A stretch of 64,000 nucleotides of DNA from Pontibacter sp. G13 (GTDB taxonomy: Bacteria; Bacteroidota; Bacteroidia; J057). The notes under the pieces were generated by a model. It saw nothing but the letters and a program-made list of their open reading frames with translations, had not been told where the DNA came from and made no database searches. Location: positions 7,130,001 to 7,194,000 of the forward strand of contig NZ_CP134696.1 in the NCBI RefSeq assembly GCF_031851795.1, given 5' to 3'. The translations under genes were made by a program, and so were the position numbers. Every line of letters begins with the position of its first letter. Positions within the stretch are counted from its first letter, which is position 1. Shown piece after piece: positions 1 to 64,000 of the stretch.

Positions 1-765
1 CTCTTGGCCATGTCTTGGAGTATGGGTATCGCCATTGGCCAATTATCCTTTACGGAACTCTCATTTGGCAATCGGATTTACGAGATGCCCACCACGGCTT
101 GGAATGCGCCAGAAATCGGGCATCGCCTGAAATTGAATCCTCCTCAAACCAACGCCGATCCAGCATCCACCGCAGAATTTGAGCAAGGGATGTCCTTGTT
201 GGGCATTCAATTTGGCATCAATCACAACGGTGGAAATCAGGGAACCAATAGCAACAACAGCAAACTCGCGCGAACCACCAATATCTCCTTGCTCCTCTGC
301 TATCAGTACTTTCTTGCAGCCCAATTGTCTGTAGGGGGATTTTTTGGGTATGATTACTCATCTACGAAGAACGCAGGATCGGACAATGGATTCTCCAATG
401 GTGAATTTGTGATTTATCCCTTTATCCGAGCTTATTTCCTGCCTTTTTCCCTGACGACCTTGGCGTTTTTTGCTCAATTCGGTACCCGGTTCGGGTTTGG
501 AACGGCTAAGCAGACGACCGACCAAGGAGAATTCAAGGACAATTTATTTAGGTTTCAACTGGCGCTTGCATTTGGGATGGCTTGGTTTATCACCCAGCGA
601 GTGATGCTCGAATTATCCCTTGGGGATTTGGGATGGGGTATTCGGAATCTCAATGAAAAAGACAGTGATTTCCGTCGAAAGGAAAATGAAGTGTTCTTCA
701 ATTTGGTATCCAAGGGTGTCACCTTGAGCATTTTGTTCAGACTTGGCGCCTTCTCCAATGAATAA
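1..765 (+). CDS. Outer-membrane beta-barrel protein, 5' end outside window
   Basis: The reading frame is open from the first base of the window, so the 5' end with any signal peptide is probably missing. The visible 254 residues alternate hydrophobic and polar residues in short amphipathic stretches rich in Phe, Tyr and Gly. They end in a hydrophobic strand with a Phe-Arg-Leu-Gly-Ala-Phe pattern, as in small Bacteroidota outer-membrane barrels. An Asn/Ser-rich loop lies near residues 75-90. No specific family is recognised. A terminator-like hairpin follows at 779-809. The barrel class is inferred from strand pattern only, and no ligand or role can be assigned. Confidence 0.6.
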   Translation, partial: LLAMSWSMGIAIGQLSFTELSFGNRIYEMPTTAWNAPEIGHRLKLNPPQTNADPASTAEFEQGMSLLGIQFGINHNGGNQGTNSNNSKLARTTNISLLLCYQYFLAAQLSVGGFFGYDYSSTKNAGSDNGFSNGEFVIYPFIRAYFLPFSLTTLAFFAQFGTRFGFGTAKQTTDQGEFKDNLFRFQLALAFGMAWFITQRVMLELSLGDLGWGIRNLNEKDSDFRRKENEVFFNLVSKGVTLSILFRLGAFSNE

Positions 766-778
766 TGGATTTGCACAA

Positions 779-809
779 AACGGGGACTTCCTCTCGGATA
801 GTCCCCGTT
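779..809. terminator. Hairpin between convergent genes
   Basis: A perfect 10-bp stem (AACGGGGACT with AGTCCCCGTT) and an 11-base loop sit between the stop codons of two convergent genes. On the minus strand it is followed by TTTTG, so it best suits the DUF4407 gene, but it may serve both. Confidence 0.6.
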
Positions 810-832
810 ACACTTCGACACTGGCTAGATGA

Positions 833-2008
833 TTAGGCTTCGGCAGGCGTGTTCTGAGCCGCTCGAGCTTTGGCCATTTCGTTCTTTCTCCACTCATCGA
901 TGGCAGCTCCCGCGATGTCGGCTTGAGCATCGGCAATCTGCTTCATCAGGGCGTCATTGGCGCGAATTTCCGCTTCCAGCCGTTGGCGGTTCCGCTCCAC
1001 GGCTAATTTGAGATTGGTGTTGACCTCCTCATTTGCTGTGGAGATCCGCTCCATTTCGGATACATGGGTCACATGCTTGATGCGCTCCACTCGATCGTCG
1101 TATGGCCCTCTTTCCGTCATCATTTTGAAGAGAATCGGGGCAATCTCGATGAATATAAACATCGCAGTAATGAGCCATTTGGCAATTTTGAGGGTCGGAT
1201 AGGTATCTGTCAATTTGGAGAATGCCTCCAGTTTGGCCATCAATCCATCATATTGGGCGGCAATGTTGTCGATATTGGCCACCTCCTCATCTCGACTTTG
1301 CTTCAGGCGTTCGATATTCGCCTCTACCTCTTCGATTTTCTTTTCCTGCTTGAGTTTAAAATCCTCGTATTCTTGCTCCGCCAAGGCATACTGCTGCTTT
1401 TTTTCCTCATAGATTTTTCCCGCACCGGGACGTCCACTGGCTGAATTTCCTTCTGCCTCTTGGATCATCTCCGCATATCGTTGCTTACGGATGAGGTCAT
1501 AGGCTTGAACTTCCTGATTGAGTTCCACGACCCGAACTTCCAGCTCGGCGATTTGGCCATAGTTGACCTCGATTTCGGATCTTGCATCGGCCCTTTTCTG
1601 CTGCTTTAGCGTCTCGATTTCCATATCGATTTCCTTTTGGAAAAGCCTCAATTCCAAGGGAGTTGCAATGACGAATCCCAGAAGTAGGGCCATGGCCAGT
1701 CTCGGGAAGGCATTCTTCCATTCATCCCACGTGATCTTGGTGGTACCATCTCCTTTTCCGGTGGAGGAAACAATGTATCGGTCCAGATTGAAGATCATCA
1801 ATCCCCAGAATATCCCGAACCCTACCGCCACGCTTGGATCATCGAATGCCGTAAAACATGCATATCCGCCTGCTAGACCAGCCATGATGGCGGTAAACAG
1901 AATTGTACCACCAATGCCGAAATATTTGGCATGATCGGTGGGGCAATCTTTGAGTATTTCGGTGTTGGCTCCCGCGCAGAACCAAAAGAAGGATTGTATT
2001 TTTTTCAT
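833..2008 (-). CDS. DUF4407 membrane protein with central coiled coil
   Basis: The protein has 391 residues and resembles the DUF4407 family, whose function is unknown. Three hydrophobic segments lie in the first 140 residues; the second carries the family-typical F-N-L-D-R-Y motif after a Trp-Gly-Leu. A long Lys/Glu/Gln-rich coiled coil (about residues 150-280) follows, then a fourth membrane segment (about 300-325) and a charged tail. The ATG at 2008 is chosen because it begins with MKKIQSFFWF, immediately before the first conserved region; upstream codons overlap the previous gene. Only one base separates this ATG from the preceding stop (TGA-C-ATG), so it is translationally coupled as the last gene of a three-gene operon. 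Confidence 0.85.
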   Translation of the reverse strand: MKKIQSFFWFCAGANTEILKDCPTDHAKYFGIGGTILFTAIMAGLAGGYACFTAFDDPSVAVGFGIFWGLMIFNLDRYIVSSTGKGDGTTKITWDEWKNAFPRLAMALLLGFVIATPLELRLFQKEIDMEIETLKQQKRADARSEIEVNYGQIAELEVRVVELNQEVQAYDLIRKQRYAEMIQEAEGNSASGRPGAGKIYEEKKQQYALAEQEYEDFKLKQEKKIEEVEANIERLKQSRDEEVANIDNIAAQYDGLMAKLEAFSKLTDTYPTLKIAKWLITAMFIFIEIAPILFKMMTERGPYDDRVERIKHVTHVSEMERISTANEEVNTNLKLAVERNRQRLEAEIRANDALMKQIADAQADIAGAAIDEWRKNEMAKARAAQNTPAEA

Positions 2009-2009
2009 G

Positions 2010-3320
2010 TCATCGGTGGTTATCAGGTGAATGATCAAGCCATTTCTTAGGATCGGCAACTTGACGAAACTCCAAGGGTGGCCGCTCGTCGGGTGTTTTG
2101 AACAGTAGGGACAAAGGCCAAAAGGCACGTACTAGGTTTCTCCAACCTCCACTGGATTGGACACCACCTCCCATCTCTGGAAGCTCCACGAGCTGGATAG
2201 GAATGGGCGTGGAATTGGGCATCTCGAACGTTGGAATCCAATTTGGGAGTTCGATCTGTTGCCAATTCATGTCAGGAGGTTTAGGCATGGGAATGTCCGG
2301 AAGCTTGGCGATGGAAAAATCTGGCGTGGGAACCTGAATCTTCGGAACCGCTATCGGCCTAATCTCCGGCATATTCGCAAGGATGACCTCCCTTGGTATC
2401 TCGGCTTCATGGGTTCGGATCAGAATTCGTTCCCGGTGTTCCTTGACAGCCCCCTGCGCGACCAACGTGAGGGCCGTATCTTCCTGAATGACCCACGTTT
2501 TTTGACCCGTCGATTCCACTTCCCCCCAAGGTTGAATCTCCAGCTTGAAAGCATCTTGTACCTGCCAAGTGACAGTCACCAACTCCCCTTTTGTAACCCA
2601 ATTAGCGGAAACCTGAAAAAGGATATTGGGCGTTGGAAGTGGATCTATATGCACGGTCCGCCTCACGATTCTTTCCCCAAATTGGGCCGTCAATACAAAG
2701 GTTTGGGATTGCTGGAAGACCAACGATCTTTTCCCTTGCTGCTCAACTTTTCCAAAGGATGGCTGAATGTCCACAGAATCTGCTTCTAGGGCGTTCCATA
2801 CCATCTGGAAGGGTTCGCCTTGAATGCCCATCTGCTGGGAAATGGAAAATTGGACTTCCTTGGTTTTTCCTTCATTGCCGGGCTCGAACGGTGTGGAGTG
2901 AATCCAGCGATTTTGGAGAAATTGCCGGTAGGTCCGGACCTGTTGGAACTTTGTCAGCTGAATCCAAGGGGTGACCTCCCACATCATCCCCTCATGCCAA
3001 TTTTCAGCTCCGATCCACACCTCTCGATGGTCCAATTCTAAGACCAATTGGCCTGTTGGTGGATTTTGGGTAGGGAGAACCACGCTGATTTCGATTCCTG
3101 CTTCAACCGCTTTCTCCCATTGCTCGTGGGAAATCGTGCCTTCAAGATCCAGAGAGCTTACCAAAAGTGAAACGGCTATTCCATGATGCGCTCGATCAAT
3201 CAGAAGATCCAGAATGGGACGGTGGTCCAATTGGGGAAGGGACCACTGAATGCTCCATTTGGCAGTTTCTACAATGCTTTCAAGCCACTCAAAACCAGAT
3301 TGATGAGGATGTAAAATCAT
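2010..3320 (-). CDS. PLD-like (HKD-lacking) protein with two Ig-like repeats
   Basis: The protein has 436 residues, no signal peptide and no membrane segment, so it is probably cytosolic. Residues 1-110 follow the outline of a phospholipase-D-like half domain: a helix, a hydrophobic V-S-L-L-V strand, then I-G-A-E-N-W at 103-108, where active members have xGSxNW. In the HxKx4D motif Asp97 is kept, but the His and Lys positions are Gly90 and Leu92, so it should be catalytically dead. Two similar repeats of about 75 residues follow (around 160-310), each with V-x-W and I-Q-P motifs, like Ig/PKD-type beta sandwiches. A Pro-rich stretch (about 320-395) ends the protein. It is the middle gene of the operon. 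Function unknown; the PLD resemblance is remote. Confidence 0.7.
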   Translation of the reverse strand: MILHPHQSGFEWLESIVETAKWSIQWSLPQLDHRPILDLLIDRAHHGIAVSLLVSSLDLEGTISHEQWEKAVEAGIEISVVLPTQNPPTGQLVLELDHREVWIGAENWHEGMMWEVTPWIQLTKFQQVRTYRQFLQNRWIHSTPFEPGNEGKTKEVQFSISQQMGIQGEPFQMVWNALEADSVDIQPSFGKVEQQGKRSLVFQQSQTFVLTAQFGERIVRRTVHIDPLPTPNILFQVSANWVTKGELVTVTWQVQDAFKLEIQPWGEVESTGQKTWVIQEDTALTLVAQGAVKEHRERILIRTHEAEIPREVILANMPEIRPIAVPKIQVPTPDFSIAKLPDIPMPKPPDMNWQQIELPNWIPTFEMPNSTPIPIQLVELPEMGGGVQSSGGWRNLVRAFWPLSLLFKTPDERPPLEFRQVADPKKWLDHSPDNHR

Positions 3321-3324
3321 AGGA

Positions 3325-4131
3325 TTATCGATTAGTGGTTGCTACCAAAAAATAAATTCCGATCAACATCACGGATAGAAAGTGGACGATGGGTTTTTCC
3401 AGCAATAGCCCAACGGTACTTGTGCAGATAGACATGATGGCGATCAATAGCCCTGTCCAGATTAGGTGGCTTCTAGATGATTTGTGTTCCATCTGAATGG
3501 CCTCTGGCAACGCTGATTCGTTGCTCATTTTCACTGGATCTGGGACAAATTCCGTAGACCTTCCCATTTGTGGGAGTGCCTCTGTTTTGTCCAAGGTGAA
3601 CCGCTCCCAATCCGTCAGGTCCATCTGGCAGAATAGCTCCCACTGGAAGGGGACCCACGATGCGGGTGATAGATCGACCGGCGGAGACAAGTCCCACGTC
3701 TGGGCAATATGTTGAGGCTCATATTGAACATGACTGGCGGTTCCATGAAGTTGTGCCGACACCTGTTTGAGTGAAATGATCTGATTGTCCCCCCATAGGA
3801 GCGGAATCTCATATCTCATGCAAGCATCAGCCAGAATCCGGGTGATCGCCAACCCATCCCAGGCAATGATGATGGGGTTGAAATTGAATATGATTTCTCT
3901 CAGTTCTGTCAATGCGGAGAATGGTCTCCTCCATTTGGGGGATTCGACTGGGTCAGCGACTTGATAGAATCCTTGGTTTACAGGATACCCGCCCGGAGCA
4001 TACAAGGTCCAGCCTATATCAGATAGGGTAGGAACTTGGTAGAATTGCTCCCGACTTTCAGAGAAATAGGGGGTTGGGCCCGCCGAGCACAAATGAAGGC
4101 TCAACACGGGGATGGAAAAAACATGAGCCAT
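3325..4131 (-). CDS. Tail-anchored membrane protein, DnaQ-exonuclease-like N-terminus (degenerate)
   Basis: The protein has 268 residues and is the first gene of the operon; its stop lies four bases before the next start. Residues 1-150 follow the order of secondary structure of DEDD (DnaQ-type) exonucleases. There is a first strand V-L-S-L-H-L ending in a Gly, an I-G-W-T-L-Y strand, a helix before I-I-I-A-W-D-G (where active enzymes have VAHNxxFD), and a helix with I-L-A-D-A-C-x-R. The acidic D-x-E residues of the first strand are Ser and His, so catalysis is not expected. Two hydrophobic segments (about 222-245 and 248-266) at the C-terminus would anchor it in the inner membrane. No named family is recognised; the fold call is an inference. 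Confidence 0.65.
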   Translation of the reverse strand: MAHVFSIPVLSLHLCSAGPTPYFSESREQFYQVPTLSDIGWTLYAPGGYPVNQGFYQVADPVESPKWRRPFSALTELREIIFNFNPIIIAWDGLAITRILADACMRYEIPLLWGDNQIISLKQVSAQLHGTASHVQYEPQHIAQTWDLSPPVDLSPASWVPFQWELFCQMDLTDWERFTLDKTEALPQMGRSTEFVPDPVKMSNESALPEAIQMEHKSSRSHLIWTGLLIAIMSICTSTVGLLLEKPIVHFLSVMLIGIYFLVATTNR

Positions 4132-4410
4132 TGCCGTGAAAATGAGGGGATTAATATGGACTTAATCGAGGATCGATAAGGGAGGAATACGGGGAGGCGG
4201 GATAGTTGATGTCATCGTATAGTAGGTTTTGAGAATATTGTCAAATGTGGTTTTATCTACGTTTTGGGTACTTTAAGGTTGGGATTTTTAGGTAAAAAAC
4301 ATGTGTTAAGTGGTTGTTAGTCAGCGTTTAGTGTGTAATTGATTGATAAAGATATGTGGGCTTTGAAAAGGTTGGAAATAAAAAAGGCTTCCCCAAAAGG
4401 AAGCCCGAAG
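4132..4410. other. AT-rich leader region upstream of the DUF4407 operon
   Basis: About 280 bases lie between the first gene of the three-gene operon and the tRNA. The stretch is AT-rich, holds no credible ORF and presumably carries the operon promoter and 5' leader on the minus strand. I could not find a good match to the Bacteroidota promoter consensus. Confidence 0.4.
4377..4406 (-). terminator. Terminator of tRNA-Arg
   Basis: A 7-bp stem (GGCTTCC/GGAAGCC) with a CCAAAA loop is followed on the minus strand by a run of T. It sits directly downstream of the tRNA gene. Confidence 0.85.
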
Positions 4411-4482
4411 TGCCGCTGCTAGGAATCGAACCTAGATCTAGAGTTTAGGAAACTCCTATTCTATCCATTGAACTACAGCGGC
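4411..4482 (-). tRNA. tRNA-Arg (anticodon CCT)
   Basis: Read on the minus strand, the 72 bases form a full cloverleaf. The acceptor stem GCCGCTG pairs with CAGCGGC and is followed by discriminator A. The D-arm begins GTTC, the anticodon loop TTCCTAA gives anticodon CCT, and the T-arm is TAGGTTCGATTCCTA. The 3' CCA is not encoded. A terminator follows. No integrase or direct repeat of the tRNA end is seen nearby. Confidence 0.95.
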
Positions 4483-4576
4483 TTGCGACATAATCTAATT
4501 TCGAAAAAAAAGTGTGTGCTTGCAACAGTTCGGCAGGCACACACACAGAGGTAGCATTAACCAGGTAGGTAGACTA

Positions 4577-4984
4577 TTACTCGTATCCCACGAAGATGAT
4601 TTCGAGGGTATTCTGAAAATCAGGTTGATCGGATACTCCCACGACCATATTACAGAGCCGATATCCGGCCTCCTTGGGGGTAATAACCAATGAGATGGTG
4701 GCGGATTGATCTGCTTCAATCTGAGTAGGGTAGTCAAAGTGGATTTCGCTGTTACAGGTAGCCGAAATATACTGAATGTTAATGGGTTGATCTTCAGGAT
4801 TGCTAAAAGTCAGTTCAAAGGTAGTGGCTTTTCCCACTTGAAGATACCCGAGGTCGTATTGTGTCTGGGCGAACCCAGCAGCAGGCTCGTTTTCTATTCG
4901 TAGGTTTTCTGATTGCCCAATGGCCGAATAGGAGGTCATCAAAAGGATGAGAATGACCAATGAAATGGCTGAAAGACGATTCAT
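4577..4984 (-). CDS. Secreted DUF1573-type protein
   Basis: The protein has 135 residues. An N-terminal signal peptide (MNRLSAISL followed by a hydrophobic core, then A-I-G-Q) predicts export. The mature part has the DUF1573/ASH-like pattern: D-L-G-Y-L-Q-V-G followed by strands, a Thr-Cys-Asn turn, and a C-terminal strand ending I-I-F-V-G-Y-E. DUF1573 proteins are widespread in Bacteroidota and their role is not established. The ATG at 4984 is preferred over longer frames because it starts the signal peptide. The gene is monocistronic. Confidence 0.8.
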   Translation of the reverse strand: MNRLSAISLVILILLMTSYSAIGQSENLRIENEPAAGFAQTQYDLGYLQVGKATTFELTFSNPEDQPINIQYISATCNSEIHFDYPTQIEADQSATISLVITPKEAGYRLCNMVVGVSDQPDFQNTLEIIFVGYE

Positions 4985-5329
4985 GTCACTGTGTGAGTTT
5001 GCTGGAACAAGAGAAGTGCAAGCAGGGAAAGGGTGCTCCAAGTGATGGAGTACCACTGGCTACGAGTATTTCTTCGTCAGGTGTCGAAAAGATGTTAAAA
5101 AATGAAAGATGCGGGAGGGAAAATGACGCACGGTCAGGAAGTATCAAAAATCAAGCCATTTTGACTAATTGCGAAATGCTAATTACTGGAAAATGGAACA
5201 CGTAGGATCATGCGATTCTGCGGTTCTTCTTGATACTTGTTGGTTAAAGGTAATAAGGAAAGAAGGGTGATTGGTCCGTATTTGTACGGTAAATCACCCT
5301 CCTTTTGAGGAAGCTAGATGTGTGTGGAA
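4985..5329. other. Intergenic region, DUF1573 leader and trkH terminator
   Basis: These 345 bases between two minus-strand genes hold the trkH terminator hairpin (5264-5300) and, nearer the DUF1573 start, presumably its promoter. Short ORFs here lack any recognisable protein pattern. Confidence 0.5.
5264..5300 (-). terminator. Probable terminator of trkH
   Basis: The long hairpin has an outer stem AGGGTGATT/AATCACCCT and an inner stem CCGTA/TACGG. On the minus strand it is followed by a moderately T-rich stretch, TTCTTTCC. Confidence 0.6.
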
Positions 5330-6790
5330 CTATCTGGATTTCCAGAAGAATGGCGTGAAAATCATCAGAACGGTAAACAACTCAAGACGTCCGAGAAGCA
5401 TCAGGAAAGACAAGAACCATTTCCCGGCATCTGGCAAAGCCGCGAAATTCTCCGGATCGCCCGGTCCGACAGCTCCTATTCCCGGTCCGATATTGCCCAA
5501 GGTTGCGGCAACAGACCCCAATGCTGACATGTAATCCAGCCCCATGGCAGCCATGACAAATGATCCAGCCACGAAAATGAGTACGAAGATCAGGAAGAAG
5601 GCCACAATTTTACCTACGATGTCCTCCGAGATGGATTTGCCATTGAACCGGACAGGGAGAATCGCCTTTGGAAAAATTTGACGCTTGAGTTCCAGATAAC
5701 TGTTTTTGAAAACCACAATGAATCTGACCAACTTCATTCCGCCACTGGTCGATCCTGCACATGCCCCACAAAACATGAGGAAGAAAAACAGAACCATCAA
5801 AAATGGACCCCAAGCGGTGAAATCCGCAGTGCCAAACCCTGTAGTGGTGATAACCGCCAAGATTTGGAAAATGGATTCCCGGAATGCCTGTTCAAAAGGA
5901 ATGTCTTGGGTCGCAAAAACCACCCCAGTCACAACCGCCGTCAGAATGAGCGTGACAAATAGATAGATCCGAAACTCTTCATTCTCCCAAAGTTTGAGCG
6001 GCTTCCCACGCAAGGCGAAATACGTCAAGGCAAAGTTGGTTCCCGCCAGAAACATGAACAGGGTTACGATATACTGATGATAGGGGGAAAATGCCGCCAT
6101 ACTTGCTTGGCGTGTGGAGAACCCACCTGTGGAAAGGGTAGCCATGGAGTGGCAGATCGAATCGAAGAAATTCATTCCTCCAAACATCAAGAAGATGGCT
6201 TCTATTGCGGTCAATGCCACGTAAATGATCCAGAGTCTTTTGGCAGTTTCCTTGACCCGAGGGGTGAGTTTGTCCGGAGTAGGTCCCGGAACTTCGGCTG
6301 CGTACAACTGCATCCCGCCAATCCCCAAGAGAGGTAGAATGGCGATCGTCAGTACAATAATCCCCATTCCACCAATCCAGTGAGTCATTGCCCGCCAGAA
6401 ATGAAGGCCTTTGGGAAGTTCTTCAATGTGTTGTCCGAGGATGGATGCACCTGTTGTCGTAAAGCCCGACATCGTTTCGAAGAATGCATCTGCGAAACTG
6501 GGAATTGCTCCGCTGAGCATATAAGGCACAGAGCCGATCAGGGACATGACCAGCCATCCCATGGTGACAATCAAGTACCCATCGCGCTTTTTGAGTTCTT
6601 GGGATTCCTCTGATCTTGTGAAAAACCAGATGGCTCCGCCAAGTACTAGAGAGCCAAGCCCCGAGTAAAGAAGTGCTTCCAGATCGGAACTCTGGTAGTA
6701 TAGTGAAAAAGGGATGGCAAGCAACATTGCCAAGCCGCTGATGGCGATCAGCAAGCCGAGAAGGTGGGTGATAGCCCGAAAGTTGAACAT
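5330..6790 (-). CDS. trkH: TrkH/KtrB-family potassium uptake channel subunit
   Basis: The protein has 486 residues and about ten or more membrane segments. It is the ion-conducting subunit of a Trk/Ktr K+ uptake system in the inner membrane. All four pore-loop filter signatures can be read in order: T-T-T-G-A-S, S-T-G-G-F-S-T, T-T-T-G-F-G-T and G-N-I-G-P-G. The H-W-I-G-G-M-G motif typical of TrkH also appears after the first loop. Length and order match the family. The NAD-binding regulatory partner TrkA/KtrA is not in this window, so it must be encoded elsewhere. The start at 6790 begins MFNFRAITHLLGLL, directly before the first membrane helix. Confidence 0.95.
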   Translation of the reverse strand: MFNFRAITHLLGLLIAISGLAMLLAIPFSLYYQSSDLEALLYSGLGSLVLGGAIWFFTRSEESQELKKRDGYLIVTMGWLVMSLIGSVPYMLSGAIPSFADAFFETMSGFTTTGASILGQHIEELPKGLHFWRAMTHWIGGMGIIVLTIAILPLLGIGGMQLYAAEVPGPTPDKLTPRVKETAKRLWIIYVALTAIEAIFLMFGGMNFFDSICHSMATLSTGGFSTRQASMAAFSPYHQYIVTLFMFLAGTNFALTYFALRGKPLKLWENEEFRIYLFVTLILTAVVTGVVFATQDIPFEQAFRESIFQILAVITTTGFGTADFTAWGPFLMVLFFFLMFCGACAGSTSGGMKLVRFIVVFKNSYLELKRQIFPKAILPVRFNGKSISEDIVGKIVAFFLIFVLIFVAGSFVMAAMGLDYMSALGSVAATLGNIGPGIGAVGPGDPENFAALPDAGKWFLSFLMLLGRLELFTVLMIFTPFFWKSR

Positions 6791-7102
6791 GGGAGGTCAT
6801 GAATTTCAGATGGGCAATTTCTCACGGAAAACTGAACAATCAAAAGCCGATCGAAGAATCTCCCCAAGCACTTGGTGAGGTTGGGCGATCCTGAGAGCGC
6901 TTTTATCCACGAAATCGAATGGTTTTCTGGGGCTTTGAGCAATTGTCCTATGGTTACTTTCAGCCATTTTTTTCCCGAGATAATTGGTCGATTCATTTCT
7001 ATTTGCACTTGCAAACCCCAGCAAGGTCCTGATTTGATGTTTCATGGAAGCCCCTGAGCGGGCGCCGAAACGCTTTCCGGTGGCGTTTGCAATGTTTTAA
7101 AT
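6791..7102. other. Divergent intergenic region
   Basis: These 312 bases separate the divergent trkH and T9SS-cargo genes and should hold both promoters. A weak inverted repeat (AAACGC/GCGTTT, near 7068-7089) lies just upstream of the plus-strand start. A 79-codon minus-strand frame (6806-7045) has no recognisable features, and I do not call it a gene. Confidence 0.4.
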
Positions 7103-10100
7103 ATGATACGGACATGGATACTTTGTCTGATGCTGGGGTTGGGAAAGTGGGGGATTACCCAACACGCTTTATCTCCTGCTGGATCTCCGGATACTTTAGG
7201 ATTTGAGCAGTTTTTGGGAAATGGATTTTTTCCCAATGGCGCCTCGGGAAGCCTGGATAGCTGGACTTGGAGAATTTCAGGCCTTTCGGAAGGGGAGGGG
7301 AATTATGGAGATACCCTGATCACAGGCGATTTTGCAAGGGGCATTACAGTTGGCGGCACGGGTACAGGGGGATTGTTTGCCTTGACAGGATATGCTCAGG
7401 CACCGGGCGTATGGGTTCAACCTACCTCCTCTGACATGACCCCCGGATTTGTGGAATTTTGCATGATCAATACGGATTCTGTTCCCTATGAGGGATTGGG
7501 GCTTCAGTTTGATTGGATCTGGCGAAATGACGGGAATCGGTCCTCCCAATTGTGGCTGTCCTATGGGTGGTCTCAGGCTGGTCCGTGGATTCCTGTAACA
7601 TCAAGCGCTATTACCACTCAAGAATCCCAAACCGGTACCTTTCAGCAAGCAACTGTTTCTGATACCCTCGATGGATGGAATTGGAGTCCTGGCGATACCT
7701 GCTGGCTTCGGTGGAATTGGGCGGATGGGTCAGGTTCAGGAAATCGGGATGAATCAGGTTTTGATGAACTGATCTTGATCCCATTAGAGCATGCCGATTG
7801 CCTGTCTAAGCCCACGGTGCAGGCAACCAATCTAACCTTGGACAATATTCACGCTACGGGGTTTGAGATGGAACTCGTCCCCGGAGATGGAACCCATCGA
7901 TTAGTGATCGCTTTTCCTGATTCGGATTCGGTCATTTCCCCCAAAGACTCGGTATCCTACCAAGGCAGCCCCCAATGGGCAAATGGGACGAGTATCGCCC
8001 CCGATCAATGGGTGCTGATGGCTGATTCAGTGAAAACCATGTCAATCACTGATGCTCCTTCTGGCTCCTCGTGGAATTTGGCTGCATTCGAATATCGATG
8101 TCCTGCTGGCTCGGAACAATACCTCCATAATCCTGCCTTGGCATCTCTAAGATTACCTCCTGCCAATCCAACCAATTTCGATGCGACCTGCCAATCTCCA
8201 GACTCCATCGTACTCGCTTGGAATCCTCCAGAAGGGATGTATGACGAGTTCTTGGTATTTGCGCGTGATTCTACGGCGCCCGGCTCTCCTACATCCCCTT
8301 GGAAAGATTATATCGGAGCAAATTCAGATTGGCTATTGGCACCCAATTATGGCAATATGGGTAAGTTGCTATACCGTGGGACTGATTCGATTTTGACAAT
8401 TTTCAATCCTCCTCCAGAGATTGAATTGAATTTCAAGCTCCTGAGTGTAGTGGATTCACTCGATGAACGCTGGTCTACAGGAACAACCACTACCGGTAGA
8501 GCATACATCCCCGAAGCGCAGAATCTATTGGCTACCGAAAAATCCCAATCCTTATATTTGACTTGGGACCTGCCTCCGTCTGTATGTTGGGACAGTGTGT
8601 GGGTCTTTGTAGGGCCTGATTCCCAGAGTCTCCCAGCCAATTTGATCCTTCCAGTAGGCATTCAAGCAGAAGCATCATTTGGAATGGGGACAGAAATTGT
8701 TCCGGGAGTATTCACTTGCTATGCGGGAACTGGAACGGGATTCGAGTGTTCCGGTCTGCAAAATGGGACTTCCTATCGGATGGATGTGCGTGTGAAGTTG
8801 GGCGATTCCCTCAGTCAAGGTGAATGGGTAATTGGAACCCCAAATGCCATTTCCAATTTGGAGCCGGGAGATGTCTCATGGGTTTCCTTCAATCTCGACG
8901 CGGGAATCGGTGGATTGGATCAAATTTGTTGGGTCTCCTGGGATACCTTGGAGGCTGGAACCAGCTTTGAACTAACGGACAATGGATTTGAACGCGAAAC
9001 CCCTGGACGCTGGGGCGACACGGAAGGGACCATGCGTCTCATCCGGAAAAACGTGCTGTTGCCTGCCGGAGTAGTGACTTGTCTGGAAGGCAAAGGAAAT
9101 GATCCTTCCGATTACCAAATCTATACTGGAGGAGAGCCGGATTCCAATTGGCAGGTGGTGAATCTGAATGGATTCGGACAGCTGAACCTCATCGATGGGG
9201 ATCAGCTGTTTTTGCTTGCTGGAGGTATTTGGGATAATCCACCGGGTTGGCAGAATGCCCAATATGATGGAAACGTGATCGCGGCTTTTTCTACTGATGG
9301 TTGGGAATCTGCCTCTGGTTATGGTTCAACAACAGGATCTACCTTGCCCAGTGGGTTGGATTGCATGGCGCTTGATGTTTCTGCGCTTCCTGATCCTGAT
9401 CGGGTACAATACCACGGTCCAATGGTTTCGATGGAAAAGCGGGAGTGGATATTGGGCTCGTTTGAGGTGGCCAACTGGTCTAGCTTTCCCGATTCGGCTT
9501 CATTTGTGGATAGCGGGCTACCTTACCTAGATTCTGCATTTCTTTGGCTGATGACAGCGGACGAAATGAACGCGGGCCATTGGAAGGGGGAATTCAGTGA
9601 AAACTGGTTCGATTGCAGAAATTGGAGCGATTTAATCCTTCCGACCGCAGAAGTGGATGTTCTGGTTGATTCGCAAAGTTTGGGAAATTCCCTGATTAGT
9701 GGCCAGAGGCAAGCCATTTGCAAGGACATGACGATTTCCGGCCGTAGGCTTCTGGTAGAGTCATCAGGGGACTCGCTTTGGATAAATGGGACGATTTCCC
9801 TAGAAGAAAACGCGGAGTGTGTACTGGGACAAAATGGGGCCAATCCCGTGATGATTTGGACTGGGGATTGGCTGCAGGATAGTTCGAGCACTTTCCTTGC
9901 AGGAAATGGCAAAGTCATCGCTCAGGGACCCGCAGATCAGGATGTATGGGTGTTTTCAGAATCTGGATGGCAAGTGTATGATTTGATCTTGGATTTGCCA
10001 CAGCAACAACTCATTGCTCATGGTCCCATACATCTCTCCGGTTCGCTTGATTTGAATGCAGGATGGCTCTCCATGTCTGGGGATTCCGCGATCCTGAAAG

Positions 10101-11116
10101 TAGCGGATTCTGCCAGTTGGAAAGGGGGGAGCGATGATGCGCATGTGATCGGAAACATGAGCCAACGAGGAGATACTTGTCTGATTTTTCCGCTGGGAGA
10201 TGGCGCGTACTACCATCCATTTGAGATTTGCGGGGACAGCTTTCCGCAGGCCCAGGTGGTGCAGTATGTCTCAGAATCACCTGTCGGCGTCTGGGGAGGA
10301 GGCTTCGTCGCTCCTACCATTGTGGGGAATCTGCACCCTAGCGGATATTGGAATTGGCGTTCGGAAGGAAATAATGCCGCCAGCGCGGATGCAATATCTC
10401 TCAGTTGGGATGCCGCCACGTATGGGGCGACAGGGGGGGCAGCGATTGCCACATTTGATTCTGTGTACAATGGATGGATGGTGGCCAACGGTTCGATCAG
10501 TAGTATGGCTGCTGGGCATTTGCAAGCGGTCGGAGTTTTCTCTCCGGGAATTTTTTCGATAGGGCTGCCCGCTGCTCCGCTGTATGGCTTCGAATCGCTC
10601 GTCTCAATCCATGAATCGGAAGTCGGGCTTGACATTGAGTGGCGGCTCAAAGGACTGACTCCTAGTAGAATGATTGGGATTCAGCGATCCGAGGATCTCG
10701 GGAGTTGGGAATGGGGATGGCATGGGACGGTTGAATCCGGCGATGATCTGATTCAATGGCAGGACATCAATTGGCCTCGTCGGGAGAAATGGTATCGTTT
10801 TGTCTTGTGGAATGAGCAACTGTTGGATTGGGAGGAATTGGATCTCAGGCATTGGCAATCTGCCCAGTCAGATCCAACCCTTCGTATTTGGCCCAATCCT
10901 GCCAAGGAGACGTTGAATGTGGGTTTGCCTGAAGACTGGGAAGGAATGATTTCAATGTCTATCCAGACGATGCTGGGAATGGAATGCATGAAAAAGAAAG
11001 GGGCCACCGCCTCGGGCAATTTTAAGGTAGCCCTCAACGGGATTTCGAGTGGGTGGTACGTAATCCATCTTTCCTCTGGAGAAAAGCGGCAATCACAGTT
11101 ATTTTACAAACTATGA
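7103..11116 (+). CDS. Large secreted multidomain protein with T9SS type A sorting domain
   Basis: The protein has 1337 residues. It has an N-terminal signal peptide (MIRTWILCLMLGLG) and, at the end, a type IX sorting domain: I-W-P-N-P-A near residue 1260, then a beta-sandwich ending S-G-W-Y-V-I-H-L and a basic tail. Between them are several beta-rich modules: fibronectin-III-like stretches (about 240-560), an E-L-T-D-N-G-F module (about 600-780) of a kind common in Bacteroidota surface proteins, and a repeat-rich filament-like region (about 830-1050). It should be exported by Sec, passed through the T9SS and attached to or released from the surface. No catalytic domain is visible. A hairpin follows at 11177. 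Confidence 0.85.
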   Translation: MIRTWILCLMLGLGKWGITQHALSPAGSPDTLGFEQFLGNGFFPNGASGSLDSWTWRISGLSEGEGNYGDTLITGDFARGITVGGTGTGGLFALTGYAQAPGVWVQPTSSDMTPGFVEFCMINTDSVPYEGLGLQFDWIWRNDGNRSSQLWLSYGWSQAGPWIPVTSSAITTQESQTGTFQQATVSDTLDGWNWSPGDTCWLRWNWADGSGSGNRDESGFDELILIPLEHADCLSKPTVQATNLTLDNIHATGFEMELVPGDGTHRLVIAFPDSDSVISPKDSVSYQGSPQWANGTSIAPDQWVLMADSVKTMSITDAPSGSSWNLAAFEYRCPAGSEQYLHNPALASLRLPPANPTNFDATCQSPDSIVLAWNPPEGMYDEFLVFARDSTAPGSPTSPWKDYIGANSDWLLAPNYGNMGKLLYRGTDSILTIFNPPPEIELNFKLLSVVDSLDERWSTGTTTTGRAYIPEAQNLLATEKSQSLYLTWDLPPSVCWDSVWVFVGPDSQSLPANLILPVGIQAEASFGMGTEIVPGVFTCYAGTGTGFECSGLQNGTSYRMDVRVKLGDSLSQGEWVIGTPNAISNLEPGDVSWVSFNLDAGIGGLDQICWVSWDTLEAGTSFELTDNGFERETPGRWGDTEGTMRLIRKNVLLPAGVVTCLEGKGNDPSDYQIYTGGEPDSNWQVVNLNGFGQLNLIDGDQLFLLAGGIWDNPPGWQNAQYDGNVIAAFSTDGWESASGYGSTTGSTLPSGLDCMALDVSALPDPDRVQYHGPMVSMEKREWILGSFEVANWSSFPDSASFVDSGLPYLDSAFLWLMTADEMNAGHWKGEFSENWFDCRNWSDLILPTAEVDVLVDSQSLGNSLISGQRQAICKDMTISGRRLLVESSGDSLWINGTISLEENAECVLGQNGANPVMIWTGDWLQDSSSTFLAGNGKVIAQGPADQDVWVFSESGWQVYDLILDLPQQQLIAHGPIHLSGSLDLNAGWLSMSGDSAILKVADSASWKGGSDDAHVIGNMSQRGDTCLIFPLGDGAYYHPFEICGDSFPQAQVVQYVSESPVGVWGGGFVAPTIVGNLHPSGYWNWRSEGNNAASADAISLSWDAATYGATGGAAIATFDSVYNGWMVANGSISSMAAGHLQAVGVFSPGIFSIGLPAAPLYGFESLVSIHESEVGLDIEWRLKGLTPSRMIGIQRSEDLGSWEWGWHGTVESGDDLIQWQDINWPRREKWYRFVLWNEQLLDWEELDLRHWQSAQSDPTLRIWPNPAKETLNVGLPEDWEGMISMSIQTMLGMECMKKKGATASGNFKVALNGISSGWYVIHLSSGEKRQSQLFYKL

Positions 11117-11176
11117 GGTTTCTGGGCTAAAGGCGCATGAATGTGAATCCAGTGCCCTTCAGCTTCGCAAATATAA

Positions 11177-11202
11177 GCCCGGAACGAGGGGGCGTTCCGG
11201 GC
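11177..11202. terminator. Hairpin between convergent genes
   Basis: A perfect 10-bp stem (GCCCGGAACG/CGTTCCGGGC) with loop AGGGGG lies between the T9SS gene and the convergent oxidoreductase gene. The T-run is weak on both sides, so termination may be shared or inefficient. Confidence 0.55.
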
Positions 11203-11249
11203 ATCTTTGGAAACTAAAAAAACGGTAAGCAAATCAGCAGAAATCGCAT

Positions 11250-12869
11250 TTAGCCTGAGGTTTTCATGGTCGCAGGCCGCGTTTCGGTTTGCTTAGCGTG
11301 TGAAGTGATCATTTCCGCCGCTTTTTCGGCGATTGCGATGGTTGGTGCGTTTGTGTTTCCTCGTACAATCTGTGGCATAATGGACGCATCCACAATCCTT
11401 AAGTGTTGAACTCCATGAACCCTCAACTGTTCATCCACAACAGCCATTTCATCCGATCCCATCTTGCAAGTACCTGTTGGGTGATAGAGCGTTTGGCCTT
11501 GTGTTCTGATGTGACGGTCCAATTCACGATCTGATTCTAGATGTTTATTGGGAAGATAATAGCCATCAAAAAAGTTACTCATGGCTTCCGAATGCGCGAT
11601 TTCATAGGCCACTTTCATTCCCGCCTTGAGGGTTTCCACGTCCCGAGCATCCGACAAATAATTGTGGTCGATCAGCGGAGCATCTAAGGGATCTGCGCTT
11701 TGGAGTTGAATGGAACCGATGCTTTCAGGCTGGAGAAGTGTCGGACCAATGGAGAATCCATGTCCAGATTTGGGGCGGTCCAGGCCGTGGTTGAAGAAGT
11801 AGCCCGGAGCAAAGTGGAATTGGATATCAGGTGCAGGAAGTTCCTTGCGGGTTTTGATGAATCCACCAGCTTCCGCAACATTGGAACTCAGGGGTCCCTC
11901 TGTCCAAAACAGATAATTGAGCAGGGAGGGAAGGCGCTCTGCATTTTCCAAAGTTCGCTTATCCCGATTATGAAAGACCATGGGCACGATGTAGTGGTCC
12001 TGCAAATGTTGCCCCACTCCCGGCAGATCCAAGGTAACCTCTATGCCATGTGATTTCAGATGGTCTGCGGGCCCAATTCCCGAGAGCATCAACAATTGAG
12101 GAGAGTTGTACGCGCCAGCCGAGACGAGGACTTCGCGCGTACATCTCACTTGCTGAACATGATGCTTTTCCCGATACTCAACCCCGACTGCGGTTCCCTC
12201 TTCGATTAAGATCCTTGTGACCGTTTTGCGTGTCAAGATCTTGAGGTTAGGCCTACTGCGAATCGGCTTTAGGAAAGCATCCGATGCGCTGCAGCGTTTC
12301 CCTTTTCGCTGAGTGACTTGGTAGAAACCGAGCCCTTCCTGATAGTTGCCATTGAAATCAGGATTGATGGGAATAGCCAGTTCTTCTCCGGCCGAAATGA
12401 AGGCGTGGGAGGTAGGCATGGGATCTCTCAAATGGCTGACCGTCAGTAATCCATTGCCGCCATGAAACGGATGCTCACCATCCACATGGCCTTCTCCTTT
12501 TTTGAAGAAAGGAAGCATTTCTTCGTAGCTCCAACCCTGATTTCCTAGATCGAACCAATGGTCATAGTCCAAAGCATTGCCACGGATATAGATCATGGCA
12601 TTGACGCTGGAACATCCTCCGAGGACTTTGCCTCTGGGGAGGAAATGCCTACGATCTCCTGAAAACGGACTTGGCGTGCTTTGATATCCCCAGTCAAACT
12701 CCGAGTGAAACAGCTTGGAGAAAGCTGCAGGGATCTGAATCTCCATCTTGGAGTCTTTCTTGCCTGCCTCAATTAAGAGAACGTGGACGGATGGATCCTC
12801 AGACAGCCGATTGGCAAGCACACAGCCTGCGGAACCTGCACCGATGATGATATAATCGAACGTGGACAT
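11250..12869 (-). CDS. GMC-family FAD oxidoreductase (choline/alcohol dehydrogenase-like)
   Basis: The protein has 539 residues, the usual length of BetA-like GMC enzymes. The N-terminus carries the FAD-binding G-A-G-S-A-G motif followed by E-A-G-K. The GMC signature 1 region reads G-G-C-S-S-V-N-A-M-I-Y-I-R-G, and signature 2 includes S-A-G-A-Y-N-S-P-Q-L-L. Near the C-terminus are the catalytic His (Y-H-P-T-G-T-C-K-M-G) and the second catalytic position in R-G-N-T-N-A-P. It oxidises an alcohol, possibly choline, to an aldehyde with FAD as cofactor. No betaine aldehyde dehydrogenase or transporter gene is adjacent, so the substrate is open. The ATG at 12869 starts MSTFDYIIIGAG, just before the FAD motif. 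Confidence 0.9.
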   Translation of the reverse strand: MSTFDYIIIGAGSAGCVLANRLSEDPSVHVLLIEAGKKDSKMEIQIPAAFSKLFHSEFDWGYQSTPSPFSGDRRHFLPRGKVLGGCSSVNAMIYIRGNALDYDHWFDLGNQGWSYEEMLPFFKKGEGHVDGEHPFHGGNGLLTVSHLRDPMPTSHAFISAGEELAIPINPDFNGNYQEGLGFYQVTQRKGKRCSASDAFLKPIRSRPNLKILTRKTVTRILIEEGTAVGVEYREKHHVQQVRCTREVLVSAGAYNSPQLLMLSGIGPADHLKSHGIEVTLDLPGVGQHLQDHYIVPMVFHNRDKRTLENAERLPSLLNYLFWTEGPLSSNVAEAGGFIKTRKELPAPDIQFHFAPGYFFNHGLDRPKSGHGFSIGPTLLQPESIGSIQLQSADPLDAPLIDHNYLSDARDVETLKAGMKVAYEIAHSEAMSNFFDGYYLPNKHLESDRELDRHIRTQGQTLYHPTGTCKMGSDEMAVVDEQLRVHGVQHLRIVDASIMPQIVRGNTNAPTIAIAEKAAEMITSHAKQTETRPATMKTSG

Positions 12870-13128
12870 TGAGTAGCAGAAATTGGCGTTGGGAATTGGA
12901 AGTCGTGAGTTGAGCTTGATGAGCGAAAAGTGCAATATGTTAATATACAGGGATTCCCACCCAAGGTCAACTTCCGCTTCCTCAAAACAAATTCGCAGGG
13001 ATAGGGGTTACGATCTGATTCGTCGCTTGAAATAGTCAGGTATTCCGATAAATTTACCATTCAGCAAACATGTCCTTTTCGCGGAATCGAATAATTGTGT
13101 TGATTTGTTCCAAGAATTTCCTCTTTCC

Positions 13129-15144
13129 ATGAATCAAGAACGACTCCCATTGCAGCTGATCCAAGATGATCCTTGGTTGGCCCCATACGCCGAAGATGTG
13201 CAGGCACGCCTCGACCGATACCACCAGATTCGTCAGCAAATTGAAGGAGCCAGCGGTTCCCTCATCCAATTTGCCCAAGCCTATCAATATTTTGGATTAA
13301 ACTATGATCCCAAAGCCAAGGGATGGTGGTTCCGAGAATGGGCCCCAGGAGCGAAAGCCTTGCATTTGATTGGCGATTTCAATGGGTGGAATCGGGAAGC
13401 CAATCCGCTCACAAGGGTTGATGGAGGAATTTGGGAATTGTTTCTCCCTGAAAAGGAATATGGCGAAAAGCTCAAGCACGAGTCCTTGTTCAAAATCCAG
13501 ATCTTGTCAGATCGCGGCATTCATGATCGCCTCCCGGCCTACGTGACCCGTGTCCTCCAAGATCCGGAAACACATGACTTCTCGGCCCAAGTTTGGCGTC
13601 CCGAACCGTACGTATGGAATCACAAGACCTTCAAGCCTGAAACGCAGGAACTGTTGATCTATGAGGCACATACCGGTATGGCGCAGGAGCGTGAGGGATT
13701 GGGGACTTATCGTGAATTTGCGGACCTCATCCTCCCGAGAATCAAGGATTTGGGCTACAACGCCGTACAGTTGATGGCGGTTCAGGAGCATCCCTATTAT
13801 GGTTCGTTTGGGTATCACGTTTCCAATTTCTTTGCCCCAAGTTCTCGATTTGGAACTCCGGAGGATCTCAAGTATCTGATCGATCAAGCACATGGGATGG
13901 GAATCGCCATGATCATGGACATTGTTCATTCCCATGCAGTGAAAAACGAGGCTGAAGGGCTGAATTTTCTGGATGGTACTGACTATCAGTATTTCCACGG
14001 AGGAGGAAAAGGCGATCATTCAAGCTGGGATTCGAAATTGTTCGACTATGGGAAATGGGAGGTTCGTCAATTTCTTCTGTCGAATGTCGCCTACTGGATT
14101 GATGAATTCCGATTTGATGGTTTCCGGTTTGATGGGGTGACTTCCATGCTGTATGATCATCACGGGCATTTTGTGGAATTTGATCATTATGACAAATATT
14201 TCCGTGATGGAGTAGCTGAAGATGCCATCAACTACCTTCAGCTGGCCAATGATTTGGCGCATGAGCTCAACCCTCATTTTGTCAGTATCGCTGAAGACAT
14301 GAGCGGGATGCCCGGATGCTGCCGAACGGTTCCAGATGGGGGATTAGGTTTTGACTACAGGTTGGGGATGGGTATTCCTGATTATTGGATCAAACTGCTC
14401 AAGCACACCCGGGATGAAGAATGGAATCTCCATGAGATCTGGCACACACTGACCAACCGCCGATGGAAAGAAAAAACTATTGCCTATGCCGAAAGCCATG
14501 ATCAGGCCTTGGTCGGCGATAAAACGTTGGCATTCTGGTTGATGGATAAGGAGATGTATTGGCACATGGAGGTATTTGACAATTCACCGATCATTGATCG
14601 AGGAATTTCCCTCCACAAGATGATCCGACTTGTGACTGCCGTTTTGGGTGGAGATGCTTATCTGACTTTCATGGGGAATGAATTTGGCCATCCAGAATGG
14701 GTGGATTTTCCACGGGAAGGCAACAATTGGAGCTACCAATACGCTCGTAGACAATGGTCCTTGGCTGATCGCAAGGAGTTGAAATATAAATATTTACTTG
14801 ATTTTGATCGAGCCATGATTCACCTCCTCAAGGATGAGGATGTACTACAGGCGCTTCCTGCTCGTCAGGTGAACATGGATGAAACGAATCAGGTGATGAT
14901 TTGCGAACGGAACAACCTCTATTTCGTGTTCAATTTTTCGATTGATCGTTCAATTCCTGATTACAAGTTCCCAGTTACTGAATCAGGGGCTTATCGTTGC
15001 ATTTTGAATTCAGATGCTTCAGATCTGGGAGGACATGGTCGGATAGATGATGATACCGAGCATCATACCTTATTTGACGACGATGGGAACGCCTTTCTTT
15101 CAGTTTATTCCGTCAGTAGATCCGTTCAAGTGTATCAGCGCCAA
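13129..15144 (+). CDS. glgB: 1,4-alpha-glucan branching enzyme, eukaryote-like GH13 type
   Basis: The protein has 671 residues and transfers alpha-1,4-glucan chains to form alpha-1,6 branches in glycogen. An N-terminal CBM48-like module contains F-R-E-W-A-P-G-A. The GH13 barrel shows the conserved Y-E-A-H-T-G-M, the D-x-V-H-S-H motif, the nucleophile Asp335 in F-R-F-D-G-V, the acid Glu389 in I-A-E-D, and the transition-state Asp458 in E-S-H-D-Q. The order and spacing resemble the eukaryotic/Bacteroides branching enzymes more than E. coli GlgB. The ATG at 13129 (MNQERLPLQL) is preferred to an upstream TTG. The stop overlaps the next start (ATGA), so a 2H phosphoesterase is co-translated. The end given is the last base before the TGA at 15145-15147. 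Confidence 0.95.
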
Positions 15145-15848
15145 TGACCCGCCAGGAACTACGCATAGTCTATGACCAGATTTGGGAAAGAGGAGCTTTG
15201 TCCATCCCAACGGGTATGGTACATGCGGACCCTTGGCTGTTGAATCTGGCTGAAGATCGGCGGAGAGGAATCTCCTTGATATGGCCGATTGAATGGGTAA
15301 ATCCACAGGAATGGCTGGATCTTCAGGGAGAAATGAAAGCTTTACTCCCGGAGCAATATCACTATCCGTTGGAAGATCTCCATCTTACGGTCCTGACTAT
15401 TATTTCATGTGTAGAGGATTATGCCGCTTTGGAAATAAAGACTTCAGACTATGTGGAGGTAATCCGGAAGGCGTTCGAATCCTCTGATGTTGAGCAGTTG
15501 GTATTTGAAGGATTGGCGGCTACCCATGCAGCTTGGCTGATGTGTGGATACTCAGAACTTGGCGGTCTTGAGCGAATTCGTGCGAGAGTTCGGAAGGAGA
15601 TGCATGCTTCTGGATTGTACCATACGATGGATAAACGCTATCTACTCAATACCGCACATTCTACCTTAGGGAGATTCCAAAAAGAGATGGATGGAGAGAT
15701 GGGAGGGCAATTTTGGGCGTTTCTGCAAAAATGGAAATTCAAAGCCTTGCCAGCCGTAAAACCTATTTCGAAGATGCAACTAGTTGAAAATGACTGGTAT
15801 ATGCGTCGAGGAAAAGTGAATGTGCTGGAATCTTTTTCGATTGGTTAA
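15144..15848 (+). CDS. 2H phosphoesterase superfamily protein
   Basis: The protein has 234 residues. Two H-x-T/S motifs 92 residues apart are visible: His80-Leu-Thr82 (D-L-H-L-T-V) and His172-Ser-Thr174 (A-H-S-T-L). This is the hallmark of 2H phosphoesterases (2',5'-RNA ligase/cyclic phosphodiesterase fold). Family members open 2',3'-cyclic or 1'',2''-cyclic phosphates or act on 2'-5' RNA linkages; the substrate here is unknown. The start ATG overlaps the branching-enzyme stop by four bases (ATGA), so expression is coupled. Whether it acts on RNA or on a sugar phosphate linked to glycogen metabolism cannot be told from sequence. Confidence 0.8.
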   Translation: MTRQELRIVYDQIWERGALSIPTGMVHADPWLLNLAEDRRRGISLIWPIEWVNPQEWLDLQGEMKALLPEQYHYPLEDLHLTVLTIISCVEDYAALEIKTSDYVEVIRKAFESSDVEQLVFEGLAATHAAWLMCGYSELGGLERIRARVRKEMHASGLYHTMDKRYLLNTAHSTLGRFQKEMDGEMGGQFWAFLQKWKFKALPAVKPISKMQLVENDWYMRRGKVNVLESFSIG

Positions 15849-15893
15849 GGAGTTGTTCATTCCGGTTCATTATATTCGAAACTCCGAATCAAC

Positions 15894-16712
15894 ATGAATT
15901 ATTCGATCTGCTCAATGAACTATCGTATACTTGGAACGATCCTGCTGTTGGCCTTAAGCTTGGGCGCCTGTCAGACCAGTCCCCAATCGGCCAAACAGAC
16001 TCCTCATGGAATAGCACAAACATCCGCTCCTGACCCAATGACCGGAAGGACATTTCGGACGCATTTGAAGGAAACCTATTACGACCTTCAACATCGGACA
16101 CTTTCCTATCGAGAAGCGCGATTGGCCATGTATTTGGATATTGACAATGAGGGAGATTCTGTAGAATGCGTTTACTCCGGATACAAACGCTATGTCAGGA
16201 CCCTTTCGGCTCCCGGTAGGGCACTTCCCATCAATTGCGAGCATACCATTCCGCAAAGTTGGTTTAAGAAACAGGAACCTATGGTGTCTGATATTCACCA
16301 CCTGTTTCCAACTTATGATAAATGGAATGCGCTTAGGAGCAGCTATCCATTTGATGAAATTCCGGATGAGGAAACCGAGGAATGGTTGCTGGACGATGAC
16401 AAGTACTTCGAGATTCCCACCGAATCACTTGCTCAATATTCAGAATTCGGAGATGAGGCCTTTGAGCCTCGGAATGAACACAAAGGCAATTTGGCTCGTG
16501 CAGTCTTCTATTTCTACACCATGTATCCAAAGGTGGGAAATATCGAGCGTGTCGCACCATTGAAGACGCTTCTCGATTGGCATGAATCCGATCCGGTCGA
16601 TTCGGAGGAATTGGAGCGAAACGACGAAATACAGGCGGTTCAAGGGAATCGCAATCCCTTTATCGATCATCCTGAATATGCGCAGCAGGCGTGGGGGAGT
16701 GAAGTCCTTTAG
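15894..16712 (+). CDS. Lipoprotein endonuclease I (EndA/NucM family)
   Basis: The protein has 272 residues. A hydrophobic leader ends in L-G-A-C, a lipobox, so it is probably a lipid-anchored periplasmic or outer-membrane nuclease. The endonuclease I core is clear: E-H-T-I-P-Q-S-W-F, then D-I-H-H-L-F-P-T-Y, then an N-x-x-R segment (N-A-L-R-S), with a later G-N-L-A-R-A-V-F-Y-F. These provide the beta-beta-alpha-metal catalytic site (His and Asn/Glu with Mg2+). It likely degrades extracellular nucleic acid for nutrients. A second in-frame ATG (MNYRILGT, position 15915) may be the true start; the first gives a signal peptide seven residues longer. A terminator follows. Confidence 0.9.
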   Translation: MNYSICSMNYRILGTILLLALSLGACQTSPQSAKQTPHGIAQTSAPDPMTGRTFRTHLKETYYDLQHRTLSYREARLAMYLDIDNEGDSVECVYSGYKRYVRTLSAPGRALPINCEHTIPQSWFKKQEPMVSDIHHLFPTYDKWNALRSSYPFDEIPDEETEEWLLDDDKYFEIPTESLAQYSEFGDEAFEPRNEHKGNLARAVFYFYTMYPKVGNIERVAPLKTLLDWHESDPVDSEELERNDEIQAVQGNRNPFIDHPEYAQQAWGSEVL

Positions 16713-16738
16713 CGATCAAATCGCATATAAAATCATCA

Positions 16739-16776
16739 AACCGGAACTTGCTCAAAGGCAGGTTCCGGTTTTCTTT
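16739..16776 (+). terminator. Terminator of the endonuclease I gene
   Basis: A 9-bp stem AACCGGAAC/GTTCCGGTT with a partly paired loop is followed by TTCTTTTT. Confidence 0.85.
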
Positions 16777-16794
16777 TTGAAGGGGAAGGATTCG

Positions 16795-18846
16795 CTACCT
16801 GCGTCTTCGCACAGACTTACTTTGTTCCTTGTCCAGTTGAATTTGAGTCAAATCCAAGAGCCTTTGGGCTTCTAGCACATCTGGAGCATCTTCCGGTAGC
16901 GTCTGTCCCATGACAATGAGCGCTTGCTTGAAATATCCAGTTGAAAGTGACCATTCTCGCCGAGTGGCATGAACCTGAGCGATATTGAAAAGGAGCTTGC
17001 CGATTTTGGGATGAGTAGGTCCAAGCGACCTGATCTGATGCTCCATGACCCGCATCAAAAGATCCCTAGCAAGCTTTGTGTCATTCATTTTTCGGAGAAG
17101 CAGTGCCAGTCGCCATTCGAGTCCCATTCGAGCTTCAGAGGTATCCAATGGATTTTGCTGAAGGTATTTCAGGACCCTTTTCAGCATCATCCGAGATTTG
17201 GAAGCATGTTTGTTGGCGAAATATGCTACACAAATCAAGCCGCGAGCATGCCACCATGACGCTACTTCCGGATCACGAGAAACAATCGAATGCGCCAAAA
17301 CCTGTTCCAACTGATGCTGAGCCTCTCTCGATTGGCCCTGATCAAGCAGCACTTCTGAATACATGATTCTTGCCCGAAGGGTATCTGGATGATCAGGTCC
17401 TTCACTATCAAGTTTCAGCTTGAGAATCCGCTGGGCCATCTCTAGGCTTGGGTCCTCCTGAGGAGATTCTGAAGGGATGTGTACCTCTGGTTGGGGAGCA
17501 GCTTCCTCGATTTGAGGAGTATCAACGGCTTCTGCTGTGGGTGTGACCTCTGGAATGTCCCATTTGAATTCATCGTTGCACCAGTCAATAAAGACTTCGC
17601 CACAATGAACCACTTCTTCTTCCATACCCAGCTGTTTCAATTGGCGGCCGATTTGGAAGAATGTGTCCACCAAATCATGGCTGGCGTCATCTTCTTGAAG
17701 GATCAAATAGATGGCGCGTTCTATGATTTGGAACTGATAGGGAATCGGCACATGTGGGAGGGTAGCGACTTCCTCGATGAGCTGAGTTCTGATGGTTTGA
17801 TCTACTGATTGAGAAAATAGATCAATCTGGGCAAGGGCTTCCAATAATATTTCATGGACACTCACACTGAACGAGTCCAATCGAATCCATCCAGCCTCTG
17901 CAAGCATAGCCAGTTCCTCCATAGGAAATCCCGCTCTTCCATGAAAATACTGCAGGGGAATCGTGCCTGCTGGGAATCGGGAAATCGTGTACAGGATCTC
18001 TTTGAGAGTCTCATCGAAGTGAAGGCTAGATATCAGGCCATGAATAAGTTTGGAAGGCGGATTGACGGATCTTCGTTTGGGTACCAAGCCCAATTCGTCT
18101 AGGGATTCGATACAGGCGTCTACATCCGGAATCAGGCCATGCTCGCATGAGCTTCCGAAAATATTCAGTACAAATGGAAGCCTTCCGGAGATTCTGACGA
18201 TATGTGCAGCAGATTTGTCATGATCTGTCGAACTCGGATAAATAGCCTTGAAAAGCTGCGCAGCGTGCTTTTTTTCTAGCGGAGGAAGGAATAGGTTGAA
18301 TTCCGTATCTTCAAAAGGTTCCTCAGAAAGGATGAGAACATCCCAAGCGCCCGTTTCCTCCAATTGTTTGAGGTAGGGGAGCATATCATCTTCTGCGGCC
18401 TCGAGAACCAGTAATCCTGCTTCCTCCCGTTCTGAAAGAGCTTCGAGCCACGATTCTACCCGATCTTTCGGATCTGGAAGAATAGGGAGATCAGGTGTGG
18501 TAGCTTGGATCAGATAGTGAAGCGGATGGATGAGCGCAAGCTGATGTTTGGGAAGGTTTAGCCAAATACATCGCTCGTATTGCTCTCCATATTGTTCAAT
18601 AAAGGATAATGCAATGAATTGCTTTCCTGTTCCAGAATTTCCTGAGATGTAGTATATGTGGCTGTTTTCATCCAATGCCTCATAGATAGCCCCGGTTTGT
18701 TCGCGCGCCCATTCGTTGATGGATGCTGGGATGGACGAGGCATCGACCGAAAGTCCCGCAAATTCAGGAATGGAGGGAAGATTGGGGGTATCCATAGTGT
18801 CGGATATTGAAGAATGAGGGGTATGAGATTCGGTATGGACCTGCAT
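16795..18846 (-). CDS. STAND-like P-loop ATPase with C-terminal TPRs
   Basis: The protein has 683 residues. A Walker A motif reads S-G-N-S-G-T-G-K-Q (about residue 68-76), followed by a hydrophobic Walker-B-like strand G-L-L-V-L-E with an acidic patch and an I-L-S-E-E-P strand, as in NB-ARC/STAND ATPases. A winged-helix-like stretch follows (about 260-350). An acidic, Pro-rich linker (about 445-475) leads into a tetratricopeptide array (about 475-670) with A-x-x-L and G-P-x-H-P spacing. STAND proteins are ATP-driven switches in signalling, transcription or anti-phage defence. No effector domain is visible, so its role is unknown. It is alone on its strand between two oppositely or separately transcribed genes. 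Confidence 0.75.
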   Translation of the reverse strand: MQVHTESHTPHSSISDTMDTPNLPSIPEFAGLSVDASSIPASINEWAREQTGAIYEALDENSHIYYISGNSGTGKQFIALSFIEQYGEQYERCIWLNLPKHQLALIHPLHYLIQATTPDLPILPDPKDRVESWLEALSEREEAGLLVLEAAEDDMLPYLKQLEETGAWDVLILSEEPFEDTEFNLFLPPLEKKHAAQLFKAIYPSSTDHDKSAAHIVRISGRLPFVLNIFGSSCEHGLIPDVDACIESLDELGLVPKRRSVNPPSKLIHGLISSLHFDETLKEILYTISRFPAGTIPLQYFHGRAGFPMEELAMLAEAGWIRLDSFSVSVHEILLEALAQIDLFSQSVDQTIRTQLIEEVATLPHVPIPYQFQIIERAIYLILQEDDASHDLVDTFFQIGRQLKQLGMEEEVVHCGEVFIDWCNDEFKWDIPEVTPTAEAVDTPQIEEAAPQPEVHIPSESPQEDPSLEMAQRILKLKLDSEGPDHPDTLRARIMYSEVLLDQGQSREAQHQLEQVLAHSIVSRDPEVASWWHARGLICVAYFANKHASKSRMMLKRVLKYLQQNPLDTSEARMGLEWRLALLLRKMNDTKLARDLLMRVMEHQIRSLGPTHPKIGKLLFNIAQVHATRREWSLSTGYFKQALIVMGQTLPEDAPDVLEAQRLLDLTQIQLDKEQSKSVRRRR

Positions 18847-19062
18847 AAACGATGTTCTTGTGATGGGATTCTGAGGGGCGAGTTGCGATGTCGAAATAGG
18901 GGTGTTCGATGGTTGGAAAATCGGAATTCATGGATGAGGGATTAATTATGGATATTCAGGATTATAAATGTTCCTTCATTATACACCTAAGTTGGTCTAC
19001 TTCCAAATCTACTTATTCCCGTTAATTGCTGTTAAAATGCCCTTTCGTGAATGGTTGAGGCA

Positions 19063-19965
19063 TTAATTCCAGACCTCTTGGGCAATTCGGAATGTCTGGC
19101 AGTGGGCTTCCACAATGTCCCAAATATCGGGAGAATATCCGCCTCCCAAGGAGATTGCCATTGGAATATCCCGATCTCTACAGGATTGGATCACAAATCG
19201 ATCCCTTTCTGCGCATCCTTGTGGGGAAATAGAGAGTTTTCCCAATTTATCCGTAGCGAGAATATCCACGCCTGCTAGATAGAACACCATATCGGGATGA
19301 AAATGATCCAATAAATTGGGAAGGACCTCCTCCAATTTTTCGAGATAAGCCTGATCTTCCAAGTAGGCAGGTAAGGCCAAATCAAGATCTGAGGTCTCTT
19401 TGTGCATCGGGTAGTTGGCTTCACAATGCATGCTAAAGGTAAATACTCTAGGTTCATTTCGGAAAATCTCAGCTGTACCATTTCCTTGATGCACGTCTAG
19501 ATCCACAATCAGGATGCGTTCTACAAGTCCTTCATGCAGCAGCCAATTGGCGGCGATTCCGAAGTCATTCAATATGCAAAACCCTTCTCCATGACCCGTG
19601 AAAGCATGATGCGTACCTCCGGCTCCATTGATGGCACATCCGTGTTCCAAAGCATGAAGGGCATTATGGAGGGTGCCCTGTGCAATCGATACGGCGCGCT
19701 CAACCAACAAGGGAGAAAAGGGAAAGCCTGTCTTTCTCGCCTCTCTTGGAGTCAGGGTGCCTTCGGTCAATTTGGTCCAATAAGCTTGAGTATGTGTCAT
19801 CAACACGGTAGGAGCATCCACCTTTCCCGGGTCATAAAACTGCGATTCAGTAAGCGTACCTTCCAGTTTGAGCTGTTGGGGAATGAGGACGTATTTGTCC
19901 ATCGGGAATCGATGCCCGGGGGGGAGTGGATACCGGTAGATGGGGGACCAGGAAACTTTTAGCAA
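19063..19965 (-). CDS. Histone deacetylase superfamily (acetylpolyamine/acetoin-type) hydrolase
   Basis: The protein has 300 residues. The Zn-dependent deacetylase motifs are present: R-x-Y-P-L-P-x-G-H-R-F-P-M-x-K-Y near the start, the His pair in G-G-T-H-H-A, D-L-D-V-H-Q-G-N-G-T with its Asp/His metal ligands, and A-G-V-D-I-L-A with the third ligand. G-G-G-Y lies near the end. Bacterial members deacetylate small amines or proteins, and the substrate is unknown here. The conserved region begins almost at the N-terminus, so the TTG at 19965 (reading M-L-K-V-S-W) is chosen. The first ATG (19902) would cut off the conserved H-R-F-P motif. Confidence 0.88.
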   Translation of the reverse strand: MLKVSWSPIYRYPLPPGHRFPMDKYVLIPQQLKLEGTLTESQFYDPGKVDAPTVLMTHTQAYWTKLTEGTLTPREARKTGFPFSPLLVERAVSIAQGTLHNALHALEHGCAINGAGGTHHAFTGHGEGFCILNDFGIAANWLLHEGLVERILIVDLDVHQGNGTAEIFRNEPRVFTFSMHCEANYPMHKETSDLDLALPAYLEDQAYLEKLEEVLPNLLDHFHPDMVFYLAGVDILATDKLGKLSISPQGCAERDRFVIQSCRDRDIPMAISLGGGYSPDIWDIVEAHCQTFRIAQEVWN

Positions 19966-20085
19966 GGTTGACCAATTTTTGTGGCGCAATTTTAACGAAA
20001 AAATCCCAGTTTGGATTCAACCCTCTTATCAAGCGTGGGTCTATTTTGAATATCGCACAAAACTCACCTTCATTGACTCAGTATC

Positions 20086-20865
20086 ATGTCAAGATTCCTC
20101 AAAATTCTCTTCTATGGAGCCGTTACCCTCGGGTTGATGGCATTTTTCTACGGAGATAAATTCTTCGGAGCATTCAATGATGGCTGCCATCGCCACGAAT
20201 CTCACAAATCTCATGGATGTCATTCAACTGAAAGACACGGTCACCATAGCTATGACGCCCATGATCTAGCGGGATTTGATCGTGTGAAAGTTGGCGGAAA
20301 CTACGAGGTGATTTTGGTTCAGGATGATGAATTCAAAGTCTCTATTGATTCCGATTCTCCCGAATCGATTGATGCGTATGTATCTGCCAGCCAATTGGTC
20401 ATCATGCCATCCAAAAAATGGGGGAGAGACCAAGACCAATCCGCTCGGATCACCATTGCCCTGCCTGTACTTCGCAAATTGCAGGTGGAAGGCTCCGCGG
20501 ATGTAGAAACTCGTGGAACCCTCCAGACTGATAGGCTCTGTATTAAGTTCTCTGGTGCTTCTGAGGCTGACTTGGACATTGAAGCCGATAATCTGGAAGT
20601 CCACATGTCGGGAGCATCGGACATGAATTTGTCTGGTTCTGCAGATCAAATGGAAATCAAGGCTTCCGGAGCTGGCGAGATTCAAGCCAAAGACCTTCAG
20701 GCAGAACATGTACAAGTATCCGTTTCTGGGGCAGGTTCTGTTTCTGTTTATGCCTCAGAGTCTTTGCAAGCCTCTGCTTCCGGTGCAGGTAATGTAACCT
20801 TCCGAGGTAATCCTTCCCAGATCTCTCAGCATGTTTCGGGTGCAGGAAGTATTCGCAGCAAATAA
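20086..20865 (+). CDS. Head-GIN domain (DUF2807) protein with His-rich segment
   Basis: The protein has 259 residues. It has a hydrophobic N-terminal leader, then a striking His/Ser/Cys-rich stretch (about residues 33-58, with roughly ten His), then the head-GIN beta-helix domain. That domain starts F-D-R-V-K-V-G and continues with repeated G-A-G/S-G-A-S turns. DUF2807 domains form secreted or lipid-anchored right-handed beta-helices of unknown function, common in Bacteroidota. The His-rich segment could bind metal ions; this is an inference. The gene is followed 22 bases later by a second, paralogous gene, probably in the same operon. Confidence 0.85.
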   Translation: MSRFLKILFYGAVTLGLMAFFYGDKFFGAFNDGCHRHESHKSHGCHSTERHGHHSYDAHDLAGFDRVKVGGNYEVILVQDDEFKVSIDSDSPESIDAYVSASQLVIMPSKKWGRDQDQSARITIALPVLRKLQVEGSADVETRGTLQTDRLCIKFSGASEADLDIEADNLEVHMSGASDMNLSGSADQMEIKASGAGEIQAKDLQAEHVQVSVSGAGSVSVYASESLQASASGAGNVTFRGNPSQISQHVSGAGSIRSK

Positions 20866-20887
20866 GATATTCTCAATAGAGTAACCT

Positions 20888-21604
20888 ATGAAAAACCTAG
20901 TTTCAGGCCTGATGGTCTGCCTCTTGATAAGCGTTTTTGGCTTCCAGACACTTCTTGGACAGGATGTTCGGGGTACAGGTGAGGTGATCTCAAGGACGAT
21001 GGACGTCGATCGATTTGATGGCATGGCCATCGACGGGGTATGGTCCATTACGTTGGTTCAGTCATCCCAAAGCAAAGTGACCGTTGAAACAGATCGTGCT
21101 TTGTTGCCTCATATCCAGATTCTTACCCAAAATGGCAATCTCAAGGTCAATATGGATGTGGACAATCTGGAAGATGTTGAGACATTCCGCCTGACAATTT
21201 ACACGCCCAATATCAACCGCATTGAATTGGATGGTGCTGCCAAGTTGGTCTCCGAGCGTGAAATCCAAGGTTCGGAGCTAGCCATTGAACTTGCAGGAGC
21301 ATCTCAGGTGGAATTGGGTTTGGATTATGATGCGGTATCCGTCAATATGGGAGGAGCAAGTTTGGTCAACCTTACCGGGTACGCCAAGCAAGCGAAGCTA
21401 GACATCACGGGGACTGGTGCCATGAATGCCGAAGGAATGGATGCGGAAAGAGTAAAGGTAAGCCTCAGTGGTGCAGCCTTTACCAAGGTTTCTGCCATTG
21501 AATTCTTGGATGTCAGCATTTCTGGTCTAGGAGTCGTTTCCTACAAAGGCGACCCGGAAATCCGAAAAGATATATCAGGTCTTGGATCGCTGAATAGAAT
21601 CTGA
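20888..21604 (+). CDS. Head-GIN domain (DUF2807) protein, second copy
   Basis: The protein has 238 residues. A signal peptide (M-K-N-L-V-S-G-L-M...G-Q-D) is followed by the head-GIN signature F-D-G-M-A-I-D-G-V-W-S-I-T-L and a beta-helix with G-A-S and G-T-G-A turns. It is paralogous to the preceding gene but lacks its His-rich segment and has the standard cleaved signal peptide instead. The two probably work together at the cell envelope; the function is unknown. A strong terminator ends the operon. Confidence 0.88.
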   Translation: MKNLVSGLMVCLLISVFGFQTLLGQDVRGTGEVISRTMDVDRFDGMAIDGVWSITLVQSSQSKVTVETDRALLPHIQILTQNGNLKVNMDVDNLEDVETFRLTIYTPNINRIELDGAAKLVSEREIQGSELAIELAGASQVELGLDYDAVSVNMGGASLVNLTGYAKQAKLDITGTGAMNAEGMDAERVKVSLSGAAFTKVSAIEFLDVSISGLGVVSYKGDPEIRKDISGLGSLNRI

Positions 21605-21641
21605 GCTTGACATGATTGGACGAAGCTCATGAGCTTCCAAT

Positions 21642-21676
21642 AAAAAAAAGCCACCGGGTTTCGGTGGCTTTTTTTT
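21642..21676 (+). terminator. Strong terminator after the DUF2807 pair
   Basis: A poly-A run, stem GCCACCG/CGGTGGC and an eight-T run are extended by A-T pairing. The structure is symmetric and could also act on the minus strand. Confidence 0.92.
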
Positions 21677-21883
21677 ATGGGGAAAGATAGCCATGCAGCT
21701 AGCACTGTTCGCTTGAGTGTGGGCAGTCCAGACGCTTAAGCTCAACAAGCCCTTAATCTGGGTTCGACTTGAGCATTATCGGTCTTTCCATTATCGGCTC
21801 TCGTCCGATTTTCCCATTACTCAAAAATGAAGCTCGACCTCAGGATAGAGGCCGAGCTGGATACGGTCGGTAAGTTTTTAAGA

Positions 21884-22651
21884 CTAGCGCTGGTTTTCCA
21901 GTTCGATTTGTTCAGCCTTTTTCACTGGATTCATGAAATAGTAGTCAGGAATCTCCACGTTGTCATTTACTTGCTTGAAGATAATATGATTGGTAGCGTC
22001 ACCATTTCTCTGCATGATCCACTCGGTAGAGATGAGCGCGCCATTGATCTCTTCATAGTTCCGGTAGGTGATTGCCAGCATCATTTCGTTGGAACCATTG
22101 ATCAAAACCGCCTGTGTGCGTTTGATCTGCATATTTTCTGTGTCGATCGCGTAGTCCACAAAATCCCCGGTTTTGGTGACGGCACGTACAGTGAAGGTTG
22201 GCAGTCCTTCAACCTCGGATAGGCCGATTGGTTGGATTTCGATGCCTTTGTTCTTTTGGGAATGTAGGCCTACCAGATTGATCATATTGGAAAACCAGAA
22301 TCGGTCAATTTGAAAGGTAGGGTCAATTTTGGGGGAATAAGTTCCCGGAGTTTCTTTCATCCAAAGTTGGTCTCCATCAAATCCGATATCCAAGGTGTAC
22401 CCACCAAAATCCCATGTTTCGCGGAACTTCCCATCCGGTGTTTGGGTGAGCGTCAAGTTGCCGACCCCTTTGTCTGTTTCAAAGGTTCCAATCATCTGGC
22501 GGTTCTGCAACTCGAGCATGTTAGCAGTTCCCAAGATCTCATCTGCACTCATCAAGAATTCCTCGGGAGATTGAGCAGAAGAGGAGCCCACGGAAGCGAT
22601 AAATAGGCAACAGGTGAGGATCAATCCCCAAAATGATGGTCGAAATTTCAT
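21884..22651 (-). CDS. Secreted LolA-like protein of unknown function
   Basis: The protein has 255 residues and an N-terminal signal peptide ending S-S-S-A-Q-S. The mature protein resembles the beta-rich LolA/LolB-like fold used by lipoprotein carriers and related Bacteroidota proteins: an N-terminal helix with E-I-L-G-T-A, then strands in which alternate residues are hydrophobic (for example G-N-L-T-L-T-Q and Y-T-L-D-I-G-F), with an I-D-T-E-N-M-Q-I-K-R-T strand near the end. It may bind a lipid or outer-membrane component, but no specific family is certain. The 280-base gap to the preceding operon holds its terminator and little else. Confidence 0.65.
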   Translation of the reverse strand: MKFRPSFWGLILTCCLFIASVGSSSAQSPEEFLMSADEILGTANMLELQNRQMIGTFETDKGVGNLTLTQTPDGKFRETWDFGGYTLDIGFDGDQLWMKETPGTYSPKIDPTFQIDRFWFSNMINLVGLHSQKNKGIEIQPIGLSEVEGLPTFTVRAVTKTGDFVDYAIDTENMQIKRTQAVLINGSNEMMLAITYRNYEEINGALISTEWIMQRNGDATNHIIFKQVNDNVEIPDYYFMNPVKKAEQIELENQR

Positions 22652-22673
22652 GTGGTAAGGGTAACGATATTGG

Positions 22674-22709
22674 CAAAAAATCCGAGCCTGCTCAAAGGAG
22701 CAGGCTCGG
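22674..22709 (-). terminator. Terminator of the 22784-23338 gene
   Basis: A perfect 12-bp stem CCGAGCCTGCTC/GAGCAGGCTCGG with loop AAAG is followed on the minus strand by ATTTTTTG. Confidence 0.92.
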
Positions 22710-22783
22710 TCTTATAGAATGCATGATAGTTAAATCCTCGCAAAAATCGAAATAGACAGCTTCGGAATTAACGCAAGCGAAGG

Positions 22784-23338
22784 TTAAGCGCGTTGTTTGG
22801 GCTCAAAGAATAAGGAGATGGCAGCTATCAACATCCCAGCTATGGCCACCCAGTAACCCGGTCCTACCATCTCGAAAAAGGACAGATTGATTACTTCGAT
22901 TTCCTGTCCGAGTAATTTGGCTGTATTGGATTCGCTGATCCATTTCAAAATTCCCCAAGAAGCAGCACTGTAAAGAATACTGAAGAAGATCCCACGCTTG
23001 TACTGTCGTCCAGAAAACCCGCGGAATATGTATCCAAGCCCATGAAGCAGAAACAGGATTGGGCCAGCGAAGACGACCAATAGGCCAAGTGCGGTAGACT
23101 GATCCTTCCAAGTATCCCCATTAGTCAGAAATTCCCGAATGAGTTTGGAGACAACTTTCCCTTTTTTGTGCTCGATGACCCCAGCTTCATCCAAAATACT
23201 CTGGGTCAGGCTAAGCCCACTGACTTGCGCATTTACCTCAAATATCAGAAATGACTTTTCCAGCTTGAGATAGGGCAGGAAGAAGGCGCCAATAACGAGG
23301 ATGCCTGCAAACAGCAGGATTTTTTGTTCTAGCTTCAT
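22784..23338 (-). CDS. Small four-helix inner-membrane protein, unknown function
   Basis: The protein has 184 residues. Four hydrophobic segments can be seen (about residues 6-24, 88-106, 117-133 and 158-176), with a hydrophilic loop of about 60 residues after the first that is rich in Lys/Glu and would face the periplasm or cytosol. No known motif is recognised. The ATG at 23338 (MKLEQKILLFAG) starts right before the first helix. The longer upstream frame overlaps the mfd promoter region and has no protein-like character. It is divergent from mfd, with about 200 bases between the starts. Confidence 0.7.
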   Translation of the reverse strand: MKLEQKILLFAGILVIGAFFLPYLKLEKSFLIFEVNAQVSGLSLTQSILDEAGVIEHKKGKVVSKLIREFLTNGDTWKDQSTALGLLVVFAGPILFLLHGLGYIFRGFSGRQYKRGIFFSILYSAASWGILKWISESNTAKLLGQEIEVINLSFFEMVGPGYWVAIAGMLIAAISLFFEPKQRA

Positions 23339-23544
23339 TGGGACTGTTTTTTGCAAAGGTAACGAGAAAAAGCGATCAAGAGATTTCACCCAATGACAAT
23401 TCGAAACAGGAAGGGTTGGCAGTTGTTCACTCAATGGCAATCCTGCCCCATTGGAGAAGTTTCTTGACTTTTTCGTTTGCACTGGCCTCGTAGGCCCAGT
23501 ATTTTTGTGATGCTGTTCCCGAAGGTCGGGAAAAGTTCTCCAGG

Positions 23545-26500
23545 ATGGTATCGACTCGAATGGAAGGAAAGCGTAAGAAACTCGAGGATCTGCTGAAGCC
23601 CTATCAGGAGCATCCCAAACTCTCAGCATTCGCTGCACAGGTAAAGGCATCTGAGCATGGAAAATTCCAAGTGAAAGGACTTGCTGGAAGCCAATTTGCC
23701 ATGATCTCCGCGGCACTGTATCGCCTCACGCAAAGAAGTATCGTGATTTTGGTCAATGACAAAGAGGAAGCCCTCTATGTACATAATGACCTGAAATCCA
23801 TAATGCCCAAAAAGGAAATCCTCCTTTTCCCGGCTTCATACAAGCGACCGTACCAGATCGAGGAGATAGACAATGCCAATATCCTACAGCGTGCCGAAGT
23901 CCTCAACAAACTCAATCATATCAAAACCGGTCGTCAGGTAGTGGTGACATTTGCCGAGGCGTTGAATGAGAAGGTAATAAACCGGAAATCACTCGTCAAA
24001 AACACCCATGAGATTGAGGTGGGAGCGGATCTGGGGATGGATTTTCTGGTAGATGTACTCGATGACTATGGATTTGAGCGGGAGGATTACGTATTCCAAC
24101 CTGGCCAATACGCTATTCGAGGAGGGATATTGGATGTTTTCTCCTTCGCGAAAGATGTGCCCTACCGGATCGAATTTTTCGGGGATGAGATTGACAGCAT
24201 CCGGACATTTGATCCAGTAGAGCAGACTTCTCAAGAGAAAGTCAAGCGAATCTCTCTGATTCCCAATGTTCAGCGCAGCTTGATTCTGGAGGAAAAGGTG
24301 TCATTTCTGGAGTACCTCTCTCCAACCTCTATCTTCCTGACCAAAAACATCGATTTCATCAATACGGATCTTCAGCGGATGTTTGAAAAAGCTGAATCCA
24401 AATTTCAGGAGTTGATGAGCGCTTCTGGAGGCGGGGCAAGTAGCTTGGAGCCCAAGGATATGTATTTTTCCGGGGATGCTTTCAGGACAGAGATTCGAGG
24501 ATTCACGGTCGTGGAATGCAATCAACAGCCTTGGTTCAACCTGCGTGAAGCGGATTTGAGTTGGCAGGGAAGTGGGCAACCGGCATTTCACAAGGAATTC
24601 CATTTGCTGGCAGAACACCTCAAGGAAAATCAATCCAAAGGCCTTACCAACTACATTGTCACTGAGAATGAAAAGCAGATCGATCGGTTAGAGGAGATTT
24701 TCGAAGAGGTCGATCAGGAGGTGCGTTTCGAAGGGATTATTGGAGACCTTCATGAGGGGTACAAGGACGATCAGACTCAAATGGCGTGCTACACAGATCA
24801 CCAGATTTTTGATCGATATCACCGATATAAAAGCAAATCCAGTACAAAGCGCTCTCAGGCGATCACTTTACAAGAACTCCGAGAGCTACGCCCGGGGGAC
24901 TATGTGGTCCACGTGCATCACGGAATTGGAAAATTCGCAGGTCTACATACCATTCAGGTAGGGACACACACCCAAGAGGCCGCCAAGATCATGTACAAGA
25001 ATGGGGATGCCATTTTTGTAAATGTGAATTCCCTGCACAAAATTTCCAAGTACTCTGGAAAAGAAGGCGCTGCACCCAAATTGAGCAAGCTAGGCTCTCC
25101 TGCATGGGCCAAAGCGAAAGCCAAAACCAAGTCTCGGGTCAAGGAATTGGCGTTTGACCTAGTTTCGCTTTATGCCAAGCGTAAGACTTCCATTGGGTTT
25201 TCATTCGAAACAGATGGATATCTTCAGCAGGAATTGGAAGCTTCCTTCATGTTTGAAGATACCCCCGATCAGGTAAAAACGACCGAGGAAGTCAAGGTCG
25301 ATATGGAAAAGCCATATCCCATGGACCGTCTGGTCTGTGGAGATGTGGGCTTTGGAAAGACCGAAATCGCCATTCGGGCAGCATTCAAGGCAGCTGTTGC
25401 CGGTAAGCAAACTGCAGTTCTGGTACCGACGACGATTTTGGCTCTTCAGCACTACAAGACCTTCATGAAACGACTACGGGAATTTCCTGTGGAGGTGGAT
25501 TACATCAACCGTTTCAAGAGCCGAGCTCAGGTCAATGATACGCTTAGTCGTGTGGCTTCAGGTGAGGTAGATATCCTGATTGGTACCCATCGATTGGTAT
25601 CCAAGGATGTGAACTTCAAGGATCTGGGGCTGATGATCATCGATGAGGAACAGCGCTTCGGAGTCAATGTGAAGGACAAACTCAAGCTCATGAAGGAAAA
25701 TGTCGATGCATTGACCTTGACAGCTACTCCGATACCCCGAACGCTCCAGTTCTCGCTTGCTGGTATTCGGGACTTGTCCGTGATTACGACTCCACCTCCC
25801 AACCGCCAACCGATTGAAACGGTGGTCACGACCTTTGATCCGATCACCCTTCGGGATGCCGTCACGTATGAGTTGAAGCGTGGTGGACAGGTATTTTTCA
25901 TTCACCCTAGGGTCAAAGATATCGAGGAGGTTGCTTCATCCATCAAAAAGCTCGTTCCCGACGCTCGGATCAGAATTGCCCATGGTCAGATGACAGGACC
26001 AAAACTTGAAGAGATCATGGTGGATTTCATTGAGGGGGGATTCGATATATTAGTTGCGACGACCATCATCGAATCTGGATTGGATATTCCCAATGCCAAT
26101 ACAATCATTATAAACGAAGCGAATAAATATGGACTCTCCGAGCTTCACCAGATGCGCGGGCGGGTAGGCCGTTCTAACCGGAAGGCTTTCTGTTATCTGG
26201 TGGCTCCTCCTGAAATCTCCCAAACGCAAGATGCCAGAAAGCGGCTGAAGGCTATGGAAGAGTTTTCCGATCTGGGAAGCGGTTTTCACATTGCCTTGCG
26301 AGATCTCGATATTCGAGGAGCTGGAGATTTGCTGGGAGGTGAACAAAGCGGATTCATCTCAGAGATTGGTTACGACATGTACCATCGGATCTTGGATGAG
26401 GCCGTGAAGGAATTGAAGGAGGAGCATTTTGCAGATCTCTTTGAAGACGAAATCAAGGAGCGCAAGAAGGTCATTGTGGAGGATGTCAAAATCGATCTGG

Positions 26501-26967
26501 ATTTGGATATTCGACTCCCAGAGATGTATGTCCCGAGTATTCCAGAGCGTCTCAAGTTCTATCGCAGGATTGCAGGGGCCACCAAGGAAGAAGATCTACG
26601 CGATATTCAGCGTCAGATGATCGATCGTTTTGGACCGATGCCTGGGCCGGTATTGGCATTGTTTGATGCTACCCGAATTCGAGAAACTGCCGCTAGGGTA
26701 GGGGTGGAACGTGTCGTTCTGAAAGGGGATATTCTGCGATTCTACTTTGTAGCGAATCAGGACAGTCCGTTTTTCCAGTCCAAGCAATTCATGCGGGTAA
26801 TCGAATATGTCCAGACTTTCTCTGCAAGGGTGAAACTCAAGGAATCTCCGAAGTTCCTTTCGCTTATTTATCAAGAGGTCAAGGACATCAAACGGGTGTT
26901 GACCTTGATTCAGGAACTACATGATTTTGTCATGCTTGAGCCTTCTGGTACTGACGAACTGAGTTAA
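23545..26967 (+). CDS. mfd: Transcription-repair coupling factor
   Basis: The protein has 1140 residues, typical for Mfd. It displaces stalled RNA polymerase from DNA lesions and recruits UvrA. The UvrB-like N-terminal module is followed at about 430-520 by the RNA-polymerase-interacting (CarD-like) domain: P-G-D-Y-V-V-H-V-x-H-G-I-G. Walker A G-D-V-G-F-G-K-T-E lies near residue 600, D-E-E-Q near 702 and T-A-T-P-I-P-R-T near 729. Helicase motifs E-S-G-L-D-I-P-N and Q-M-R-G-R-V-G-R-S, and a C-terminal TRCF domain, complete it. An alternative ATG 15 bases downstream is possible. A terminator follows. Confidence 0.98.
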   Translation: MVSTRMEGKRKKLEDLLKPYQEHPKLSAFAAQVKASEHGKFQVKGLAGSQFAMISAALYRLTQRSIVILVNDKEEALYVHNDLKSIMPKKEILLFPASYKRPYQIEEIDNANILQRAEVLNKLNHIKTGRQVVVTFAEALNEKVINRKSLVKNTHEIEVGADLGMDFLVDVLDDYGFEREDYVFQPGQYAIRGGILDVFSFAKDVPYRIEFFGDEIDSIRTFDPVEQTSQEKVKRISLIPNVQRSLILEEKVSFLEYLSPTSIFLTKNIDFINTDLQRMFEKAESKFQELMSASGGGASSLEPKDMYFSGDAFRTEIRGFTVVECNQQPWFNLREADLSWQGSGQPAFHKEFHLLAEHLKENQSKGLTNYIVTENEKQIDRLEEIFEEVDQEVRFEGIIGDLHEGYKDDQTQMACYTDHQIFDRYHRYKSKSSTKRSQAITLQELRELRPGDYVVHVHHGIGKFAGLHTIQVGTHTQEAAKIMYKNGDAIFVNVNSLHKISKYSGKEGAAPKLSKLGSPAWAKAKAKTKSRVKELAFDLVSLYAKRKTSIGFSFETDGYLQQELEASFMFEDTPDQVKTTEEVKVDMEKPYPMDRLVCGDVGFGKTEIAIRAAFKAAVAGKQTAVLVPTTILALQHYKTFMKRLREFPVEVDYINRFKSRAQVNDTLSRVASGEVDILIGTHRLVSKDVNFKDLGLMIIDEEQRFGVNVKDKLKLMKENVDALTLTATPIPRTLQFSLAGIRDLSVITTPPPNRQPIETVVTTFDPITLRDAVTYELKRGGQVFFIHPRVKDIEEVASSIKKLVPDARIRIAHGQMTGPKLEEIMVDFIEGGFDILVATTIIESGLDIPNANTIIINEANKYGLSELHQMRGRVGRSNRKAFCYLVAPPEISQTQDARKRLKAMEEFSDLGSGFHIALRDLDIRGAGDLLGGEQSGFISEIGYDMYHRILDEAVKELKEEHFADLFEDEIKERKKVIVEDVKIDLDLDIRLPEMYVPSIPERLKFYRRIAGATKEEDLRDIQRQMIDRFGPMPGPVLALFDATRIRETAARVGVERVVLKGDILRFYFVANQDSPFFQSKQFMRVIEYVQTFSARVKLKESPKFLSLIYQEVKDIKRVLTLIQELHDFVMLEPSGTDELS

Positions 26968-26985
26968 CCCAATTCTCCCAATTAC

Positions 26986-27022
26986 AAAAGCTCGATCCCA
27001 ACTTCACGGATCGAGCTTTTTG
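26986..27022 (+). terminator. Terminator of mfd
   Basis: A 13-bp stem AAAAGCTCGATCC/GGATCGAGCTTTT with a 9-base loop ends in a T-run. Its A-rich left arm means it could also serve the convergent dps gene. Confidence 0.92.
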
Positions 27023-27070
27023 TATGTTTAGTGTTTGAAGCGAATAAAAGAAGCGGTACGTTTTGTCGTG

Positions 27071-27586
27071 TTATCCCAACCAAGCGTTGAGCATCCAAAT
27101 ATCTTTTTCGAGTTGCCGAGCAAATCCGATGGCCATATCGTTGGTGCCATCATCACCCTGCTGCGCAGATTCATCGATGACAGCGCGTAACGCGGCGAGT
27201 ACCACCTGCGAATTTTCGATGGCAGCCTGAACCATGGGAGATTCTCCAGAAGGATTGGCTACAGATTTAACTTCTGCATTTTTGAGGTAGTCTTCATAAG
27301 AATGAAGGGGAGTCCCATCCAGCGTCAAAATTCTTTCTGCAATATCGTCAATGGCCTCAGACGCATTGTCATACATTTTTTCGAATTTTTCATGAAGTTC
27401 GAAGAAATGATGACCTTTGACGAGCCAGTGGAAAGCACGCAGATTTTGATAGAATATTTGATAGTTGGCGAGTGCCTTATTGAGTGATTGAACGACTGCG
27501 GTGGCACTTTTCTGGGTCATTCCGACTTGATTGATATCGGAATCTCCTCGGCGATTGCCAGCGGGAGTTGAGGATCGGGTTTCCAT
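27071..27586 (-). CDS. dps: Dps-family ferritin-like DNA-binding protein
   Basis: The protein has 171 residues. Dps forms dodecamers that oxidise and store iron and protect DNA under stress. The inter-subunit ferroxidase residues are visible: F-H-W, G-x-x-F-x-x-L-H-x-x-F-E and D-D-I-A-E-R-I-L-T-L. A further helix contains I-D-E-S-A-Q-Q-G-D-D, and W-M-L-N-A-W-L-G closes the protein, as in most members. The ATG at 27586 gives an N-terminal tail of about 20 residues with Arg and Ser (M-E-T-R-S-S-T-P-A-G-N-R-R), which may contact DNA. A start at the later M-T-Q-K-S would remove it. Confidence 0.93.
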   Translation of the reverse strand: METRSSTPAGNRRGDSDINQVGMTQKSATAVVQSLNKALANYQIFYQNLRAFHWLVKGHHFFELHEKFEKMYDNASEAIDDIAERILTLDGTPLHSYEDYLKNAEVKSVANPSGESPMVQAAIENSQVVLAALRAVIDESAQQGDDGTNDMAIGFARQLEKDIWMLNAWLG

Positions 27587-27718
27587 ATGGGATGTAGTAT
27601 AACAGTTGAGAACAACCACTAAACAAACCGATTTTTTTGAATGTTTTTGACAATATCGAAATATTGTTACTTCGTGACTAATTTGGAATCATTCTAAAAA
27701 TCTGGCCTTGACTTCCCA

Positions 27719-28753
27719 TTAGAGTCCTCCTCTTGTAAATGGCGTAACATCCAAGTCTGCAAATTTCCCTGCTTGAAATTGAAAGTGTGCAGAAATGGCG
27801 ATCATCGCAGCATTGTCTGTACAGTATTGAAAATCAGGGATGTGTGCTTTCCAGTGCTGTTCGTTGCACATTTGCTGGAAGCGGAGTCGGAGTTCGGAAT
27901 TGGCGGATACGCCACCGGCAATGGCGAGGTGCTTGACCCCGGCATCTTGAGCGGCTTTCTTCATTTTGTCCAACAAGACTGAGACAATTGCCCCTTGGTA
28001 TGACGCACAGATATCCGCCATGTGGTCGTCCAGAAAGTGGGAATCTGCTTTCACTCCATCTTTGAGCTTGTAGAGCAATGAGGTTTTTAGCCCTGAAAAG
28101 GAGAAGTCGTAGGGGCCGACATCTGGCCTTGGGAATTTTAGGAATTTTGGGTCCCCTTGCTTGGCCAATTTATCGATCTCTGGCCCACCCGGATAGGGTA
28201 GTCCCATGATTTTGGCGGCTTTGTCAAATGCCTCGCCAGCAGCATCGTCGATCGTTTCTCCCATAAGTTCCATGTCCAGATAATCCTTGACCAAGACCAA
28301 TTGGGTATGGCCTCCAGAAACGGTCAGACATAGGAATGGAAACTCGGGCGGTTGTTCCTGAAGGAAATTCGCCAACACATGGGCCTGCATATGGTTGACA
28401 TCTACAAGCGGTTTTCCCAATCCCAATGCAAACGACTTGGCGAAGCAGGTGCCGACAAGCAATGCTCCCAATAAGCCGGGACCTCGCGTGAATCCTACTG
28501 CATCCAGATCATGTTTGGATACCTCGGCTTCAGAGAGGGCCTTTTCCACAACTCTGACAATTTGTTGTTGATGGAGGCGGGACGCAAGTTCTGGGATTAC
28601 CCCCCCGTACTCGGCATGATCCAACTGCGAGCTGATGATATTGGAACGCACCTTGCCCCCTTGAATAACTGCTGCGGAAGTTTCATCGCAGGAAGACTCT
28701 ATCGCAAGGATGGTCGGATATGTAGAACGGGATTTGATGTCAGAATGGGTCAT
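27719..28753 (-). CDS. tsaD: tRNA N6-adenosine threonylcarbamoyltransferase
   Basis: The protein has 344 residues. TsaD transfers the threonylcarbamoyl group to A37 of tRNAs that read ANN codons, working with TsaB and TsaE. The N-terminal motif I-E-S-S-C-D-E-T-S-A is present, as are the metal-binding His121 and His125 in N-H-M-Q-A-H, S-G-G-H-T-Q-L, and the C-terminal A-G-G-V-S-A-N-S-x-L-R. Length and motif order fit the family exactly. tsaB and tsaE are not in the window. It diverges from the tamB gene, with about 155 bases between. Confidence 0.97.
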   Translation of the reverse strand: MTHSDIKSRSTYPTILAIESSCDETSAAVIQGGKVRSNIISSQLDHAEYGGVIPELASRLHQQQIVRVVEKALSEAEVSKHDLDAVGFTRGPGLLGALLVGTCFAKSFALGLGKPLVDVNHMQAHVLANFLQEQPPEFPFLCLTVSGGHTQLVLVKDYLDMELMGETIDDAAGEAFDKAAKIMGLPYPGGPEIDKLAKQGDPKFLKFPRPDVGPYDFSFSGLKTSLLYKLKDGVKADSHFLDDHMADICASYQGAIVSVLLDKMKKAAQDAGVKHLAIAGGVSANSELRLRFQQMCNEQHWKAHIPDFQYCTDNAAMIAISAHFQFQAGKFADLDVTPFTRGGL

Positions 28754-28908
28754 TTTGCAAAGTTACGAAACTTCTTTGGGAGATGAGTGTACGCCTTGCT
28801 ATGACAAATTCAACTGGGAAGCAGTTCTAGGACAATTGAAATGTCTTTGAAGGGGAATTCCTCCTTATATTTGAACCGAATTGGAAAATTAGCCATCAAC
28901 CCGAAGGA

Positions 28909-31900
28909 TTGAAAAGTCGCGCAGGACATATCGTAAAAAGGCAGGTGATGACCGGAGGTGGGTTGGTGATCCTGCTCTTACTCTTCACTTGGGCCATTAC
29001 CTTACCTCCCTTCCAGACTTGGCTCGTCAAGAAGGCTACAGGCTATCTGTCTGAATTTTTGGGAGTTCCCGTTCAGATGGAAGGCGTTCATGTAGCCCTT
29101 CCCCACAATGCCGTAATCAAGGGGCTCCAAATTTGCGACAGGCATCAACAACCGATGCTCACGACGAAGGAACTCAGGCTAGATCTGATTTCTTTTTCCC
29201 TCTGGAAACTGCTGGCCGAACAAGCCGAAAGCCAGCGGATGTTCATCTCCAGCGTTTCCTTGGTAGAACCTGATTTGTTGCTATATCGCTCCACAGTGGA
29301 CTCACAGCTGAATCTTCAATTCTTGCTAAATTCCTTGATGGGAGAACCGGATACCACGAAGGCCAAGAAACCTTTTACGATTGAATTGGGGGATGTCAAT
29401 ATTTCAGGAGGCGAATTCAGATTCATCGATTCTCTCTCCTCGGAGGTGGATAGCATTGGTCCGGGCCGAATTCGCTTCCAGCACATGGCACTGGAGGATA
29501 TTCATGTCCAGGGCAAGGCCATCATTGGTCCATTCGATCGATTGGAAGTAGACCTCGCGCATTTGGGGTTGAGAGAATTGTACTCCGGCTTCTGGATAGA
29601 ACATGTATCTGGTCAATTGCTGGCTGATACGACCCAACAAACGGTAGATGGTGATGATCCCATTTCCCAGCCTTTTGTGAGGATTTCATCGCTAGAACTG
29701 GAGGCAGCGGGTTCCAAATTGCTGGCCGATATTGCGTTTGATGGAAAGACGTTGAATAATGCCTTTCGCTTTGATGAGGGGTTTGCCTATCGGGCAGAGG
29801 TGAAATCTGGCACCAGTATCGATTTTTCGACGATCAATTATTTCACCCCTCAACCTATTCCCCTTGAAGGAATCGTGGAAGCACAGGGGGCATTGTCTGG
29901 CACCAAGGACGATTTGAACGGCAAGAATCTAGATTTGCGTTACGGGTCCAATACCCGGGTCAAGGGTTCTGTTACGTTGGAGGATCTGCTTCATGCTGAC
30001 CAATCCCATTTGGAGGTCGATTTGACCCAAAGCCTGGTCTCCTTGGGGGAGATTCAAACGCTGCTTCCCGATGTGCCTATTCCGGATTTTCTCGAAGAAA
30101 TTGACAGCTTGACTCTTGCTGGGAGCTACAAGGGGACTTACCGTGATTTTAGGGTGAATGCAGAGGTGGAGTCCAAGCTGGGGTGGATGGATGCCGACCT
30201 TCATTTTATGATTCCCCCAGTCACTCCGATTCTTTCCTATGAAGGAAAAGTGATTTCCAAAGGTCTTAACCTCAATCGGATGGGATTGGACGCCTATAAC
30301 ATTTCGCCAGATCTCAATTTTCAAGGGAATGTAAAAGGGAAAGGAACGGATCTGGAAAATATGGAACTCGCCTTTGATGCTTCTGTCATCAATTCGCATA
30401 TCCGTGGAGTACTGGTGGACTCTGTCATGGCGGATCTGACGATTGCCAATCGCCAGATTGCTGGGACTTTGTATGGGGAAAGTAAGGAAACAGAGGTAGA
30501 TCTGGATGTGAATTTCGATCTGCTCAATCACCCCAACAACTATGAGCTAAAGGGCGATATCAAGCAATTCGATCTGCGAGAATGGGGAATTGTATCTGAT
30601 TCATTTGTGGTAAGTAGTTTGGTCGATATTGACCTGAGAGGGGATAGTGTCGATGAGGTAATCGGCTTGGCACAAGTGAATGAATTGATGCTTATGCATG
30701 CTGGGCGGAAGGATACGCTTCAAGTTCCCGCATTAGATTTTCAGGCGACGGTAGAGCAGGACGGATATCGATACATCAATCTCAAAAGTAGCCTGCTTGA
30801 TGCGGATTTGGCTGGTTTTTTTGGATTGAAACAGGCAGGTATGTTGGTGCAGCAATTGGCTTACGAGACCCAGCTGTATGTGACCAATGCCGATAGCTTG
30901 CTGGATGCCTATTACGCCGACAAGGTCATGGCCAAGCAGGAAACCGATCTGAAATTTGGGATTGCCTTCAAGGATAGTCTCAATCAGGTTTTTGATTTCT
31001 TCCATTTGGGGATTGAGTTGGAAGGCGCAGGGTTGGCTACTGGGGAATTGCAATTTCGACCTGGACAAGATAGCCTTTCTGGAACAGAGCAATTGAACTT
31101 GGCAATGCATGCCCCCAAGGTCAAAGTTGGCTCTGTTGTATTGGACAATAACCAATTGGATTTAGACTTGATCAAACAGGCCAATTCCAATTTGTTTTTT
31201 CTGGCGGGAGGGCTTCATGTCGATACCTGTCGGGTCAGTGAAGACCTTTATTTCCGGTCAGTTGGGATGGATATTCAGGGAGCGGAAAATCATTTTGAGA
31301 CTGATTTGGTCGCTGGACTTCCGGACAACCAAAGTGAAATCGCGCTCAAAGTGGGGACGCTTTTGGCTTCCGATGGATCGATTCGGTCGGCGCTAGAGCC
31401 CTATGCCTCCCACGTCACCCTGCCCAATGACTCGCTCTATTTTGAGCAAGGAGATTCAATGGTTCTTCACAAAGGCGTGTTTGATATTCGCAATCTGGTT
31501 TTACAGAATGATCGTCGATACTTCAGATTGGATGGGGAAATCTCCAAGAATCCCGATAGTGAGCTTACCCTTTCCATTGGTCAGTTGGATTTGGGGATGT
31601 TGGGAGAGGCCCTTCAGTTGGCGATCAAGCCAGAAGGCTTTATCAATTCGGAGATAGTAATGTCTCAATTATTGGAAGATCCTCATTTTCAGTTGGATGG
31701 CCGCATCGATGGGCTAAAGCTGGATGACCAAGCCTACGGGAATATCTTTGTGGATTTTGGCTGGCAGCAGAGTACAAGAGAAATGGAGCTTGATGCCAAA
31801 TTGGTACAGGGCGAGGATACCACTTTGGTCATGTCAGGGGCATATGATCTTCAAGACCGCCTATCGCCTTTGCAGTTTACGATTGTTACAGAGCGTGAAT

Positions 31901-33567
31901 TTCCGCTGGAATATATTTCTCCTTTTGTAAAGGGGCAATTGTATGGCATTCAAGGGAGAGTGGCTTTGGAGGAATTTTCGATCACGGGTACGCTTGAATC
32001 TCCTGTGATCAGCGGAATCGGGCATTTCAATGATGCCGGATTTGGGGTGGATTACTTTAAGACCAAGTATCGATTTGATGGAGACATCATGTTTGAGAAT
32101 GACAGGATTTCCTTCCCGCGGATCAAGCTATATGACGAAAACGACCACACCGCGATTTTCTATGGGGATATTCTTCACAAAGGTTTGCGAGACCTAGAGT
32201 TTGATCTCCAGCTCGATACGGTGCAGAATTTCCTGATCATGAATACGACCAAGGACGACAATGACTTGTTCTATGGCGAAGTGTACATCGATGATGGGAT
32301 TGGGAGTATCACCGGAAATTTGGAACGACTGAGTGTGACGGCTTTTGCTTCTGTAGGCGAAGGCTCACATTTGAGGATTCCCGTGAGTGATGTAGGTAGC
32401 TATGATCGGCCAGATTACATTCGATTCGTCAGTGATCGGATAGCTGATTCTGTGACCCGCAATACTGGATTACAGGGATTCGATTTGAACCTCAACATTT
32501 CTGCCAATGAAAAAGGGCAGGTGGATTTGATCTTCGATGAAAAAGTCGGGGATATCATACGAGGATGGGGAAATGGTACCCTGACAATGGTAATCGATGA
32601 ATCGGGGGATTTCGGGATGTTTGGTCGATATGAGATCGCCAAAGGAGACTACTTGTTTACAGCTCAAGATATCATCAACAAGAAGTTTAAACTCAAGCCA
32701 GGTGGGTCCATATTCTGGGATGGAGATCCCTTTTCAGCGATCATGGACATTGAGGCGATTTATTCGGTGAATGCTGAGATCAAGGACCTGCTGAATCAAA
32801 CCAATTCTGTTCGGACTCCTGTGAATGTCCTCATGAACCTTAAAGGGGAATTGTTGGAGCCAGAAATCAAGCTCAGCATAGAACTCCCCAACTTGACGGA
32901 TTCCCAATTTTCAGATGCACTTTCTGTACTACGAATGATCGAAAATGACGAAGCCGAACTGAATAAGCAGGTTTTCTCCTTGATGGTCTTCAAGCGTTTT
33001 GCACCAATTGGCTCTTCCTTGGGGGATGACTTGGCGGGATCAGGAGTAACTTCCAGTATCTCGGAATTGCTGACGAATCAGGTGAATTACTGGATATCCA
33101 AGGCAACGGGCGACAAAGTGAATATTGGCGTAGGAACCACCGATTTTCAGGATGTGAGCCTTTTGATCTCGGCGCAACTGTTTGGGGACCGGGTGACAAT
33201 CGAGCGTGATGGTACCTTGGTGGATTTGAGTGAAGATAACAGCAGTTTCAACCTTGGGAACATCAAGGTGATCATCAAGCTCTTGCCTGCCGCGAACCAA
33301 ATCCAGAATCCTACTGAACGCCCCAGTGAATTGGTTTTGGAGGTCTTTAACCGTGAGCGTTACTCCTCGATTAATCAGGAGGCGAGTACTGCGAATAACG
33401 AAACTGGGTTGGGGATTTTCTACAAAAAGGACTTTGATCGACTGTCCGAGCTTTTTCCATTTCTCAAAAAGAAAAAGCGCTCAAAACTGCCCAAAAATGA
33501 ACCGGAGCAAACGGTTTCGCCGCTTACCCCGGTTGTAGAAGAAGATAGTACCACCCAGCAAAGATGA
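28909..33567 (+). CDS. tamB: TamB-like translocation and assembly module protein (DUF490)
   Basis: The protein has 1552 residues. A single N-terminal membrane helix (L-V-I-L-L-L-L-F-T-W-A) is preceded by basic residues. A very long repetitive beta-rich region follows, of AsmA/TamB beta-taco type, with alternating hydrophobic strands such as L-D-L-R-Y-G and L-E-L-D-A-K-L. The C-terminal 350 residues match the conserved TamB domain, with G-W-G-N-G-T-L and Y-L-F-T-A-Q-D-I-I-N-K-K-F. TamB proteins bridge inner and outer membrane and help insert barrel proteins or move phospholipids. Translation is taken from the TTG at 28909, which keeps the basic residues before the helix; an ATG at 28948 is the alternative. 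Confidence 0.9.
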   Translation: MKSRAGHIVKRQVMTGGGLVILLLLFTWAITLPPFQTWLVKKATGYLSEFLGVPVQMEGVHVALPHNAVIKGLQICDRHQQPMLTTKELRLDLISFSLWKLLAEQAESQRMFISSVSLVEPDLLLYRSTVDSQLNLQFLLNSLMGEPDTTKAKKPFTIELGDVNISGGEFRFIDSLSSEVDSIGPGRIRFQHMALEDIHVQGKAIIGPFDRLEVDLAHLGLRELYSGFWIEHVSGQLLADTTQQTVDGDDPISQPFVRISSLELEAAGSKLLADIAFDGKTLNNAFRFDEGFAYRAEVKSGTSIDFSTINYFTPQPIPLEGIVEAQGALSGTKDDLNGKNLDLRYGSNTRVKGSVTLEDLLHADQSHLEVDLTQSLVSLGEIQTLLPDVPIPDFLEEIDSLTLAGSYKGTYRDFRVNAEVESKLGWMDADLHFMIPPVTPILSYEGKVISKGLNLNRMGLDAYNISPDLNFQGNVKGKGTDLENMELAFDASVINSHIRGVLVDSVMADLTIANRQIAGTLYGESKETEVDLDVNFDLLNHPNNYELKGDIKQFDLREWGIVSDSFVVSSLVDIDLRGDSVDEVIGLAQVNELMLMHAGRKDTLQVPALDFQATVEQDGYRYINLKSSLLDADLAGFFGLKQAGMLVQQLAYETQLYVTNADSLLDAYYADKVMAKQETDLKFGIAFKDSLNQVFDFFHLGIELEGAGLATGELQFRPGQDSLSGTEQLNLAMHAPKVKVGSVVLDNNQLDLDLIKQANSNLFFLAGGLHVDTCRVSEDLYFRSVGMDIQGAENHFETDLVAGLPDNQSEIALKVGTLLASDGSIRSALEPYASHVTLPNDSLYFEQGDSMVLHKGVFDIRNLVLQNDRRYFRLDGEISKNPDSELTLSIGQLDLGMLGEALQLAIKPEGFINSEIVMSQLLEDPHFQLDGRIDGLKLDDQAYGNIFVDFGWQQSTREMELDAKLVQGEDTTLVMSGAYDLQDRLSPLQFTIVTEREFPLEYISPFVKGQLYGIQGRVALEEFSITGTLESPVISGIGHFNDAGFGVDYFKTKYRFDGDIMFENDRISFPRIKLYDENDHTAIFYGDILHKGLRDLEFDLQLDTVQNFLIMNTTKDDNDLFYGEVYIDDGIGSITGNLERLSVTAFASVGEGSHLRIPVSDVGSYDRPDYIRFVSDRIADSVTRNTGLQGFDLNLNISANEKGQVDLIFDEKVGDIIRGWGNGTLTMVIDESGDFGMFGRYEIAKGDYLFTAQDIINKKFKLKPGGSIFWDGDPFSAIMDIEAIYSVNAEIKDLLNQTNSVRTPVNVLMNLKGELLEPEIKLSIELPNLTDSQFSDALSVLRMIENDEAELNKQVFSLMVFKRFAPIGSSLGDDLAGSGVTSSISELLTNQVNYWISKATGDKVNIGVGTTDFQDVSLLISAQLFGDRVTIERDGTLVDLSEDNSSFNLGNIKVIIKLLPAANQIQNPTERPSELVLEVFNRERYSSINQEASTANNETGLGIFYKKDFDRLSELFPFLKKKKRSKLPKNEPEQTVSPLTPVVEEDSTTQQR

Positions 33568-33573
33568 TCTACC

Positions 33574-34698
33574 TTATTGAACCTGTGCCTGATCAGGCCG
33601 TGGAGATTCCGTAGATGTTGAATCAGTATGAGTTTCCGGCAGGACGGAAGCATGAACTTTGTCCACCACCAGATTGCCAAGGGACTGTATAAATGCCGGT
33701 AGATCATTGAGTCCTTCCATACAGGTAAAGGTCTCATACCCCAATTCGTCGGCTACCTCCTTGAATTCAATGCCTACCTCCATCAAGGTCTCGATATGAT
33801 CGTTGACAAAAGCGATAGGGATCACCACCAAATGCCGAATTCCATATCCATAAAGCACCTCTAGAAACTCTTCTGTATTAGGCTGGAGCCATTTGACAGG
33901 TCCCACGCGGCTCTGGTATGATAGCCAATATGGGCGATCTTTGCCACGTGCCTCCATGACGGATTCCATGGTAGCGGTTATTTGAACAGAATAGGGGTCT
34001 CCGGCTTCTCTAAAGGAAATGGGCGTGCCGTGTGCGCTGAAGAGCAAATGGGTCTGCTGACGAATGGCAGGGTCCAGCTTGTTCAGGGCTTCGTCGATAC
34101 GTTCGTTAATCGCGGCGACGTATTGTGGATCTTGGTGATATTCCTGAATGATATGCATTCGCCATTTGTGCTCCAGATTGCGGGCTTTCAGACGTCTGAA
34201 CCACTCATTAAGGCTGGATGCCGTGGTGGAATAGGAGAATTGGGGGTACATCGGTAGCAAGACAACTTCATCGACTCTCGCTTCGAGCAATTCATCGAGG
34301 GCATCGTCGGTGTTGGGGTGCCAATATCTCATAGCTGTGATCACCTCATATTCGAAAGGGCCGTCCTGCTTGTCTAGCCATTTTTTGAGTCCACGACGCT
34401 GGGCTTCGGTGAGTGGATTGGTGGAAGAACAACAATCAGAAACAACTCCTTTGATACGATTGGAGCAGGACTTTGGGCCCATGCATCCTTTCGGGCATCC
34501 GTTGATCTCCTTGTATTTTTCTGATACGGTTTTGGCTCTTCGATTGGTCAGGAATTTGATCAGGCCTCTTTTCAAACCTCCTTTGATCGGAATTTTGATG
34601 ATGTCTTCATCCATGAACAAATTATACAGGAAAGGCTGTACAGCCTCCTCATTGTTCGGGCCGCCTAGATTCAGCAATACTACTGCTACTCGCTTCAT
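33574..34698 (-). CDS. hemH: Ferrochelatase with Cys-rich insert
   Basis: The protein has 374 residues. It inserts Fe2+ into protoporphyrin (or coproporphyrin) in haem synthesis. Visible marks are the N-terminal L-L-N-L-G-G-P-N, Y-P-Q-F-S-Y-S-T-T in mid-protein, the catalytic His in L-F-S-A-H-G-T-P, S-R-V-G-P-V-K-W-L-Q-P, and N-D-H-I-E-T-L. Unusually, between K-Y-K-E-I and L-T-E-A-Q, where the family normally has a short G-G-x-S-P-L segment, there is an insert of about 20 residues with cysteines at 68, 72, 78, 89 and 90. This could bind an Fe-S cluster. The stop lies six bases from the convergent tamB stop, with no terminator between. Confidence 0.95.
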   Translation of the reverse strand: MKRVAVVLLNLGGPNNEEAVQPFLYNLFMDEDIIKIPIKGGLKRGLIKFLTNRRAKTVSEKYKEINGCPKGCMGPKSCSNRIKGVVSDCCSSTNPLTEAQRRGLKKWLDKQDGPFEYEVITAMRYWHPNTDDALDELLEARVDEVVLLPMYPQFSYSTTASSLNEWFRRLKARNLEHKWRMHIIQEYHQDPQYVAAINERIDEALNKLDPAIRQQTHLLFSAHGTPISFREAGDPYSVQITATMESVMEARGKDRPYWLSYQSRVGPVKWLQPNTEEFLEVLYGYGIRHLVVIPIAFVNDHIETLMEVGIEFKEVADELGYETFTCMEGLNDLPAFIQSLGNLVVDKVHASVLPETHTDSTSTESPRPDQAQVQ

Positions 34699-34806
34699 GC
34701 TGCAAAGTTAAAGGTCTTTTGGGTAGATTCGCGCGAGACGAACAAAAATTTGCTAATTAACTGCTGAGTTAAGCCAAAGGTTTGGAATAAATCATATTTC
34801 AGTAGA

Positions 34807-35499
34807 ATGGAACAACCCGAAATCTCGCATATCAAGACCACTAGAAGAGCACGTGTCGCCAAATTGGGCGTTTGGGGAAGACACACGAAGCATATTTGGA
34901 TCGTTTTGCACGGCTATCGTCAACTGGTTCCCCATTTTATCCGGAAATTCAGGGACTTAGCTTCAGAAGAAATCGGAATAATTGCCCCTGAAGGCCTTTC
35001 TCGATTCTATTTGGATGGATATTATGGAAGAGTAGGCGCAAGCTGGATGACGAAAGAAGATAGACTGATTGAGATTGAAGATCAGATCGATTATTTGGAT
35101 CAGGTAATTTTACATGTCCGGGAGTTGGCGATGAATCCCGACCTGAAAATACACATGCTTGGATTCTCCCAAGGTATCGCAACCTTGTGGAGGTGGCTCC
35201 TAAATACTGAATTGAAGGTACATAGTGCCGTGTTTTGGACAGGCCGAATTCCGGACGAAGGTAGAGACGAAATGAGGGAATTGCTTGCCGGAATGGATAT
35301 GGCCTATGTGTATGCTACTGATGATCAGTTTGTCCCTACATCATTTGGAGAGCAGCAGGGAGAAGGGTTGTTGCAAGATTTTCCACATTTGAAAGTTTTC
35401 AGGTTTGATGGGAAGCATGATATCCATGCAGAAACGCTACTTCAGGTCTCGGCGACCATCCTCGGCAATGACAAAAATCATAGGAAAGGAGACGAATAA
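34807..35499 (+). CDS. Alpha/beta hydrolase, carboxylesterase/phospholipase type
   Basis: The protein has 230 residues and no signal peptide, so it is cytosolic. It shows the fold of the small carboxylesterase (YpfH/Est-like) group: L-H-G-Y for the oxyanion region (residues 34-37), nucleophile Ser121 in G-F-S-Q-G, Asp172/173 in Y-A-T-D-D-Q-F-V-P, and the likely catalytic His204 in D-G-K-H-D-I. The substrate is probably a short-chain ester or lysophospholipid, but it cannot be told from sequence. It is monocistronic and divergent from hemH. Confidence 0.85.
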   Translation: MEQPEISHIKTTRRARVAKLGVWGRHTKHIWIVLHGYRQLVPHFIRKFRDLASEEIGIIAPEGLSRFYLDGYYGRVGASWMTKEDRLIEIEDQIDYLDQVILHVRELAMNPDLKIHMLGFSQGIATLWRWLLNTELKVHSAVFWTGRIPDEGRDEMRELLAGMDMAYVYATDDQFVPTSFGEQQGEGLLQDFPHLKVFRFDGKHDIHAETLLQVSATILGNDKNHRKGDE

Positions 35500-35665
35500 T
35501 ATTTCAACTCATCGGGTAATTTTCAGAATATTGAAAAAACGAAAATAAATCTGGGTTGTATTATATCCTTTTTCATTCGAAGCTCGTTATACCTTCAAAG
35601 ATCTAGGAAGAGAAAAAAAATAGCGGCCTCAGGCAACTATTCGAAGATTTTCGGCGTTTTTTTAA

Positions 35666-35683
35666 ATATAGAGAAATCTATAT
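35666..35683. repeat. AT-rich perfect inverted repeat upstream of the stress protein
   Basis: ATATAGA-GAAA-TCTATAT is a 7-bp stem with a GAAA loop, about 90 bases before the uspA-like start in a 270-base AT-rich intergenic region. It could be an operator or a hairpin in the mRNA leader. It has no T-run, so it is not a terminator. Confidence 0.4.
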
Positions 35684-35769
35684 ATGTTCTCTTCCAGAAT
35701 TGGGATATCCACGTCATAGAATTTTTTGTCCACTTAAGCCTTAGTAGCTTTATCAATTACCAAAACCCG

Positions 35770-36621
35770 ATGAAACAAATCCTTGTTCCGATCAACCTCC
35801 GTGCTCAATTCCAACATGTAGTCAAATACGCTGAATCCGTGGCCCTAAAGTCAGGAGCAAGGCCTGTATTTTACTATGCGGGAGGCCCTTGGTTCATGAA
35901 AGGATCTGAGCATCAGGTTTATCATAGTGAATCGCCTATTGAGCCGTTCTTGGATCATATCCGAAACAAGCGCGCCCGTCAAACCTTTCAGCAGGTTTGT
36001 GAAGGGCTCAAGCAATTGGGCGTTGATTTTTCCTTCAAGCTTTCCCGAAATCGATCCCTTTCAGGATTGACGCAGGAGGTCACTGAAGGAGCCTATGACC
36101 TTTTGGTGATGGGATCCGGTACTTCTCACGGAATCCGTGGATACCTTCGGAGTTCTGTTGCTAGACGAGTGATTGCCACCGTCAAGACTCCTGTATTTGT
36201 CATTCCGCAAGCAAGCCGCTACAATGAAATCGAGCATATTACCTATGCTGTGGATTTGGCGGATTACGACCCTGCTGTGATCCAGCAGGTCAAGTCTATC
36301 GCTGGATTGTTTGACGCGAAATTGACCATTGTCCATGTCAATTCTGAAGGCGAAGGTCTTCAGAAAGAGAATTACATGACCAGCTTGGAGAGAACGATTT
36401 CCGATACATTGGATTACCCCAAGATTTACTACAAATTTTTTGACCACGCTGACGTGTTCCGCGGAATCAAAAAGTTCGTAACTCTTAATGGTTCCAATTT
36501 GATTGCGATGACCAACCGCAAGTCCTTCACTTGGAGAAACTTCTTCTCTAAGAAGAGTATGACGGGACGAATGACTCGTGAGATGAAGGTGCCGATCCTC
36601 GCATTCCGGAAAGACAACTAA
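35770..36621 (+). CDS. Universal stress protein with two Usp domains
   Basis: The protein has 283 residues. Two tandem Usp domains are visible: M-K-Q-I-L-V-P-I-N at residues 1-9 and I-T-Y-A-V-D-L-A near 157. The first contains the V-M-G-S-G-T-S-H-G-I-R-G-Y-L-R-S-S-V ATP-binding loop followed by T-P-V-F-V-I-P. The second has the looser end K-V-P-I-L-A-F-R and lacks a full G-x-x-G loop, so only the first domain probably binds nucleotide. Such tandem proteins are common in Bacteroidota and act in stress or growth arrest. A strong terminator follows, and an AT-rich leader with an inverted repeat precedes it. Confidence 0.9.
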   Translation: MKQILVPINLRAQFQHVVKYAESVALKSGARPVFYYAGGPWFMKGSEHQVYHSESPIEPFLDHIRNKRARQTFQQVCEGLKQLGVDFSFKLSRNRSLSGLTQEVTEGAYDLLVMGSGTSHGIRGYLRSSVARRVIATVKTPVFVIPQASRYNEIEHITYAVDLADYDPAVIQQVKSIAGLFDAKLTIVHVNSEGEGLQKENYMTSLERTISDTLDYPKIYYKFFDHADVFRGIKKFVTLNGSNLIAMTNRKSFTWRNFFSKKSMTGRMTREMKVPILAFRKDN

Positions 36622-36657
36622 GTATGTACTGGCATTTTTGATAATGTTATAATTGAA

Positions 36658-36683
36658 GGGCAGCCCACTAGGCTGCCCTTTTT
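36658..36683 (+). terminator. Terminator of the universal stress protein gene
   Basis: An 8-bp GC-rich stem GGGCAGCC/GGCTGCCC with loop CACTA is followed by five T. Confidence 0.95.
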
Positions 36684-36743
36684 GCAAATGAATAGTTTTT
36701 ATGCCCTTGCTGCAAAACACTACAGCTTGATTGGCTCTAAATA

Positions 36744-37469
36744 TTATTCTTCAGCCGGACCTTTTTCATTTTCAGAGTCAGGGGACTTCATGCCAGGATA
36801 TGAAAAGCCCTCTGGAGGAGGAATGATATGCTGGTAATTCCAAGGTTCTATGGCGTCATCGCTGGACTCTGGATGGAGCTCCCAACTGTATTTCTTTTTG
36901 GGTGGACCAGCCTTTCTGAAATAAAAGGCCAAGATGATTCCCGCAATTGCACCAAATAAATGCCCCTCCCAGGAAACGCCCTCCTGAATGGGCAATACAC
37001 CCCAGATCCAACTTCCGTGGAATAAGACTACGATCAAGGCAATGGTCAAGGAAAGTCTATCTTTTCTGAAAACGCCTGTGAAGAACAGAAAAAACGCCAG
37101 CGCATAGAGCATACCACTCGCTCCGATATGGTAGCTTGGCCTTCCTGCCACCCAAACCCAAATACTTGGCGCCAGCCATGCAAAAATCAAAATGATGGTG
37201 GATTCTTTACGATGGAGGTACAGCACTGAGGCTGTTAATGCGACCAGAGGAAGTGAATTACTCGCAAGGTGTTCCCAGCTTCCGTGGATAAGTGGGGCGG
37301 TAAGGATTCCCATCAGCCCGCTAAAAGTTCTCGGATAAACCCCAAAAGTAGCTCCAAGATGCCATCCCATCGCCCATTGTAGGGTGTGGATAATCCAGAT
37401 GGTCGCCAATAGCAATAGGGGGATAAGCAGTGAGTGTGCGAATGTTCGTTTCGAAGAAGATACAGTCAT
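36744..37469 (-). CDS. Rhomboid-family intramembrane serine protease
   Basis: The protein has 241 residues and six predicted membrane helices. The catalytic Ser118 lies in G-A-S-G-M and the His170 in W-E-G-H-L-F-G-A-I-A-G. H-L-A-S-N (67-71) supplies the conserved oxyanion His and Asn. It would cleave transmembrane substrates in the inner membrane. The ATG at 37469 (MTVSSSKRTF) is chosen because it leaves a short cytosolic tail before helix 1; longer frames add a region without protein character. A charged, Pro-rich C-terminal tail of about 55 residues extends past the fold. Confidence 0.9.
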   Translation of the reverse strand: MTVSSSKRTFAHSLLIPLLLLATIWIIHTLQWAMGWHLGATFGVYPRTFSGLMGILTAPLIHGSWEHLASNSLPLVALTASVLYLHRKESTIILIFAWLAPSIWVWVAGRPSYHIGASGMLYALAFFLFFTGVFRKDRLSLTIALIVVLFHGSWIWGVLPIQEGVSWEGHLFGAIAGIILAFYFRKAGPPKKKYSWELHPESSDDAIEPWNYQHIIPPPEGFSYPGMKSPDSENEKGPAEE

Positions 37470-37577
37470 GAATAGAGCCAGAATAAGGCGATTTATGAAG
37501 TTTGGGCAAGTTTTGTCTTCCCTGAAAAAGCGGTAACTTGTCCTAGACATCACCTACGAATATATGCAATTGGGGAT

Positions 37578-39371
37578 ATGGGTGCAGGAGAAATCTTGAA
37601 GGTCACAGGCCTTGTGACCGAATTTCGTTCAAGAAAGGAACATGTACAGGCGGTAAAGGGTATCGACTTCGCACTCAAACCCGGCCAAACCCTAGGAATT
37701 GTCGGGGAATCGGGCAGCGGAAAATCCGTTACCTCACTTTCTCTCATGGGACTGTTGCCTCGAAATGGTAAGGTCGTCCAAGGGAATGCATGGTTTAAGA
37801 CGAGAAATGGGGAAACGGTTGACCTGCTCAAGCTCAAGGAAGCAGAGCTAAGAAAACTTCGTGGTAATGAGATTGCCATGATCTTTCAAGAACCGATGAC
37901 CTCTCTCAATCCTGTATTCAAATGCGGAGAACAAGTCGCTGAGGCCATTCGGCTGCATAAACACTTAAGCAAAGAGGAGGCGAGAGCGGAAACCTTGGAG
38001 CTTTTTCGCCAAGTGGAGCTACCCCGTGTGGAGGCTATGTATGACAGTTATCCCCACGAACTCTCAGGGGGGCAAAAGCAACGTGTCATGATCGCCATGG
38101 CCATGTCTTGTCAACCAGCGGTACTGATTGCGGATGAGCCTACAACGGCATTGGACGTGACGGTACAGAAGAGGATTTTGGAACTGATGCTCAGGCTCCA
38201 GAAAATACATGGGATGGCCTTGATTTTTATTACCCATGACCTTGGAGTAGTGGCTGAAATAGCGGACGAGGTATTGGTGATGTTCCGTGGCAAAAAAATG
38301 GAACAAGCCTCTGTGCTGAATACCTTTGAGAGCCCCGAAACTTCCTATACCAAGGGTCTGCTTGCGTGTCGTCCTCGAATGGATGTGAGAATGGATCGCC
38401 TTCCCACAGTATCTGACTTCCTCGCCGCTGAACAAGATCCATCCGCTCCTGTCAAGGAGTTCGCCGAGATTTCCCGTGAAGATTTCGAGCAGCGAATGGT
38501 AGATCTTTCAGGTAAAAAACCAGTCATGCGGGTCTCCAGACTCAATACGTGGTATCCAACCAAGAGAAATTGGCTAGGGAGTCCGACAGAATACGTGAAA
38601 GCTGTTCAGGATGTGAGCTTTGATGTGTATCCGGGGGAAACCTTGGGACTGGTTGGGGAATCCGGGTGTGGGAAGACTACTCTGGGAAGGTCGATTTTGA
38701 GACTCATCGAACCCACATCTGGAAATATTGAGTTTCAGGACCAGGAATTGACAACGCTTGATCCTCGTTCCCTGAGATCCATCCGGAAGGACCTCCAGAT
38801 TATTTTCCAAGACCCATATGCATCACTGAATCCACGAATGACCATCGGTCAGGCGATTATGGAGCCTATGAAGGTCCATGGCATCGGCAAGGATAAGCAA
38901 GACAGACAAGCTCGTATGGAGGCTTTGCTTGAGAAGGTTGGGCTACAAGTGGATCATCAGTATCGTTTTCCACATGAATTCTCTGGTGGGCAGCGTCAGC
39001 GGGTTTGCATCGCTAGGGCCTTGGCAGTTGAGCCCAAGTTCTTGATCTGTGATGAGAGCGTTTCCGCATTGGACGTATCGGTACAGGCCCAAGTACTGAA
39101 TCTACTCAAGGATCTTCAGGAAGAAATGGGACTAACCTACGTATTCATTTCTCACGATTTGAGCGTTGTCAAATTTATGAGTGATCGAATCATGGTGATG
39201 CGATCCGGAAAAATGGAGGAAATGTCAGACGCGGAATCTCTCTATGATTCGCCGCAATCAGCATATACCCAAACTTTGATTGAGGCCATTCCGCCGGGTT
39301 CGAGGGAAGAAGTGAGATTGGCACAGGAAAGGAGACGACAAGCACTTGCAGTGGATGTCGATTCGGATTAG
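37578..39371 (+). CDS. Fused oligopeptide ABC transporter ATPase (DppD-DppF type)
   Basis: The protein has 597 residues and carries two complete ABC ATPase domains in one chain. First: G-E-S-G-S-G-K-S, L-S-G-G-Q-K-Q-R and V-L-I-A-D-E-P-T-T-A-L-D. Second: G-E-S-G-C-G-K-T, F-S-G-G-Q-R-Q-R and L-I-C-D-E-S-V-S-A-L-D. Each half matches one ATPase of the peptide/nickel ABC importers, normally encoded by two genes. The linker (about residues 285-320) is acidic. No permease or binding-protein gene is adjacent, so the rest of the system lies elsewhere. Such fused forms exist in other bacteria. A terminator follows. Confidence 0.93.
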   Translation: MGAGEILKVTGLVTEFRSRKEHVQAVKGIDFALKPGQTLGIVGESGSGKSVTSLSLMGLLPRNGKVVQGNAWFKTRNGETVDLLKLKEAELRKLRGNEIAMIFQEPMTSLNPVFKCGEQVAEAIRLHKHLSKEEARAETLELFRQVELPRVEAMYDSYPHELSGGQKQRVMIAMAMSCQPAVLIADEPTTALDVTVQKRILELMLRLQKIHGMALIFITHDLGVVAEIADEVLVMFRGKKMEQASVLNTFESPETSYTKGLLACRPRMDVRMDRLPTVSDFLAAEQDPSAPVKEFAEISREDFEQRMVDLSGKKPVMRVSRLNTWYPTKRNWLGSPTEYVKAVQDVSFDVYPGETLGLVGESGCGKTTLGRSILRLIEPTSGNIEFQDQELTTLDPRSLRSIRKDLQIIFQDPYASLNPRMTIGQAIMEPMKVHGIGKDKQDRQARMEALLEKVGLQVDHQYRFPHEFSGGQRQRVCIARALAVEPKFLICDESVSALDVSVQAQVLNLLKDLQEEMGLTYVFISHDLSVVKFMSDRIMVMRSGKMEEMSDAESLYDSPQSAYTQTLIEAIPPGSREEVRLAQERRRQALAVDVDSD

Positions 39372-39408
39372 TCTAATCTCAAACGTTTAAGTCCATCAAG
39401 CATATATT

Positions 39409-39437
39409 GGCCGCTCCGGATTCGGGGTGGCCTTTTT
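39409..39437 (+). terminator. Terminator of the ABC ATPase gene
   Basis: The imperfect stem GGCC-G-CTCCG/CGGGG-T-GGCC is followed by five T. Confidence 0.8.
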
Positions 39438-39529
39438 CTATGTCTTTATGAGATAAGAATCGATTCCCCAGGGATAGAACTTCATGCATCAAGGAGAGCT
39501 GCTCCACCCGAAATAGAATCAATCAGTAA

Positions 39530-39566
39530 AAAAGAAAAACGGGAAGCACAAAATGTGCTCCCCGTT
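39530..39566 (-). terminator. Terminator of the 39598-42612 T9SS gene
   Basis: Stem AACGGG-A-AGCACA/TGTGCT-C-CCCGTT has one mismatch and is followed on the minus strand by TTTTCTTTTTT. Confidence 0.9.
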
Positions 39567-39597
39567 CGAGTGATGATCTACTGATCAATAAGATAGA

Positions 39598-42500
39598 CTA
39601 TCGAACGATCAACTTGCGGCTTACGACACCTTGAGTCGTGCTGATGCGCACGAGGTAGATACCAGCTGCAGGATTGTTCAATGATACTTTCGCGTTGTGT
39701 ACAGCGCTGAAGCCCAAAGCTTGAGCAGCAACTTGCTGGCCACGTACGTCGAATACCTCAATATTTACCTCATCGGCATTGTTCAACTCAACCTCGATGC
39801 TAAATGCACCATTGGTTGGGTTAGGGAATACGTTAACTGTTGCGATACCAGCTGCTGTCAATGGATCAACACTAACGATATCAGCACAGTTGACTCCAGT
39901 AAGTGCAACCTCTACAGTCACGGTATCGGTGAAAGAACACCCGTTTGCATCAGTTACCTCAACTTGGTATTCGCCACCGCAAAGACCTTGAAGGATATTC
40001 AGACCTACTGCAGTAGTGTCAATGCCATTTGCACCAGTCCAGTGGAAGCTGTATGGAGCAGTACCGCCAGAAACACTAGCGATCAACATACCGGAGAATG
40101 TGTCTTCAGTCTCGCCGATGTTCGGGTTGGACTGGATCGTAGATTGGAAGTCTTCAGGACCGGAAACCTCAACAGAGGAAGTCGCTACACAGCCATTTTC
40201 GTCAGTAACGTCGATGGTGTAGGAACCTTTGCCCAAGTTGGAGATAGACATAGTGGTATCACCAGTGCTCCAAGCATAAGACAACATGCCTGTACCGCCA
40301 GTAGCCAATACAGATGCAGTTCCGTCCATGTCGGAAGGACATGCTACTTCGCTACCAGATCCATTGATGGAGATGGCTGCAGGCTCAGAAACTTGAACGC
40401 TAGCGAAAGATACACAACCGGATGCATCGGTTACTTCAACAGTGGAAGCACCTGCAGGCAATGCAGTCGCCAAAGAGTCAGTTTCGCCGTTTGACCACAG
40501 GTAGGTGTAAGGAGCAGTTCCGCCGGATACTGCAACAGAAGCCAAGCCATTGCTCAATCCATTACAAGTGATGTCCTCAGTTTTGAGGATGTTCACTGTA
40601 CCAGCATTTTGGGACTGAAGAGAAACGGAAATCATTTCAGAACATCCGCGAGAATCGCTTACGACAATCTCGTAAAGACCTGCAGCTGCATTGTCATAGA
40701 GAGAGTCAGCATTTCCTCCAGCATTGTTAGACCATTCGTAAACGTAAGGAGCAACACCGGAAGTAACTGCAACCTCGATAGAACCGTTGGTCATGCCACA
40801 GTCAGGATCGATGGTAGTCAAGTTGGTTGCTACTGGGTTTGCACCACAGTCGGAGATGTAGATTGCAGACTCGGTAAAGTCGTTACAAGCATCATACGCG
40901 ATGTCGGTGAAGTACCAGAAGCTAACAGAAGTCAACTCGTTTCCATCTTCCAAATCCATGATGACAGTAGGAACTGTATGCGTACAGTTTCCATCGTTCA
41001 AGGAGATCGGAGAAACCTTAGGCATCAATACCTGAGAAGCCCAGTTGTTGTCATCACCAGTCCAGTTGATGACAGAAGTCATGGTCTGGTTGTCTACGTC
41101 CAATGCACGTCCGAACAAGTCAGGCGCATCGTTTCCACCGTTGGAGTTGGAAGGATCAGTATCTGTCCAAGAGTAGAAGATGAAGTTTCCATCTTCAGAA
41201 CGAGAAGTCTGAACCCAAGTATCCGCAGTGATACCGTCTCCGCTAGGATCACCAAATACACCACGCAGATACTCTTGGTAGCCTACCAAGATCATGTTCC
41301 AGTCACCGTACTGATCGCGGGTGAAGTCAAACAAGAACATTTCCAATCCAGAGGAGATGGAGTAAGCAGGCGTAGAGTAAACGCCACCACCTTGGTAAGA
41401 AGTAGAGTTACCTACAACCGCCAATGCGTGAGGGTTACCGTTTTTGTCGACAACCATGTCCATGTCGAATGCAGTAGTAGCAATACCACCACCGTAAACG
41501 AATGTGTCAGCGTTTGCAGAGTCAATACCGATGAACTGAGTCAAGGAGTCAGTCAAAGCGGCAAATTGGCTCATGTCAACTTCCTCAGGAGTACCCCAAG
41601 AGTTACCAGCATCAACAGACTCGGAGAACCATACGGTAAATACAGAGTCAGCTCCGCCTACCAAGTCACCCAATGCAGCCAAGAAACCAGTGTTGCCGTC
41701 AGGGCTAAAGCCCAAGCTTACAGAGGTGAATTTTGCAGCACCGTCAAACGTCAGATCGAAATCCGGAGTGATGGTCGCCTCAACGGTCCAGTTGATCTGG
41801 CCAGTTGCGTCATTGTAGATACCCTTGTTCAGGAAGTAGTTGCCAGTGGCAGCTGTACCGTCCCATTCGTAGGAAGCGAACCAGAATTCACCAGGAACAC
41901 GCTCTACCATAGAGTAGGAGAAGTACTGGTTACCGTTGGAGTAAGGGTAGGATTCATGCGTGACGGAAGGAGTTCCAGTCACATTGTCAGCGATACCGAC
42001 AACTGATCCGTCCCATCCATTGCCACTAGCGGACAATACTGGACCCGCATAAGCGATCTGAAGGTCAGCAGTGGTGTTGAGTGTTGCATCAGTGGTGGTG
42101 AGCAACAAGTTAGGATAGCGGGAGTTCTGCAGGTAAGCAGGGTTCAATGGGCCGAGGCCGTAGCAACCAACTGCTGCAGTTCCACCAGGAGTGTTTGTAC
42201 CTGCACCGACGTCCCAGCTCAAGCCAGCATCAGTGGAGAGTACGTAGCGATACATACCATTGTCGCCACCGCAAGAAGCGATGTTCTGACGGGTGATGAA
42301 TGCTACAGAACCACCATTCGTACCTACGCCAGGAACAGCGGAGATGGTGTGGTTCTCGAGGGAGATGAATGTGAAGGCATTGGAAGCCTCGCCAATCTTG
42401 ACAGAGGTAACCGCATCAGTCAAGCTAGTTCCAGATGGAGTCTGGCTTGCTACGCTGTAAGATGAAGCTTCTCCTTCGGTCAGGATATTGCGTTCGATTT

Positions 42501-42612
42501 TGCCAACGACGCCGTTGTGGATCTGATCAGGATCCATCGTACGTGCAGCAGGCTGGGCAAAAACCCCACCTGCAACGGCCGTCGCGACCATCCAAGTGAA
42601 AAAGTTTTTCAT
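39598..42612 (-). CDS. Large T9SS-exported protein with BNR-like domain and SprB repeats
   Basis: The protein has 1004 residues. The signal peptide MKNFFTWMVATAVAGGVFAQ is followed by a domain of about 500 residues that looks like a sialidase/BNR-type beta-propeller, with repeated S-x-D-G/A-G-x-x-W and V-D-K-N-G-N-P-H motifs. Then come about four SprB-like repeats (about 610-915) with the patterns G-T-A-P-Y-x-Y-x-W-S-N-G and V-T-D-x-x-G-C. The C-terminal type A sorting domain (V-F-P-N-P-T-N-G ... G-I-Y-L-V-R-I) follows. It is likely displayed on the surface by the T9SS. The start at 42612 is chosen for the signal peptide. It is tandem with the paralogous gene 43001-46024. Codon use lacks TTA, CTA and TCA over long stretches. 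Confidence 0.92.
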   Translation of the reverse strand: MKNFFTWMVATAVAGGVFAQPAARTMDPDQIHNGVVGKIERNILTEGEASSYSVASQTPSGTSLTDAVTSVKIGEASNAFTFISLENHTISAVPGVGTNGGSVAFITRQNIASCGGDNGMYRYVLSTDAGLSWDVGAGTNTPGGTAAVGCYGLGPLNPAYLQNSRYPNLLLTTTDATLNTTADLQIAYAGPVLSASGNGWDGSVVGIADNVTGTPSVTHESYPYSNGNQYFSYSMVERVPGEFWFASYEWDGTAATGNYFLNKGIYNDATGQINWTVEATITPDFDLTFDGAAKFTSVSLGFSPDGNTGFLAALGDLVGGADSVFTVWFSESVDAGNSWGTPEEVDMSQFAALTDSLTQFIGIDSANADTFVYGGGIATTAFDMDMVVDKNGNPHALAVVGNSTSYQGGGVYSTPAYSISSGLEMFLFDFTRDQYGDWNMILVGYQEYLRGVFGDPSGDGITADTWVQTSRSEDGNFIFYSWTDTDPSNSNGGNDAPDLFGRALDVDNQTMTSVINWTGDDNNWASQVLMPKVSPISLNDGNCTHTVPTVIMDLEDGNELTSVSFWYFTDIAYDACNDFTESAIYISDCGANPVATNLTTIDPDCGMTNGSIEVAVTSGVAPYVYEWSNNAGGNADSLYDNAAAGLYEIVVSDSRGCSEMISVSLQSQNAGTVNILKTEDITCNGLSNGLASVAVSGGTAPYTYLWSNGETDSLATALPAGASTVEVTDASGCVSFASVQVSEPAAISINGSGSEVACPSDMDGTASVLATGGTGMLSYAWSTGDTTMSISNLGKGSYTIDVTDENGCVATSSVEVSGPEDFQSTIQSNPNIGETEDTFSGMLIASVSGGTAPYSFHWTGANGIDTTAVGLNILQGLCGGEYQVEVTDANGCSFTDTVTVEVALTGVNCADIVSVDPLTAAGIATVNVFPNPTNGAFSIEVELNNADEVNIEVFDVRGQQVAAQALGFSAVHNAKVSLNNPAAGIYLVRISTTQGVVSRKLIVR

Positions 42613-43000
42613 AAGTCTACCTAGGTTTAGACAATGTTGGATTAGGGCTGATACTCCATAGAGAGCATTTAACAAACTTACCACCTAGGCAACCATGGGG
42701 GGAGATTCAATCAATGGGCCAGATTACGCAATTTTGGCCGATTTTCGTTAAGTTTTTATTGTCAAATATTTGATATTCAGTTAATAAAGTATTTGTAATA
42801 GTAACGCAATAACAAGTCAAATCTATGTAAATAGGTGTATTGTGAAAATTTTGATAAATGATCTAAAATGTCCTGCCTTTGAATAATGCCTTTTTATGTA
42901 TCCAATTCATGAAAGGCCGACAAATGTATGAAAACCAAATGATTCAAAAAAATAATGGGGACGTCCAAGGACGCCCCCATTTGATATGTCTTAGGACTGA
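42613..43000. other. Intergenic region between two T9SS paralogues
   Basis: These 388 AT-rich bases contain the terminator of the upstream paralogue (42945-42981) and the promoter of the downstream one. A minus-strand TAGATTTG at 42825-42818 matches the TAnnTTTG -7 element of Bacteroidota, but no clear -33 TTG lies at the right distance. No gene is seen. Confidence 0.4.
42945..42981 (-). terminator. Terminator of the 43001-46024 T9SS gene
   Basis: Stem AATGGGG-A-CGTCC/GGACG-C-CCCCATT is followed on the minus strand by a T-rich stretch. Confidence 0.85.
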
Positions 43001-46000
43001 TTAGTCCAGAAGAACTTTACGGGTTACAGAACCTGCTGGGGTAGAAATACGCACCAAGTAGATTCCGGCAGCTTGGTTGGAAAGATCCAATGTGTGCTGC
43101 AATTGGCCTACTACTCCAGCAGCGTGGCGGAGTACGATTTGACCATTGGCGTTCATGACATCAACTGTAACAGACTGTAGATCCTTCATTTCCAGATCCA
43201 AGTTCAACAAGCCATGTGTTGGGTTAGGATACACAGAGATGGATGAGAAGCCTGCCAGATATGGGTCGTTGGAGATTGTCATACAAGTAACCCCATCCAA
43301 TGCAACTCCTACTTCTACAGAGTCAGTGGTTACACAACCGTTGGCATCAGTCAAGGTCAAGTAGTAGGTGGCACCACACAATTGGTTGAGGTTGGAAAGT
43401 CCTACACCGGAAGTGTCGGTTGTTCCACCTACCCAAGCAAAGGTGTAAGGCGCAGTACCTCCAGATACAGAAGTAACGATCTGGCCAGAGTAGGTATCTG
43501 GAGTTCCACCGATGTTCGGAATCACCTGGAAGTTGATCGCGAAATCGCTAGGACCAGTTACAATGGCAGACTCATTGGAAGTACATCCATTGGCGTCTGT
43601 AACAGTGACAGAATAGGTGCCAGCTGGGATACCTGTCAAGTCTGCGGTGTTGCCACCGTTGGACCAGGCGTAGGTGTATCCGGGCGTACCACCAGTAGCC
43701 AATACAGAAGCTGTACCAGAGGAATCACCTGGGCAATCCACAGCAGAACCAGAAGCGTTCAAGGACAATTCTGCAGGCTCTACGATGAATACAGTTGCAA
43801 AGGAAACACAACCATTGGAGTCGGTGACTTCCACAGTGTTAGGGCCGGAAGGCAGCATCATGGCAGAGTCAGTAGACTCTCCATTGGACCACAAGTAGGT
43901 GTATGGAGCGGTACCACCAGTGATCATCAAAGATGCAGCACCATCAGTCAAGCCAGCGCAAGAAACGTTGGTTTGGTTGTCGATGGCAACAGTGGCAGCG
44001 CCTGCACTCTCGAGGGTCGTGGTGATTACGTCAGCACAGTTGTTGCTGTCGGTAACAATCACTGTGTATTGACCTGCAGCCAAGTTGGATACAGTAGCAC
44101 TGGTTCCACCGCCTGCGTTGGCGTCCCATTCGAAAGCGTATGGAGGAGTACCACCACCTGCTACAACAGTCAAAGATCCATCAGAAGCACCACAAGCAGG
44201 CGCAGTAGGATTCACGGTGTTGGTGAACGGTGTGGACTTACAGTTGAAGAAGAATTCAGCTGGGTTCACGAAGTCGTTACACGCGTCATAGGTTACATCG
44301 GTGAAGTACCAGAAGTCAACTGCAGTATAGGCATCTCCATCTCCCAAGTCCATGATGACGGTAGGAATGGTGTAGGTACAGTTTCCGTCGAAGAGTGCAC
44401 GATCGGAAATTTTTGGTCCCAATGCCTGAGAAGCCCAGTTGTTGTCGTCGCTCGTCCAGTCGATCACATCGGTCAACAATTGGTTGTCGATGTCATATCC
44501 GATACCGAACATGTCAGGAGCATCGTTTCCAGTGGAAGAGTTGGCAGGATCTGTATCCGTCCAAGAGAAGAATACGTAGCTACCATCTTCAGAACGAGAC
44601 GCCTGAACCCATGGGTCAAAGTTGATGGTCCCACTTGCTGGGTCACCAAATGCACCTCGAAGGAAGTTCTGAGCTGCCAAAGGCACAGCATTCCAGTCTC
44701 CAAATTGGTCACGAGTGACGTCCAAGATGAACATCTCGATACCGGAGAAGATGGAGTATGCAGAAGCACCGAACTCGTAGGAATGAGTGGTCAAGTCGTA
44801 AAACTTAGCGTTACCCACAACGGTGATGATGTGAGGATTGCCGTTTTTGTCTACAACCATGTCCAAGTCAAACGCTGTGGTGGGGAATCCGCCACCTGCA
44901 GGAAGGGTGTCGATTTGGGTTGGGCTCATAGAGTCAACCACAATGAAGAAGCTCTGGAGAAGATCGCTCAATTCTGGGAATGCAGTCAAGGCGATTTCTT
45001 CTGGCTGGCTCCAAGTTGCTCCACTGTCGAAAGAGTAGGAAGCCCATGGAGAGAAGGTGGTGTCAGGAGCACCTACCAAGTCACCAACACCAGCGATGTA
45101 GCCTACAGTTCCGTCAGGGCTAAATCCAATGCTCCAAGAAGCAGCTTTTGGATCTCCATCATATCCGATGTAGTGGTCTGGTTGCAGGGTAGCAGCCAAG
45201 CTCCAATCTACCTCCTCGGTAGTGGCGTTGTAAACACCCTTTGTTACCAATACGTCGGCAGTACCTGCGGTACCGTCAACTGTAGTCTCAGAAATGAACC
45301 AGAATTCACCAGGAACACGCTCCACCAAAGAATAGGCAAAGAAGTAGTTTCCGTTAGAGTAAGGGTAATCTTCATCGGTAACGACAGGTGTAGTGGTCAC
45401 ATCCTTGGCAGTTCCCAAAACTACGCCATCCCAACCTGTTCCACTTGGAGACAATACTGGGCCTGCATAGGCGACCTTCAGGTCGGTGATTGCAGTGGCA
45501 GAAGTATCCATAGTGGACAACATCATGTTTGGATAACGGGAGTTTTGCAGATACGCAGGGTTCAATGGGCCGAGGCCGTAGCACCCAGTTGCGATCGTAC
45601 CGCCTGGCGTGTTGATGCCAGGGCCTACGTTCCAGCTCAAACCGCCATCTTCAGAAAGCGCATAGCGGTAAATGCCATTGTCACCACCACAGTTGGCGAT
45701 GTTTTGGCGGTGAATGAAGGAGACAGCTCCTCCGTTTGTGCCAACATTGTAAGCAACACCAACCTGATTAGTCTCAACCTGAATAAAGGTAAAGGCGTTG
45801 GAAGCCTCACCAATTTTCACAGCTGTAACTGCGTCAGAAACGGTGGTGCCCACAGGCGTAGTCTGGGATGGCCCTTGCGTGGTCGCTGTCGGCTCCATGA
45901 TGGGAGTCTCCAACTGTTGCATAGGGTTTCCGTTGTTGGAAGGATCCAGTACTTGCTTCTCTGCTTGAGCAAGTGTGGTTCCCGCCGTCAACAGACAGAC

Positions 46001-46024
46001 CAGCAGGGTAAGAAAGTTTCTCAT
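43001..46024 (-). CDS. Large T9SS-exported protein, paralogue of the next gene
   Basis: The protein has 1007 residues and a signal peptide MRNFLTLLVCLLTAGTTLAQ. It has the same architecture as the 39598-42612 product: a BNR/sialidase-like domain, about four SprB repeats, then the type A sorting domain beginning V-Y-P-N-P-T-H-G. Long stretches are nearly identical in sequence, so the pair arose by tandem duplication. SprB repeats occur in gliding adhesins and other surface proteins, so a role in adhesion or surface-layer formation is plausible but unproven. From 43382 to the start the gene uses no TTA, CTA or TCA codon, a sign of very strong codon selection and high expression. Confidence 0.92.
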   Translation of the reverse strand: MRNFLTLLVCLLTAGTTLAQAEKQVLDPSNNGNPMQQLETPIMEPTATTQGPSQTTPVGTTVSDAVTAVKIGEASNAFTFIQVETNQVGVAYNVGTNGGAVSFIHRQNIANCGGDNGIYRYALSEDGGLSWNVGPGINTPGGTIATGCYGLGPLNPAYLQNSRYPNMMLSTMDTSATAITDLKVAYAGPVLSPSGTGWDGVVLGTAKDVTTTPVVTDEDYPYSNGNYFFAYSLVERVPGEFWFISETTVDGTAGTADVLVTKGVYNATTEEVDWSLAATLQPDHYIGYDGDPKAASWSIGFSPDGTVGYIAGVGDLVGAPDTTFSPWASYSFDSGATWSQPEEIALTAFPELSDLLQSFFIVVDSMSPTQIDTLPAGGGFPTTAFDLDMVVDKNGNPHIITVVGNAKFYDLTTHSYEFGASAYSIFSGIEMFILDVTRDQFGDWNAVPLAAQNFLRGAFGDPASGTINFDPWVQASRSEDGSYVFFSWTDTDPANSSTGNDAPDMFGIGYDIDNQLLTDVIDWTSDDNNWASQALGPKISDRALFDGNCTYTIPTVIMDLGDGDAYTAVDFWYFTDVTYDACNDFVNPAEFFFNCKSTPFTNTVNPTAPACGASDGSLTVVAGGGTPPYAFEWDANAGGGTSATVSNLAAGQYTVIVTDSNNCADVITTTLESAGAATVAIDNQTNVSCAGLTDGAASLMITGGTAPYTYLWSNGESTDSAMMLPSGPNTVEVTDSNGCVSFATVFIVEPAELSLNASGSAVDCPGDSSGTASVLATGGTPGYTYAWSNGGNTADLTGIPAGTYSVTVTDANGCTSNESAIVTGPSDFAINFQVIPNIGGTPDTYSGQIVTSVSGGTAPYTFAWVGGTTDTSGVGLSNLNQLCGATYYLTLTDANGCVTTDSVEVGVALDGVTCMTISNDPYLAGFSSISVYPNPTHGLLNLDLEMKDLQSVTVDVMNANGQIVLRHAAGVVGQLQHTLDLSNQAAGIYLVRISTPAGSVTRKVLLD

Positions 46025-46236
46025 AGTCTACCTTATTTGACGAAAAAACGAAATTGAGATGGATTCGAATTTAAGGTTTTGATTCGATATACAAAAAGAT
46101 GAATGAAGTCTAAACACCGAAAATTTGTAAATCGGGAAATGAAAATGGGCATGGATAATCAAGGGGATTGTTTTTCAGGTATCGGATAATCAGCACAGTG
46201 AATTAAAAAAATCTATTCGGAAAGGTCCATCATCTA
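46025..46236. other. Intergenic region upstream of T9SS gene and metX
   Basis: The divergent region holds the minus-strand T9SS promoter (not resolved) and leads to the metX promoter. No gene is seen. Confidence 0.4.
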
Positions 46237-46267
46237 TTGCATGTCTTCTCCGTAAATCGCAATTTTG
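46237..46267 (+). promoter_or_regulatory. Candidate metX promoter
   Basis: TTG (46237-46239), a 20-base spacer and CAATTTTG (46260-46267) approximate the Bacteroidota TTG-N17-23-TAnnTTTG promoter with one mismatch. It lies about 35 bases before the riboswitch, as expected. Confidence 0.5.
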
Positions 46268-46300
46268 CAAGGTTCTTACCCCTTTTTGCTGGTGGGTTTG

Positions 46301-46400
46301 AATTATCGAGAACGAGGTGAGAGAACTGGCTCCATGACCCTCTGGCAACCTCCCAATGATGGAATAGGTGCCCCATCCAGCCCGACAGGGAAAAATAATG
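46301..46400 (+). ncRNA. SAM-I riboswitch (S-box) upstream of metX
   Basis: The element has the SAM-I core in order: P1 ATTAT/ATAAT (46302-46306 with 46395-46399), P2 GAGG...CCTC containing the kink-turn region and the conserved G-C-A-A-C-C, P3 GATGG/CCATC around the AGGTGCC that binds the ligand, and P4 CCC-gaca-GGG. It senses S-adenosylmethionine and should reduce metX expression when SAM is high. No intrinsic terminator is visible between it and the start codon, about 160 bases downstream, so control may be at translation. Confidence 0.9.
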
Positions 46401-46556
46401 CCCACTTCATGCAATTTCCGATTTTGACGGTATATGCAGCCCACAAAGGCACTTTGGAGGACGTTCCAGTTGGAGCGGACCACCCTTTTGCGGTTGGGAT
46501 CTACTGTGTGATTTGTGTTGGTGGGATTTCTAGACGTCAAATGCTAGTAGATAAAC

Positions 46557-47582
46557 ATGGCGATTTTTGAGCATCGAGCAGTATTTCAACTCGAGAGTGG
46601 GCGATCCTTGACTGGGTTTCGCTTGGAATATGAAGTGTTGGGAACTCCCAATTCAGACGGATCTAATATCATCTGGGTGTGTCATGCCCTGACCGGAAAT
46701 TCCATGGTCGAGGAGTGGTGGCCGGGGCTTTTTGGTGAAAATAAATGGTTTGATCCTTCGAAATGGTGTGTGGTATGCGCCAATATGCTCGGTTCCTGCT
46801 ATGGTTCTACCAATGCCTGCGAATCCTTCCCTCCGGGCAGTCCCAGTTTCCATGATTTTCCGGAGCTCACCAATCGGGATATCGTCCGTGCTTTTGACTT
46901 GTTGAGAGTTGAACTTGGGATCAGGCGTGTCCATACATTGATTGGAGCGAGTATGGGAGGTCAACAAGCGGTGGAGTGGACCATCATGAATCCCGATGTT
47001 TTCGATCATGCGGTATTTATCGCCACAAATGCTCAACATTCTCCTTGGGGAATAGCATTCAATGAGACGCAGAGAATGGCCATTTCCAATGATCCCACGT
47101 GGAAGGAAAAGACTCCTCATGCTGGATTGGAAGGAATGGAAACGGCCCGGGCTATCGCGATGTTGTCCTATCGGAGTTATGAGACCTATTTGAAGACCCA
47201 GTCTGAGAAAGATGCTTCCTGGAAGGATGATTATCGTGCCTCCTCTTACCAACGATATCAGGGAAAGAAGCTCAGAAAGCGGTTTCACGCGTTTTCTTAT
47301 TGGGCTTTGTCTCGGGCAATGGATTCTCATCATATCGGAAGAAACCGCGGTGCAATCGAATCCGTATTAGCCAAAATTTCTACCCGTGCTTTGGTGATAG
47401 GAGTAACTTCCGATTTGCTATTTCCACTCCATGAACAGCGCTTCATGGCCGACCACATTCCCAATTCATCTTTCAAAACCATTGAATCTATCTATGGCCA
47501 TGACGGATTTCTGGTGGAGACAGAGCAATTGGTGGCTTTGTTGTCGGATTTCTATAAGGAGAGCCATCAGGGGATTTCTTGA
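46557..47582 (+). CDS. metX: Homoserine O-acetyltransferase, methionine biosynthesis
   Basis: The protein has 341 residues and an alpha/beta-hydrolase fold. The nucleophile Ser is in G-A-S-M-G-G, and the Asp and His are in T-S-D-L-L-F-P and Y-G-H-D-G-F-L. V-C-H-A-L-T-G-N and N-M-L-G-S-C-Y-G-S-T precede them, as in MetX. It transfers an acetyl (possibly succinyl) group from CoA to homoserine, the first committed step of methionine synthesis. It is preceded by a SAM-I riboswitch, which supports the assignment. The ATG at 46557 (MAIFEHRAVF) is followed by the family's usual start. Confidence 0.95.
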   Translation: MAIFEHRAVFQLESGRSLTGFRLEYEVLGTPNSDGSNIIWVCHALTGNSMVEEWWPGLFGENKWFDPSKWCVVCANMLGSCYGSTNACESFPPGSPSFHDFPELTNRDIVRAFDLLRVELGIRRVHTLIGASMGGQQAVEWTIMNPDVFDHAVFIATNAQHSPWGIAFNETQRMAISNDPTWKEKTPHAGLEGMETARAIAMLSYRSYETYLKTQSEKDASWKDDYRASSYQRYQGKKLRKRFHAFSYWALSRAMDSHHIGRNRGAIESVLAKISTRALVIGVTSDLLFPLHEQRFMADHIPNSSFKTIESIYGHDGFLVETEQLVALLSDFYKESHQGIS

Positions 47583-47674
47583 TAGGGAATGTGTGAATTG
47601 AATGTGGAAAACTCTGATTTCGAGCGGGTAGGAATGGGGCAATCTCGCCCTAGATTGAGATGGATTTGTAGATC

Positions 47675-48739
47675 ATGGAGAAATTTGGAGACTCACTCAA
47701 AGGCCGTGGGGCCGCATTCAATCCTGATAATCCGTACAGTCGAACGAGATTGGATGCCACAGAGATAGATGGGATCGATGAGGCGCTGACAGTAGATCCC
47801 AAGACGGAAATCCTCTGGGATCACCCTTCCAAAGTGGTGAATAAAATCACAAGCCCTGATCTGCCCATGGCTTATTCCGTCAATCCCTATCAGGGATGCG
47901 AACATGGATGCGCCTATTGTTATGCCCGGAATGCCCATTCGTATTGGGGCCTTTCCGCCGGGCTGGATTTTGAGCGAAAGATCATTGTCAAGCAAGGGGT
48001 TCCGGATCGGCTTAGAGAGCATCTGGACAAGAAGTCTTGGAAAGCTAGGCCGATCATGTTTTCAGGGAATACCGATTGCTACCAACCGCTTGAACGGAGT
48101 TTAGAGTTGACCCGGCAATGTCTGGAAGTCTTGGCGGAGTATCGCAACCCAGTGGGCATTATCACCAAAAATGCCCTAGTACTTCGAGATTTGCCCATCT
48201 TGAAACAGATGGCTGAATTGGGACTTGTTCACGTTCATGTATCCATTACCACCCTTGATGAATCCTTGAGAAGGTCGTTGGAACCCCGGACTTCCACAGC
48301 CAAACAAAGGCTGCGAATCATCCGAGAATTGTCAGAAGCAGGTATCCCTACGGGAGTAATGATTGGTCCTGTAATTCCCGGGCTCAACCACCATGAAATT
48401 CCCAAAATATTGAAAGAATCGGCTGAGGCAGGAGCTGTTCAGGCAGGCTATACATTTGTCAGGCTGAATGGGGATGTGGGAGCAGTGTTCGAGGCTTGGA
48501 TCCGCGAAGCCTATCCGGACCGGGCTGAAAAAGTGCTTGGTCAGATCCGGGAGGCACATGGTGGAAAACTCTCTGACAGCAGGTTTGGAGTGAGAATGCG
48601 TGGGGAAGGAAAGATGGCTGAATCCATTCAGCGGTTGTTCAGGATGTTTCGGGAGAAATACTTTTCCGGACGATCCATGCCCGAATACGACCTTTCACAT
48701 TTTCGTCGTCCAGATAAAGGGCAGTTGAGCTTGTTTTAG
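47675..48739 (+). CDS. Radical SAM protein, PA0069/SPL-like family
   Basis: The protein has 354 residues. The radical SAM Cys cluster C-E-H-G-C-A-Y-C-Y-A-R is preceded by N-P-Y-Q-G, the pattern of the PA0069 group, whose members resemble spore photoproduct lyase-like enzymes. S-G-N-T-D-C-Y-Q-P-L-E, a mid-protein T-K-N-A and G-P-V-I-P-G-L-N also match. A 4Fe-4S cluster and SAM generate a 5'-deoxyadenosyl radical; the substrate of this family is unknown. The stop at 48739 leads into a hairpin shared with the convergent gene. Confidence 0.9.
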   Translation: MEKFGDSLKGRGAAFNPDNPYSRTRLDATEIDGIDEALTVDPKTEILWDHPSKVVNKITSPDLPMAYSVNPYQGCEHGCAYCYARNAHSYWGLSAGLDFERKIIVKQGVPDRLREHLDKKSWKARPIMFSGNTDCYQPLERSLELTRQCLEVLAEYRNPVGIITKNALVLRDLPILKQMAELGLVHVHVSITTLDESLRRSLEPRTSTAKQRLRIIRELSEAGIPTGVMIGPVIPGLNHHEIPKILKESAEAGAVQAGYTFVRLNGDVGAVFEAWIREAYPDRAEKVLGQIREAHGGKLSDSRFGVRMRGEGKMAESIQRLFRMFREKYFSGRSMPEYDLSHFRRPDKGQLSLF

Positions 48740-48753
48740 CGTTGGTGAAATCA

Positions 48754-48779
48754 ATCCCGGCCCAAGTATGGACCGGGAT
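48754..48779. terminator. Hairpin between convergent genes
   Basis: ATCCCGG/CCGGGAT stem between convergent stop codons, with a weak T-run on either side. Confidence 0.55.
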
Positions 48780-48822
48780 CACCAGGTTTCACAAACGTAA
48801 ATATGGCTATTCTCTATTTCCC

Positions 48823-49560
48823 TCACTTGGCTATGTATGCCACGGGGAACAGTCTCTTCATTCGCAGATCGATATCACTCACGGTAACGATCATATCCCG
48901 ATTTTCATCCAGACCCGAGTTTTGGCGGTAAGCTTTTTTCGGAGAGGCATACAGAGCGTAGCAAGGATCTTGTCCGATGGCTTTTGGATACAAAATCGCC
49001 AGATAAAGGTCTGTCAAACTGTTGAAATCCCCATATCGCTCTCGGACGGTCTGCAAATAGGTATAGACCAATTGCATCTGTTCTACCCCGGACATGGCCC
49101 GTATATCCTTCATGTAGTACTTGGTTCCCATGCGGCGATTGAGCTCTCTCACCGTCGGAGCCATGAATTGAATCAACCCTACAGCTCCGCTTCCGCGATG
49201 GTTTTCCACATGAGGATTGAATTTCGATTCGGAGTACATCACAGCCATGAGCCATTCTGGAGGAACGCCGAGCATCGCTGCTACATCTCTTACTTCTTGT
49301 TCGAATGCCTCTGTCTCATGGATATAGTATCCCGCCTTTTCCATGAGATAGAGGGAGCTGGGGCGGCTAGCTCCCAAAATAGAAGCCGAGCTAGCTGGTT
49401 CAGATCCCCGCAAAGAGTAGGTGAAGTAGTTGCTCACTGTGAGTAAAAGGGCAATGAGTGTAAGGAGACGCCAATTGAGCGTCCGATGGGCGTAAGCCTG
49501 TGGAGGGCTGGCTGGGCCTCCGTAAGGAGAGCGAGGTGGAGTGGAATATCCGTAAGGCAT
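48823..49560 (-). CDS. SLT-domain lytic transglycosylase, membrane-anchored
   Basis: The protein has 245 residues. A Pro/Gly/Tyr-rich N-terminal segment (about 1-25) precedes a single membrane helix (about 30-45). The SLT domain begins near residue 75: W-L-M-A-V-M-Y-S-E-S-K-F-N-P, whose Glu is the catalytic acid, then G-A-V-G-L-I-Q-F-M and a later Y-L-A-I-L-Y-P. It would cleave peptidoglycan glycan strands for remodelling or for insertion of envelope machines. No partner gene is next to it. The short Pro-rich N-terminus is unusual for a transglycosylase and would face the cytosol. Confidence 0.88.
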   Translation of the reverse strand: MPYGYSTPPRSPYGGPASPPQAYAHRTLNWRLLTLIALLLTVSNYFTYSLRGSEPASSASILGASRPSSLYLMEKAGYYIHETEAFEQEVRDVAAMLGVPPEWLMAVMYSESKFNPHVENHRGSGAVGLIQFMAPTVRELNRRMGTKYYMKDIRAMSGVEQMQLVYTYLQTVRERYGDFNSLTDLYLAILYPKAIGQDPCYALYASPKKAYRQNSGLDENRDMIVTVSDIDLRMKRLFPVAYIAK

Positions 49561-49744
49561 GGCAAGTCCAGTTATCTACGGTTGCTAATGATATTGACAA
49601 TAATACTAGATAATTTAGCAATACGCAATTCGCGTGAAAGGTTTTGCTAAAAAAATGATTATTCGTTCTAAAAAGATCAGCAAGGCGGCATTTGGTTGAC
49701 TGGATGGTCGGAAGTGTGGATAACTGAACGACATGAAAGGCACG

Positions 49745-49780
49745 AAAAAAGGCGGTCAATTCCATCAGGAATTGACCGCC
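49745..49780 (-). terminator. Terminator of the acyl-CoA dehydrogenase gene
   Basis: A perfect 13-bp stem GGCGGTCAATTCC/GGAATTGACCGCC with loop ATCA is followed on the minus strand by TTTTTT. Confidence 0.95.
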
Positions 49781-49810
49781 AATAGTTCGTTTCGGGGGGA
49801 GAAACGGTGA

Positions 49811-50983
49811 TTATTTGAGGATACTCCGCGCGATTACCAATTTCTGGATCTCGGAAGTTCCTTCCCCAATTGTGCACAACTTGGCATCACGGTAATATTT
49901 TTCCACCGGGAAATCTTTGATGTACCCGTAACCCCCATGGATCTGCACAGCTTCGTTGGCAATGCGTACCGCAGCTTCGGAAGTAAAGAGCTTGGCAATG
50001 GCACCCGCTTCATTCACGCTTTGCTTGGTATTGATCAAGTGAGCAGCCTTGAAAGTCAGCATTTCTCCTGCTTCAATTTCCATGGCCATATCTGCAAGCT
50101 TGAAGGAAATGGCCTGAAAGTCGGTAAGTGGACGGTCAAACTGGTGTCGTTCCTTGGCATACTTCAGGGAAGCCTCGAAAGCTCCTTTGGCAATACCAAG
50201 TCCTAGCGCAGCAATGGAGATCCGACCTCCATCCAACACGCCAAGGGCCTGCTTGAACCCTTCTCCGACTTGTCCGATGATATGGGACTTGTGCACACGG
50301 CAATCTTCGAAGATCATCTCCGTGGTCTCAGAGGCACGCATGCCGAGCTTGTCTTCTTTTTTGCCAGCCTTGAAGCCGGGAGTGCCCCTTTCGACGATGA
50401 AGGCTGTCGCATTGTTGCGCTCACGTGGCTTGCCTGTACGGGCAATCACAACCGCAACATTTCCGCTTTTGCCGTGCGTGATGAAGTTCTTGGCGCCGTT
50501 AAGCACGTAATGGTCACCATCCTCGACGGCAGTGGTGCTCATGTTTCCGGCATCGGAACCCGTATTGGCTTCGGTCAATCCCCAGGCACCAATCCATTCG
50601 GCAGTGGCCAATTTGGGGAGGTATTTCTTCTTTTGCTCTTCATTGGCAAATTTCAGAATATGACCTGTACACAGGGAATTGTGTGCCGCCATAGAGAGTC
50701 CGATCGACCCGCAGATTTTAGCCAACTCACTGATAGCGGTCACATATTCGAAGTAGCCGAATCCAGAGCCGCCATATTCCTCAGGAACGAGCACCCCCAT
50801 CAGTCCCATCTCTCCCAATTCCTTGAAAATGTGAATGGGAAACTCTTGGGACTCGTCGTATTTCATGACTATCGGTTTGATCTTCTCCTCCCCATATCGC
50901 CGAATCATGTCTGCAATCATGATCTGGTTCTCTGAGAGTTGGAAGTCCAATCCGGGTAATTGATCTTTCAAAATGACACTCAT
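49811..50983 (-). CDS. Acyl-CoA dehydrogenase
   Basis: The protein has 390 residues. An FAD-dependent flavoprotein, it oxidises acyl-CoA to enoyl-CoA in fatty-acid or branched-chain amino-acid breakdown. Visible are the N-terminal helical domain, W-G-L-T-E-A-N-T-G-S-D-A-G in the middle beta-domain, I-H-G-G-Y-G-Y, and the catalytic Glu near the C-terminus in T-I-G-E-G-T-S-E-I-Q. The short-chain/butyryl-type layout is typical. The ATG at 50983 (MSVILKDQLPG) is preferred over an upstream ATG. It lies 47 bases after apt, possibly co-transcribed. Confidence 0.95.
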   Translation of the reverse strand: MSVILKDQLPGLDFQLSENQIMIADMIRRYGEEKIKPIVMKYDESQEFPIHIFKELGEMGLMGVLVPEEYGGSGFGYFEYVTAISELAKICGSIGLSMAAHNSLCTGHILKFANEEQKKKYLPKLATAEWIGAWGLTEANTGSDAGNMSTTAVEDGDHYVLNGAKNFITHGKSGNVAVVIARTGKPRERNNATAFIVERGTPGFKAGKKEDKLGMRASETTEMIFEDCRVHKSHIIGQVGEGFKQALGVLDGGRISIAALGLGIAKGAFEASLKYAKERHQFDRPLTDFQAISFKLADMAMEIEAGEMLTFKAAHLINTKQSVNEAGAIAKLFTSEAAVRIANEAVQIHGGYGYIKDFPVEKYYRDAKLCTIGEGTSEIQKLVIARSILK

Positions 50984-51030
50984 ACTTGTAGTTTGATGAA
51001 TTATCAACTTTGAAAATTACAGCTTAATCC

Positions 51031-51570
51031 TTACTTGTCAAAATCTATCAGAGCATGAATGTTTCCTGAGTAAGGAGTCAATTTATTGCTACCCAATAGG
51101 TAGGAAAGGGATACAATGAAGCTGAATCCTGCCACTTCACCTCCGGTCTGAACCGCCAATTGCGCTGCTGCTGCGGCAGTTCCGCCGGTTGCCAGTAGAT
51201 CATCATGAATGATCACCCGCTCTCCAGGTTGAATGGATTCTACGATCGATTCCAACGTGGCATTTCCATATTCCAATTCGTAGGAAACTTGGACCGTCTC
51301 GGGAGGGAGCTTGCCCTTTTTGCGGACCATAACAAAGCCTGCATCCAGCAGGGTGGCCATCCGAGGGCCCAGCAAGAACCCCCGGCTATCAATGCCGATT
51401 ACCTTGTCGATTCGTTGGCCTTTCCATGCTTCTGCCAGCGATTGTGCAGACAGCTCGATGAGTTTGGGGTCGAGAAAAATGGGAGAAATATCCTTGAATA
51501 GGATTCCGGGGATAGGAAAATCCGGTACTTCACGAATTACGTCCTTCAGCAGGGAGGAAATGTCTGACAT
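51031..51570 (-). CDS. apt: Adenine phosphoribosyltransferase
   Basis: The protein has 179 residues. It converts adenine and PRPP to AMP in purine salvage. The PRPP-binding loop I-I-H-D-D-L-L-A-T-G-G-T-A is clear, as are the N-terminal D-F-P-I-P-G-I-L-F-K-D-I and the G-I-D-S-R-G-F motif. The ATG at 51570 (MSDISSLLKDVIR) is chosen because the family starts there; longer frames lack conservation. Confidence 0.97.
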   Translation of the reverse strand: MSDISSLLKDVIREVPDFPIPGILFKDISPIFLDPKLIELSAQSLAEAWKGQRIDKVIGIDSRGFLLGPRMATLLDAGFVMVRKKGKLPPETVQVSYELEYGNATLESIVESIQPGERVIIHDDLLATGGTAAAAAQLAVQTGGEVAGFSFIVSLSYLLGSNKLTPYSGNIHALIDFDK

Positions 51571-51672
51571 TTTTGATGAATGGTAAGGAGTTTGCCCAAA
51601 TGTACGGACATGTCGGAATAATTCCCGAAGGAATTGCACTTCCTTACCGATGGGCATTGGCTGGGTAATCCG

Positions 51673-52824
51673 CTATCGGACCTCAATCTTGAAGTACGCG
51701 CGCAGTTGATCGACCGAAGCTTTGGAAAGGGTCGGGATGTTGGAAACTTCTGTCCAATTGTCAAATCTCCCCAAATCATCACGTTTCGCTACGATGGATT
51801 CAGCAGCTTCCTTGTTGATTTCTGGATAAAAGGCCAACATGCGCACGCTAGCTGTATTCAGGTCCTTCAATTTGAAGGCTCCTGGAATGGCAACAAGGTG
51901 AGGTAAGGCCATATCCAATTGATGCTTGGGGAATCCATACACCTCCGAAAGCTGATCTGCGGATTCGAAGTGACCGAGCAATGTCCGATACTTGATGATG
52001 CGCTTGGCAAGTTTGCCATCAATGCCGGGGACATCAGCGAGAGTGGCTGAATCTGCTTGGTTCAGATCAATAAGAGACTCGGAGCCGCGTGCCATTCCCA
52101 AATCGTCTGCTCCGAAGTCAGGGGTTTCGTTGGTTGCCAACAAGTCCTCAAATACCAACTCATTGCCGAGCTGCACAGGCATCGCAGGAGTCTTGACAGC
52201 CAAATACTGCGAAATGCCCGCATAGGTCTCAGGAGAGAGATGGTATACCCGTTTTAGGTCCTCGATGGATTGAAAGCCGCCAATGGAGTTGCGGTAATTG
52301 ACGATCCGGTTGCTGAGGGTAGTGCCGATTCCCGGAAGGGTTTTGAATTCCTCCGCAGTAGCTGTATTGACATCAATTACCTCAATGGGAGCAGCCTGTC
52401 TTGTCGAGGAGGCTGGGCGAGCCTTTCTTTCCGAAATGAATACCTCGTTGACGAATAGCCGAGATTGAATGGCTTCGAATGTTTCCTCGGAAAGCCCGTA
52501 GGTCTTCTTGAGATCTTCCACAGATTCAAAGCCTCCAGACTTATCTCTGAACCGGACGATTCGCTGTGAAAGAACCGGACCAATTCCGGGCAATTGGGAG
52601 AATGCGGCGCTATCGGCTAGATTGATATCTAGGCGATCTGGTATAGCGGGAGGTGTGGAAAAGCTAGGGGGATGATAAACCGATTCCGTTTGAATCTGGG
52701 CATCCTCGGCGGCAAATTTGGAATGGATGAGCTTCCCGACCGTGCCGGTTGCAAGAATTCCGAATAAGACAACAATGCCCCTCTTTTGGGAACGGTTGAA
52801 GGAAAAGCCTTCTGACTGGGCCAT
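51673..52824 (-). CDS. Membrane-anchored protein with four helix-hairpin-helix motifs
   Basis: The protein has 383 residues. One N-terminal membrane helix (G-I-V-V-L-F-G-I-L-A-T) is followed by four HhH modules. The first three have the clear pattern L-P-G-I-G-x-x-L-S-x-R-I-V and then G-G-F-x-S-x-E-D-L-K (the third with P-G-I-D). The fourth, near the C-terminus, is degraded (A-F-Y-P-E-I-N-K-E-A-A). HhH modules bind DNA without sequence preference, as in ComEA of natural competence. Most ComEA-like proteins carry one or two modules, so four is large. Its neighbours are housekeeping and signalling genes, so a competence role is an inference. Confidence 0.85.
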   Translation of the reverse strand: MAQSEGFSFNRSQKRGIVVLFGILATGTVGKLIHSKFAAEDAQIQTESVYHPPSFSTPPAIPDRLDINLADSAAFSQLPGIGPVLSQRIVRFRDKSGGFESVEDLKKTYGLSEETFEAIQSRLFVNEVFISERKARPASSTRQAAPIEVIDVNTATAEEFKTLPGIGTTLSNRIVNYRNSIGGFQSIEDLKRVYHLSPETYAGISQYLAVKTPAMPVQLGNELVFEDLLATNETPDFGADDLGMARGSESLIDLNQADSATLADVPGIDGKLAKRIIKYRTLLGHFESADQLSEVYGFPKHQLDMALPHLVAIPGAFKLKDLNTASVRMLAFYPEINKEAAESIVAKRDDLGRFDNWTEVSNIPTLSKASVDQLRAYFKIEVR

Positions 52825-52960
52825 GATAAAAAATATTCCGGACGAATAAACAGCTGTATTAAAGATATCAATATATCTACAGATCTAGTGTATTGCCCTG
52901 AATGTTTGCGCGGACGGTAAAATTTGGGGGCCAGATGGTGTGGATTTGTTGCTTGATTTG

Positions 52961-55039
52961 TCAATCAAATGAATCTGCATGCGTGGTGATCAGGGGGAAT
53001 GTCATGTGAAACTGAGTGCCTTTGCCTTCTTCAGACTCCATTTCGACCCATCCCTGTAGCTTGTCCACTGCTCGCTTCACAATGTATAGCCCAAGCCCAG
53101 ATCCCTTGGATTCATTGGTGCCACGGAAAAACATATCGAATACCTTGGCCTTCATCCGGTCGGGGATACCCGTCCCATTGTCGTGCACATCGATTTTCAA
53201 TCGGTCTTTTTCCACCCGCATCTGTATGGAAACAAAGGATTGTTCCGAAGAGCGATTTCGGTAGTTGATGGCATTCACCAACAGGTTCTGAAGGATGGAA
53301 AACATCAACTTGGAATCAGTCGGGAAGGACAATGACTCTGCTATGTCGATTCGAACCTCTACATCAGATCGTCCGGGCATGTGTTCTACCGTGGAAAGCA
53401 GGTTGTCTACGGTTTCTCGCAACTGAGTGGGAGCAAGATTGAGTTTTGCTTTGTTGATTCGGGTGACGTCGATCAATTCGGACAGGATCAGGTCAAGGCG
53501 TTTGGTGCTTTTCTCGATCATGTCCAGATACAGGTCCGCACTGGGATCCTGTACCTCGTCACGGGCAATATTGGTCACCCCGATAATACTTGCCAAAGGC
53601 CCTTTGAGGTCATGTGAAGCCTTGTACACAAACGCGTCGAGCTCGTTATTCTTCTCCTGAAGTTTGATTTCAGTCAGCTTTCGGTCCGTGATGTCGGTAA
53701 TGATTGCGATGGTTCCTACAGGTACTCCACGGCTATTTAGATAAGGCGAACCCGCCACCAATACCCAAATTCTGTCTCCATTGTGTTTGCGCAGGTTGAG
53801 TTCGTATTGATCGGAAATACCTTGTTTCCGAAGGGCGCTTTTTTGAGTGATAATAGGTCTCGAGGAATCTCCTTGAAGAATCTCGAAGGATTTTCGCCCT
53901 TCCAATTCCTCCTTGCTCATCCCCAAGATTTCACACATTCGATTGTTGACGAACAGGACTTCTTCATCCTCACCGGTCATGATCAGGCCCTCGTTCATTC
54001 GCTCTACCAAGGTCCGATACCGCTGTTCGCTGAGTCTGAGTGCTTCTTCCTGTGCCAATCTTTCGGCGGTGTTTCGGGCTATTCCAAGTAAATATTCCCG
54101 GCCATTCAGTTGAATGTGAGAAATGCTCACCTCTACGGGGAATGACGTGCCATCTTTTCGTTGATGGCGCCCCATGAAGATCTGCTTGCCTTGCTCACGG
54201 AGTTCGGCGAGAATATCCTCGGGGATGGGCTGATGATCTTCTGCTAGCCCAAATCCAAATATGTGGAGCCCCCGCATTTCATCCCGATTGTAGCCGAGAC
54301 TTTGCTGGGTTTCATCATTGAAATCGAGGATTTTGCCGGAAAATGGATCGAGGACGAAGATCGCATCTCCTGAGTGATTGAGGAGCTCCCGGAAAAGCAT
54401 CAGCCGCTCCTTGCTTCGTTCAAGGTCCTTTTGATTGGCTACATGTGCCCGGATGTCTCGTATGCCGAGCAAGGTCCGGTCTCTATCCCCGAGTCTGATC
54501 TTACTGCCCCAAATGGCCACTTCCACTTTTTCCCCTTTGAGAGAATGAAAGGCAAACACCTTTTCCTTGGTGCCTCTGTTTTTGGAACTATGGATCAATT
54601 GTCTCAGCGAGTTCCGTTCATTGGCCACGGGAAATTGGATCATGGGGATTCCCGACAATTCGGCCAGCGATCCTCCCAGAATATTGGCAGCTGCCTGATT
54701 GCATTCAAGAATCGTGTATCGCTCACGGTCTACCACGACGATTCCTTCGGAGGCTTGCTGGAAAATATCACGATAATGATTGTCTCCCGTCTCTTGGCGA
54801 TAGGCCCCTGAACCCTCGGGATTGGCAGGGGTGAAGTACGTACGTTCCTTCATGAGGCGAGACAATCCCCGGAATCCAAATCCAGAAGCCAGCAATCCAA
54901 TTGCAACCAACGAGAGGCGCCAGCCCCAGCTGAGCTCGAAGGGATTCAATGCCACCAAAGATAGCCAAGCCAAGGACAGTCCGAATATCAAAATCGGACC
55001 AGCCTTGAGAAGGGTCTTGGATGGAGAAAAATGATCCAT
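52961..55039 (-). CDS. PAS-domain sensor histidine kinase
   Basis: The protein has 692 residues. Two hydrophobic segments lie near the N-terminus (about 15-60). Three PAS-type sensory domains follow (about 95-200, 220-330 and 345-450). The H-box is A-S-H-D-L-K-G-P-L-A-S-I-I-G, and the ATPase has an N-box in L-L-V-N-A-I-N-Y, D-N-G-T-G-I-P and G-S-G-L-G-L-Y-I. It autophosphorylates on His and passes the phosphate to an unknown regulator; no response-regulator gene is adjacent. The start lies 18 bases after the TraB/GumN gene stop, suggesting co-transcription with it. Confidence 0.93.
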   Translation of the reverse strand: MDHFSPSKTLLKAGPILIFGLSLAWLSLVALNPFELSWGWRLSLVAIGLLASGFGFRGLSRLMKERTYFTPANPEGSGAYRQETGDNHYRDIFQQASEGIVVVDRERYTILECNQAAANILGGSLAELSGIPMIQFPVANERNSLRQLIHSSKNRGTKEKVFAFHSLKGEKVEVAIWGSKIRLGDRDRTLLGIRDIRAHVANQKDLERSKERLMLFRELLNHSGDAIFVLDPFSGKILDFNDETQQSLGYNRDEMRGLHIFGFGLAEDHQPIPEDILAELREQGKQIFMGRHQRKDGTSFPVEVSISHIQLNGREYLLGIARNTAERLAQEEALRLSEQRYRTLVERMNEGLIMTGEDEEVLFVNNRMCEILGMSKEELEGRKSFEILQGDSSRPIITQKSALRKQGISDQYELNLRKHNGDRIWVLVAGSPYLNSRGVPVGTIAIITDITDRKLTEIKLQEKNNELDAFVYKASHDLKGPLASIIGVTNIARDEVQDPSADLYLDMIEKSTKRLDLILSELIDVTRINKAKLNLAPTQLRETVDNLLSTVEHMPGRSDVEVRIDIAESLSFPTDSKLMFSILQNLLVNAINYRNRSSEQSFVSIQMRVEKDRLKIDVHDNGTGIPDRMKAKVFDMFFRGTNESKGSGLGLYIVKRAVDKLQGWVEMESEEGKGTQFHMTFPLITTHADSFD

Positions 55040-55057
55040 GAGAGAAGTGGGCGTAGA

Positions 55058-55987
55058 TTAAATGACGGGTGAGACGGTGTATCCCATGTTTCGCAACAGG
55101 ACAATCAGACCATCAGGGCCGATCAGGTGTCCGGCCCCTACAGCGATGAACAGGGATTCCTCATTCATCCAATCTGCTAGTTTGGGGATCCAGTTCTGAT
55201 TTCTGTCTCGTAGGAGGGCGTTGTCCATGCGCTCCGAGAACTCATCTGCTTCTCCAATAAGTTCCGATAGGCCGATCAGATCTTGTCTTCGGTAGAGGGA
55301 GACCATTTCTTCCATCTGTTCACAGGACTTCTGGGGATTTGAGAGCACATCCGTGAGCATTTCAGCTTGCTCTGTGAGGGAAATGCTGTTGAGGACATCG
55401 GCTTGCTCAGTGGCGGTTTCGAGGCCGATGATGGGAATTCCCTTGTCTTCGGCCATTTCCATGAATCGGATTTCGTAGGAATCCAATTCCTCTTCCGTGC
55501 AATACTCCGTAGAAATGTACTGGGAAATGTAGATCGGCCGCATCCGTTGATAAAGCGGAAATGGCGTGTCGATGCTATCCTTCATGAATCGTTGGAGAGA
55601 GAGGAAGGCTTGGTCGCCAATCAAGGATTGCAAGGACGTATCCTTGGGCATGAGCATGCCGCGGAAGGAATTGACAAGGGCCCCAAGTCCCCCAGACTGC
55701 ATCTCAGAAGGGTCAATCTCCATGACAATTTTATCAGCCTTTTTGAAAAGGCGAGTGACAGACTTGTCGAGATAGAAAGAGTCTTTGGGAATCACGTGAA
55801 TGGTCCCATAGAGATAGGACGCGTTTTTCAGTCCTTGTCCTTCAATCTTCCAAAATAAATGATTCCAAGAATCCTCCTCAGATGTGGAGCCGTCTTGAGC
55901 CTGAAGGCAAAAAGGCATCAGGATCAAAAGCATCATCACGAGGCTTTGCCTGATCGATGGAAGGGAAGGACTGGATAACATGCGCAT
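55058..55987 (-). CDS. TraB/GumN-family protein, intact motifs
   Basis: The protein has 309 residues and an N-terminal signal peptide ending L-Q-A-Q. The TraB/GumN signature Y-L-Y-G-T-I-H (His64) near the start and the C-terminal A-V-G-A-G-H-L are both present; in the TIKI metalloproteases these two G-x-x-H motifs are essential for activity. It is therefore likely an envelope hydrolase of unknown substrate. It is the second gene of a tandem pair; the preceding paralogue lacks both motifs. It lies 18 bases before the histidine kinase. Confidence 0.88.
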   Translation of the reverse strand: MRMLSSPSLPSIRQSLVMMLLILMPFCLQAQDGSTSEEDSWNHLFWKIEGQGLKNASYLYGTIHVIPKDSFYLDKSVTRLFKKADKIVMEIDPSEMQSGGLGALVNSFRGMLMPKDTSLQSLIGDQAFLSLQRFMKDSIDTPFPLYQRMRPIYISQYISTEYCTEEELDSYEIRFMEMAEDKGIPIIGLETATEQADVLNSISLTEQAEMLTDVLSNPQKSCEQMEEMVSLYRRQDLIGLSELIGEADEFSERMDNALLRDRNQNWIPKLADWMNEESLFIAVGAGHLIGPDGLIVLLRNMGYTVSPVI

Positions 55988-56070
55988 TCGTTAGATACTG
56001 GCGATTGGAGACTTTCGAAATATACTTCAAAGTGTCCACTATGCGAAATTTCGCAGGGATATGGAAGAAT

Positions 56071-56991
56071 CTACTCGAAGATGGGAGTCACGGTGAATCC
56101 CGCTTTTCGAAGTCTGTGCAATAAGCCGTCTTCCCCGGGGAGCTGTGGAGCCTGTACTGCGATAAACAGGGATTCGTATTGAAGATGCCAGATCAGGGAG
56201 GAAAGCCATTCATCATTCCGCTCGACTACCTTGCGCCCCATATTGTCTCCGAGATCCGGAGCGGACTTGGACAATAGCGCCACCAGATCGAGATCCTGCT
56301 TGCGGTAGGCATTGAGCATGGCGTCGTAGTATTGGCAGGAGGTCTTGCGGTGATTGAATTGGCCGACGAAGTTGTCCACTTGGCGCTGGATGGAGTGGGA
56401 ATCATTCCAGTTGGTACGTGCCCAGAAGGTGTTCAGTCCCTTGAATGGTTTTTCGATGGCATTTCGGAGATACAGTTCGACATTCACGGGCTCTCGGCCA
56501 GATTCCCAACCTAGGCAGTAATCGGTCATCATGATTCGAGTCACCTGATTGGGGGAATATCGGTCCAAGAGGGCTTCATAGGCACTCGGACTCAGGCTGT
56601 CCGTGAAAAAGGTCGAGATCGTCTCCAGTTGTTTTTTGGGGAGAATGATATCCAAGGTTGAATCGATCGGAAGATTGCCGCGATGAAGATGGGCGACGTC
56701 TCCTTCCAATGGGTCAATTTCCATGACCAATTTGTCGGTCGTATTCAAATATTGGGAAAGGGTAGGGGGGAGAAAAAAGTGGTCATGGGGCATGAGGCGG
56801 ATAATGCCCATGATGTAGGACGGTCTCACCAGATCCCCGCGATCAATCTGCCATAGAATGGCATTCGAGGGTTGGACTGCGAGCTCCGTTTGTTGAAGGT
56901 CTTCGAAGTCAAGGGTTTGTCCTGTGGTGGATACAGGGAAAAGGCAGGAAATTGCCAGCACCGAAATCAGAAGCGAAGGGATGCGAAACAT
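56071..56991 (-). CDS. TraB/GumN-family paralogue lacking both G-x-x-H motifs
   Basis: The protein has 306 residues. It has the same layout as the neighbouring 55058-55987 product, with a signal peptide (about 1-24) and similar flanking sequences such as S-L-F-I-A-V near the C-terminus. However, G-T-I-H is replaced by G-I-I-R, and G-A-G-H by Q-A-P-Q. It therefore lacks the residues required in catalytic TIKI/TraB proteins and is probably a pseudoenzyme or binding partner. The reading frame is intact, so it is not a pseudogene. It is the first gene of the cluster, 83 bases before its paralogue. Confidence 0.85.
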   Translation of the reverse strand: MFRIPSLLISVLAISCLFPVSTTGQTLDFEDLQQTELAVQPSNAILWQIDRGDLVRPSYIMGIIRLMPHDHFFLPPTLSQYLNTTDKLVMEIDPLEGDVAHLHRGNLPIDSTLDIILPKKQLETISTFFTDSLSPSAYEALLDRYSPNQVTRIMMTDYCLGWESGREPVNVELYLRNAIEKPFKGLNTFWARTNWNDSHSIQRQVDNFVGQFNHRKTSCQYYDAMLNAYRKQDLDLVALLSKSAPDLGDNMGRKVVERNDEWLSSLIWHLQYESLFIAVQAPQLPGEDGLLHRLRKAGFTVTPIFE

Positions 56992-57046
56992 GAATGAGTT
57001 GTTTGGCGATCAGTTTGTTCCAGTCTGCTGCAAAATTCGCACCAGC

Positions 57047-57080
57047 AAAAATGGCGTGCAAATGTTTTGCACGCCATTTT
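57047..57080 (-). terminator. Bidirectional-type terminator after rocD
   Basis: A 15-bp stem AAAATGGCGTGCAAA/TTTGCACGCCATTTT with a 3-base loop. T-runs lie on both sides, so it terminates rocD on the minus strand and may work in both directions. Confidence 0.92.
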
Positions 57081-57102
57081 GTTGATGTTTTCCGCCAATG
57101 CC

Positions 57103-58350
57103 CTAGAATTTGGACAAGGTGGTCTCGATAATATCGCAACATTCATTCAGCTGCTCCTCGGTGATCACCAATGGTGGCGCGAATCGAATGATGTTTCCGT
57201 GTGTGGGTTTGGCCAACAAGCCGGCCTCAGACATGGCTACGCACATGTCCCAAGCAGTAGAGCTGTCCTCGGTATCGTTGATGACAACTGCATTGAGGAG
57301 TCCTTTCCCCCGAACTAGGGTGACCAGATCAGGACGTTTCGCCTGAAGCCCTTCCATCCGACTGCGGAAGATTTGCCCCATTTTCTCGGCATGGTCAGCC
57401 AAATTTTCCTCGACCAAGACTTCCAACGCGGCTGTGGCCACTTTGCAGGCGAGGGGGTTGCCTCCATAGGTACTTCCGTGCTCGCCCGGCTTGATACAGA
57501 GCATGATCTCATCGTCTGCCAGAATCGCAGATACGGGAAGTACACCGCCTGAAAGCGCTTTGCCCAATACCAAGATGTCAGGCTTGACTCCTTCGTGGTC
57601 GCAAGCGAGCATTTTGCCCGTACGTGCCAACCCGGTTTGGACCTCATCGGCAATGAAAAGCACATTGTGCGCCTTACAAAGCTCATGCGCTTTTTTGAGG
57701 TAACCTTCTTGGGGAACGACTACCCCTGCCTCTCCCTGAATCGGCTCGACCATAAATCCCGCAATATTGGGATCGGATTCGAGTGCTTCTTTCAATGCAT
57801 CGAGATCATTGTATGGGATACGGCTGATTCCCGGTACGAATGGCCCAAAACCGTTGTAGCTGCTTGGGTCATTGGATGCGGAGATGGCCGCCAAGGTTCT
57901 TCCGTGGAAGTTGCCATCGGCAAACAGGATTTTCGCTTGGCCATCTTCCAGACCTTTTTTCTCATAGGCCCATTTGCGACAGAGCTTCATGGCCGTTTCA
58001 CCGCCTTCCACGCCAGAGTTCATTGGCAGGACTTTGTCGTAGCCCAACAGCTCGGTGATATATTTTTCGTAGGGACCCAGGGCATCATTGTAAAATGCGC
58101 GGGAGGTCAAGGTCAAGGTAGATGCCTGCTCCGTCAGTGCGCCGATGATCTTGGGGTGGCAGTGTCCTTGGTTGACGGCACTGTATGCCGAAAGAAAGTC
58201 GAAATAACGGTTCCCTTCCGGATCCCACAAAAATACGCCTTCTCCACGGGAGAGGACGACGGGAAGCGGGTGGTAGTTATGTGCTCCATGGCGATCCTCC
58301 AGGGCCATGGCCTCTTTGCTGGATATGGCGGTTTTTGTTTCGTTCATCAT
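57103..58350 (-). CDS. rocD: Ornithine aminotransferase
   Basis: The protein has 415 residues. A PLP-dependent class III aminotransferase, it converts ornithine and 2-oxoglutarate to glutamate semialdehyde and glutamate. Characteristic are Y[14 protein letters not shown], [23 protein letters not shown] and the PLP Lys in L-G-K-A-L-S-G-G. The sequence fits ornithine rather than acetylornithine aminotransferases. ATG at 58350 or 58347 (MNETK) is the likely start. It is 92 bases from the DinB gene on the same strand. Confidence 0.95.
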
Positions 58351-58442
58351 ACAGGTTTTCGTTTGATTCGGGCCATCCAATCAATCGTATTTGCCACATG
58401 GGACGGGGTTGGGGGATGGCCTCAACCTGCAAGATACGGTTT

Positions 58443-58958
58443 TTATAGATACCGTTCTTGCAAGATGCGCAAATGATGGCCCTCATGACCAGCGGTGATG
58501 TAAGCCAATCCTCGAACCGAAATCGGAAAGCCGCTCATTTCTCCCATCAAAGGATAGGTGTCGGGACTGAGTGAATCAAACAGGCTCAAAGTCGCCATCC
58601 GGACAGCCACATATTCATCCAATAAGGATTCCAGACTCCGATCTGCAAAATGGGCAGTTTCCATGTATGCATCCTGATCAAAGCCGGGAAGTGGCGTCTG
58701 GTCTCCTCGGGCGATTCGCAGTGCTCTGTACTGAAAAATCCGCTCTGTATCAATGATATGGCCCAGCATTTCCTTGGGGGTCCATTTGCCGGGTGCATAG
58801 CCGGTATTCAAGGTCTCTTCGGAAAGTCCTCTGAAAAGGGCAGGTACCTCTGTCTGGCGGCTTCGAAGCACTTCGATAGGCTGGGCATCTTCGGCTACAT
58901 GGTTGACATAGCCGGCGTAGAATTCTGCGTATTCGTTTGAGTTGGGTCTTGGGATCAT
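58443..58958 (-). CDS. DinB-family putative metal-dependent protein
   Basis: The protein has 171 residues. It shows the DinB_2 four-helix layout with three metal-binding His: G-H-I-I-D-T-E-R at mid-length and the close pair in T-A-G-H-E-G-H-H-L-R at the C-terminus. W-T-P-K-E-M-L-G-H is the standard DinB motif. Members act in bacillithiol or other thiol transfer, or are of unknown role; bacillithiol synthesis genes are not in this window. The ATG at 58958 (MIPRPNSNEY) is chosen; the longer frame overlaps the divergent helicase gene. Confidence 0.88.
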   Translation of the reverse strand: MIPRPNSNEYAEFYAGYVNHVAEDAQPIEVLRSRQTEVPALFRGLSEETLNTGYAPGKWTPKEMLGHIIDTERIFQYRALRIARGDQTPLPGFDQDAYMETAHFADRSLESLLDEYVAVRMATLSLFDSLSPDTYPLMGEMSGFPISVRGLAYITAGHEGHHLRILQERYL

Positions 58959-59070
58959 TCTGTGTACAGTTAGGAAACTCGAATTTAACATTTTGCCGTG
59001 ATCTTCGAAGTCCCATTTTCGGAAAGCCAAGAAATGGGAATTATCCCGCAATTTGGCCATATTCGGCCTT

Positions 59071-62000
59071 ATGGAACATGCGACCGACTCAGCAGCGCTC
59101 ACGCTTTTCAAATCTTCCGCCGGATCTGGCAAGACCTTTACCCTCGTCAAGGAATACCTCAAAATCGTCCTTCGTGAACCTCGCAAATATCGACAGGTCC
59201 TCGCTGTGACTTTTACCAACAAGGCGACCGAGGAAATGAAAACCCGAATCATTTCTGCCCTTTCCCAATTGGCCAATGGTACTGCTGCTGAATTGGTGCA
59301 AAATCCTACCTACCAGATCCTTCGACCCTATTTCGACCAGCTTCCGGATGGCGATCAGATCGATATTCCCCGACAAGCCCGGAAGGTCCTCAATGGTATT
59401 TTGAATGACTACTCGAGCTTTTCGGTGAGTACAATTGAGAGCTTCTTCCAGAGAGTTGTACGGGCATTCGCCAGAGAACTGGACATCCCGCTTGGCTACG
59501 ACGTGGAAATGCAACAGGACCGGGTGATCTCCCGATTGGTGGATTCGTTGATGCTGGAAGTGGGAAAAGATCCCGACCTCACCAAATTGATGATGGGATA
59601 TGCCGAGCGAAATCTCGAACGGGACAAAGGCTGGAACTTGGATTTAGAGATTCGTGGGCTGGGAAGACGGATTTTCGAGGAGAAATACCAGCGTCTGCTC
59701 GTGAGATTTGACTGGCGGGAGGTACGTATTTCCAAGATGCTGGAATTAGGGCAATTGCTCCGAAAGCAAATTATCACTTACGAAACCTATCTCCAGAAGC
59801 TCGCGGATCAAGCTATGGACATGATCTATGCGGAAGGTTTGGTCCTAAAGGATTTCGCATACGGTACGTCCGGACCTGTGGGGTTCTTTTTCAATATTCA
59901 GAATAAGCGGGAATTCGAGCCCAAAACTCGGTTCGTCCAAGCCGTAGAGAATCCGGATAAATGGGCCACCAAAAAATCGGACATGCGCTCGCAGGTCATG
60001 ATTTTGGTTCACGGGGGGCTACAAGATATTGCGGTAAAGGCCTATCGCTATATTCAGCAGAATCGAGCTGGATATGAGACTGCCAAGCTGGTGGAGCGCA
60101 ATCTTTATGCTTTTGGGGTGATGCAGCGGCTGGAAGATCTGCTGATCGACTATCGGATGGAACAGGGAGCACTGATGATCTCGGACAGTAGCTTCCTCCT
60201 CAACAAGGTCGTCCAAGAGCCCGAAGATTGCCCCTTCGTTTTCGAGAAGATTGGCACCCAATTTCAGCATTACCTCCTCGATGAATTTCAGGATACCTCC
60301 AATATGCAGTGGAACAATCTCCTTCCGCTTGTCTTGGAGGCTATGTCGCATGGGCATGAAAACTTGATTGTAGGAGATGTCAAGCAATCGATTTATCGCT
60401 GGCGAAATGGCAATATGAGACTGTTGCTGGACGAGGTGGAAGGCCAGATGGCAGCCCGGCATCAACCATTCGAAGTGTCGCAGTTGGATACCAATTGGCG
60501 CACCGCAGCTGAAATCGTCGACTTCAACAACCGCTTTTTCGAAGCCTGCGCCGACATGCTGGGGAGCCAATATCAGGAGCAGGAAAAGCATTTGGTAGAC
60601 TTGGCCTATGGACATGTTGCCCAAAATGCCAGCTTGAAACAAGTGCCCGGTCTAGTGGAAATTACCTGGGTAGAGCCCCCCAAACCGCTGAATTTTCGGA
60701 CAATTGCCCTGTATCGACTCGTGGAAGTGATTGAGGATCTCAAGGCCGAAGGGTGGAAAGGAGGCGATATCACCGTCCTTGTCCGGACCAATGCCGAGGG
60801 TACAGAGGTAGCAACCAAGCTGCAGGAAGAAGGGCACCGGGTGGTTTCTGCGGATTCTTTGCTGATCCGATCGGATGCCAGGGTGAGATTCTTTCTGGCG
60901 CTGTTCCAATACCTCGATCAGGAGTCCGATCAGATTTCTCTGGCGGCACTCAATCATCATTATGCCACGATGATGAAATCTGACAATGTGATGTTTGAAG
61001 TGTCTCATGAGGCGCTTCATCCAGAGCTAGTCGAGCAACTTGATGATCAAAAGGTGCGCCTAAGAAACCTATCCGTTTATGCGTGTGCCGAGGAACTGGT
61101 CAGGATGTTCCCCGTATTGGCGGCTCCAAATGCATATGTGCAGGGATTCGTGGATGCACTATTGGAATACATCCAACAGGAGGAAACGAGTATTGCAGGC
61201 TTTTTGGAGTGGTGGAGCGATCAGGCGGGAAGGCGGTCCATTGCCGTGGCTCCCGATGAGGAAGCGGTGCAGGTGATGACCATCCACAAATCCAAAGGAC
61301 TCGAATTTCCCATCGTGATCCTGCCCTTTGCCAATTGGACCCTCAAGCCCAAGTCGGATACCGTCCTCTGGGTGGAGCCGGAAGAGGAGCCGTTCAAGGC
61401 GTTTGGGTTCCTGCCTGTCAATGCGAGCTCCAATTTGGAGGAATCCCTGTTCGGCCAAGAATATCGGGATGAGCTGTTTGCCACTGGCCTGGACAATCTC
61501 AATGGGCTATATGTGGCATGTACGAGGCCCAAATATCGGCTCTACGCATTCACCCAAAAGAAGGGAAGCTCCAAGGAGATGGGAAATGTCAAAGATCTGT
61601 TCTCGCTCTTCCGGAAAAGTCATGAAGATCTAGGCAAGGTGGACAAATGGGAATTCGGGGAAAACTGGACCATTGGCACTCGTCAGCGCATAGCGTCCAA
61701 ATCCGCAGATACGGGTGGCATGATCAATCTGCAATCCAATCCTCGACCGATGACCCAATGGGATGAGGCCATTCGGGTGTCATTTAGCCTAAATCCCAAA
61801 AGTCGCCAAGATATCCTTCAAGTGCAGCGTTCGCGCACGCGTGGAGAATTGATCCATGAAGTGTTGGCGCATGTAGAGGTGCTTGCGGACATTCCTGCCG
61901 CTGCCGATAAGATGATTTTGCAGGGCAAACTTTCTCAAGATGAGCGGGAAGCCCTGTTGGAGGATCTTCGCCAGACGGTGACTCGACTTCCTCAGCTCAA

Positions 62001-62256
62001 GGATTGGTTTTCAGGGAACTGGAAGGTGAAAAGTGAGGCAGATATCATCCATGCCTCAGGGAAACTCCTGAGACCTGACCGTGTGATGATGCGCGCCCAG
62101 CACGCAGTCGTGTTGGACTACAAGACGGGCATGGCCAACTCCAAGCACGCCGGACAAGTCCAGCAGTACATGGAGGCCCTCACGGAAATGGGATTCACCA
62201 CCGTGGAGGGATATCTGTATTATGTGGAGTCGGGAGATTTGGTACAGGTCGGCTAG
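59071..62256 (+). CDS. UvrD-type helicase-nuclease, AddA/RecB-like
   Basis: The protein has 1061 residues. Walker A is S-A-G-S-G-K-T, then T-F-T-N-K-A-T-E-E-M-K, the Walker B D-E-F-Q-D-T-S, T-I-H-K-S-K-G-L-E-F and Y-V-A-C-T-R-P-K. The C-terminus holds a PD-(D/E)xK nuclease with the D-Y-K-T-G motif. This is the architecture of AddA/RecB, which unwinds and resects DNA ends in double-strand-break repair. The ATG at 59071 (MEHATDSAAL) is preferred over an upstream TTG. No AddB-type partner or RecD gene is adjacent in this window. Overlaps the following minus-strand gene by four bases. Confidence 0.93.
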   Translation: MEHATDSAALTLFKSSAGSGKTFTLVKEYLKIVLREPRKYRQVLAVTFTNKATEEMKTRIISALSQLANGTAAELVQNPTYQILRPYFDQLPDGDQIDIPRQARKVLNGILNDYSSFSVSTIESFFQRVVRAFARELDIPLGYDVEMQQDRVISRLVDSLMLEVGKDPDLTKLMMGYAERNLERDKGWNLDLEIRGLGRRIFEEKYQRLLVRFDWREVRISKMLELGQLLRKQIITYETYLQKLADQAMDMIYAEGLVLKDFAYGTSGPVGFFFNIQNKREFEPKTRFVQAVENPDKWATKKSDMRSQVMILVHGGLQDIAVKAYRYIQQNRAGYETAKLVERNLYAFGVMQRLEDLLIDYRMEQGALMISDSSFLLNKVVQEPEDCPFVFEKIGTQFQHYLLDEFQDTSNMQWNNLLPLVLEAMSHGHENLIVGDVKQSIYRWRNGNMRLLLDEVEGQMAARHQPFEVSQLDTNWRTAAEIVDFNNRFFEACADMLGSQYQEQEKHLVDLAYGHVAQNASLKQVPGLVEITWVEPPKPLNFRTIALYRLVEVIEDLKAEGWKGGDITVLVRTNAEGTEVATKLQEEGHRVVSADSLLIRSDARVRFFLALFQYLDQESDQISLAALNHHYATMMKSDNVMFEVSHEALHPELVEQLDDQKVRLRNLSVYACAEELVRMFPVLAAPNAYVQGFVDALLEYIQQEETSIAGFLEWWSDQAGRRSIAVAPDEEAVQVMTIHKSKGLEFPIVILPFANWTLKPKSDTVLWVEPEEEPFKAFGFLPVNASSNLEESLFGQEYRDELFATGLDNLNGLYVACTRPKYRLYAFTQKKGSSKEMGNVKDLFSLFRKSHEDLGKVDKWEFGENWTIGTRQRIASKSADTGGMINLQSNPRPMTQWDEAIRVSFSLNPKSRQDILQVQRSRTRGELIHEVLAHVEVLADIPAAADKMILQGKLSQDEREALLEDLRQTVTRLPQLKDWFSGNWKVKSEADIIHASGKLLRPDRVMMRAQHAVVLDYKTGMANSKHAGQVQQYMEALTEMGFTTVEGYLYYVESGDLVQVG

Positions 62257-62657
62257 ACAAAATACCATCTGATACGCTTGCCCATGTCAGAGGCTTGTTG
62301 GCAGAAGGATTCCAACAACGTGAATGAATAGTATAGGTCTTCGCGATCGTCTGGGGGTACGAGTCTGGTATCCAGATGCTTCCAGATCTTGTCGAGCACT
62401 TGTAGAAAGGATTCTGGCTTGCGCTCTGTGGCAGGATCTTCCAGTTCCGATTCTCCCGGAATGGGATCGGTAGTTGGCAAGCTGGATTTTGAGTTGAAAC
62501 AGAAATAGCTAGGGAAAATGGTTTCGTATTCCGAGGAATTGAGGATCTGGCACAGTCTTACGCTCCCCTCAAACAAAATGGCCTCGCTGAATACGACTGG
62601 GAGGCTGGCCAAACTCAACGCCTCATCTCCCATTTCGATAATCAAGGAATAGCCCAT
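62253..62657 (-). CDS. Small protein of unknown function
   Basis: The protein has 134 residues and no signal peptide or membrane segment. It starts M-G-Y-S-L-I-I-E-M-G-D-E-A-L and has an acidic, Pro/Ser-rich middle (about 65-85) and a helical, aromatic C-terminal half. No family is recognised. Its stop codon overlaps the convergent helicase gene's end by four bases. The amino-acid composition is protein-like and the frame is open over its whole length, so I accept it with moderate confidence. Confidence 0.6.
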   Translation of the reverse strand: MGYSLIIEMGDEALSLASLPVVFSEAILFEGSVRLCQILNSSEYETIFPSYFCFNSKSSLPTTDPIPGESELEDPATERKPESFLQVLDKIWKHLDTRLVPPDDREDLYYSFTLLESFCQQASDMGKRIRWYFV

Positions 62658-62984
62658 ACCTCAATATAAGCAATTGCGCCTTTTCTTGCATGCTACGAGC
62701 GCCTTTTTCTGAAGGGATATGCTTGGCAAAAAGCTCGATTTGGGCATGCCCGGTGGCAGCTTGACAGAAGTTCCTCCAGAGATTCATGGCCACCGGTCGT
62801 CACCTTCCGGACTCGCTGGTCGCTCGGTCGGTGGCGGAATAAGGGATTGGTCAGGTGAGAGATTCCCCAGAAAAATGCGAGAGCGACCTTGAGGAGATTC
62901 TACCACCGACTGAATCCTTCAGGCGACTCATGCCCCGCGTGGCCATCCGCACGTTTCATTGGTTCTACCAGCCCCATGGAATGG
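62658..62984. other. Intergenic region with a possible structured element
   Basis: About 330 bases with no credible gene lie between the small protein gene and the ffh terminator. It contains several mutually complementary segments (see 62786-62946) and is more GC-rich than other gaps. A plus-strand frame across it is the shadow of ffh. Confidence 0.5.
62786..62946. ncRNA. Candidate folded RNA or DNA element
   Basis: A closing 8-bp stem ATGGCCAC (62786-62793) with GTGGCCAT (62939-62946) encloses a second 8-bp stem GGTCGCTC (62818-62825) with GAGCGACC (62881-62888). Alternative stems GCCACCG/CGGTGGC (62789-62795 with 62829-62835) and GTCGGTGG/CCACCGAC (62827-62834 with 62903-62910) compete with them. 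No known RNA family (SRP, RNase P, tmRNA, 6S) is recognisable. The strand is unknown. This is a hypothesis based on visible pairing only. Confidence 0.3.
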
Positions 62985-63019
62985 AAAAGGGGATCATTCC
63001 AATTCGAATGATCCCCTTT
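62985..63019 (-). terminator. Terminator of ffh
   Basis: A 14-bp stem AAAGGGGATCATTC/GAATGATCCCCTTT with loop CAATTC is followed by T-rich sequence on the minus strand. Confidence 0.92.
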
Positions 63020-63043
63020 GGCTTTTGTCAGCCTATGGTATGG

Positions 63044-64000
63044 CTATCTGCGGTTGAACATGTTCATGCCGGACATCATGGCGCGGGAAGCTTTCCCACC
63101 TTTGCCGGACATTTTGTTCATGCGCTTCATCGCTTTCTTCATGTTCTGGAATTGCTTGAGCAATTCGTTCACTTCACGTACAGAGCGGCCTGCACCATTG
63201 GCAATCCTTCTGCGACGGGATCCATCGATCAAGGTCGGATTGGCTCGCTCAGATTTAGTCATGGAATGGATGATGGCTTCCACATGCTTGAAGGCATCGT
63301 CGCCGATATCCATGTCTCGGGTGAGTTTGCCCATTCCGGGGATCATGCCGAGGAGGTCCTTGACATTACCCATCTTCTTGATGGCTTGGATCTGAGACAA
63401 GAAGTCGTCGAAATCCAACTCATTCTTGCGGATCTTCTTCTGGAGCTTGAGGGCTTCCTCTTGGTCGAATTGTTCCTGGGCACGCTCAACCAAGGTCAAT
63501 ACGTCACCCATTCCCAAGATCCGAGATGCCATCCGATCCGGATAGAAGAGGTCGAGATCCTCCATCTTTTCACCTGTGGAGATGAACTTGATGGGTTTTT
63601 CAACTACGGAACGGATAGAAATGGCAGCACCACCACGGGTATCACCATCGAGCTTGGTGAGGACAACACCGTCGAAATCCAATCGGTCGTTGAACGCCTT
63701 GGCAGTATTCACCGCATCCTGACCCGTCATGGAGTCCACTACGAACAGGGTCTCATTGGGCTGGATGGCCTTTTTGACCTGCTCGATCTCTTCCATCATC
63801 TGCTCGTCCACGGCCAAACGACCCGCGGTATCGACGATGACGAGATCTTTGCCATGTTGCTTGGCGTATTGGATCCCGTTTTGGGCAATCTCTACAGGAT
63901 TCTTGTTGCCTTCCTCCTTGTAGACTTCGACACCGATCTGCTCGCCTAGTACACCGAGCTGGTCGATCGCCGCAGGACGGTATACGTCACCAGCGATGAG
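63044..64000 (-). CDS. ffh: Signal recognition particle protein Ffh, 5' end outside window
   Basis: The C-terminal 318 residues are present; the gene continues past the window end. The GTPase motif D-T-A-G-R is followed by V-L-T-K-L-D-G-D-T-R-G-G-A-A, then G-E-K-M-E-D-L-D-L-F-Y-P-D-R-M-A-S-R-I-L-G-M-G-D. The Met-rich M domain contains I-P-G-M-G and ends with M-M-S-G-M-N-M-F. It binds signal sequences and SRP RNA and guides nascent membrane proteins to FtsY. The SRP RNA gene is not in the window as far as I can see. A terminator follows. Confidence 0.97.
   Translation of the reverse strand, partial: LIAGDVYRPAAIDQLGVLGEQIGVEVYKEEGNKNPVEIAQNGIQYAKQHGKDLVIVDTAGRLAVDEQMMEEIEQVKKAIQPNETLFVVDSMTGQDAVNTAKAFNDRLDFDGVVLTKLDGDTRGGAAISIRSVVEKPIKFISTGEKMEDLDLFYPDRMASRILGMGDVLTLVERAQEQFDQEEALKLQKKIRKNELDFDDFLSQIQAIKKMGNVKDLLGMIPGMGKLTRDMDIGDDAFKHVEAIIHSMTKSERANPTLIDGSRRRRIANGAGRSVREVNELLKQFQNMKKAMKRMNKMSGKGGKASRAMMSGMNMFNRR

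Follow-up and report, generated by a model that had tools for sequence, protein, structure and literature searches.

TerY-P triads (TerY-P/STK_OB), in which a vWA, a PP2C and a Ser/Thr kinase gene are combined, have been described as antiphage systems or as defence-related phosphorylation switches (PMC11090510, PMC7699616), and KKP is a kinase-kinase-phosphatase module of prophages (PMC11341870). The operon studied here, located in a window of 64,000 nucleotides (the whole stretch of DNA that was analysed) from Pontibacter sp. G13, shares with TerY-P a soluble partner that is modular and has a C-terminal part rich in beta structure, and its nearest DUF4407-Ig relatives are found in operons of the vWA-PP2C-kinase type. 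However, none of its three genes encodes a vWA protein, a PP2C or a Ser/Thr kinase, PADLOC gave no match, and DUF4407 and Ig repeats are present instead. Similarly, four related loci (L061, L063, L067 and L171) resemble KKP in carrying PP2C followed by two kinases, but they add DUF4407 and Ig repeats, as well as vWA in L061, L063 and L171, while the window has no kinase part at all. Two families of nucleases are also relevant for comparison. The head of gene B appears to have a fold similar to that of PLD/NucT nucleases, including DrmC of DISARM, but it lacks the His and Lys of the HKD motif and is joined in one protein to Ig repeats and to a tail linked with DUF4407; and the predicted strand-helix order of the N-terminus of gene A is compatible with the RNase H-like fold of DEDD/DnaQ exonucleases, from which it differs in lacking sequence or profile similarity. 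As for DUF4407 itself (PF14362), it is rarely mentioned in the literature searched, despite being found above the cut-off in 121 of the 396 Bacteroidota genomes sampled (around one third). Most DUF4407 genes are solitary, so the family must have other roles; gene C differs from these in bearing a tail typical of members with a kinase or PLD partner. The combination of an adapter and DUF4407 in a membrane module is apparently undescribed so far.

The operon consists of three tightly packed ORFs in the minus strand; 4 bases separate A from B, and 1 base separates B from C. The layout proposed in the preliminary description agreed with the coordinates, the ORFs and the codon usage. The features are as follows:

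779-809, minus strand: terminator hairpin closing the operon (-21.6 kcal/mol, z -5.03), followed by a T-rich stretch
833-2008, minus strand: gene C, ORF of 391 aa from the ATG at 2008, DUF4407 (PF14362)
836-1117, minus strand: predicted cytosolic C-terminal tail of gene C, candidate docking site for gene B (profile match)
1175-1636, minus strand: long helical (coiled-coil-like) segment of gene C between TM3 and TM4, predicted to be periplasmic from topology and charge bias
2010-3320, minus strand: gene B, ORF of 436 aa, a putative soluble adapter with a PLD-like head, Ig-like repeats and a tail
2013-2408, minus strand: proline-rich tail of gene B, which aligns with the tails of kinase-Ig and PLD-Ig proteins preceding DUF4407 genes
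2409-2852, minus strand: two Ig-like beta-sandwich repeats of gene B (AlphaFold strands in residues 157-304, mostly pLDDT 55-86)
2886-3302, minus strand: putative decayed PLD-like (NucT-type) head of gene B (PLDc_2, alignment to intact heads, shuffle test)
3325-4131, minus strand: gene A, ORF of 268 aa with coding-like codon usage, an orphan with a C-terminal membrane hairpin
3334-3456, minus strand: predicted two-helix membrane hairpin of gene A, residues 226-266 (hydropathy; model helices 219-244 and 247-266)
3742-4107, minus strand: N-terminal alpha/beta region of gene A, around residues 9-130 (single-sequence AlphaFold and Foldseek, low confidence)
4406-4385: predicted terminator-like hairpin of the tRNA-Arg located ahead of the operon

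The codon-usage score was positive in the reading frame of A, B and C, and lower in the remaining five frames. This, together with the hairpin that closes the operon and the tRNA-Arg with its own terminator-like hairpin before it, indicates a genuine operon with boundaries of its own. The presence of a genomic island at the tRNA-Arg was considered and discarded: the 3' end of the tRNA is not repeated in the window or in the 19 kb to its left, there is no jump in GC content, and no sign of an att site was seen at this tRNA.

Gene C clearly belongs to PF14362 over its full length (E 4.8e-84; 282.6 bits versus a curated cut-off of 31.3), as had been proposed. Four TM segments were predicted in 96 of 111 DUF4407 members, with around 170 residues separating TM3 from TM4. 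In the window protein three segments passed the stricter threshold; the second, FGIFWGLMIFNL, fell below it. The N-terminus and the loop between TM2 and TM3 have a net positive charge, so that, following the positive-inside rule, both of them and the C-terminus would be cytosolic and the long helical segment would face the periplasm; we infer the sidedness of DUF4407 on this basis. A profile of the C-terminal tail, built from DUF4407s with a partner, gave 71.5 bits (E 3e-22) for the window protein, which had been held out, versus 26 bits for the next best unpartnered member. When the profile was trained on kinase-type members, the window protein and three members of the L017 clade scored 64-72 bits, with unpartnered members at 30 or below. 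The DUF4407s of the Zn-ribbon clade and of L085 also scored low with the tail profile. Judging from these profiles, DUF4407s whose adapter has a kinase or an intact PLD head have this tail in common, which would be compatible with gene B docking there but is not proof of it. In phylogenetic trees the window protein clustered with those of L062 and L064 (SH-aLRT 91, and 87 in a second tree), and this group adjoins the Bacteroidales kinase-operon clade.

With respect to gene B, no TM segment was predicted, in line with the cytosolic location assigned to it in the preliminary description. A PLD-like head and Ig-like repeats had also been proposed; the repeats were borne out, and the head more weakly so. 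The similarity of the head to PLDc_2 (E 1e-3) is below the Pfam cut-off, but a profile of eleven PLD proteins gave it 14.6 bits, versus a maximum of 4.6 among shuffled sequences (n=2000), so the similarity can be regarded as weak but real, and a PLD-like fold as probable. For comparison, the intact relatives in L017 (genome G012) and L133 (Runella limosa) match PLDc_2 with E values around 1e-23. Alignment of the window motif, GQLVLELDHREVWIGAENW, with these intact heads (HNKFCVIDYKKVITGSFNW in L017) revealed that the HxK(x)4D pattern is broken: H-x-K is replaced by G-x-L, while the Asp and the G.xNW part are retained. The loss of the His and Lys residues indicates that the head is apparently catalytically dead. 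Residues 157-304 matched Ig tandems in Foldseek (E around 1e-6), and Ig repeats dominated the list of structural neighbours of this protein. The AlphaFold model, built from three sequences, was usable for the Ig repeats and poor for the head end and the tail.

The conservation of B and C as a pair was evident in related bacteria. Gene B, used as the sole query, matched seven other genomes of the family, each match lying directly upstream of a DUF4407 gene that was also a hit in a separate, independent search. The arrangement found in the window, an Ig-repeat protein with a tail encoded directly upstream of DUF4407 in the same strand, was present in 20 of 121 collected DUF4407 ORFs, window included, a proportion that cannot be taken as a frequency since the loci were gathered partly through DUF4407 and gene B. 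These ORFs were pooled from all the searches, with that of the window added by hand after the overlap filter had dropped its long ORF. A second pair, formed by a B-like protein with four Ig repeats and DUF4407, was located in the same genome around C1:4860800-4863600. The complete A+B+C set was found in this genome only, and gene A was not next to any other B+C-type pair among the loci examined. Thus, of the three-gene linkage that had been put forward, the B+C part stands and that of gene A, for which no homologue was detected, does not. The existence of B+C as a conserved adapter and DUF4407 module is well supported, and the window operon is a lineage-specific, divergent form of it with an unexplained third gene.

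The relatives with Ig repeats and tail retain both of these parts, while the head differs:

Ser/Thr kinase head: L061, L063, L067 (Bacteroidales), L066, L062 (Polaribacter), L171 (G463)
Intact PLD head: L017, L133
PLD head without HKD residues: window, L085 (Marivirga)
Zn-ribbon head: G001, G003-G007

Residues K56, D155 and D173 were invariant across five kinase heads. Operons with the order vWA-PP2C-kinase-DUF4407 were found in L061, L062, L066 and L171; L062 and L171 also contain a separate, intact-looking PLD gene that matches DrmC (around 2e-11 in both cases), and the L171 kinase matches PADLOC STK_OB (1.6e-56). In the phylum sample, DUF4407 was next to the triad only in G463, among 17 genomes with STK_OB hits. 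A general linkage between DUF4407 and TerY-P was discarded on these grounds, given that in the other 16 genomes there was no adjacent DUF4407; TerY-P does not generally include DUF4407, and the link concerns a subset. In the same sample, DUF4407 was near a PLD match in only one of 13 neighbourhoods, again that of G463. In Marivirga aurantiaca, the PLD-Ig protein and DUF4407 are encoded inside a contractile injection locus that also has genes for sheath, tube and AAA proteins (L085, 2-16760).

The preliminary description had presented gene A as a protein with a DnaQ-exonuclease-like N-terminus and a C-terminal membrane anchor. The anchor was confirmed, with two TM helices predicted in residues 226-266. 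In contrast, the DnaQ/DEDD fold found no support. Neither Pfam nor NCBIfam gave a match; a comparison by hhalign with three DnaQ-like proteins encoded in this genome gave a probability of 0.2%, in what is a weak test with a small profile; and DnaQ-type structures were absent among the 50 Foldseek hits listed. The single-sequence AlphaFold model (pLDDT 42) has the order E-E-E-E-E-H-E-H at its N-terminus, and its structural neighbours were RNase H-like folds (integrases, RuvC) with a best E value of 0.014, none of them significant, so this region is possibly RNase H-like at best. No homologue was detectable in the 396 Bacteroidota genomes, 13 genomes of the family, relatives, plasmids, phages or IMG/VR. 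Gene A is therefore a lineage-specific orphan. The idea of two decayed enzymes was thus correct for gene B, where the HKD His and Lys are replaced, and unproven for the DnaQ part of gene A. The finding as a whole is real, but as an adapter and DUF4407 module with exchangeable heads and not as a pair of dead nucleases.

With these data, the reading towards which we lean, by a small degree, is that the three genes specify a membrane signalling module particular to this lineage, in which soluble gene B, with its apparently non-catalytic head, would sit on DUF4407. DUF4407 would be placed in the inner membrane through four TM helices, with the long helical segment in the periplasm and the tail in the cytosol, and gene B, as a soluble adapter, would use its Ig repeats and its proline-rich tail to dock there. 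In the relatives, this dock would bear a Ser/Thr kinase, a PLD (intact or decayed) or a zinc ribbon, and the kinase forms may act together with PP2C and vWA genes in phosphorylation switches of the TerY-P kind. Since its head seems to be a catalytically dead PLD fold, gene B is probably a binding or sensing part, reporting to or through DUF4407, perhaps in envelope stress or phage defence; gene A would be an addition specific to this lineage, anchored in the membrane through its hairpin. A membrane-tied complex, as was originally suggested, is plausible. One point against this reading is that no kinase, phosphatase or vWA gene adjoins the window operon; others are the restriction of the TerY-P link to a subset, the many solitary DUF4407 genes, the low tail scores of the Zn-ribbon clade and L085, the lack of an att-site sign at the tRNA and the orphan gene A.

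It could be argued that the operon is the worn-down remnant of a PLD-DUF4407 effector pair that used to be active, gene A lying beside it by chance, given that the HKD residues are gone, gene A is an orphan and the operon is absent from the 12 other genomes of the family. We regard this as rather unlikely: the three frames are intact with coding-like codon use, the Ig repeats, the gene B tail and the DUF4407 docking tail are all conserved, and the Marivirga protein in L085 has also lost the HKD residues at the same position in an intact operon, so that the dead head seems to be retained. That same locus, where the pair lies among sheath, tube and AAA genes, and the Deinococcus Ig-repeat kinases that adjoin tail and VgrG-like genes, would fit a structural role, in which DUF4407 and Ig-repeat proteins build a scaffold in the membrane or an anchor resembling a baseplate, e.g. 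for contractile injection systems; but the surroundings of the window operon showed no genes of an injection system, and contexts with kinase, PP2C and vWA are commoner, making this the least probable of the explanations considered. A complex of A, B and C in which two dead nucleases, DnaQ-like and PLD-like, would bind nucleic acid at the membrane, a version of the original proposal, is favoured by the tight packing of the operon, the RNase H-like hint in gene A and the PLD-like gene B. Without support for DnaQ, and with gene A not conserved with B+C anywhere, such a complex is quite doubtful, although less so than the scaffold. For the signalling module, the TerY-P-like operon link, the swappable heads and the predicted docking tail make DUF4407 a testable membrane signalling part.

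Copies of DUF4407 were also found in phages. With gene C as query, full-length DUF4407 was detected in 15 phage records, all of them Prevotella Lak megaphages (E around 1e-57), and a 673-kb viral contig encodes it as well. The loci noted for these megaphage records and the contig are:

L249, 7977-9233: DUF4407
L250, 7971-9248: DUF4407
L247, 7932-9293: DUF4407

The Lak proteins nest in the kinase-operon clade, as sisters of that of Prevotellaceae L061 (SH-aLRT 99, within a group of 100). They retain the membrane and helical parts, while the tail profile gave less than 3 bits versus 105 for the held-out L061, meaning that these copies from giant gut phages are devoid of the predicted docking tail. 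A search of the 673-kb contig and of two Lak genomes, run with no positive control, revealed no kinase-Ig partner. The position of tail-less Lak DUF4407s within the kinase-operon clade suggests that phages may interact with the module. This leads to a speculative proposal, to which we assign a low probability, i.e. that DUF4407-Ig modules serve as antiphage signalling systems coupled to the envelope and provided with swappable heads, the Lak protein being a captured, tail-less decoy and the window operon a version with dead sensor or guard heads. In a different, 75-kb viral contig (L248, 8007-9155), the neighbours of DUF4407 are a lysozyme-like gene and genes for small membrane proteins, an arrangement reminiscent of a lysis cassette.

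Other neighbourhoods of DUF4407 were recorded during the survey. In Bacteroidales, it follows CheD/CheB-like and histidine-kinase-like genes (L068, 2545-3897; L071, 7956-9395; L081, 7929-9197), and in G029 it is close to a patatin-like phospholipase and a peptidoglycan-binding-like protein in one strand (L053, 3350-9060). It adjoins a second DUF4407-like gene in conserved clusters of four to five genes (L055, 6016-11748, and L052, L186 and L189). NYN-like genes precede the pair formed by Zn-ribbon-Ig and DUF4407 in G003, G004 and G006, and in the Rhodococcus plasmid pLW2 NYN, DUF4407, PP2C and FHA genes lie in a row (L251, 5127-10680).
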